A stretch of 33,227 nt of DNA from Bacteroidia bacterium (GTDB lineage Bacteria; Bacteroidota; Bacteroidia; JAIBAJ01), in assembly GCA_019695265.1 (NCBI GenBank), contig JAIBAJ010000028.1, positions 1 through 33,227 of the forward strand, written 5' to 3'. Below, piece by piece: positions 1 through 33,227 of the stretch. Under the pieces are notes generated by a model. The model saw only the letters and a list, made by a program, of their open reading frames with translations, was not told where the DNA came from and did no database searches. Made by a program: the position numbers and the translations under genes. Position 1 is the first letter of the stretch, and each line of letters opens with the position of its first letter.

Positions 1-132
1 CCGCCTACCAAAATCATTCATTGATTTCAGCTTTTATGCAAGGCGTTCGGGTCACGCTATCGGCTGTAATCCTCGTCCCACTTGGCTAGCGCCGCGTGGG
101 CCTGTGGGTTACTTGCCTCTATCGTTGCCCGA
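1..132 (+). repeat. GC-rich structured repeat, copy A (left end cut by window)
   Basis: This is one of six related intergenic copies in the window. The window begins inside the CCGCC of the 5' mini-hairpin. The core carries the shared GTTCGGGTCACGCTATCGG block, then GTAA (66-69) pairing with TTAC (109-112). Inside that, CCCAC (77-81) can pair with GTGGG (96-100 or 104-108) around GGC-tagc-GCC. It closes with TCTATCGTTGCCCGA. The other intact copies have GTAG/CTAC where this one has GTAA/TTAC, which is a compensatory change. Function is unknown. Confidence 0.85.
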
Positions 133-209
133 GGTGCAAACCCAAACAATACTGAAATTATTCGATGGCAATTGCCAATCCATGTATAATAAAAAGGGAA
201 AGGCTATAT

Positions 210-246
210 ACCAAAAAAGCCACTCAGTTTGAATGGCTTTTTTGGT
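210..246. terminator. Bidirectional intrinsic terminator
   Basis: A perfect 13-bp stem, ACCAAAAAAGCCA (210-222) with TGGCTTTTTTGGT (234-246), closes an 11-nt loop. The A-rich and T-rich arms give a U-tract in either direction. It could end a rightward transcript entering from the left, including one through repeat copy A, or the leftward oligopeptide-binding gene that stops at 440. Confidence 0.7.
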
Positions 247-439
247 GGTTGATCCGTTTTTGAAATAATACCGGTTTAATCCATTTTGGTTAGAAGAATT
301 CCAAAACCAATTCTATTTTTTAAGCTGGCTTTTATTCTAGCTAAACCCAAGTAAGAAAGTTTAATACTTGATTAGTAAAATCGCATACTCTTTGTTTGGT
401 ATCTGTTTCTTATTTATGGTTTAACCTGTAATACTGTTG
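247..439. other. Intergenic stretch without a recognisable gene
   Basis: Together with copy A and the terminator this makes a 439-bp gap before the first gene. The sequence is AT-rich. A weak AGAATT/AATTCT hairpin followed by a T-run lies at 295-321. I see no credible coding region here. Confidence 0.5.
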
Positions 440-2305
440 TTATTGGGCAGAAGCGCTATTGAGCAATCGAAGGTTGTTCAGAATAACACCGGGTCTTTCG
501 AAGGTCATAATCGCATTTCCAAACCGTTTGTGAATAACGTTGCGTCGAGTTTGAGAATACAGGAAGATGTAAGGTTGTTCCTCATAAATCATGGATTGAA
601 GTTTTTTCACCAACTCTGTGCGTTTGGTATTGTCTAAGGTGTATTTAATTTCATCAATTAAGGCATCGCTTTCCGCGTTTCCAAAACCAGGATAATTGCT
701 TCCTTTGGTAGTCCAGGACTTGGTGCTCCAAATTTGTTCAAAATCTTCCGGAACGGAGGATCCACCCCAAGCGGCCAACATCATATCATAGTTGTGATTT
801 TTGGCATTGTCGTAATGAACGGCAAAATCATTAGGTTTTAAATTGGCTTTGATTCCGGCTTTGTACATAGCCTCAGAAATCATGCTGGCAATATCTTTCC
901 ATTGCACTTGGGTTGTAAGAAAGGCCAAATCAAATTCAAATTTTACTTTTTCACCGTCAATAACTTTATCCCTGATATTGTCACCATCACTGTCTTTCCA
1001 ACCGGCTTGATCGAGTAGTTTTTTAGCTCCTTCAATATCAAAAGGAATCAATTTTAAATCCTTGTTATATTCTTCTTTCAAAGGAGAAACCGGACCTGCG
1101 ATACGGGTGTTTTTTCCCATATTGATAACCGTATTGATATCATCAACAGGAGTTAACATAGCCATGGCTCTGCGAACGGTTTTATCGGTAAACAGTTTTT
1201 TATGTTTTACCCCGTCCGGTCTGGTATTCATGGCAACATAAGAATAGTTGTAGGTATCGGTAAATTTAGAATGGTAATTGGCATTAAACTTAGGATCTTT
1301 TTGCAGGTTAATCAGGGTTGGAGTTGCCAAATAGGTACCAACATCCATAGCTTGGGTTTTGAACTCCAGCATTTGGCTGTTGGCATCGGTGTTGATTTTA
1401 AAGATTATCTTTTCAGGATAGGCAGTTTCGTAGTCGTTCGGGTTTTTTAGTTTGCGGGTCCAGTGGTTTTCTTTTCTTACCAAGGTCATGCTTTGTTGAG
1501 GTTTCCATTCGGACCATTTGTAAGCTCCTAAACCGGAAAAATAATTGATATCACGGCTGTATTTTGGGTTATTGAAATTACTGGCCCAAGTATTCAGTTT
1601 ATTATCTTTATTGAAATTGGCTTTTGGATCGTCGAATTGGGCGAAGGTGTAAGCTGCGAGGATATTAGACGGGTCATAGAATTTACGTTGAAGAATTCCG
1701 TAATCGGTTAGGAAGATGATGTTTTGAATGTATTTTTTCTTCATCACCAAGGTGAATTTTCTAGGGTTACTTGGGTCAATAACGATGTCTTGCAAAGGAT
1801 CCAAATAAGGTTTTGCATGTGGGTTGTTTACAAGCGGACATTTATTGGCTTTGAAGGTGAAAATGATGTCTTCAACGGTAAGTTGGCTGCCATCGTCCCA
1901 AGTTGGTTCATCCATTAATTCGTAGGTATATTTTAATCCATATTCGGAAATAATAGGTTCAGATTTTACAATTCCCGGTCTAACATCCAATTCCTTTGGG
2001 TCGGTATCCATTACATAGCATTGGGTGTAATGGTTTACGAAGGTTCTGGTTTCGGAGGTTCCGTTGGTAGGATGCATATCGTCAGGTTCGCCGATAAAGT
2101 GAACAACCACTGTATTTTCCTTTTTCCAATCAGGTAAGAAGCTTGTTGCGTCCGGGTTTTGGATGTATTTTGTGCCTTCAGTAACGTGTTGGGTTTGGCT
2201 ATTGGAATCAGAATTTGAATTGCCTTTGTTGTTACCTCCACAAGCAAAAAGGAGGATTGCGGTTGATGCAATGGAAAGGGGAAGTAATGATTTTTGAATG
2301 GTCAT
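440..2305 (-). CDS. ABC transporter substrate-binding lipoprotein, peptide/oligopeptide family (SBP_bac_5)
   Basis: The 621-residue protein resembles the family 5 extracellular solute-binding proteins (DppA/OppA type), which capture peptides or similar solutes for an ABC importer. The N-terminus is a lipoprotein signal with lipobox LFAC, making Cys22 the predicted lipidated residue. The body has features usual for the family: an early segment near GLKYTYELMDEPTWDDGSQL, the VRRAMAML region, and a late KKLLDQAGWKDSDGDNIRD motif. I chose the ATG at 2305 over one at 2350. Only the shorter form starts at the signal peptide, and a TATCTTTG promoter element at 2324-2331 lies downstream of the longer start. 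No permease or ATPase gene is adjacent, so the transporter partner is not visible. The substrate cannot be read from sequence. Confidence 0.9.
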   Translation of the reverse strand: MTIQKSLLPLSIASTAILLFACGGNNKGNSNSDSNSQTQHVTEGTKYIQNPDATSFLPDWKKENTVVVHFIGEPDDMHPTNGTSETRTFVNHYTQCYVMDTDPKELDVRPGIVKSEPIISEYGLKYTYELMDEPTWDDGSQLTVEDIIFTFKANKCPLVNNPHAKPYLDPLQDIVIDPSNPRKFTLVMKKKYIQNIIFLTDYGILQRKFYDPSNILAAYTFAQFDDPKANFNKDNKLNTWASNFNNPKYSRDINYFSGLGAYKWSEWKPQQSMTLVRKENHWTRKLKNPNDYETAYPEKIIFKINTDANSQMLEFKTQAMDVGTYLATPTLINLQKDPKFNANYHSKFTDTYNYSYVAMNTRPDGVKHKKLFTDKTVRRAMAMLTPVDDINTVINMGKNTRIAGPVSPLKEEYNKDLKLIPFDIEGAKKLLDQAGWKDSDGDNIRDKVIDGEKVKFEFDLAFLTTQVQWKDIASMISEAMYKAGIKANLKPNDFAVHYDNAKNHNYDMMLAAWGGSSVPEDFEQIWSTKSWTTKGSNYPGFGNAESDALIDEIKYTLDNTKRTELVKKLQSMIYEEQPYIFLYSQTRRNVIHKRFGNAIMTFERPGVILNNLRLLNSASAQ

Positions 2306-2323
2306 GGTTTGAAAAATGGTTGC

Positions 2324-2331
2324 CAAAGATA
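2324..2331 (-). promoter_or_regulatory. -7 promoter element of the oligopeptide-binding gene
   Basis: TATCTTTG on the minus strand fits the Bacteroidota -7 consensus TAnnTTTG. The expected start of transcription leaves a leader of roughly 12-15 nt before the ATG at 2305. No clear TTG is seen at the -33 position. Confidence 0.5.
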
Positions 2332-2470
2332 CATTGGAAAGGATTTTCATTCACAGGGAATTTACAGGCAATAATTTTAAAGTTGTTCAGAAAGTTTGCC
2401 TTTGGGAATTGAAAGAAAAAGGAAGTATTAGGATGATTGAAAAACGAAAGATTGGGCTTGCATGGACCCT

Positions 2471-2616
2471 CCGGGCAACGATAGAGGCAAGTAGCCCACA
2501 GTACACCTACGGCGATAGCCTAGGTGGACGAGGACTACAGCCGATAGCGTGACCCGAACGCCCAGTGATTGCCCATTGAAATTGCAGAAAATTTAGTTGG
2601 CGGAAGGGGGCCCGCC
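2471..2616 (-). repeat. GC-rich structured repeat, copy B
   Basis: This is a complete copy in minus orientation. The 5' mini-hairpin is GGCGG/CCGCC (plus-strand 2599-2603 and 2612-2616). The core hairpin has GTAG (2491-2494) with CTAC (2535-2538). Inside it is a distinct helix: CACCTA (2504-2509) with TAGGTG (2521-2526), then GGC (2511-2513) with GCC (2518-2520) around a GATA loop. That inner helix differs in sequence from copies A and C but is fully paired. It lies between the yceI-like gene and the promoter of the oligopeptide-binding gene. Confidence 0.85.
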
Positions 2617-2692
2617 AAGGAAAACCAAGAGAAAAGCTATTCATCCACTTGTTAGAAGAAAATTGGGAAATGGATAGCTAAGAAAATAAAAA

Positions 2693-2721
2693 AAAGCCGC
2701 TAACACTAGGCTAACGGCTTT
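2693..2721 (-). terminator. Terminator of the YceI-like gene
   Basis: Read on the minus strand, AAAGCCG and CGGCTTT form a 7-bp stem (plus 2693-2699 and 2715-2721), partly extended inward. A run of T residues follows (plus-strand A-run from about 2685). It lies about 20 bp beyond the stop at 2741. Confidence 0.75.
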
Positions 2722-2740
2722 AAGATGATAGAAAAACTGA

Positions 2741-3343
2741 TTATTTAGCTTTTCCGGAAAGTTTAATTTCCAAGGTAAATTCATCGTCGATAGCTTTGTC
2801 GCCGATATCACTAAAAATGGATTTTGAACCGTATTTAATATCGTAATTAACGCGGTTAACTTTCACAGTAGCAATAGCTGAAGCCATATTTCCGGATTTA
2901 ACGATGGTAGCATCGAAGGTAATTTCTTTTGTGATGCCTTTAATGGTTAAATCGCCTGTAACGGTGTAGCTTTTACCTGCATTGGAAGCATTTTTGGAAG
3001 GGGTAGCTTTTTTTAGTTTAAAGCTAGCTTCGGCATGTTTTTCGGTGGAGAAAAAATCTTCACTTTTCAAGTGTCCAACCAATTTAGCATTGTAACCTGC
3101 ATCTTTTAGGTCATCAACAGCGATGGAAGTCATATCCACTACAAAAGAAGCCGCTTTTAAGTTATCGCCTTCGAGGGTAAGTTCACCGCTTTTAAGTTTA
3201 ACTGTTCCATCATGCGCACCGGTAACTTTTTTGGCAGCCCAATGGATGGTACTTGAATTGGGATCAAAAACGTAATTTTTTACATCAGCAGCTTTAAAAG
3301 CGAAGAGGGCAACCAAGGCCAGGGAAATGTTGAAGATTTTCAT
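2741..3343 (-). CDS. YceI-family secreted protein
   Basis: The 200-residue protein has an N-terminal signal peptide (about residues 1-18). The rest is a single YceI-like lipocalin-type beta-barrel domain, a family that binds isoprenoid or lipid ligands in the periplasm. Recognisable family features are the opening YVFDPNSSTIHWAAKKV, the VVDMTSI strand, the HLKSEDFFSTEKHAEASFK segment, and the VTGDLTIKGITKEITFD strands near the end. Length matches the family. It lies 85 bp downstream of heme O synthase on the same strand, but has its own TACCTTTG element at 3369-3376. Physiological role here is not known; stress- or prenyl-related binding is only suggested by the family. Confidence 0.93.
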   Translation of the reverse strand: MKIFNISLALVALFAFKAADVKNYVFDPNSSTIHWAAKKVTGAHDGTVKLKSGELTLEGDNLKAASFVVDMTSIAVDDLKDAGYNAKLVGHLKSEDFFSTEKHAEASFKLKKATPSKNASNAGKSYTVTGDLTIKGITKEITFDATIVKSGNMASAIATVKVNRVNYDIKYGSKSIFSDIGDKAIDDEFTLEIKLSGKAK

Positions 3344-3368
3344 AAATGTATTTTAAAATTTTATGGGA

Positions 3369-3376
3369 CAAAGGTA
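3369..3376 (-). promoter_or_regulatory. -7 promoter element of the YceI-like gene
   Basis: TACCTTTG on the minus strand matches TAnnTTTG and sits about 25 bp before the ATG at 3343. No well-spaced TTG is apparent upstream, so transcription from here, rather than read-through from heme O synthase, is only probable. Confidence 0.5.
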
Positions 3377-3428
3377 GCGGGTAAACAAAAGGGGGGAATA
3401 GGACAAAAACCAGGAATGATGGTATTTT

Positions 3429-4295
3429 TTATAATTTATCGAGTAAAATTGCCAGTTGTACGATGGGCAAATAGAAGAAAGACCCAAACATGAGGCGTTT
3501 TGCATCCTCATCACTTTGGGATTTAAAAAGTTTATAGGCCTGATATACGAAAACTAAGCCTGCGGATAAAATGATGACCCCGGAGAATAATCCGCTCATT
3601 TTAAAAACTACGGGCAACAAAGAGATGGGAACCAGTCCGATGGTGTAAATTAAGGTTTGAAAAGCAGAAGTAACATCTTTTCCGTTGGGGGAGGGGAGCA
3701 ATTTAAATCCGGCTTTTTTGTAATCTTCGTCTAACCTCCAGGCAATGGCCCAAAAGTGGGGGAATTGCCACATAAACTGAATGCCAAACAGGATGGCTGC
3801 CTGAATACTCATTTCACCTGAATAAGCGATATAGCCAAGCATGGGCGGGATACTGCCCGGAATGGCGCCTACGAAAACTGCAAAAGGTGTTTCTCTTTTA
3901 AGAGGAGTATAAACAACGGAATAAAGCACCATGGCTACTAGGCCAAGTGCTGCGCTAAGCGGATTTAAAGTGTATAAAATGGCAACTCCGGAAAGTCCGA
4001 GAATAGAGGAAAGTGCAATGGCTTCGGGCTCTTGCATACGACCTTGAGGCATTGGTCTTTCCTGGGTTCGGGCCATGAGTTTATCGAGGTCTTTTTCGAT
4101 AATTTGGTTGAATCCATTGCTAGCTCCTGTAACCAAGAAACCACCTAGGATTAATTTTCCCATAGAAATCCAATCGATTTCAGGGGAGGCTATACCATAG
4201 CAAATTGCTGCTGAGAAAACCACTAAGGAAGCCAGTCTCATTTTGGTGAAAACCAAATAGTCTTTCAATTTGATAATAGGAGAAATGGCGCTCAA
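3429..4295 (-). CDS. ctaB: Protoheme IX farnesyltransferase (heme O synthase)
   Basis: The 288-residue integral membrane protein transfers a farnesyl group from farnesyl diphosphate to protoheme IX, giving heme O for terminal oxidases. It has the UbiA-superfamily layout of about seven to nine hydrophobic segments. The first prenyl-diphosphate/Mg motif is N63-x3-E67-x-D69-x-D71, followed by LMARTQERPMPQGRM, the heme O synthase signature. A second acidic motif is AWRLDEDYKKAG. The start is TTG at 4295. No in-frame ATG lies upstream before the TATTTTTG element at 4319-4326, and the next internal Met (residue 19) would remove the conserved KDYLVFTK opening. No oxidase genes are beside it. Confidence 0.94.
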   Translation of the reverse strand: MSAISPIIKLKDYLVFTKMRLASLVVFSAAICYGIASPEIDWISMGKLILGGFLVTGASNGFNQIIEKDLDKLMARTQERPMPQGRMQEPEAIALSSILGLSGVAILYTLNPLSAALGLVAMVLYSVVYTPLKRETPFAVFVGAIPGSIPPMLGYIAYSGEMSIQAAILFGIQFMWQFPHFWAIAWRLDEDYKKAGFKLLPSPNGKDVTSAFQTLIYTIGLVPISLLPVVFKMSGLFSGVIILSAGLVFVYQAYKLFKSQSDEDAKRLMFGSFFYLPIVQLAILLDKL

Positions 4296-4318
4296 AGGTT
4301 TAGATGTAAATTGGGCGG

Positions 4319-4326
4319 CAAAAATA
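4319..4326 (-). promoter_or_regulatory. -7 promoter element of ctaB
   Basis: TATTTTTG on the minus strand matches TAnnTTTG. It predicts a short leader of about 15-20 nt before the TTG start at 4295. No clear -33 TTG is present. Confidence 0.5.
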
Positions 4327-4423
4327 ATGCAGGGAAGGTAGTTCTGTTAGTTGGGATTAAAATATTTAGTTAAATTGGCGAAGAATCAAAATATTCCATT
4401 GATTTGTGATAGAAAAAAGAACC

Positions 4424-4765
4424 ATGATAGATTTAAGTTTTCTTCAACAATTTTCGGGAGGCGATAAAGCAAAAATGTCGAAGTACATTGGCATGTTCCT
4501 AAAATCATATCCGTCGGCATTGCAAGCCATTGAGGACAAATTAGCGGCCCAGGATTGGTCCGGATTGAGAACGGCTGCACATAGTTTAAAGCCCCAATTG
4601 AATTACATGGGAGCTAAAACGATGCAAGAGTTGGCCAAGGAGATTGAATACTCGGCCGGGGAAGGTAAGGACTTAGAAAAATTGCCCGGAATGGTAAATG
4701 ATCTGAAGAAGGGGGTTGTTCAGGTTGCTGCATTACTAGAGGCAGAGCTTGCAAAAATGGGTTAA
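4424..4765 (+). CDS. Stand-alone Hpt (histidine phosphotransfer) domain protein
   Basis: The 113-residue cytoplasmic protein is a single four-helix Hpt domain of the type that shuttles phosphate between hybrid histidine kinases and response regulators. The phosphoacceptor is His53 in the AAHSLKPQ motif, and the opening IDLSFLQQFSGGDKAKMSKYI is typical for the fold. I start it at the ATG at 4424, where family members begin; a GTG six codons upstream (4406) is possible. It ends three bases before the pseudouridine synthase gene, so the two are probably co-transcribed. No kinase or regulator partner is nearby. Confidence 0.88.
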   Translation: MIDLSFLQQFSGGDKAKMSKYIGMFLKSYPSALQAIEDKLAAQDWSGLRTAAHSLKPQLNYMGAKTMQELAKEIEYSAGEGKDLEKLPGMVNDLKKGVVQVAALLEAELAKMG

Positions 4766-4768
4766 GAA

Positions 4769-5458
4769 ATGAATTTGGCTGAGCAAGTTTTATACGAGGA
4801 TAATCACCTCATTGTATTGAATAAATTACCCGGGCAGATTGTTCAGGGTGATAAAACAGGCGATACACCTTTGTCGGAATTGGTGAAGGAATTTATTAAA
4901 GTGAGGGATCAGAAGCCGGGAAATGTTTTTGTGGGCGTGGTGCATCGGTTAGACAGGCCGGTAAGTGGGGTGGTAGTTTTTGCGAAAACATCTAAGGCCT
5001 TGAGTCGAATGAATGAACTGTTTAAGATGCGTGAAACAGAAAAAACGTATTGGGCGGTAGTAAAAAACAAACCGGAGAAAGAATCAGGTACACTGGTTCA
5101 TTATTTAATGAAGAATGAAAAGCAGAACAAATCCTATGCTTCTGTAACAGAAAAGAAAGGGAGTTTACGATGTGAATTGAATTACCGATTGCTTTCGAAA
5201 TCAGACAACTATTATCTACTGGAGGTAAAACCACAAACAGGAAGGCATCATCAAATTAGAGTGCAGTTAGCAAGTATGGGATGTACAATTAAAGGAGATT
5301 TAAAATATGGTTTTGCAAGGTCTAATCCGGATGGTTCTATACATTTACATGCCCGGGCATTAACGTTTGTTCATCCAATTAAGCAGGAAAGTATTCAGAT
5401 AGAGGCGGCAGTTCCAAACGAAAAGGTTTGGAAGACATTAGAAGAGAATTGTGCTTAA
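4769..5458 (+). CDS. RluA-family RNA pseudouridine synthase
   Basis: The 229-residue enzyme isomerises specific uridines in rRNA or tRNA to pseudouridine. The catalytic motif is HRLDRPVSG, with Asp62 as the nucleophile. Other family blocks are LYEDNHLIVLNKLPG near the N-terminus, VKPQTGRHHQIRVQLASMG, and LHARALTFVHP toward the C-terminus. There is no S4 domain, as in the short single-domain members of the family, so the target site cannot be assigned. The gene follows the Hpt gene by three bases. An 84-bp gap separates it from the MerR-type gene. Confidence 0.93.
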   Translation: MNLAEQVLYEDNHLIVLNKLPGQIVQGDKTGDTPLSELVKEFIKVRDQKPGNVFVGVVHRLDRPVSGVVVFAKTSKALSRMNELFKMRETEKTYWAVVKNKPEKESGTLVHYLMKNEKQNKSYASVTEKKGSLRCELNYRLLSKSDNYYLLEVKPQTGRHHQIRVQLASMGCTIKGDLKYGFARSNPDGSIHLHARALTFVHPIKQESIQIEAAVPNEKVWKTLEENCA

Positions 5459-5541
5459 AAGCTTAAAGTCAAAAAGTTAATAATTATCAACTCGTGTATA
5501 GGTTTAAATAAAACCTTGTATTTTTATCGCAATTATTTGTT

Positions 5542-5910
5542 ATGCCTGTTAAAGAAAAAGAATTAGAGAAGGTTTATTTTGGTATTGGAGAAGTAGCCGA
5601 AATGTTAAAGGTTAATCCATCCTTAATTCGTTTTTGGGAAAAGCAATTTCCTGGAATCACACCTACCAAGAATAAGAAAGGTGATCGGTTGTTTACCAAA
5701 AAGGAGATTGAGAAGCTGAAGGAAATACACAAATTAGTAAAGGATAAGGGGTTTAAATTAGCAGGAGCCAAAAAGCAATTGAGGACCAAGGAGAATTTGG
5801 CGGAGGAGCTGGTTGCGGATAAGGAAGTGCTTTCTTCATCAGTACCAGAGGCTATTGCGTTTTTGACCGAAGCCAGGCGAAAATTATTGGAGTTGAAAGA
5901 AAGTTTGTAG
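5542..5910 (+). CDS. MerR-type transcriptional regulator
   Basis: The 122-residue protein has a MerR winged helix-turn-helix at about residues 8-75: YFGIGEVAEMLKVNPSLIRFWEKQFPG, then the wing and TKKEIEKLKEIHKLVKDKG. The remainder is a short basic and helical tail (about 75-122) ending in a coiled-coil-like stretch. It has no cysteine cluster or recognisable ligand domain, so no metal- or drug-sensing role can be claimed. Small MerR-like proteins of this form are common in Bacteroidota. The recombinase gene starts 22 bp downstream, suggesting one transcript. Confidence 0.9.
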   Translation: MPVKEKELEKVYFGIGEVAEMLKVNPSLIRFWEKQFPGITPTKNKKGDRLFTKKEIEKLKEIHKLVKDKGFKLAGAKKQLRTKENLAEELVADKEVLSSSVPEAIAFLTEARRKLLELKESL

Positions 5911-5932
5911 TGGAGAAGTAAGGCCGGAATAG

Positions 5933-6823
5933 ATGGATGCAATTCGGCAATTTAAAATGTATGGGGAATCGGAAAAGCGATATTCGGCCCATACTATGAT
6001 AGCCTATTTAAATGATATAGAGCAATTTTTTACCTATTTGAATAATCCGGAAGCTGAAGGGATTGGTCGAATTGAGTTAGACGATATTCGAGATTGGGCG
6101 CTTTCGTTAATGGATGATGGTTTAGATGCAAGAAGTGTGAATAGAAAGGTAAGTTCGTTGAGGACCTTTTTTGCTTATTTTCAAAAGATTGGGATTTTGA
6201 GGGCGAATCCTTGTAAAGGTTTTAGGAGTTTGAAGACGGACAAAAAATTACCTGAATTTGTAAGTGAGACTTCTGTTGAACAATTGTTTCATGGAATTCG
6301 ATTTCCGGATGGATGGGAGGGAGAACGAGATAAAATGATTTTAGACATGCTCTACCAAACAGGAATGCGTAGATCGGAATTGATAGGATTGGAAATAAAT
6401 AGGATTGATTTCCAAAAGGGTGAATTAAAAGTTTTGGGTAAGCGAAACAAAGAACGAATAATTCCAGTTTCAAATAATACGATTGCAATGATGAGGAAGT
6501 ACCTTGAAAAAACACGAAATAAGTTTAGTGGCACCGAGCCTGAGTATTGGATCGTGGATGATAAGGGGTTTAAAGTTTCTGAAAAATTTGTTTATGATAA
6601 GGTAAAGTTCTACCTTCGACTTGTAACTACCAATTCAAAGGTGTCACCACATACGTTAAGGCATACCTTCGCTACTCATTTATTGAATCAAGGAGCCGAT
6701 ATTAATGCAGTGAAGGAGTTATTAGGTCATACAAGTTTGGCAGCTACACAGGTTTACACACATAATACGATTGAGAAATTAAAAAACAGTTATAAATCAG
6801 CCCATCCTAGGGCAAAAGAATAA
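5933..6823 (+). CDS. xerC: Tyrosine recombinase, XerC/XerD type
   Basis: The 296-residue protein is a full-length tyrosine recombinase of the Xer type, which resolves chromosome dimers at dif. It has an N-terminal SAM-like core-binding domain (about 1-95) and a catalytic domain. The residues are all present: Arg146 in GMRRSEL, Lys170 in VLGKRNKER, His240 and Arg243 in HTLRH, His266 in LLGHTSL, and the nucleophile Tyr275 in VYTH. It is followed 43 bp later by the hibernation factor gene. From memory, a recombinase next to raiA is a common Bacteroidota arrangement. That context argues for a chromosomal housekeeping enzyme rather than a phage or island integrase. I cannot tell XerC from XerD by sequence alone. 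Confidence 0.9.
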   Translation: MDAIRQFKMYGESEKRYSAHTMIAYLNDIEQFFTYLNNPEAEGIGRIELDDIRDWALSLMDDGLDARSVNRKVSSLRTFFAYFQKIGILRANPCKGFRSLKTDKKLPEFVSETSVEQLFHGIRFPDGWEGERDKMILDMLYQTGMRRSELIGLEINRIDFQKGELKVLGKRNKERIIPVSNNTIAMMRKYLEKTRNKFSGTEPEYWIVDDKGFKVSEKFVYDKVKFYLRLVTTNSKVSPHTLRHTFATHLLNQGADINAVKELLGHTSLAATQVYTHNTIEKLKNSYKSAHPRAKE

Positions 6824-6852
6824 ATCAAACCTTTATTAATTATTAAACTTTC

Positions 6853-6858
6853 AGGAGG
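6853..6858 (+). promoter_or_regulatory. Strong Shine-Dalgarno sequence of the HPF gene
   Basis: AGGAGG lies eight bases before the ATG at 6867. It is the only strong ribosome-binding sequence I found before any gene in this window; Bacteroidota genes usually lack one. See the finding on raiA. Confidence 0.8.
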
Positions 6859-6866
6859 ATAAAACG

Positions 6867-7166
6867 ATGAACGTTAAAATTCAATCCATTCATTTTGATG
6901 CTGATCACAAATTAATTGATTTTGTGCAGGATCGAGTAGGTAAGTTAGGTCATTATTATACCGAAATATTAGGCAGCGAAGTTTATTTGCGACTTGATAA
7001 AAGTTCAACCAATGATAATAAAATTGCAGAGATACGTTTGAATGTTCCGGGACAGGAAATGTTTGCAAAAAGACAGTGTAAAACCTTTGAAGAGGCTACT
7101 GATGTAGCTGTAGAAGCATTGCGCAATCAAATTAAAAAGCATAAGGAAAAGATTCAAAAAGCCTAA
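6867..7166 (+). CDS. raiA: Ribosome hibernation promoting factor, short HPF/YfiA type
   Basis: The 99-residue protein is the short form of HPF/YfiA, which binds the decoding region of the small ribosomal subunit in stationary phase and silences ribosomes. The beta-alpha-beta-beta-beta-alpha pattern is visible: NVKIQSIHFDADHKLIDFVQDRVGKL, then KIAEIRLNVPG and CKTFEEATDVAVEALRNQIKKHKEK. It lacks the C-terminal dimerisation domain of long HPF. An exact AGGAGG precedes the start, which is unusual for this phylum. A rho-independent terminator follows about 20 bp after the stop. Confidence 0.94.
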   Translation: MNVKIQSIHFDADHKLIDFVQDRVGKLGHYYTEILGSEVYLRLDKSSTNDNKIAEIRLNVPGQEMFAKRQCKTFEEATDVAVEALRNQIKKHKEKIQKA

Positions 7167-7183
7167 TTTTTAAATCTTTTTCA

Positions 7184-7220
7184 AGGGAGGCGACCAAAGG
7201 TCGCCTTTCTTTTTTTTCTT
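7184..7220 (+). terminator. Terminator after raiA
   Basis: AGGCGACC (7188-7195) and GGTCGCCT (7199-7206) form an 8-bp stem with a 3-nt loop, extended by weak pairs. A long T-rich run follows. It separates the Hpt-to-raiA run from rpmH. Confidence 0.85.
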
Positions 7221-7231
7221 TTTTTTTAATG

Positions 7232-7265
7232 TTTGTCATAAGTATTAAAAAAAGTTCTATTTTTG
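7232..7265 (+). promoter_or_regulatory. Promoter of rpmH
   Basis: TTTG (7232-7235) and TATTTTTG (7258-7265) are separated by 22 bp, a good match to the Bacteroidota -33/-7 promoter. It gives a leader of about 25 nt before the L34 start at 7296. Confidence 0.75.
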
Positions 7266-7295
7266 CAGCCCGTTTAGAGAAAATAATTTCAAGTC

Positions 7296-7457
7296 ATGCA
7301 ACCAACTTATAATCCTTCCAATCGTAAGAGAACAAATAAACACGGATTTCGTAAACGTATGTCATCTGCCAATGGACGTAGGGTGTTGGCTGCACGTCGT
7401 AAACGTGGTCGTTGGAAACTTACAGTTAGCGACGAAGGTAAATTTCGCAAAAACTAA
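7296..7457 (+). CDS. rpmH: 50S ribosomal protein L34 (bL34)
   Basis: This 53-codon gene encodes the basic bL34 protein of the large ribosomal subunit. The sequence opens [20 protein letters not shown] and continues [20 protein letters not shown], the invariant family core, then a short charged tail ending EGKFRKN. It has its own promoter and its own terminator, so it is a single-gene unit. The rnpA and yidC neighbours common in many bacteria are absent here. Confidence 0.97.
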
Positions 7458-7474
7458 TTAGGTATTTTTTTTTT

Positions 7475-7503
7475 AGCCTCCCAATTTGGGGGGCTTTTTT
7501 TTT
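7475..7503 (+). terminator. Terminator of rpmH
   Basis: AGCCTCCC (7475-7482) pairs with GGGGGGCT (7488-7495), with one G-T wobble, across a 5-nt loop. It is followed by about eight T residues, 18 bp after the L34 stop. Confidence 0.88.
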
Positions 7504-7645
7504 AACTTTTCTGTTCTGTTTTATTGTTTAGGAATACTTATTGTTGTCTGCCACTATAAAACAGAATTTTCCTTAGCTACGAATTGGAGAGTAAGGCCAT
7601 AAATTTTTCGTTTTCCTGACCTTTTCGGTTTTTCCTAAAAATAAT

Positions 7646-7690
7646 TAAGCCCGGTTGGAACTAAATCATTTCAGTTACCAACCGGGCTTA
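7646..7690 (-). terminator. Long-stem terminator of the giant surface protein gene
   Basis: TAAGCCCGGTTGG (7646-7658) and CCAACCGGGCTTA (7678-7690) are perfect 13-bp complements. AACT/AGTT (59-62 and 73-76 of the same block) extends the stem inward past one bulge. On the minus strand a T-rich stretch follows. It lies 22 bp beyond the stop at 7713. Confidence 0.8.
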
Positions 7691-7712
7691 TTAAATTTAG
7701 TATAACTCTTAA

Positions 7713-10700
7713 TTACAAAGTGATTTTGAAATTTTGAGATTTACCAGTATTGCTTATTTCAATTAAATAAATTCCTGATGAACATTGATTAAATTGAAAT
7801 GTTTGGAACGGGCTTCCATCAGAAGTAATGAAATATTCTACGATTATTCTTCCGGTTAGATCCATTAGTTTGATTGTGTTTTTACCTTCCGGTAAATTAA
7901 ATATTCCAAGTTCAGCTTTATTTCCTGTATTAGTTACCAAAATAGGTTTTGATTCGGCTTGGAAGTATACAGGTGCCAGGTGGCTGTATGTAAAGCTGCC
8001 GTCTAAATCCGTTTGCTTTAATCGATAATAGGAAGTTCCGGCATATGGATTTTTATCTAAAAGTTGATAGGATTTATTGGAATTTGAATAGACAGATCCT
8101 TTTACAATACCTACTTCTTCGTATGAATTACCATCCATCGTTTTTTCAATTGTAAAATAGTCATTGTTAATTTCACTGGCTGTAATCCAATCCAGTTGAA
8201 CCAGGTTATTTAAAGCTTTAGCAGAAAAGGAAAGTAATTCAATTGGAAGAGGATTAGCTTCGCCTTCGCTGCCTAATGCGAATGGGCTAAAATTTGAAAC
8301 CGTGGTATAGGTACGGATGGTTCCTGTTTGGGTTGTACCGGAGGTGTTTCCATTTCCAAGGTTTTCCCAATAGGAGCCGTTGTAATGAGCTACTTTTAAG
8401 GTGGAAAGATTAGAAACAAATCCGCTGCTGTAGTTTTTCCAATTTAAAGTAACATATACCGATGAGGAACCTGTTGTTCTGGCTAAGTCCCAAAACTCAT
8501 TGTCGCTAAGATAAATCATAGGGCTTAATGAATAGGCAGGGTCGCTGTAATTGATAGGGTAGGAGAGTGCCGGATTGGTTGGGAAGTATTCGGCTGTAAA
8601 TACATCGGTTGTTTGGGTAGGAGCTGATATTTCAATCGTTCTGCAAATTGAACCTTTACCAACCGGGAAAACAAAAGCATCGTTACCGGTTTTTCTGCAT
8701 GGACCATTTATAAAGCTTTCATCAGGAAAGGCAGTTAAGGTAGCTGTTGCATTATCATCAATATTGATCAATTTGGTAGAAGTGGTAACAATTTGACCGG
8801 TATTAAAAGTTAAATCACCGGTGATGGTTACCGATTGATCCAGGCTGACTTGCAGACTTGGGCTGGATTTTTCAACATAAAGGTTTAGGATTTGAGCGGG
8901 TAATCCTGTACCGGCATTTTGGTTGGAACTTCCTACAAAACCATAACTACTGCCAGTTGCAAAAGTCCTTGTGGTAGTTTGCACATTTCCTGAATTTCCG
9001 GATGCGTTAATACCATTGACGTGGGCATATTTTAAGGTGGCCCCTGCATTAACTTTAAAGTTTCCAGTTCCAGAAACGATATCTGTGGCGTCCAATTGAA
9101 GGATGGCCGGTGAATTTACATTGAGAGTACCTGTAATTTGGAAACTTGCCGCTGCATTTACATTGTGCCGCAGAACACCGGCATTGGAATTGGCATTGAT
9201 TTCAATGTTATAATAATTAACGGTACTTGCGCCATTGTTAAAGGTGCCTCGAATTAATTGGGTTGACCCGCTGGTTACCGTACCATAATATTCAATTGTT
9301 CCATTTGTAAGTACATAAGGAGTAGAAATACCCGCTAATTCAGGTAAGGTTGTAAAACTTGCTTTTCCAATTCGTAACAAGGAACTTCCCGACATATACA
9401 GACCGGCATTTCCGGTTACACCATTGTTTCCGATATCAAAAATGGTACTACCGCTTATTTCCAGGTTATTGTTTATGACAAGGGCAGAACTCACGGTTTT
9501 GTATCCTCCGCCTGAACTTGTGCCGGAAATCAAAATGTTGTAATATGTTTTTCCTCCTTTGAGAGTCTGAAGTGTGCTAGAACTGGAACTTGTGCCATTT
9601 AATTCAATAACTCCACCGGTTAGCGTATAAGTGCCGGTTAATCTTGGATATTGTGTACTGGCACTAACAGATGATATTTGATACAAACCGGAGGCGGTGT
9701 TTAAAGTTCCCATGGTTAAGTTTCCGGTTCCATCAAAAAAGGATGAACTACCACCTTCTAACAAGGTGCCTTTTTTGATTTCCAATGTACCCGGCGTATT
9801 AATTACTCGTGAAGAGGTATTGACGGATAAGGTTGAACTATTGCTAGTTAGTTCCACCAATACTTTACCTGTAATGGTTGTTGGCAATCCATCTCCGGTG
9901 TATTGGTTGGTAGTTCCAACATAATGGTAAATTGCTCCGGCATTATAAGTTCTGGAATCCAATTGAACATTACCTGATAAGGTGGTTCCACTTCGTATTG
10001 CACCGGTAGTTTCTAACGATGAAATTTTGATGGTGCCACCCGATTGAACATCGAATGAGGTGGTAGCAGAAGAAGTTGTTTCAACAAGGTTTAATGCAGT
10101 TCCGGATGCATAATTAAAGTCCAATATTCCACCATTTTCTATGGTTAAATTAGATTGGTCAGCAAAGGGCCAGTTGCGATTGATGATTTGAACATAAGCG
10201 CCTGATTTTACAAAAAAGCGGTATCTCAACATATCGTTTGTTGCATTAACTGAAAGGTCTACTGTTTGGGTAGTTGTACCTGTGAAGTTGAAACTAGTAT
10301 TGGTGTATCCTGAAGAATTAGAATTGACCATATAGCTTCCGGAAGCCTTATACAAATTTCCTTTTAAATTAACCGTTGTAGCTACAGCTCCGCTGGAAGT
10401 ATTTTGAATGTTAAAGAATCCTGAGTTTATGGTCATATTTCCTAAAACGGTTAGTGTTAGGCTATTCCCTGCACTGCTTGAACCATAGGTATGAACTCTT
10501 AAATCTCCGGACCCGTTTTTAACTAAATTACCATTAACATTCCAAATAAATGCCCCGGCGCCGCTTTGACCTTGTACGTTTCCGGTTCCACTTACAAGTA
10601 AGTCGCCTCCTATAGTCAAGGTATTTGAATTTCCATTGTATAAGGTAATATTGTAACTTGAATTGTTGATAAGATTTAATTCTCCGTGTGTTAGAAATAC

Positions 10701-13700
10701 ATCAACATTGGGTGGGAAAATACCTGTCCAGTTGCCCGTAATACTGCTGGATCCCAATTCAATTTTTAATTTTCCAAAGCAAGCATTGTTTCCATTATAA
10801 CTGGTAGTAGAAATCGGGCAAGTAGTTCCTGAGAAAAAGTATTGACTGTTGTCCCAATCAGTGATATAGAACTGAGAATTTTCACCGAAGACTTCAGATC
10901 CATTCCATATTCCGGTAGTAGAATTGTTGGGAAGATAGCTGTCAATTTCAACTGTTGCTCCATTTTCTACTGTAAAAGTGGAGGTGGAACTTCTAAGAAA
11001 GGTTGTTGAATAGTAACCTGTTATATACATAGTGCTACCATTTCTAATGATTAAGTTTGAACTGCCAAGCATTTCAAATCTTCCTTCCATGTAGATTTCA
11101 CCTTTGGTTAATTCAAGGGTAGAACCTGAAGAAAGTACCAATCCGGTGCTTGAGTTTCCGGAGAAAACGATGCCTGATGATGAAGGAAAATCAATTAGGA
11201 TATTGTTATAGGTACCACCATTGGCAACATCTACATAAGAGCCGCTGCAGATGTATATTTTATTTGGTTTAGTACTTAATGCTTCGGGCGATTCTGTAGC
11301 ACTGGACCCCGTTACATCCTGCCATGAACCACTAACCATTTTCTGCCAGGGTCTAATTCCTGAAATAGCAGTAGTAGAACCAAAATAAATGGTGCCGGTA
11401 CTACCTAAACTTGGATTGGTTCTATAATCACCATTGGAAAAGGTAAGCGTTGTTACTGTAAAACTATTGCTATTTCCTGTGGGAGTTAAAGAGCCGCTTG
11501 TTGCAGAAAGATAAAAAGGGCCTCCTGCGGCAGTATGTGTTACTGAAAATGTAGAAAGTCCGGATGTAGCATTAACTGAAAGTGGTGAGCCTGTCATTGT
11601 GCCGGTCGAAGTCAGCGAGATAGAAGAAGAATAATCTAAGTCTCTGTTTCCATTAATGTCTACAGCTTCAACGGATGGACTTGGTGTCATAGCCGAATTG
11701 ATAGACACATTGGACGGTTGTTGATAGAAACTCAATTTGGTGGCCGTTACAATTACCCTGTTGCGATTTCCTGTTGTTTCACTTGAAACTGTGCTAAAAT
11801 TGGTAAATCCGGAAGAGAAGGAGGATGCACTAGTTACATCTGCAGATGTAATACTAAATCCGAATTGAGCATTATCGGTTACCGTGTTATTAAAACTAAC
11901 TTTAACGGTAATTATTCGGCTGGTTGTATAACTTGGAGATGTAACAGTGCTGCCTGATAAGCCGGAAAATGTTACAGTTGAACCTGAAACAGCTTGTTCA
12001 GCAATTTCAGTTGATCCATTGTATAAGGCTATTCTTTTGATAAATGAACTATGGGTTAAATTCAAAGTTACACTTGCCATGGTTGTTCCTTGACCATCTC
12101 CATCGTCTACTCCGCCGCCATCTCTAATTCTGAATTGCATTACATCTAAACTAGAGGTTGTTAGGTCGGACTCCTGGTAGCTTAAATAATTGATATTTTG
12201 AGGAGTGGTGAAGGCAGTGTTAAAATCTATAGTGGAATTATTGGCATAAGAGCCGGTACCACTAATGGTAAAATCATAAGTGCCTTCGTTAGCATCGTTG
12301 TTAGAGATACTAATGGTGGCGGTTTGGGTATTAAGGGTTGTTGGATTATAGGTTACTTCAAATATGAGGGATCCGGCAGGTCCACTAATGGTAGAAGCTG
12401 AAGGTTGCAGGCTTACCGTAAATTGGCTCGAACCTGAAATGGAAACCAGAGGACTGCCGGACAAGATAACATTTTGATGCCCTATATTTTTTATTGTAAA
12501 TTGTCTTGTTAATGAAGAACCCACAGTAACATTGCCAAAGGATGTATGATCAGCAGTTGAAGGAGTATTATCTCCGTCAACGATTTCAGTTGAGTTTCCT
12601 TCCACTCGTATTTCCGGTGTTTGAATGGTTTGAGTATTTCCGGTAGCTGTTCCACTTTCAATTCCATCGGTCGTTACATTGCTTGCAGCGCTAATTGCAA
12701 TGGCTATGGTGCGATTGTCGACAGCTGAATTCGAAACATCTGCTATTAATAAGTAATTCGAAGTGCTTGAAATATTTTCTGAAAGTCCGGTAAAGCTTAT
12801 TGGATTGGCAAGTGTTGCCACTGTTCCTAATATGGCATCTCCACCATTGTATGTTCCACTGTTGTCAGCGTCTTTTACTAATCTAAAGTTGCTAATATCG
12901 CTTGATGTAGCAGTACCGGAGGTTGCAAGGGATACGCCTGTAAATGTAACTGCAGCTGACGGGGTTAAGGAAAATCCAAACAGTACATTATTGGTGGTGT
13001 TATTTAAGATTGCTCCTGCGGCAGGGGAGCCTGTATTGGCAATAGAAACTGTTGCAGCATTAGAAACTAATACATTTCCGGTAAATGTAAAATCATTAAT
13101 ACTTAACGTGGTTGTTGTGGCAGCCAATCCATAAGCATAATAGCGGAAAGTAATTGCAGAAGTAATATTTTGGTATGCAGATCCGGAAAGGGAAATAGTT
13201 GCTCCTGTAGTACTAGCGGAACCAATGTTTGAAGAGTATCCATCCAGGCTTGATCTCAAGGCAACTGTCGATGAACCTGATGAAACCTGACCAGTATAGG
13301 TAAAGCTTGTAAAATCAATTTCATAGCCTGAAACCGGCGTTAAAGTAAATTCAAAATATTTGGTTAAATCGATAGTTCCAGAAGTGCTCCAGTTGGTGGC
13401 ATTATACCTGTCATTGGCACTATTGCCATTAATACCGGCACTCCTTCCGATTCCTGAAACTACTAAATTGGCATCATAAGAATCTCCGGATGTCCATGGG
13501 TTGGAAAGTCCCGGATTAGTTCCGGTAATTGGATTAGTCCAAATGGTAACCGGCACCAGTACAACCGTTAATGTACCATTAACCAGGGTTAAATTGTAAT
13601 TGGTTGCTGAACCTCCTGTCAAGGTAATAGGATAATTTCCGGCCACAGAGCTCGTGGTTGCCGTGGTAGAAGCAGTTGGTGCAGTAATGGATGCTACCGT

Positions 13701-16229
13701 TTCTGAATTAACAAATCCACTGTATGTTATTGTCAAGGTAGGATTTGTACTACCTTGGTTTTTAGTAAGGTTATCCGCCGTGCAGGTCAGCGATACTTTA
13801 GTAATATCGGCAGACAATCCTACCGGCGCTGTTAATGAATAATTGGATGCATCGGCACCACTTAAGGTGGTATTATAACTTACACTGATTCCGGTTCCTG
13901 CATTGGCTTGGGCGAAGGTTCCTGCTCCGGAAGCATTAACCACGTCTCCACTGATAACCCCAACTAATGTGCCACCTGTAATAGTAGCTGCAGTTGATCC
14001 ATTATAAGCTCTTGAATTGGCAGATGCTCCGGTGAGTGTTAAACTTGCAACTGTAATATTTCCTGTTAAACCACTTGGTTGGGAAAGTGTATATTTTCCT
14101 GCATCTGCACCGGTAAGGGTAAACCCTGTTGCTGTTATTGGTTTAGAAGTTCCAACTGTTTTTGTAGCAAAAGAATAGGAGGGAGTTCCACTAAGATTCA
14201 CCACATCGGATCCTACGATTCCTACCAGACTTGGAGAGCCGGAAACACTTGCTGTTAGCGCTGCGTCGTATGTTTTATTGGACCCTGTTAATCCGGAAAT
14301 GGTTAAGTTTTTAGGATTAACGGTTAAGGTTTGAGTTTGATTGCTTGCAGCATTCCAATCCGAATTTCCAGATTGCGATGCTGTAATGGTGGTGGTTCCC
14401 GGTCCAACAATGGTTACTGTACTTCCGGATATGGTTGCCACCCCTGTATTTGAACTGGAATAAGTTACTCCCAATCCTGAACTTGCACTTGCAGTTAAAG
14501 AATAAGAACTTGCCCCATAGGTTTGTGTGCTTGTTGAACTTAAACCGGTTATTGTTTGGTTTCCGGGGTTGATGGTAAAGTTGAGTGTTGCCGCAGCGCT
14601 GGTTCCGGAACCATTGGTTGCTGTTACCGTTACGGAAGAGGATCCGGCTGATGTCGGGGTTCCTGAAATTACCCCGCTTCCGGTATTTAAACTTAATCCT
14701 GCAGGTAAGCTACCACTGGCAATTGCATAACTGGTTGGACTATTCGTAGCTGATATAGTATAGCTGAAAGCTGTTCCTACAGTTCCGGTTGGAGATCCAC
14801 CGCTTACAACAGGTAAGGTTGGCGTTATTATAGTTTGAGTTCCTCCGGCTGAACTGGAGCCGGTAACAGAACCGGAAGCAATAGTTACATTTGAATTGGT
14901 GATGGCATTTATGGAAATCGTATTACCACCGCCTGAAGATCCGGATGCAATATCTCCAGTGATAAACAGGTAACCTGTGGTTCCACCACTTATGCTTTGA
15001 CTTGAAAAGCTTGGAAAGGTTTTGGAGCCCGCACTTCCGGGACTTGTTAAGGTGCTTAGGGTTGCATCACCTCCGTCCAAGGTGGCATCGGTAGAATACC
15101 GAACTTTAAGGTTGACTAAATCTGCAGCATCATAACCACCTGAGGTAGTGCAGGTTAGGCCTGTTAAATTGGCTGCTGCACCTGTTATGCTCAATTGAAA
15201 TTTTAGTAAAACATTGTTGGTAGAATTTTCAAGGATATTTCCCGACCCGATTTGTGTGCCATTGTCAGCTATGGTTACCGTAGTTGCATTCGCAGTTGAT
15301 CCATTTCCTGAAGATTCGGTGGCGTAATTATAGGCTTTGTCATAAGTGTACACCTTGTAATAATAGGTTGTTCCCGGATTAAGGCCGGAATTGGTAAACG
15401 AAGTACCGGTACCAAGATAAACAACCGTTCCTGTTAAACCACCTGTTCCATTGGTATAGGTATTCCCACTTGCATAAATTCCATTGGTATTGGGGTCATT
15501 GTCTGCATTTGGAGAACTGCTGTATCTCACAACCATATAACCGCCATTGTCTACACCACCTGACGCGGCAGTCCAGGAAATATCCAACGCTGTTGTAGGA
15601 TTGCTTGAATTCTGCGCTACTGTAACTGTTCCTGCCGAGTTTGGTGCAGCATTATCAACAGCTCCTGTGTACATAGTAAAATCATCAAAGAACATATCGC
15701 CCCCGCTTCCAAATTTTCTGGTTAAGAAAACACCGGCTATCACCGTATAACTATTGGCAGTTCTGGTATAGGTGACCTTTTCCCAGGTTGATGCGGAAGC
15801 TGGAACAGAATAAGAACCTGATAGATTTTCTGTCCCTGAAGTACCATTGCCCACTCCTCTTTGTTCATCCTGGGCATTGGTAGTGTTTGAAACCAATCTA
15901 TAAAATTGAAAGGTCACTTGTTGGGAAGTAATACTGGAAGTAATTAATGGAGTCCAAACTCTTCGACCGGTTGTAGAACTATTATTTACTTTTAAAGATT
16001 TACTGCCACTCCTAACGGTAGTTGTCTCATAAGAAATGGTTGTTGTGGAATTGTTCTTCGTCCAGGTGTTGGCCACTGCAGAAGTATTTGCATTGGTATT
16101 ATCCACTGTAGCCGAACCTTCCAAGCCTCCATCTAAACCAAGGAGGTTTTGAGCGTTTGAATTACTGATTGTTGCGCCTACTAGTAGTGTTAAGCAACAA
16201 ATGGTTTTTGAAATGTTTGGGTAGAACAT
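7713..16229 (-). CDS. Giant mosaic T9SS-secreted surface protein (type A sorting tail)
   Basis: The 2838-residue protein is predicted to be exported by Sec, then secreted or anchored outside the cell by the type IX system. A signal peptide spans residues 1-26. In order I see: an N-terminal beta-sandwich resembling a carbohydrate-binding module (about 27-192); a fibronectin-III-like domain (about 193-316); an unnamed domain (317-466) that recurs at 1058-1200; a putative Ig domain with SLPAGLSLNTGSGVISGTPT (469-555); an MBG/Ig-like segment (556-635); two YDG-type domains (about 636-728 and 728-810); a further MBG-like domain (810-893); an ASH-like choice-of-anchor D domain (1204-1326); a long region of short Ser/Thr/Gly/Asn-rich strands like a beta-helix (about 1590-2540); a fibronectin-III-like domain (from about 2660); and a T9SS type A tail (about 2763-2838). 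An adhesin or matrix role is inferred. No catalytic domain is recognised. The gene stands alone between a long terminator and a regulated-looking promoter. Confidence 0.93.
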   Translation of the reverse strand: MFYPNISKTICCLTLLVGATISNSNAQNLLGLDGGLEGSATVDNTNANTSAVANTWTKNNSTTTISYETTTVRSGSKSLKVNNSSTTGRRVWTPLITSSITSQQVTFQFYRLVSNTTNAQDEQRGVGNGTSGTENLSGSYSVPASASTWEKVTYTRTANSYTVIAGVFLTRKFGSGGDMFFDDFTMYTGAVDNAAPNSAGTVTVAQNSSNPTTALDISWTAASGGVDNGGYMVVRYSSSPNADNDPNTNGIYASGNTYTNGTGGLTGTVVYLGTGTSFTNSGLNPGTTYYYKVYTYDKAYNYATESSGNGSTANATTVTIADNGTQIGSGNILENSTNNVLLKFQLSITGAAANLTGLTCTTSGGYDAADLVNLKVRYSTDATLDGGDATLSTLTSPGSAGSKTFPSFSSQSISGGTTGYLFITGDIASGSSGGGNTISINAITNSNVTIASGSVTGSSSAGGTQTIITPTLPVVSGGSPTGTVGTAFSYTISATNSPTSYAIASGSLPAGLSLNTGSGVISGTPTSAGSSSVTVTATNGSGTSAAATLNFTINPGNQTITGLSSTSTQTYGASSYSLTASASSGLGVTYSSSNTGVATISGSTVTIVGPGTTTITASQSGNSDWNAASNQTQTLTVNPKNLTISGLTGSNKTYDAALTASVSGSPSLVGIVGSDVVNLSGTPSYSFATKTVGTSKPITATGFTLTGADAGKYTLSQPSGLTGNITVASLTLTGASANSRAYNGSTAATITGGTLVGVISGDVVNASGAGTFAQANAGTGISVSYNTTLSGADASNYSLTAPVGLSADITKVSLTCTADNLTKNQGSTNPTLTITYSGFVNSETVASITAPTASTTATTSSVAGNYPITLTGGSATNYNLTLVNGTLTVVLVPVTIWTNPITGTNPGLSNPWTSGDSYDANLVVSGIGRSAGINGNSANDRYNATNWSTSGTIDLTKYFEFTLTPVSGYEIDFTSFTYTGQVSSGSSTVALRSSLDGYSSNIGSASTTGATISLSGSAYQNITSAITFRYYAYGLAATTTTLSINDFTFTGNVLVSNAATVSIANTGSPAAGAILNNTTNNVLFGFSLTPSAAVTFTGVSLATSGTATSSDISNFRLVKDADNSGTYNGGDAILGTVATLANPISFTGLSENISSTSNYLLIADVSNSAVDNRTIAIAISAASNVTTDGIESGTATGNTQTIQTPEIRVEGNSTEIVDGDNTPSTADHTSFGNVTVGSSLTRQFTIKNIGHQNVILSGSPLVSISGSSQFTVSLQPSASTISGPAGSLIFEVTYNPTTLNTQTATISISNNDANEGTYDFTISGTGSYANNSTIDFNTAFTTPQNINYLSYQESDLTTSSLDVMQFRIRDGGGVDDGDGQGTTMASVTLNLTHSSFIKRIALYNGSTEIAEQAVSGSTVTFSGLSGSTVTSPSYTTSRIITVKVSFNNTVTDNAQFGFSITSADVTSASSFSSGFTNFSTVSSETTGNRNRVIVTATKLSFYQQPSNVSINSAMTPSPSVEAVDINGNRDLDYSSSISLTSTGTMTGSPLSVNATSGLSTFSVTHTAAGGPFYLSATSGSLTPTGNSNSFTVTTLTFSNGDYRTNPSLGSTGTIYFGSTTAISGIRPWQKMVSGSWQDVTGSSATESPEALSTKPNKIYICSGSYVDVANGGTYNNILIDFPSSSGIVFSGNSSTGLVLSSGSTLELTKGEIYMEGRFEMLGSSNLIIRNGSTMYITGYYSTTFLRSSTSTFTVENGATVEIDSYLPNNSTTGIWNGSEVFGENSQFYITDWDNSQYFFSGTTCPISTTSYNGNNACFGKLKIELGSSSITGNWTGIFPPNVDVFLTHGELNLINNSSYNITLYNGNSNTLTIGGDLLVSGTGNVQGQSGAGAFIWNVNGNLVKNGSGDLRVHTYGSSSAGNSLTLTVLGNMTINSGFFNIQNTSSGAVATTVNLKGNLYKASGSYMVNSNSSGYTNTSFNFTGTTTQTVDLSVNATNDMLRYRFFVKSGAYVQIINRNWPFADQSNLTIENGGILDFNYASGTALNLVETTSSATTSFDVQSGGTIKISSLETTGAIRSGTTLSGNVQLDSRTYNAGAIYHYVGTTNQYTGDGLPTTITGKVLVELTSNSSTLSVNTSSRVINTPGTLEIKKGTLLEGGSSSFFDGTGNLTMGTLNTASGLYQISSVSASTQYPRLTGTYTLTGGVIELNGTSSSSSTLQTLKGGKTYYNILISGTSSGGGYKTVSSALVINNNLEISGSTIFDIGNNGVTGNAGLYMSGSSLLRIGKASFTTLPELAGISTPYVLTNGTIEYYGTVTSGSTQLIRGTFNNGASTVNYYNIEINANSNAGVLRHNVNAAASFQITGTLNVNSPAILQLDATDIVSGTGNFKVNAGATLKYAHVNGINASGNSGNVQTTTRTFATGSSYGFVGSSNQNAGTGLPAQILNLYVEKSSPSLQVSLDQSVTITGDLTFNTGQIVTTSTKLINIDDNATATLTAFPDESFINGPCRKTGNDAFVFPVGKGSICRTIEISAPTQTTDVFTAEYFPTNPALSYPINYSDPAYSLSPMIYLSDNEFWDLARTTGSSSVYVTLNWKNYSSGFVSNLSTLKVAHYNGSYWENLGNGNTSGTTQTGTIRTYTTVSNFSPFALGSEGEANPLPIELLSFSAKALNNLVQLDWITASEINNDYFTIEKTMDGNSYEEVGIVKGSVYSNSNKSYQLLDKNPYAGTSYYRLKQTDLDGSFTYSHLAPVYFQAESKPILVTNTGNKAELGIFNLPEGKNTIKLMDLTGRIIVEYFITSDGSPFQTFQFNQCSSGIYLIEISNTGKSQNFKITL

Positions 16230-16351
16230 AGGATTGTTTTATTTTTCAATCCAATTACAGTATTGAAAGCTTTCTAACTCTCAAATCCATCAACAAATAC
16301 CAATTCCAACATGTAGAAACCCCCAAATACCTGAAATTAAATTGAACAATG

Positions 16352-16359
16352 CAAAAATA
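16352..16359 (-). promoter_or_regulatory. -7 promoter element of the giant surface protein gene
   Basis: TATTTTTG on the minus strand matches TAnnTTTG. No TTG is found at the expected -33 spacing. That position is instead covered by the tandem 11-bp repeat, as expected for a promoter that depends on an activator. Confidence 0.55.
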
Positions 16360-16374
16360 TAGGATTAACAAGGA

Positions 16375-16396
16375 TTTAAGGTTAATTTAAGGTTAA
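16375..16396 (-). promoter_or_regulatory. Tandem 11-bp direct repeat, possible activator site
   Basis: The plus-strand unit TTTAAGGTTAA occurs twice in perfect tandem (16375-16385 and 16386-16396). The 11-bp period equals about one helical turn and matches the layout of PhoB/OmpR-family sites. It starts 15 bp upstream of the -7 element, so it overlaps the -33 position. The regulator is unknown. Confidence 0.45.
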
Positions 16397-16646
16397 TTGT
16401 TATAAACAATCGATGAACAACCGTGTTGCAATTTGCTCCAGTAAGATTATGAGATAAATAGTTGGATTTTAGTTGTTTAAGAACAGGAAGTCAAAATTTT
16501 GGGAGCGAAAGCTAGAACTTTTCTTAAAAAATCAGAATATTCTTGGCTTGTCCATGTTATCTAAAGGCTTTGGAGAAAACGTATAAGACTCAACAGGGAT
16601 GCTGGAAAAGTCAACCAAGTTGAATATTTGGTTCTTTAATACGCTT

Positions 16647-16792
16647 TATGCGGGCCCCCTCCGCCTGATTTTTATATTGCTAAACCCATTGCAGCTTGCA
16701 TGGCGTTCGGGTCACGCTTTCGGCTGTAGTCCTCGGCCCACTTGGCTAGCGCCGCGCGGTCCTGTGGGCTACTTGCCTCTATCGTTGCCCGA
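16647..16792 (+). repeat. GC-rich structured repeat, copy C
   Basis: This is a complete copy starting TATGCGGGCCCC. The mini-hairpin is GCGG/CCGC. The outer helix is TCGGG (16707-16711) with CCCGA (16788-16792). The core pairs are GTAG (16726-16729) with CTAC (16769-16772), and CCCAC (16737-16741) with GTGGG (16764-16768). It lies directly beside the AT-rich inverted-repeat element at 16812-17173. Confidence 0.88.
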
Positions 16793-16811
16793 TGTGCTAC
16801 CCATTCATTTG

Positions 16812-17173
16812 TAACAATGTTATTTGAGGAATGGTATAAACTTAGTTTGAAAATAACAGATTTTCAATTGGTATTTTAACCTAGATTACGCCTTCGAAAT
16901 GCATAAACGAGTTAAGAATTTGTAAATCAATTTGTTTGTCCAAATTGATAATACCAATAGTAAATCTGTAATAGTCCAATTATGCTTCGCATTAATTTGC
17001 CTAAACACCTTTTGCATCGGCATTTACCACTGTAATTTTCAAACTAGTTTTTGGACTATTTTTCAAATAACATTGGTATAACAACTTCTTCCCGAAATGC
17101 TTCGTGAGGGGTAAACCCAACTAAATCAAGTAGTTCGGATTTGAAATCCTACTATTGATTAAATTGGGTTTAA
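16812..17173 (-). repeat. AT-rich element of nested inverted repeats
   Basis: This gene-free segment contains several imperfect inverted repeats. One pair is 16814-16858 with 17033-17076 (core AATGTTATTTGA and TAGTTTGAAAAT). Another is 16850-16876 with 16950-16976 (ATACCAAT and AAATCTGT). A third is a palindrome of about 60 bp at 17112-17173 centred on GGATTTGAAATCC. Two of its blocks recur together at 32942-33045. It looks like a degraded non-autonomous mobile element, but no transposase or target duplication is visible. Confidence 0.55.
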
Positions 17174-17254
17174 TGAGAAATTGTTCTCAAACCTCAGTAT
17201 TTGAAGTTGTTACAATCCGGATTTGAATTCAATCGATTTTGGATGTAAGGTAAA

Positions 17255-17977
17255 CTATCCAAGAGATTTCAGAATTCTATCCAAGTCGGAAGGGGTATCA
17301 ATGCTAGGCGAGCTATATTTCGAAATTCCAACTTTAATTTTATAACCCCAGTAAAGCCACCTTAATTGTTCCAGATTTTCTTTTTTATCCAAATAACTTT
17401 CTTCGAGATGTGGAAGTCGAACCAATACGTCTGGTTTAAAGCCATAAATGCCAATATGTTTAAAGAAGGCAATATTCTTTTCATGTAAATCTCTGGAGAA
17501 TGGAATTGCAGATCGTGAAAAGTACAAGGCATTGCTTGCAAAATCCATTACTACTTTTACATAATTTGGATTTTCGACTTGCTCATTTTCTTCCATTTCA
17601 TGAGCCAAAGTAGCAATATCGGAACCTGATTTTAATAGACTTGCCAATTCGGAGATCTGAGCAGGGTTTATAAAAGGTTCATCACCTTGAATATTAATGA
17701 CTGCATCAAATCCCCGGTAAGTATTGACCACTTCGGCACATCTGGATGTTCCGTTTTCATGGTGCAATCCGGTCATAATTGCTAATCCACCTTGTTGGTT
17801 TACATGGTCAAATATTCGAATGTCATCCGTTGCTACAATTACTTCGGTTAAATCATTACATTTTTTGCATTGTTCGTAAACCCGCATAACCATTGTTTTT
17901 CCTTGAATTTCTATCAAGGGTTTGCCCGGAAATCGGGTGCTTGCGTATCTGGCAGGGATTATTCCTAATATTTTCAT
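17255..17977 (-). CDS. kdsB: 3-deoxy-manno-octulosonate cytidylyltransferase (CMP-Kdo synthetase)
   Basis: The 240-residue cytoplasmic enzyme activates Kdo with CTP to CMP-Kdo for the inner core of lipopolysaccharide. It opens with the nucleotidyltransferase signature KILGIIPARYASTRFPGKPL. Family blocks follow: VIVATDDIRIFDHV, GTSRCAEVV, INIQGDEPFI with the metal-binding Asp, and IGIYGFKPDVLVRL. Length agrees with the E. coli enzyme (248 residues). It is convergent with nothing on its left except a long gene-free region, and it is divergent from the EEP-family gene on its right. Its presence shows a Gram-negative outer membrane with Kdo. Confidence 0.96.
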   Translation of the reverse strand: MKILGIIPARYASTRFPGKPLIEIQGKTMVMRVYEQCKKCNDLTEVIVATDDIRIFDHVNQQGGLAIMTGLHHENGTSRCAEVVNTYRGFDAVINIQGDEPFINPAQISELASLLKSGSDIATLAHEMEENEQVENPNYVKVVMDFASNALYFSRSAIPFSRDLHEKNIAFFKHIGIYGFKPDVLVRLPHLEESYLDKKENLEQLRWLYWGYKIKVGISKYSSPSIDTPSDLDRILKSLG

Positions 17978-18050
17978 TCCTACGACTTTGCGAATTTTCG
18001 CTTAACAAAAAATTTTTATTAATTTAACAACCTTTTTGATGGAATCCTGT

Positions 18051-18058
18051 TATATTTG
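18051..18058 (+). promoter_or_regulatory. -7 promoter element of the EEP-family gene
   Basis: TATATTTG is an exact match to TAnnTTTG, 36 bp before the ATG at 18095. No TTG lies at the usual -33 spacing. Confidence 0.5.
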
Positions 18059-18094
18059 TTGAACTGATTTCCACACTTTTTATTTAAAAATCCC

Positions 18095-19006
18095 ATGAAA
18101 AAAAGATTACTCGCAATAGTAGTAATTTTATTCGCTGGTTGGGGCCTTTACCAAAATCCCGCCATATCAGGTAATGAAAATCCCGGTTCTCCGGAAGAAT
18201 TAAGAATTTTAACCTGGAATATTTTTATGCGCCCCCGTCTTTTATTCAAGGATGGTCAGTTGGAAAGAGCAAAAGCAATTGTTGAACAATTGAGAGATAA
18301 AACCTATGATGTAATTGTTTTTCAGGAAGCAATAGACAAAAAAGCCAGAGCCATTATCTGGGAAGGTTTGAAAGAGCTGTTTCCCTACCAGGTAGATCCG
18401 GGAAAAGGTGCTTTTTTGAAAACCAATGGCGGAGTTTGGATATTAAGTAAACATGAAATTAAAAAGCAAAAACGTATTATTTTCAAAGGATGTGTCGGAA
18501 CCGATTGTTTCTGTAAAAAGGGTGCCTTGTTAGTAGAGGTAAATAAAAATAATAAGCGATTTCAAGTAATTGGTACTCACCTACAATCGGAAGTTAGGAA
18601 TAAGCAATATAAAATTAACCGTGTTGACCAATACAATGAAATCAATGAATATTTATTAAAACCAAACTTTGAAGAAGGTGTTCCACAATTGGTTGTTGGA
18701 GATTTAAATACACCGGATAATGTTTCCGAAGAATATAGAACCATGCTTACCAGTCTGGAAAGTCAAGATGCGGAAAAAAACAGCGGAGAATGGGAGGATG
18801 GAGCTTCCTGGGGTGCTTGGACCAACGATATGTTTGATGATTGCCAAGATAGAAAAGCAGAAGTATTGGATTATATCCTTTTTAAATCCAATGGACATAA
18901 ACATAGTAGATTTCAAAAATCTATACGAAAATTCAGACAACTTTGGAACGGTCGTAATAAAGACCTTAGTGACCATTATGCTGTGGAAGCAGTATTAAAT
19001 TGGTAA
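18095..19006 (+). CDS. Secreted endonuclease/exonuclease/phosphatase (EEP) family hydrolase
   Basis: The 303-residue protein has a signal peptide (about residues 1-20) and one EEP domain, the metal-dependent phosphodiesterase fold shared by DNase I-like nucleases, sphingomyelinases and inositol phosphatases. Visible active-site positions are Asn42 in LTWNIF, Glu78 in VIVFQEAID, His162 in IGTHLQSE, Asp203 and Asn205 in GDLNTPD, Asp259 in LDYILFKS, and Asp293-His294 in LSDHYAVEA. The THLQSE block and the overall layout recall bacterial neutral sphingomyelinases, but nuclease activity cannot be excluded. A Cys-rich patch (CVGTDCFCKKG) interrupts the middle. It probably acts in the periplasm or outside the cell. 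Confidence 0.88.
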   Translation: MKKRLLAIVVILFAGWGLYQNPAISGNENPGSPEELRILTWNIFMRPRLLFKDGQLERAKAIVEQLRDKTYDVIVFQEAIDKKARAIIWEGLKELFPYQVDPGKGAFLKTNGGVWILSKHEIKKQKRIIFKGCVGTDCFCKKGALLVEVNKNNKRFQVIGTHLQSEVRNKQYKINRVDQYNEINEYLLKPNFEEGVPQLVVGDLNTPDNVSEEYRTMLTSLESQDAEKNSGEWEDGASWGAWTNDMFDDCQDRKAEVLDYILFKSNGHKHSRFQKSIRKFRQLWNGRNKDLSDHYAVEAVLNW

Positions 19007-19015
19007 TTGCTTCCG

Positions 19016-19043
19016 GACTTCTTTAAATAGTCAAGTCTTTTTT
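19016..19043 (+). terminator. Weak terminator after the EEP-family gene
   Basis: GACTT (19016-19020) and AAGTC (19033-19037) form a short 5-bp stem followed by a T-run, 10 bp after the stop at 19006. The stem is weak. Confidence 0.4.
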
Positions 19044-19192
19044 GCCCTAATTCAGGGACCCTTTACTATAGTAGATTCCTTGGTTTTATTCAGAAAATGC
19101 AGTTTATTGAAGGTTTGAATATGTCCTGCATGCAGCCGGACGAATAGATACCATGACAGGTTGGGTTTTTAACAAAACTTGGAGGTGGCGCC

Positions 19193-19337
19193 TCGGGCAA
19201 CGATAGAGGCAAGTAGCTCCAAGGCAACGCAGCGTTTAGCGGAGTTGGCTTGGACTACAGCCGAAAGCGTGACCCGAAGCCCTTGCAAGTTCTATTGAGG
19301 TTTGCAAAAAGCTAGTTGGGCGGAGGGGGCCCGCATA
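19193..19337 (-). repeat. GC-rich structured repeat, copy D (replaced central hairpin)
   Basis: This copy is in minus orientation between two convergent genes. The ends and flanking blocks match copies A-C, but the central hairpin is entirely different in sequence. Plus-strand GTAG (19213-19216) pairs with CTAC (19255-19258), TCCAAG (19218-19223) with CTTGGA (19249-19254), and CAAC (19225-19228) with GTTG (19244-19247). Pairing is more complete than in the other copies. The rest of the 385-bp gap (19007-19391) has no recognisable gene. Confidence 0.85.
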
Positions 19338-19391
19338 CTTAGAATTAAAAAGAGTCCATAAGTTAAGACGGAATTTTGCAGAAGCCCCTAC

Positions 19392-20663
19392 TTACTTAAT
19401 GAAAAAAGATCGAATAACAGAAGCGGTTCTCCAAACATCTTCAAAACGATTATACAAAGGTACAGGAGATAGTCTGATTACATCAGGTTCGCGCCAATCG
19501 GGCATAATGCCTTCCGAAACCAGTTTTTCGAATAGCTTTTTCCCATCTTTTCTTACTCGTATGGATAATTGACAGCCTCTTTCATTAGGATTGGAGGGGG
19601 TAAGAATTTCGATGATTTCTTCACCCAATTCTCGATTAATTTCGACCAATAAAAACTCCAAATATCCTGTCAATAAAATACTCTTTTCTCTCAAAGCCTT
19701 CATGCCTACTTCTTGAAAAAGTTCCAATGAAGCGCGATGTGCTACCATATTAAATACGGGAGCATTACTCAGTTGCCAACCCTCAGCACCCTCGGCCGGA
19801 TGAAACTCTTTTCCCATCAAAAACCTTGTTTCGGCATTGTTACCCCACCAACCATGAAATCGGTTAAGTCCGGTTCCATCACCATACTTTTCATGAACAA
19901 AAATTCCTGCTACGCCACCTGGGCCTGAGTTTAGATATTTATAACTGCACCAACAGGCAAAATCAACATTCCATTCATGAAGTTCCAATGGAACATTTCC
20001 CATGGCATGCGCCAAATCAAATCCGGCTATTGCCCCAACAGCATGTGCCGCTTTGGTTATTTCCTTGAGTTCAAAAAACTGTCCGGAATAATAATTCACT
20101 CCGCCCAGCATAACAAGAGCTAATTCATCACCTACCTCCTTAATTTTGTTTAAAATGGATGTAGTTGAAATTTTAGCATTATCATCGGCATATAATTCAA
20201 CTAAACATTCTTCCGGATTTAACCCGTGGAATTTTACCTGGCTCTCTAACGCATAACGATCTGACGGAAAAGCTGTAGATTCAAAAATTATTTTATTTCT
20301 TTTTCCATCGGGTCGGTAAAAGCTTACCAATAGTAAATGTAAATTTACCGTTAGGTTATTCATCGCTACCACCTCTTTCTCATGCGCTCCTACTAATTGT
20401 GCTAATCGACTCGAAAACCAATCGTGGTATGAAAACCAAGGATTTTTGGCATTAAAATGACCTTCAACGCCCCACTTAGCCCAATCCTCCAATTCTTGTT
20501 TAAAATAGTCAGCGGTTGATTTGGGTTGTAATCCCAAAGAATTTCCGCACAAATAAACTAGTTCCTTCCCTTGATGAGTAGGAATATGAAACTTTTCTCT
20601 ATAGGTTTTTAAATGGTCAGTAGAATCAAGTTCTTTAGCAAAAGAAAGGCTATTTTCAAACAT
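19392..20663 (-). CDS. kynU: Kynureninase
   Basis: The 423-residue PLP enzyme cleaves L-kynurenine to anthranilate and alanine (and 3-hydroxykynurenine to 3-hydroxyanthranilate). Family blocks are VYLCGNSLGLQPKS near the N-terminus, the WGVEGHF segment, FDLAHAMGNVPL with Asp216 and His219, and CSYKYLNSGPGG with the PLP-binding Lys242. The C-terminal LSPVPLYNRFEDV is also typical. Length is normal. The start ATG shares its first A with the TAA stop of the upstream CHU_C gene, so its translation is probably coupled to that gene. No other tryptophan-degradation or NAD-synthesis gene is in the window. Confidence 0.96.
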   Translation of the reverse strand: MFENSLSFAKELDSTDHLKTYREKFHIPTHQGKELVYLCGNSLGLQPKSTADYFKQELEDWAKWGVEGHFNAKNPWFSYHDWFSSRLAQLVGAHEKEVVAMNNLTVNLHLLLVSFYRPDGKRNKIIFESTAFPSDRYALESQVKFHGLNPEECLVELYADDNAKISTTSILNKIKEVGDELALVMLGGVNYYSGQFFELKEITKAAHAVGAIAGFDLAHAMGNVPLELHEWNVDFACWCSYKYLNSGPGGVAGIFVHEKYGDGTGLNRFHGWWGNNAETRFLMGKEFHPAEGAEGWQLSNAPVFNMVAHRASLELFQEVGMKALREKSILLTGYLEFLLVEINRELGEEIIEILTPSNPNERGCQLSIRVRKDGKKLFEKLVSEGIMPDWREPDVIRLSPVPLYNRFEDVWRTASVIRSFFIK

Positions 20664-23569
20664 TACTTATCTCTTAACAACAATACAAATCCTTTAAAAG
20701 GTCCCTGAGGTGTGGTGGTAGGAGTTAATACCCAGAAATACGTTCCTTCTAATTGTTTACCACCATTCCAATCGTTTTTATAATTATCCGATTCAAAAAC
20801 TTTAATTCCCCAACGGTCATAAACCACCAGTTTATTGTTCTCAAAATATTCGGCGAAATTGAAAATAAGGTAGTCATTGATTCCGTCTCCATTTGGAGTC
20901 ATTACATTGGTAACTTCAATATCACAAGGAATGAACTCAATTTGGATGGTATCTTCTGCTGAATTACCACAACCATCAAGCACCTTCATAATGAATTGTA
21001 AAGTATCAGAAGTTGAATTCGTGTAATTTAAGGTATTGGAACTTACGATAGAGTCTGAGCCAAGCCACCAGGATGGAACGTAATTGCCTGCTCCACCCGC
21101 AAAAGTACTTGTTAAATAAATGGTATCATTGGTGCAAATAGCAGTGTCATTGCTTGAACTTATTGAAATGGCAGGATAAATAGGTACGGTTAATAATAAA
21201 CTATCTGTGGCTTGTGTTCCGCATGCACCTTTGGCTTTAAACACAATATAGGTAGTGGTATCAATTCCACCTACCAGGCAATAAATACTATCATTGCTAC
21301 CAGGATTGATAGGCCAGTCGTAAGTGAATGGTCCTACGCCGCTTACAATTTGAGCTTCCAAACGAATAGAATCTCCCGGACAAACCACAGCCGTGTCTTG
21401 AAGTGAAATAACAATTGGAGGAGGGGGCGTAATATTGATTACGGTGGTGGCTTGTACCGGTGTTGAATGACATTGGTCTGTTACAAAAACATCAATCTGT
21501 GAGGCAGTAGAGATGGTTGCAATCACTGAACTTCCATTGGATGGTACTGGAATAGAGCTATTGGTGCCTGCCCAATTGTAGTTGTAGGAAGGTGAGCCAT
21601 TGGTAACAACCGCATTTAAATGAAGGGTATCGCCTGAACAATTAACTGTTTGCCCACCCGAAATACTTACAATTGGGGGTGGGGGAATGGTAATGGATAC
21701 AGAAATAGTATCTGAATTGGTGGTTCGATTGCATTCAAATACACTAACATAATATTCATCAGAAACGAGTTGACTGGCAGTAATGGAAGCAATGGAATCT
21801 ACAACAAAATCCTGGGAACCATTACTCCAGGTATAGTCAAAAGTTCCTGGGTAATTTACATTGGCACCGATTAGCAAAGGAGTTTGGAAAGGGCAAGACA
21901 ATGAAGTGTCGGAACCGATCAAAGAAATTACCGGTGGAGGTGGTGTTAAAAATGAAATTAAGATACTATCTGACAAACTAACTCCACACTGGTCGAGGAT
22001 GCTGACCGAAATATACTGGGTGGTATCGATAAAGTAAAATGGAAATTGGGAAATATCACCATTGTTCCATAGATAGGTAATTGGTCCTAGTCCTCCGGCA
22101 GCTCCAGCATCCGGAATAACAAAATCGGTATTGCAATACAAGGTATCACTTAATAAGCCGGATTGCAGATTCAAACTCAATGGTGGAAGAAGTTGGAAAG
22201 CAATATACACCGTATCTATTCCGGAGGTATTGCCACAAAAGTCGGTAATGGTTACGGTTGTAAAAGTGTCTTGGGTGGAGTGTAACCAAATGGTATCATT
22301 GGTTTCTCCGGTTGCCCACACATAACTAAATGGTGGATTTCCATTTTGGGGTGTAACAGTAACAAAGAAGCTATCTGTATTACATTGTACAATAAAGGTA
22401 TCGGGGGCAGAAGTAATTAATATGGTATCAACAATATAGATGATACCCTGACGAATGATGGTATTTCCGCACTCAGTAACAAATGAAACGGTTGTAATTA
22501 AGGTATCAGTTCCTTCATAAACATTGTCCTGAATGGTATTAATTGGAATAATAATAGTATCAACTCCGATAGGGAAAATAATGGTATCCGGAAAGGCATC
22601 ATAATCTATTCCTGCAATGGCGTTTCCGGAAATCACCATAGAAATGGTATCAACAACGGTGGTATCAACTCTGGTAAAAATAAATCCTGCACCTGTACAA
22701 CCTTCCGAAACAACGCTATCACCTGATAAGGTTTGGGTTGTAATGTTTACTCCGCGGGAACTAAAACTTTCAGCTTCTAAAAATACACCAGAATCAAAGC
22801 CGGCATCTACCACATCGCTTATTGCCATTTTAATGTGAAAGGTATCACCGCAAATTACATTGGCAGAAGCTACTAACACCACGGTAAAGCCATCAAACTG
22901 AATCCAGTTCTCACCGGAGGCATCATTATCTACAAAATACTGGCTATTAACCATTCCGCCGGGAGTACAGGTTGCCGCATTTCCATTGGCTCCAATATTG
23001 CCATTGTTAACAGTACCAATAGAAACAGGCATAGTCGAATTCGGAATAAGAGCAATATTAATTGCATTGTTTGAATATGGACCTGAAATTCCCGGACCAC
23101 TTAAAAAGAATCCAAATACATCGTTGAATTGGGAACATACATATTCATTGTATTCTTCAGAAGCAAAAATGTAACGAAACGAAACAGAATCCGAACTTGG
23201 TACAAAATCAAATTCTAAGATGGTGGCATCATCTGTTGCATTGGTAGTCAGCATATCTAAATCGGGGTCTCCTAGCAAGGAACCCGATGAACCTTCACCT
23301 CCTTGATCATTTGGACCAACTGCACCTGCAATATCTCCGGTTTTTAAAATTACTCCGGCACTCATCCCTAAATTGGTTCCTGTAGCTGTAAATCTTCCAA
23401 TAGTATTAGTACCTCCGCTGTATGTAATATTGAAAGCATTAACACCATTGCCCATCAAAACCGAATTCACTAATTGTTGGGGAGTTAGGGTATTGTCAAC
23501 TACCAATTGGCTCTTTCCAACGAAAGTTAAACTCAGAAACAGCAATACTCCGAGTAATTTTTTTATCAT
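20663..23569 (-). CDS. T9SS-secreted choice-of-anchor L protein with gliding-motility (CHU_C) C-terminal domain
   Basis: The 968-residue protein has a signal peptide (about 1-20). A choice-of-anchor L domain follows (about 22-275; VSFRYIFASEEYNEYVCSQF is characteristic), then a Calx-beta-like segment (about 285-385). Six Ig/PKD-like repeats of about 85 residues come next, several joined by PPPP linkers and each carrying paired Cys. The C-terminus is a CHU_C / T9SS type B sorting domain (about 884-968), with VMTPNGDGINDYLIF, VVYDRWGIKVFES and GTYFWVL. Type B substrates are secreted to the surface, often with PorP/SprF-like partners, but none is adjacent. An adhesive or structural surface role is inferred. 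It overlaps kynU by one base at its 3' end. Confidence 0.94.
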   Translation of the reverse strand: MIKKLLGVLLFLSLTFVGKSQLVVDNTLTPQQLVNSVLMGNGVNAFNITYSGGTNTIGRFTATGTNLGMSAGVILKTGDIAGAVGPNDQGGEGSSGSLLGDPDLDMLTTNATDDATILEFDFVPSSDSVSFRYIFASEEYNEYVCSQFNDVFGFFLSGPGISGPYSNNAINIALIPNSTMPVSIGTVNNGNIGANGNAATCTPGGMVNSQYFVDNDASGENWIQFDGFTVVLVASANVICGDTFHIKMAISDVVDAGFDSGVFLEAESFSSRGVNITTQTLSGDSVVSEGCTGAGFIFTRVDTTVVDTISMVISGNAIAGIDYDAFPDTIIFPIGVDTIIIPINTIQDNVYEGTDTLITTVSFVTECGNTIIRQGIIYIVDTILITSAPDTFIVQCNTDSFFVTVTPQNGNPPFSYVWATGETNDTIWLHSTQDTFTTVTITDFCGNTSGIDTVYIAFQLLPPLSLNLQSGLLSDTLYCNTDFVIPDAGAAGGLGPITYLWNNGDISQFPFYFIDTTQYISVSILDQCGVSLSDSILISFLTPPPPVISLIGSDTSLSCPFQTPLLIGANVNYPGTFDYTWSNGSQDFVVDSIASITASQLVSDEYYVSVFECNRTTNSDTISVSITIPPPPIVSISGGQTVNCSGDTLHLNAVVTNGSPSYNYNWAGTNSSIPVPSNGSSVIATISTASQIDVFVTDQCHSTPVQATTVINITPPPPIVISLQDTAVVCPGDSIRLEAQIVSGVGPFTYDWPINPGSNDSIYCLVGGIDTTTYIVFKAKGACGTQATDSLLLTVPIYPAISISSSNDTAICTNDTIYLTSTFAGGAGNYVPSWWLGSDSIVSSNTLNYTNSTSDTLQFIMKVLDGCGNSAEDTIQIEFIPCDIEVTNVMTPNGDGINDYLIFNFAEYFENNKLVVYDRWGIKVFESDNYKNDWNGGKQLEGTYFWVLTPTTTPQGPFKGFVLLLRDK

Positions 23570-23594
23570 GTATTTGGACTTTTTGAAGAATTTG

Positions 23595-23602
23595 CAAACC
23601 TA
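23595..23602 (-). promoter_or_regulatory. -7 promoter element of the CHU_C protein gene
   Basis: TAGGTTTG on the minus strand matches TAnnTTTG, 26 bp before the ATG at 23569. It would serve the CHU_C-kynU pair. The -33 part is not convincing. Confidence 0.5.
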
Positions 23603-23625
23603 AATAAAATTCTTTTAAAACTTTA

Positions 23626-23657
23626 TTGAATGTCTTAGAACAAAAAATGTATCTTCG
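23626..23657 (+). promoter_or_regulatory. Promoter of the PpiD/SurA-like gene
   Basis: TTG (23626-23628), a 21-bp spacer and TATCTTCG (23650-23657, one mismatch to TAnnTTTG) precede the ATG at 23682. It is divergent from the CHU_C gene promoter within a 112-bp gap. Confidence 0.5.
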
Positions 23658-23681
23658 CCGCCCGAAATTGTATTGTGAAAA

Positions 23682-25796
23682 ATGGCTTTAATTAGTAAAA
23701 TCAGGGAAAAATCCACTTTATTGCTTATCACTATTGGAGGAGCGTTGGTGCTTTTCGTAGTAAGCGATTTATTTGATAACCGTAATTCATTCCTTAGCAG
23801 AGGTCGCCTCATGATTGGTGAAATCGATGGTCAGGAAATTGATGGAAGAGAGTATGAAGGTAAAGTGAACCAAATGGTTGAGAATTATAAAATGAATACT
23901 CAACAAAAAAACTTGGACGAAAACACACAGGAAATGATTCGTAACCAGGTTTGGGAACAATCCATCCGTGATATCGTTCTTGGACAGGAAATGGACGAAC
24001 TTGGCGTTACCGTTTCTTCGGAAGAATTGTATGACATGGTTCAAGGCGAAAATCCTGATCCTACTGTGGTTTCCAGTTTTACTGATCCTCAAACCGGTAA
24101 ATTTGATCCAACTAGGGTTGCTACTTACCTTAAACGTATGGATGAGGATGAAACCGGAAGCATGCGCGACCAATGGATTAAATTCGAAGAAGGATTAAAA
24201 ACCGACAAACGTGTTCGCAAATACAACACCCTAATTGGAAAAGGTATTTTTGTTAACAGCAAACAAGCCAAAGCAGACTATTTGGCTAAAAACAAAAAGT
24301 TCGATGCCTTAGTTGTAGGTAAAAGATACAGTGCGGTGGTAGATTCTACCATTACTGTTACGGATGAAGAATTGAATAAATATTACGAGGACAATAAATA
24401 TAAATACAAACAAAAAGAAGAAAATCGTAAAATTGAATACGTGGTATTTGATATACGTCCAAGCACCGAAGACTTAAACAAAGCCTACGAAGAAATTGCC
24501 AAAATCAAGGAAGAGTTTAAAACAACCGATAACGATACTTCCCTGATCAATTTCTATTCTGACAATAAATACCAAGAGAATTTACTTGGTGCCGGAGCAT
24601 TTTTACCCGGTTTCGATAGCCTGTTAAGCGCTCCTGTTGGTGCCATTGCCGGACCCGTTTCCGACAATGAAACATTGAAACTTGCTAAAGTTATTGCTAT
24701 TAAAAACGATGCGGATTCTGTAAAAGCACGCCACATTCTATTAAAAGTTGAAAATGGTCAATCACTTGAAAAAGTTAAAAGTCAAGCAGATAGTTTGAAG
24801 AAAATGATTCAATCAGGAGCTAGTTTTGAAAGTCTTGCCTCTTCTATCTCTAAAGATCCGGGCTCGGCTATTAAAGGTGGAGACCTAGGTTGGTTCAAAA
24901 AAGGTACCATGGTTAAACCATTTAACGATGCTTGTTTTAATGGTAAAGTGGGCGATATGCCGGTTGTTGTTACCCAATTTGGTGTGCATTTAATTGAAAT
25001 TACCGGTCGTGGTAAAGAAACCTTGAAGCGCAACATCGGTATCATTTCTAAGAAAATTGAGCCAAGCAATAAAACGTATCAAGCCACCTTTGCTAAAGCG
25101 GATGAGTTTGCTGCCAAATCTAGCAATGAAGCTCAATTTGATGCTTCTGTAAAGGCTGCCAATTTAGTTCCAAGAGAGAGTGATTTGCGTGAAAATCAAA
25201 CTAATATTCCCGGTGTAGAAAACGCCAGAGAAATTATTGGTTGGGCTTACAACCATGAGAAAGGAGAAGTTTCCAAAGTATTTGAATTGGGCAAACGTTT
25301 CGTAATTGCCAAGGTGAAAGAAGTAACTCCTAAAGGCTTCAAGCCAATGGAACAAGTGAAGGAAGACATTACCATGAATGTAAGAAAGGATAAAAAAGCG
25401 GAAGGATTTGTGAAAGAGTTGGAAGGAGCCCTGAAAGGTGTTTCTGATATTACTGCACTTGCCGGTAAAATTCAATCACCTATCGATTCAGTTCGTGCGC
25501 TTGTATTTAGCTCGTTCCAAATTTCTCCAAATCTTGGACGTGAGCCTGAACTTGTTGGCGTTATTACCAGTACGTCTAAGGCTGGTTTTACTAAGCCGGT
25601 GGTGAGTTCGCAAGGAGTTTGGGTTAGTTATGTTACTAAGATTGAAGAAGCGCCGGCTACCAAAGATTTCGTTGCCAATGCCACACAATTGAAACAAATG
25701 TATTCACAACGTTCTCAGTTTGAGCCGTATGAAGCTTTAAAAGAGAAAGCCAATATCGTTGATAATCGCTTAAAAAGCGCCTACAGCGGACAATAA
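23682..25796 (+). CDS. Membrane-anchored peptidyl-prolyl isomerase / foldase (PpiD/SurA-like)
   Basis: The 704-residue protein is built like PpiD, a periplasmic chaperone held in the inner membrane that helps exported and outer-membrane proteins fold. A single transmembrane segment lies at about residues 11-29 (LLLITIGGALVLFVVSDLF). A SurA/PpiD N-terminal chaperone domain follows. A parvulin-type rotamase domain lies at about 346-445, opening VKARHILLKVENG and continuing GGDLGWFKKGTMVKPFNDACF and VVTQFGVHLIEITGR. The C-terminal 250 residues complete the chaperone lobe. It stands alone, with a promoter upstream and a strong terminator downstream. Its many envelope clients would include the T9SS-exported proteins nearby, but that link is only inferred. 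Confidence 0.92.
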   Translation: MALISKIREKSTLLLITIGGALVLFVVSDLFDNRNSFLSRGRLMIGEIDGQEIDGREYEGKVNQMVENYKMNTQQKNLDENTQEMIRNQVWEQSIRDIVLGQEMDELGVTVSSEELYDMVQGENPDPTVVSSFTDPQTGKFDPTRVATYLKRMDEDETGSMRDQWIKFEEGLKTDKRVRKYNTLIGKGIFVNSKQAKADYLAKNKKFDALVVGKRYSAVVDSTITVTDEELNKYYEDNKYKYKQKEENRKIEYVVFDIRPSTEDLNKAYEEIAKIKEEFKTTDNDTSLINFYSDNKYQENLLGAGAFLPGFDSLLSAPVGAIAGPVSDNETLKLAKVIAIKNDADSVKARHILLKVENGQSLEKVKSQADSLKKMIQSGASFESLASSISKDPGSAIKGGDLGWFKKGTMVKPFNDACFNGKVGDMPVVVTQFGVHLIEITGRGKETLKRNIGIISKKIEPSNKTYQATFAKADEFAAKSSNEAQFDASVKAANLVPRESDLRENQTNIPGVENAREIIGWAYNHEKGEVSKVFELGKRFVIAKVKEVTPKGFKPMEQVKEDITMNVRKDKKAEGFVKELEGALKGVSDITALAGKIQSPIDSVRALVFSSFQISPNLGREPELVGVITSTSKAGFTKPVVSSQGVWVSYVTKIEEAPATKDFVANATQLKQMYSQRSQFEPYEALKEKANIVDNRLKSAYSGQ

Positions 25797-25812
25797 GCCT
25801 AGCAAATTATTT

Positions 25813-25842
25813 AAAAGCCGGTTTTTTAGCCGGCTTTTTTTT
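25813..25842 (+). terminator. Terminator of the PpiD/SurA-like gene
   Basis: AAGCCGG (25815-25821) and CCGGCTT (25830-25836) form a 7-bp stem with an 8-nt loop, followed by T residues. It begins 17 bp after the stop. Confidence 0.88.
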
Positions 25843-25941
25843 GTCCAAAATTTTCCGATTTTCCCGGTTATTCCAGGTTTCTAGTGAGGTTTTATTTACT
25901 CCAATGCTATTTTGGGGTAGAATTTATGGGTGATTTTTGGG

Positions 25942-26081
25942 GCGGGTCCCATTCGCAAATAAGGAACGTTTCATACAAATTTTGGCTAGGCTCATGGTCG
26001 GGCTATTCGTTGCAAGTCCTCGTCGCCCTAGGCTAGCGCCGTCGGTCTCCTGTGGGCTTTCCACTGCTATCCCTACCCGGA
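25942..26081 (+). repeat. GC-rich structured repeat, copy E (divergent subfamily)
   Basis: This copy keeps the frame: GCGGGTCCC...TCGC at the 5' end, a CGGG block, GTCCTCG, the GGC-tagc-GCC hairpin, TGTGGGCT, CTATCCCTACCCG. It differs strongly between those points; for example GTCGGGCTATTCG replaces GTTCGGGTCACGCTATCG, and GCAAG replaces GTAG. It fills most of the 367-bp gap between the PpiD-like and lactonase-like genes. Nothing else is recognised there besides the terminator and the promoter. Confidence 0.75.
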
Positions 26082-26117
26082 CGCAACCTCCAACTTTTAT
26101 TTGGAAACCTAACTAAG

Positions 26118-26150
26118 TTGTTTCCTAAATGAATTTGAAGTGTATACTTG
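26118..26150 (+). promoter_or_regulatory. Promoter of the lactonase-like gene
   Basis: TTG (26118-26120), a 22-bp spacer and TATACTTG (26143-26150, one mismatch to TAnnTTTG) give a very short leader before the ATG at 26164. Its position rules out the GTG at 26140 as the start. Confidence 0.55.
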
Positions 26151-26163
26151 TCAACTTTTTATC

Positions 26164-27279
26164 ATGAAATGTAGCCACCTCCTTCTTTTTTCTATTTTGT
26201 TAGCCTTCACTACCGGGGTTCAGAGTCAAACCTTAGTTGTAGGTAATTATACCGACGCCAAGCCGGATACAGGAATTTTTTTATTTTCCTTTCAACCTCA
26301 ATCGGGTGAATTAAAAAAGCTTGGTTTTGGATTGGATTTGGTTAATCCAAGTTTTTTATGTGTGGATTCAAAGGCCAGACTAATTTATGCATGTACTGAA
26401 ACAAAATTGCCTCAACCCGGATCTGTTTCTGTATTTAACTACCACTCGGAGAACTTTTCCCTTTCATTATTAAATAAAATTGGAAGTGGAGGTGAAAATC
26501 CGGTGTTTGTTACAACCATAAAATCCAAGTTGGTGGTGTGTAATTATTCGGAAGGTTCAGTTTCTGTTATGGATTTGAATAAGGATTTTACTTTGAATAA
26601 GCTAGTGCAAAGAATTGATTTACAAGGCAAAAGTGTAGTTGCTGAAAGACAAGAAAAGGCTCATCCCCATTCTGCTTATTTTCATGAAGCGAGTGGTCTG
26701 GTTTTTATTCCTGACTTAGGTTCTGATTTAATTCGTGTCTTTGAATTTCAAGAACAGCAGCAGGAGGTTTTAAGGGAAAGGTCCGATTTAACTATTTCGG
26801 TAAATCCGGGTGGCGGTCCAAGGCATATGGCATTTCATCCCAATGGAAATTGGATGTATGTGGTGGAGGAACTCTCCGGAATGGTTCAGGTTTTGGAATG
26901 GGATCGAAGTAACAAATTTAAGCCCTTGCAGCGCATTTCATCCTATCAAATTCCTCTCAAGCAATACAGCGGTGCTGATATCCACCTTTCACCGGATGGT
27001 AGGTTTGTTTATGTATCAAACCGTATAGAAAATTCCTTAGCTATCTTTGAAATAAATGAAAACAATGGATTATTAAATCTGCTAGGTCATCAATCAACCC
27101 AAGGCGAAGTGCCCCGAAATTTTACCATTGACCCAAGCGGTAATTGGTTAATTGTGGCTAATCAACAATCCAATACCTTGGTAGTATTCAAGCGAGATAT
27201 GCAGGGTGGAGGGCTAAAACAGGTTGGAAATCCGATTTCAGTTAAACATCCCAGTTGTTTGCAATGGATGTTGAATTAA
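26164..27279 (+). CDS. Lactonase-family seven-bladed beta-propeller protein
   Basis: The 371-residue protein belongs to the 6-phosphogluconolactonase / YkgB-like lactonase family. A signal peptide (about 1-22, ending VQSQ) implies export. Repeating blade motifs are seen: VGNYTD, NPSFLCVDSKARLIYACTE, HPHSAYFHEASGLVFIPDLGSDLIRVF, PGGGPRHMAFHPNGNWMYVVEE, GADIHLSPDGRFVYVSNR, and PRNFTIDPSGNWLIVANQ. The last three are the diagnostic ones. Because it is exported, a role in the cytosolic pentose phosphate pathway is unlikely; the true substrate is unknown. Its stop codon overlaps the stop of the convergent Nudix gene (27276-27279), so neither has room for an independent terminator. Confidence 0.9.
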   Translation: MKCSHLLLFSILLAFTTGVQSQTLVVGNYTDAKPDTGIFLFSFQPQSGELKKLGFGLDLVNPSFLCVDSKARLIYACTETKLPQPGSVSVFNYHSENFSLSLLNKIGSGGENPVFVTTIKSKLVVCNYSEGSVSVMDLNKDFTLNKLVQRIDLQGKSVVAERQEKAHPHSAYFHEASGLVFIPDLGSDLIRVFEFQEQQQEVLRERSDLTISVNPGGGPRHMAFHPNGNWMYVVEELSGMVQVLEWDRSNKFKPLQRISSYQIPLKQYSGADIHLSPDGRFVYVSNRIENSLAIFEINENNGLLNLLGHQSTQGEVPRNFTIDPSGNWLIVANQQSNTLVVFKRDMQGGGLKQVGNPISVKHPSCLQWMLN

Positions 27280-27845
27280 GAATTAAATGAATCTACTACA
27301 TCCACAATGGAAGGGTAGGAGATAGGTCTATAGGGCTGAAATCCGGAAATCGGTATCCAAACAGCGTCTTCTATATCTTCCTCCGTTTGCAAGGTAGGAA
27401 TTTGAAAATCCGGGATTTTCATTTCAAACCAATGTGATAATTTCAGAATTCTTTTTCCTTTCATCCAATAGGTATGGTAGCTTGGAGCTATCGCACGGTT
27501 AATTTTTAAATCAGTTAAACCGCATTCTTCCCATACTTCCCTAAGGGCAGCCTGTTCAGGTTTTTCGCCTTTATCAATTTTGCCTTTGGGTAAATCCCAA
27601 AACCCTCTTCTAAACATTAATAAGAATTCCCGGTGGGGATTAAATACAATTCCTCCGGCAGCTTCTATTAATTTGGATTCTTCCAGAATAATGTCAATAA
27701 CTTTTGAGTAATCCATTTTTGTAAATACAGGGGTTGAAATTCCACCTTCTTCGATAGATTTTACCCATTCAAGTACATTTGTATTGTTAAAACTATCCAG
27801 ATTTGCATTGGTTTGGATAGGGATATTGTTCACATAAATTTTCAC
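27276..27845 (-). CDS. Nudix hydrolase
   Basis: The 189-residue protein carries a complete Nudix box at residues 88-110: Gly88, Glu94, Arg102-Glu103, Glu106-Glu107 and Gly109. It hydrolyses a nucleoside-diphosphate-linked substrate that cannot be named from sequence. The approximately 60 residues before the fold (NNIPIQTNANLDSFNNTN...) form an extra N-terminal region. The start is GTG at 27845, reading KIYVNNIPI next. It is divergent from pyrE, with only 30 bp between the two starts, and convergent with the lactonase gene, with overlapping stops. From memory, a Nudix gene divergent from pyrE is common in Bacteroidota. Confidence 0.9.
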   Translation of the reverse strand: MKIYVNNIPIQTNANLDSFNNTNVLEWVKSIEEGGISTPVFTKMDYSKVIDIILEESKLIEAAGGIVFNPHREFLLMFRRGFWDLPKGKIDKGEKPEQAALREVWEECGLTDLKINRAIAPSYHTYWMKGKRILKLSHWFEMKIPDFQIPTLQTEEDIEDAVWIPISGFQPYRPISYPSIVDVVDSFNS

Positions 27846-27861
27846 TTGAAGAAATTTAAAT

Positions 27862-27869
27862 TAGGTTTG
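27862..27869 (+). promoter_or_regulatory. -7 promoter element of pyrE
   Basis: TAGGTTTG matches TAnnTTTG and ends six bases before the pyrE ATG at 27876. Transcription would begin at or within a few bases of the start codon, giving a leaderless or near-leaderless message. No well-spaced -33 TTG is seen, so this is tentative. Confidence 0.4.
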
Positions 27870-27875
27870 CAGTCC

Positions 27876-28520
27876 ATGAGTAATTCTAACCGAGATACCG
27901 CCGCTAAAGTAGCACAATTCCTATTGCAGGCTCAAGCCGTTAAACTACAACCGAATTCACCTTTTACCTGGGCATCGGGATGGAAATCCCCAATTTATTG
28001 CGATAATCGGGTAACTCTGTCCTATCCCAATATCCGCACCTATATTCGTCAAATGCTTGCTAAGTCTATAGTTGATAAATTTGGAAAGCCTGATGTAATT
28101 GCCGGGGTAGCTACCGGTGCAATAGCTCAAGGTGCTCTTGTTGCTGAGGAGTTAGGTTTGCCTTTCGTATATGTTCGTTCTGCTCCGAAAGATCATGGAT
28201 TATCCAATTTAATTGAGGGTAGGCTGGAGAAAGGACAATCGGTGGTAGTTGTGGAAGATTTAATTTCAACCGGTGGCAGCAGTTTGAAGGCTGTGGATGC
28301 TATTCGAAATGCCGGTGCCGATGTAAAAGGCATGGTAGCAATTTTTACCTATGGCTTTCCAATAGCCACAGAGGCTTTTAAAAAGAATAAATGCAGTTTG
28401 GTTACTTTGTGTGACTACGATCAAATGATTAAAACTGCTTTGGATTCCAATCTTATTTTGGAAAAGGATTTAGCTGCCCTAAAACAATGGCGTGAAAACC
28501 CAAGTGAATGGGCCCAATAG
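27876..28520 (+). CDS. pyrE: Orotate phosphoribosyltransferase
   Basis: The 214-residue cytoplasmic enzyme joins orotate to PRPP to form orotidine 5'-phosphate in pyrimidine synthesis. The PRPP-binding motif is VVVVEDLISTGGSS. The flexible catalytic loop segment is VRSAPKDHGLSNLIEG. The early block FTWASGWKSPIYCDNR is typical for the family. I start it at the ATG at 27876; a TTG at 27813 would run into the Nudix gene and add a non-conserved tail. It ends 16 bp before the membrane protein gene, so the two may be co-transcribed. No other pyrimidine gene is in the window. Confidence 0.96.
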   Translation: MSNSNRDTAAKVAQFLLQAQAVKLQPNSPFTWASGWKSPIYCDNRVTLSYPNIRTYIRQMLAKSIVDKFGKPDVIAGVATGAIAQGALVAEELGLPFVYVRSAPKDHGLSNLIEGRLEKGQSVVVVEDLISTGGSSLKAVDAIRNAGADVKGMVAIFTYGFPIATEAFKKNKCSLVTLCDYDQMIKTALDSNLILEKDLAALKQWRENPSEWAQ

Positions 28521-28536
28521 TGAAAAGCTTCACTTC

Positions 28537-30093
28537 ATGAGTAAAAAAAATGGAACGAATTCCGCTTCTGCCGCCTCCGAAAGATGGATTGCACTTGGAG
28601 TGTTTTTATTTCTGTTTATTATTGGTATTGCCAAGCAATTAAATTTTCCTGCATCAGACTTAGGTCGTCATATAAAAAATGGAGAATTAGTTTTTGATTT
28701 TCCTTCCTTACTCTCAACGAATTTCTACAGTTACACCCTTCCCGATTATCCATTTGTTAATCACCATTGGCTTGGTGGCTACCTCTTTTTTCTTGCTCAA
28801 AAGTTTACCGGATTTACAGGCCTTCATGTGTTTTATTTAGGAACCATGTTGGCAGCGATGTTTCTATTAATGGAGGATTTTTTATCTAAATTGAATTGGA
28901 AGTTAAGTCTTGGATTGTGTATGGTTTTGATGCCATTCTTAATTTTTAGGAAGGAAATTAGACCGGAAGGATTTAGCTATTTGTTTTTTATGCTGTGGTT
29001 TGTGGTGATGAACAAGTGGAAGGAAAAGCCGAAACAGTTGATTCTGTTTGCATTTGTATTGCAATTAATTTGGGTAAATACCCATATCTTTTTCTTTTTG
29101 GCACCAATGCTTACCTTTTTCCATTTGATTAAAGAATGGCTTGGTGATAAAAAGCAGCTTAGGTTATACCTGATAGTTCTTATGGTGCAGGCCGTGGCTT
29201 GTTTGATTAATCCCAATTTATTGAAAGGCGCGTGGTCTCCATTTGCTATTTTTCAGGAGTACGGATACATGGTTTCGGAGAATCAGTCGGTTTTCTTTAT
29301 GCAGAATCGGACAGGATGGATGAGGTATTTGCATGTGGAGGTTTTGGGTTTGGCATATTTTGCTGGACTGTTATGGGTTATTCGCAAGAACCAGTGGAAG
29401 GCAATTTTACCTGAACTGCTATTGGGATTGGTTGGAGTGGCATATGGGTTATTAGCTATTCGAGGAATAACCTTAATGGGAATCTTATGCGGTATAGCAA
29501 TGGCATCCGTACTTTCCAAATGGTTTGAAAGTTTATTGTTGGCTCAAAAGAAGTCTATTGGCGTTTTCAGCTTGGTGCTAACCGTGTTTTTGGGCTTGGT
29601 AGGTTTAGGCACCAAGTCCTATGCTTTTTCCTATCTGGATTGGAACAATGGGTTGGGATTAATTAAGGGAAGTAATCAGGCAGGCGAGTTTTTTAATAAG
29701 TCCGGAATTAAAGGACCGATATTTAATAATTATGACATTGGAAGTTACTTGATTTACCACCATTTTCCACGCGAGCGAGTATTTACGGATAACAGACCAG
29801 AGGCCTACAGTAGCGATTTTTTCGAAAACACTTATAATCCTTGCATGAAAAACGAGGCTGACTGGAAAAAAGCCTTGAAAAAGTATGATTTCAATTGTAT
29901 CTACTTTTACAGACACGATAACACGGAGTTTGGTCAACCTTTCTTAATTAGACGCATTGATGATCCGGAATGGATTCCGGTTTTTGTTGATGATTTTAAT
30001 ATTATTCTTTTGCGTAATACTGCTGCTAATACCGGCATTTTAAACCAGTTTGCATTAGATAAATCCATGTTTAGAAGTGTTCCGGGAAATTAA
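28537..30093 (+). CDS. Polytopic membrane protein, GT-C-glycosyltransferase-like layout
   Basis: The 518-residue protein has about ten hydrophobic segments between residues 20 and 375, then a soluble domain of about 140 residues. The first external loop carries acidic residues (ASDLGRHIKNGELVF), which recalls the acidic loop motif of GT-C enzymes. The soluble end has FNNYDIGSYLIYHHFPRERVFTDNRPEAY, a block found in a family of uncharacterised membrane proteins in Bacteroidota and other phyla. A sugar-transfer role is therefore possible but unproven. The start is the ATG at 28537; an in-frame GTG at 28492 lies inside pyrE. No other glycan gene is adjacent. Confidence 0.85.
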   Translation: MSKKNGTNSASAASERWIALGVFLFLFIIGIAKQLNFPASDLGRHIKNGELVFDFPSLLSTNFYSYTLPDYPFVNHHWLGGYLFFLAQKFTGFTGLHVFYLGTMLAAMFLLMEDFLSKLNWKLSLGLCMVLMPFLIFRKEIRPEGFSYLFFMLWFVVMNKWKEKPKQLILFAFVLQLIWVNTHIFFFLAPMLTFFHLIKEWLGDKKQLRLYLIVLMVQAVACLINPNLLKGAWSPFAIFQEYGYMVSENQSVFFMQNRTGWMRYLHVEVLGLAYFAGLLWVIRKNQWKAILPELLLGLVGVAYGLLAIRGITLMGILCGIAMASVLSKWFESLLLAQKKSIGVFSLVLTVFLGLVGLGTKSYAFSYLDWNNGLGLIKGSNQAGEFFNKSGIKGPIFNNYDIGSYLIYHHFPRERVFTDNRPEAYSSDFFENTYNPCMKNEADWKKALKKYDFNCIYFYRHDNTEFGQPFLIRRIDDPEWIPVFVDDFNIILLRNTAANTGILNQFALDKSMFRSVPGN

Positions 30094-30112
30094 AATGGCT
30101 TTTTTTTCAAAA

Positions 30113-30145
30113 TTGTGACAAGGAAAAGAAATTGTTTTAATTTTG
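30113..30145 (+). promoter_or_regulatory. Promoter of tRNA-Ser
   Basis: TTG (30113-30115), a 22-bp spacer and TAATTTTG (30138-30145) match the Bacteroidota consensus closely. The tRNA begins 11 bases later. Confidence 0.75.
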
Positions 30146-30155
30146 CGCCCTCGTT

Positions 30156-30242
<87 letters not shown>

Positions 30243-30262
30243 CAAAAACTAATACGTTTTGT

Positions 30263-30291
30263 AAAAGGGCAGCTTCAGCTAGCCCTTTTTT
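30263..30291 (+). terminator. Terminator after tRNA-Ser
   Basis: AAAGGGC-AGC pairs with GCT-AGCCCTTT around a TTCA loop, followed by a T-run, 20 bp after the tRNA. Confidence 0.85.
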
Positions 30292-30465
30292 GTTGAAATA
30301 ATTCACCGGAATAACGTATCATCTGAAATTTTTGATCCAATAGGAAGCTTCCATATTTTCGCTTATTTCTGCCTTTGGTAAAGGTTTGAATTGGCAACCA
30401 CAGGGAAAATAGAAGAAATATTTTCAAAAATATTTGAATCGATGTGTAACAGAGTATAATTTTAT

Positions 30466-30473
30466 TACTTTTG
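30466..30473 (+). promoter_or_regulatory. -7 promoter element of tRNA-Pro
   Basis: TACTTTTG matches TAnnTTTG and lies 48 bp before the tRNA. The nearest TTG upstream is too far away (29 bp), so only the -7 part is supported. Confidence 0.45.
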
Positions 30474-30520
30474 CACCCGCTTTCAATCAAAACGAAGGCA
30501 AAACAAACTCAAACACCATT

Positions 30521-30594
30521 CGGGGTGTAGCGTAGCCCGGTATCGCGTCTGGTTTGGGACCAGGAGGTCGCAGGTTCGAATCCTGCCACCCCGA
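30521..30594 (+). tRNA. tRNA-Pro (anticodon TGG)
   Basis: The acceptor stem is CGGGGTG with CACCCCG and discriminator A (30594). The anticodon arm is TCTGG-loop-CCAGG, with TGG at 30555-30557. The T arm is GCAGGTTCGAATCCTGC. The 3' CCA is not encoded. Confidence 0.96.
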
Positions 30595-30603
30595 CCGAAT
30601 GAG

Positions 30604-30630
30604 AAAAGGGAACTTAGGTTCCCTTTTTTG
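30604..30630 (+). terminator. Terminator after tRNA-Pro
   Basis: AAAGGGAAC and GTTCCCTTT form a 9-bp stem with a TTAG loop, followed by T residues, 10 bp after the tRNA. Confidence 0.88.
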
Positions 30631-30666
30631 TTTTAAGGTGCTTAGTTTGTGAATTGGCCAACCTTT

Positions 30667-30742
30667 GGCCCCGTAGCTCAGGGGATAGAGCAACTGCCTT
30701 CTAAGCAGTCGGTCGCACGTTCGATTCGTGCCGGGGTCACCA
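30667..30742 (+). tRNA. tRNA-Arg (anticodon TCT), CCA encoded
   Basis: The acceptor stem is GGCCCCG with CGGGGTC (one G-T pair) and discriminator A at 30739. The anticodon arm is ACTGC-loop-GCAGT with TCT, reading AGA/AGG. The T arm is GCACG/CGTGC. Unlike the two tRNAs before it, CCA (30740-30742) is present in the DNA. Its last bases overlap the downstream terminator stem. Confidence 0.95.
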
Positions 30743-30778
30743 AGCCCGAGTATTTTAGTAAATATTCGGGCTTTTTTA
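30741..30778 (+). terminator. Terminator after tRNA-Arg
   Basis: AAGCCCGA and TCGGGCTT form an 8-bp stem, extended inward by an AT-rich helix (TATTT/AAATA) around TAGT, followed by a T-run. The stem starts at the CCA end of the tRNA. Confidence 0.88.
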
Positions 30779-30810
30779 TTTATCTTAGTTGTGTCTGAAA
30801 ATTACTTCCA

Positions 30811-31239
30811 ATGATTCGTTTCTTTTACATCCTATTCTTTTACCTGACGTTTATTTCCTTTAGTTTACAAGCACAATCCCAGGTGGATAGCAGCTCTGCC
30901 CATAACCTTGCAGTTGAAAAATGTGAAATACCTCCTGTTTATCCGGGTGGAGACCAGGCCATTTTAAATCTGATTTCTTCTAATATCAAATACCCAAGAA
31001 AGGCTAGAAATAAGGGAATTACAGGTACCAGTTACGTGAGTTTTATTGTAGATACAGAAGGGTATGTAGTAGATATTAAAATAAAAAAGAGCTCCGGAAA
31101 CGAACTGTTGGATAAGGAAGCAATGCGGGTTATTACCTTGTTGGAACGATGGACCCCGGGAATTCAGGATGATAAAAAGGTAAGGGTGATTTATACCTTA
31201 CCAATTCGATTTGTTTTACATACTAGTCCGGGATGGTAA
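30811..31239 (+). CDS. Small exported TonB C-terminal domain protein
   Basis: The 142-residue protein has a signal peptide (about 1-21, ending LQAQS) and a TonB C-terminal domain (about 45-138). The domain reads YPGGDQAILNLISSNIKYPRKARNKGITGTSYVSFIVDTEG and ends TLPIRFVL. Classical TonB has an uncleaved membrane anchor and a Pro-rich spacer, and neither is present here. It may be a periplasmic or lipid-independent TonB-like protein rather than an energy transducer. No ExbB/ExbD or TonB-dependent receptor gene is beside it. The gene follows the tRNA terminator by about 33 bp, and 164 bp of AT-rich sequence separate it from the HMA gene. Confidence 0.9.
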   Translation: MIRFFYILFFYLTFISFSLQAQSQVDSSSAHNLAVEKCEIPPVYPGGDQAILNLISSNIKYPRKARNKGITGTSYVSFIVDTEGYVVDIKIKKSSGNELLDKEAMRVITLLERWTPGIQDDKKVRVIYTLPIRFVLHTSPGW

Positions 31240-31403
31240 TTTAAGATTCTTTATCCTTGTGGTTCTATACCTCCATTCCCGCCACCTTTAAAATAAACGC
31301 TTCATTATTTTCGTTGCCTTAGGTAATCTTAATTAAATTACCAGTAAAAGGGTGTTTAGATTGGATAGGATTAATTGCAAATTAGCACCCGGACAAACAA
31401 GCC

Positions 31404-31922
31404 ATGAAAAAAGGAAACTTCTTTCTGCTAATTCTTCTTCTTCAGCTTAGCGTTCTGTACAAAAATGGAATTGCCCAGATGGGATCCGCTTATATCGGTG
31501 TTAATGGTTTAACCTGTTCTCAATGCTCCCGAAGTGTTGAAATGAGTTTGAAAAAGCTAAAGTTTGTTGACAAGGTTGAAATGGAGTTGGTTAAAGCAGA
31601 AGGAAAAGTTTACTTTAAACCGGGAATGGAAATTGATTTGGATCAGGTGGCTCAGGCTGTTTATGATGCAGGCTTTGCTGTACGGTTTTTAAAGGTAGAG
31701 TTAGATTTTAATCTCATTCCATTGGAGGGGAGTTGTTTTAAACTTGCTTCCGGATCTTTTCAGATACTAGAACAATCCGCTTCCCAACCGAAGAATAGGA
31801 AGTTAATACAATTGGTAGGTAAAAAATTTCTTCCTGCCAAAGAGTGGAAGGCGGAAAAGCTGAAACTGGTCCCGCTATGTCCAAAGGAAGATCTTCGACT
31901 TTACTTTATACATTTATTATGA
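31404..31922 (+). CDS. Exported heavy-metal-associated (HMA) domain protein
   Basis: The 172-residue protein has an N-terminal signal peptide (about 1-24) and an HMA fold at about 28-95. The metal motif GLTCSQCSRSVE has Cys38 and Cys41. The strands VDKVEMELVKAEGKVYF and the helix LDQVAQAVYDAGFAV complete the domain. The remaining 75 residues have one more Cys pair (GSCFKL and LVPLCPKE) and match nothing I recognise. HMA domains usually carry Cu or other soft metals, mostly in the cytosol; this one is predicted to be exported. The TGA stop overlaps the ATG of the next gene (ATGA, 31919-31922), so the two products probably work together. Confidence 0.85.
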   Translation: MKKGNFFLLILLLQLSVLYKNGIAQMGSAYIGVNGLTCSQCSRSVEMSLKKLKFVDKVEMELVKAEGKVYFKPGMEIDLDQVAQAVYDAGFAVRFLKVELDFNLIPLEGSCFKLASGSFQILEQSASQPKNRKLIQLVGKKFLPAKEWKAEKLKLVPLCPKEDLRLYFIHLL

Positions 31923-32866
31923 AAAGGATTTTTGGAGTAATTATTTGGTTGCTTTCCCAGACTCTCTTTTCAAACGCTCAGGAGTTATTTACTCATGTGG
32001 ATCCGGCCAGCAATATTCCCAAAGGTGTTTTAGGTGTTCGGGTGTGCAATGAGTTTTTTAAGGAATATAGTCAATTTCGAAGTTCTCAGGTGTATCGGTT
32101 TATGTTTGGACTTTCTTCCAAATGGATGATTTCCCAAAGTTTTAGCTTTTCAAATCACCACGGAAAAACCCTTCCTGCGGGCACAATTTTGACTGATTCC
32201 ACAGGAAAATACTATACCTATGGCGTAATTAAAGGCAAAAAGTACCCCTATGGTTTTGATAATTTCCAATTGGCAATTCGTTACCGATTCTTGAGTTTGG
32301 ATGCTGACCATGAACATTGGAGAATGACTGCCATACTGGAATTTGCAGGAGGAACAGAACCACATGATGAAGCAGAACCCAATATAGGAATGGGAGATAA
32401 TGGAGGACTAAACCTTGGAATTACCTCTACCTATTTAAAAAACAGATTTGCCATTTCCTTGAATACGGCTTTTACTCTGCCCGCCAGCTATAACGAGGCC
32501 TTTGAACACATTACCATTCGGTACGGAAAGGCACTATCCTATAATCTTGCCTTGGGTTACCTGGTGTTTCCAAGGGTTTATAGATCCTACAAGCAAACGA
32601 ACTTAAATGTTTATTTAGAACTTTTGGGTAAAACCTATGGCTCCGGTTCTATTTGGAAAGAAAATGAACTTGTTTCAATTCTTAATACTACTCGCTTCAA
32701 TGGTCATACCTTATTGGAAGCCCGACCTTCCGTCCAATTTATTATCCACTCCAATACCCGTTTAGATTTATCATGTGGTTTCCCCATAGTAGGTACATCG
32801 TATGCCCGGTTTTACCCTGCGTATTATTTCAACATTCAACATTATTTTTTCTTTAAATCCAAATAA
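31919..32866 (+). CDS. Probable outer-membrane beta-barrel protein coupled to the HMA gene
   Basis: The 315-residue protein has a signal peptide (about 1-21, ending FSNAQ). It then has alternating strands with aromatic belts, such as VYRFMFGLSSKWMISQSFSF, FQLAIRYRFLSL, HWRMTAILEFAGG, FAISLNTAFTLP and TRLDLSCGFPIV, ending in a short strand with a terminal aromatic run (YFNIQHYFFFKSK). This pattern fits an outer-membrane barrel, but I cannot name a family. I start it at ATG 31919. An in-frame upstream ATG at 31844 lies inside the HMA gene and would bury the signal peptide. Overlap with the HMA gene suggests a role in metal handling at the envelope. Confidence 0.75.
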   Translation: MKRIFGVIIWLLSQTLFSNAQELFTHVDPASNIPKGVLGVRVCNEFFKEYSQFRSSQVYRFMFGLSSKWMISQSFSFSNHHGKTLPAGTILTDSTGKYYTYGVIKGKKYPYGFDNFQLAIRYRFLSLDADHEHWRMTAILEFAGGTEPHDEAEPNIGMGDNGGLNLGITSTYLKNRFAISLNTAFTLPASYNEAFEHITIRYGKALSYNLALGYLVFPRVYRSYKQTNLNVYLELLGKTYGSGSIWKENELVSILNTTRFNGHTLLEARPSVQFIIHSNTRLDLSCGFPIVGTSYARFYPAYYFNIQHYFFFKSK

Positions 32867-32867
32867 T

Positions 32868-32893
32868 GCATTTTACCGAATGCTTGTTTTTTT
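32868..32893 (+). terminator. Possible terminator of the HMA/outer-membrane pair
   Basis: GCATT (32868-32872) and AATGC (32879-32883) form a short stem with a 6-nt loop, followed by TTGTTTTTTT, immediately after the stop. The stem is only 5 bp. Confidence 0.45.
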
Positions 32894-32941
32894 GGGTATA
32901 CTGAATAAGTCAACCAAGAAGAAACGACCATTTTCTCTAAT

Positions 32942-33045
32942 CCCAAATTAATCAATAGGAGGATTTTAAATCCGAACTACTTGACTTACAAATTCTTAAC
33001 TCGTTTATGCCTTTCTAGTTTGTAATCTGGGTTAATACTTGGTAT
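32942..33045 (+). repeat. AT-rich element, compact partner of the 16812-17173 element
   Basis: Two blocks of the element at 16812-17173 recur here side by side. One is the palindrome around GGATTTTAAATCC (32961-32973) with flanks CCCAAATTAATCAATAG and CCGAACTACTTGA. The other is TTACAAATTCTTAACTCGTT followed by TATGC (about 32986-33010) and TGTAATCTGGGTTAATAC. In the other copy these blocks are about 180 bp apart. It runs straight into repeat copy F. Confidence 0.6.
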
Positions 33046-33118
33046 GCGGGCCCCTTCCGCCAACTTTTTTTTTGCAAAATCCATAACAACTTGCATGGCG
33101 TTCAGGTCACGCTATCGG
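33043..33118 (+). repeat. GC-rich structured repeat, copy F (3' part missing)
   Basis: This copy begins TATGCGGGCCCCTTCCGCC and matches the others through GGCGTTCAGGTCACGCTATCGG, then stops abruptly at 33118. The central hairpin and the closing CCCGA are absent; unrelated AT-rich sequence follows. The remaining 109 bp to the window end show no gene. Confidence 0.8.
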
Positions 33119-33227
33119 ATTTCTATGTTCAATTTACATTGTACTGAAAATTTTTTTCGTACTTTTTTTCATTTCTTACACATGCAAATATCCTAAGGAC
33201 AATTTTGTTTCTTATTGCATTAATAAC

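Follow-up and report, generated by a model that had tools for sequence, protein, structure and literature searches.

The gene raiA of a Bacteroidia bacterium, which encodes a short ribosome hibernation factor, is preceded by an AGGAGG motif that, judged by comparison across the class, is a Shine-Dalgarno (SD) sequence under selection and very probably a functional one. In this phylum, the 3' tail of the 16S rRNA is held by bS21, bS18, and bS6 (PMC9976891), and the retention of the raiA SD in many separate families in which ribosomes normally ignore SDs points to a dedicated translation switch. The sequences make a strong case for conservation; an interpretation of the raiA SD in terms of bS21 is plausible, but calls for correction.

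The raiA leader and its genomic setting

The window, i.e., the whole stretch of 33,227 nucleotides that was analysed, contains a gene series comprising HPT, an RluA-type pseudouridine synthase, a MerR-type regulator, an XerC-like recombinase, raiA, a terminator-like hairpin, and rpmH (Table 1). The raiA leader reads TTTCAGGAGGATAAAACG-ATG, with the start codon at 6867-6869, and the AGGAGG is located entirely inside the intergenic gap between xerC and raiA. The initial annotation had placed the motif eight bases before the ATG and had considered the other starts that it checked in the window devoid of a comparable site; both statements are borne out by the coordinates and by the energies given below.

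Table 1. Features of the window at and around the raiA start
Feature	Position	Strand	Basis
MerR-type regulator, occupying the position of rpsU in most relatives	5542..5910	+	PF13411, 63.6 bits
xerC-like tyrosine recombinase, immediately 5' of raiA, 43-nt gap	5933..6823	+	PF00589 and PF02899 above cut-off
SD AGGAGG of raiA	6853..6858	+	sequence; own canonical anti-SD; conserved in class-mates
Spacer ATAAAACG, 8 nt, A at -3 and -6	6859..6866	+	sequence
raiA, short HPF/YfiA-type ribosome hibernation factor, 99 aa	6867..7166	+	PF02482 and TIGR00741 above cut-off
Intrinsic-terminator-like hairpin and T run 3' of raiA	7183..7218	+	13 pairs, 7 G-C; consensus scan only

The raiA product has the S30AE domain (PF02482, 68.5 bits at a cut-off of 23.7; TIGR00741 HPF/YfiA, 45.1 bits at a cut-off of 40.9) and is without a long C-terminal domain, as is characteristic of the short HPF/YfiA type. 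For the xerC-like product, the top NCBIfam match is XerC with 298 bits, which is under the cut-off of 335 for this model. The adenines at both -3 and -6 of the raiA start are among those described as marks of efficient translation in Flavobacterium johnsoniae (PMC9976891). Folding of the raiA leader is no better than that of shuffled sequences (z 0.87), and, for this reason, no riboswitch-like element is claimed. A sigma-70 promoter scan gave matches equal to shuffles, with a consensus that is uninformative for this phylum, and an Rfam scan of the window returned nothing except three tRNAs. On the minus strand, the window also contains a 2838-aa ORF (7713-16229), which is probably a large secreted protein; the match of its end to the Por secretion C-terminal sorting domain is weak (24.2 bits, cut-off 27).

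The 3' end of the organism's own 16S rRNA reads ...GGAATACCTCCTTTTT (tail ...AUACCUCCUUUUU), with CCUCC present, and the anti-SD is thus canonical. Six bases of the raiA AGGAGG pair with the CCUCCU of this tail; pairing stops there, as GGAGG is followed by A and not by the U that could pair. SD energies were calculated as ViennaRNA duplexes between the -24 to -4 window of each start and the 8-nt core ACCUCCUU. With -10.3 kcal/mol, raiA ranks first among 18 starts of the window, followed by xerC with -6.4. The comparison was extended to an own-genome sample of 20 stretches of 20 kb each together with the window (ORFs of >=100 aa, first ATG; n=328 besides raiA), in which, as in the surveys of carrier stretches and of rplE, gene calling was crude (longest ORFs, first ATG). 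None of the 328 other ORFs reaches -10.3 and one reaches -9.5; at <= -7, SD windows (7/328) are even poorer than mock windows (12/323). This scarcity agrees with the depletion of SDs that has been published for Flavobacteriales (PMC9976891). The pattern AGGAGGN4-10ATG is not enriched in the own genome either (201 matches versus 208 for the reversed pattern), and none of the first 30 of the 201 matches is found at a plausible gene start.

Conservation and specificity of the raiA SD

Among 57 class-mates taken without selection, none of the retrieved genomes being closer than class, the raiA SD was present at <= -9 in 11. An enlarged set comprised, among the better-scoring matches listed, 152 raiA loci from 49 families, with carrier families sampled more heavily; here, the SD reached <= -9 in 61 loci and 15 families, versus one of 152 mock windows from the same leaders. 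Given the non-random, carrier-weighted composition of the enlarged set, 61/152 is not to be read as a population frequency, to which 11/57 comes nearer. Four rows (L108, L110, L114, and L115; divergent or without a start) had been removed prior to counting, and second raiA copies, together with L113 and L116, are outside the 152. The second copies themselves, present in seven genomes (L090, L100, L102, L106, L109, L111, and L112), are without an SD. Among 19 named loci, the threshold of -9 was reached by two, namely L038 from a Crocinitomicaceae MAG and L041 from a Bacteroidetes MAG; L042 and L043 have a weaker AAAGGAG at raiA, and the score of -7.2 obtained for L033 and L035 stems from xerC coding sequence.

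The SD is full or nearly full in five families (f21 13/14, f41 9/9, f42 11/12, f4 5/5, f61 4/4), mixed in others (f34 5/8, f38 3/6, f28 3/6), and missing, among the matches listed, from 34 of the 49. Hence, the conservation upstream of raiA that the initial annotation had asked for is found in whole families, and the absence from orthologous leaders, which it had held against its reading, applies to part of the class. An alignment of the f21 leaders centred on the motif shows the same GGAG in all 14 loci, including the exceptional one, which reads AGGAGA, while most upstream columns agree in just 5-11 of 14. From the excess over mock windows and the invariant core, we conclude that the SD is kept by selection. 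The spacer between GGAGG and ATG measures 4-9 nt in 61/61 SD-bearing loci, at distances to the upstream stop of 3-213 nt; since the motif is fixed in its distance to the start codon and not to the upstream stop, it has the hallmark of a translation signal rather than of a promoter, a terminator, or codons of xerC. In 56 of the 61 carriers, the base 3' of GGAGG is A, where U would extend the helix, which suggests that pairing is kept moderate. The anti-SD was canonical in all nine genomes with a readable 16S 3' end (16S found in 10 of 24 searched). A FastTree phylogeny of XerC and RaiA, which covers 149 of 171 loci, requires the SD label to change 21 times, with at least eight of the changes forced by starred branches; this implies repeated gains or losses, between which the tree does not discriminate.

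The specificity of the signal was surveyed in 20 kb around raiA of 20 carrier genomes (329 ORFs). By coordinates, raiA was expected in 18 of these stretches; it was called as an ORF in 15, three being lost, and all 15 have a strong SD. Among the 314 other ORFs, none is at <= -8 and one is at -7, and mock windows of the same ORFs gave three at -8. A search for AGGAGGN4-9ATG against a reversed control in 11 carrier genomes and one non-carrier revealed no clear excess, except in two f41 genomes (206 versus 173 and 76 versus 50). That the raiA motif arose by chance or is neutral is hardly credible: its lack in 34/49 families would suit such a reading, but it is opposed by 61/152 versus 1/152 in mock windows, by the invariant core within families, and by 15/15 versus 0/314 in the carrier stretches, so that its conservation excludes chance.

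An SD-bearing gene of a different kind is rplE. In the own genome it has a strong SD, GGGGAGGTAATTA, with -11.8 (L371 2209, G000:C78), and among 30 genomes (L373-L402) the rplE SD is at <= -9 in 25 and at <= -8 in 27. It adjoins the stop-start overlap of rplX and rplE and may be partly fixed by the C-terminal codons of rplX. The idea that raiA is the sole SD gene was dropped in view of these data, and, as the rplE SD is similarly strong, a strong SD need not imply control by bS21. For rpsR, an SD is absent in the own genome and in the sampled genomes of f21, f42, f61, f34, f4, f38, and f28, and present in f41, f50, f33, f15, f39, and one of two f11 genomes. Carrier genomes hold a tiny set of SDs, in which raiA is the lone gene found that does not encode a ribosomal protein.

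As may happen at rplE, the raiA SD could aid re-initiation on a distal cistron by ribosomes finishing the upstream gene, with no special part for bS21. In most loci raiA follows xerC after 10-80 nt, and rplE shows that an SD of like strength can accompany a stop-start overlap. We nevertheless regard re-initiation as unlikely, given that the presence of the raiA SD ignores the size of the gap (0/13 below 10 nt, 26/51 at 10-20, 16/36 at 20-40, 9/20 at 40-80, and 4/15 above 80 nt), that f21 retains the SD across gaps of 34-211 nt, and that the other ORFs of the same stretches (0/314) are without one. Re-initiation behind xerC fails to account for SDs kept over long gaps.

bS21, rpsU and the free 16S tail

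In F. johnsoniae, the 16S tail is sequestered, with Tyr54 of bS21 stacking on it, and ribosomes without bS21 are poor on SD-less mRNAs (PMC9976891). On this basis, the AGGAGG would let the raiA mRNA pair with the 16S tail that is normally held in the bS21-bS18-bS6 pocket of Bacteroidia; 30S subunits with a free tail, chiefly those without bS21, would then translate raiA best, and the HPF so made could put those same subunits into storage. We give an even chance to the proposal that raiA is translated best by free-tail subunits, above all by those lacking bS21, with the level of the hibernation factor increasing as incomplete subunits accumulate. The free-tail step has been demonstrated for other genes in another species, F. 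johnsoniae (PMC9976891), and the subsequent steps are extrapolated from there; that raiA responds to bS21 in this species and its relatives, and that such a response matters physiologically, is what we infer.

The expected size of the effect may be gauged from a tuf reporter in F. johnsoniae. An added AGGAGGU gave no gain in the wild type, but more than 2-fold in a bS21 deltaC strain, 70% in Y54A, and 40-70% in a depletion strain, while AGGA had virtually no effect (PMC9976891). By analogy, free-tail subunits should favour raiA modestly; the raiA SD is one pair shorter than the AGGAGGU of the reporter.

The own bS21 contains Tyr54. Among 128 genomes in which both proteins could be read, this residue is found in all 49 raiA-SD carriers, and none of the 10 genomes without it has an SD at raiA (Fisher p 0.013, with no correction for kinship). 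In place of Tyr54, bS21 has Arg in G039, G026, and G047, His in G021, G058, G188, G043, and G065, Phe in G022, and Leu in G044; G043 (L154), with His, carries a 13-nt perfect rpsU SD. G041 (L155, G041:C58) has two bS21 genes 1.1 kb apart, alike in protein and leader.

In at least 102/152 loci, rpsU shares the strand of raiA and precedes it by 1.1-1.5 kb, in the order rpsU-xerC-raiA. Such a cluster would encode the protein that hides the anti-SD along with an mRNA that is read best once the anti-SD is exposed. The own genome breaks this order, its rpsU being located on contig C109 (L001, G000:C109) and a MerR gene preceding xerC. Linkage of rpsU barely predicts the raiA SD, with at least 46/61 carriers versus at least 56/91 non-carriers being linked. 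Both the gene order and the presence of Tyr54 in all 49 carriers are compatible with the bS21 idea.

The own rpsU leader, AATTTAAATCAGACG, is without an SD, and so is rpsU in 39 of the 49 raiA-SD genomes. An rpsU SD occurs in 10/49 carriers versus 10/79 non-carriers, nine of the ten double carriers belonging to f41; a negative association between the two SDs, which had been considered, was rejected on these counts, the two being independent. The initial annotation had proposed that HPF is also made preferentially by ribosomes lacking bS21. The SD on which this was founded is real and conserved, with Tyr54 in every carrier examined for it and with raiA near rpsU in most loci; the word "also", in contrast, is wrong for this genome and for most carriers, and, given their SD-less rpsU, the proposal there becomes one of HPF being made instead of bS21. 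In its wider form, the idea would be that bS21-less ribosomes of many Bacteroidia act in regulation chiefly through the hibernation factor and not through bS21, so that incomplete 30S subunits arrange for their own storage; we put this forward as tentative and somewhat doubtful.

Several observations speak against a role of bS21, among them the rplE SD, the poor predictive value of rpsU linkage, and the absence of the raiA SD from 34/49 families. Moreover, most carriers, like the own genome, are without an SD at rpsU, the single target for which control by bS21 is proven, and pairing at raiA, mostly 6-9 bp and with A after GGAGG in 56/61, is weaker than that of the rpsU type, in which the extended SD forms a helix of 9-13 bp, stated by the authors as needed (PMC9976891). 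Perfect pairing runs at raiA comprise 5-9 nt in 60/61 carriers and 11 in one, with at least 9 in 26/61. With 6 bp, the site in the window lies outside the extended-SD class (9-13 bp, below -13 kcal/mol), our energies stemming from another program and an 8-nt tail.

A further possibility is that, in starvation, with initiator tRNA or factors in short supply, the SD keeps initiation on raiA by ordinary ribosomes robust, which would be a thermodynamic gain and not a bS21 sensor. From such an arrangement a starvation factor would profit, and SD-bearing rpsU mRNA gave near-maximal initiation complexes at the lowest fMet-tRNA tested, also with wild-type ribosomes (PMC9976891). However, these data concern the extended rpsU SD and not raiA, and wild-type ribosomes hide their anti-SD, for which reason we assign a low probability to this explanation. 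Sensing of the free tail via the state of bS18 or bS6 in place of bS21 is very unlikely. In its favour is the strong SD of rpsR, the gene for bS18, in some families, including the raiA-SD families f41, f50, and f33; against this stands the SD-less rpsR of the own genome and of the sampled members of f21, f42, f61, f34, f4, f38, and f28, and bS18-linked sensing is less likely where rpsR is without an SD.

Significance and relation to known systems

Specialised ribosomes in Bacteroidia have so far been linked to a single gene, rpsU. A conserved SD on a hibernation factor gene would extend the idea of specialised ribosomes to ribosome storage, would give the free anti-SD a use in lineages whose rpsU is without an SD, and would tie the completeness of 30S subunits to dormancy, in a way amenable to experiment, across a large class of bacteria. 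A connection between raiA or HPF and an SD in Bacteroidota was not found in the open-licence literature, supplements aside. We know of no SD-based control via anti-SD access for the short HPF/YfiA family, to which the raiA product is alike in its size of 99 aa and in its PF02482 and TIGR00741 matches above cut-off.

The closest precedent is the autoregulation of bS21 through the extended SD of rpsU in F. johnsoniae (McNutt et al. 2023, PMC9976891). The screen described there was genome-wide for Flavobacteriales and covered ribosomal protein genes for other orders, and its main text, supplements aside, makes no mention of raiA or hpf. In both systems, a gene of the translation apparatus has a strong SD although the anti-SD is hidden in the phylum, and the pocket and the anti-SD core are the same. 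They differ in that the target of the SD at raiA is a hibernation factor, in that rpsU of the same genome is usually without an SD, and in that the effect of bS21, proven for rpsU, would be a putative one for raiA. SDs of moderate strength have also been reported for some Bacteroidia at ribosomal protein genes that include rpsR and rplE (Jha et al. 2021, via PMC9976891). These are similar to the raiA SD in pairing strength, and that of rplE was confirmed here (25/30 at <= -9); in contrast to them, raiA is no ribosomal protein gene, and its SD is situated in an intergenic leader and not at a stop-start overlap.
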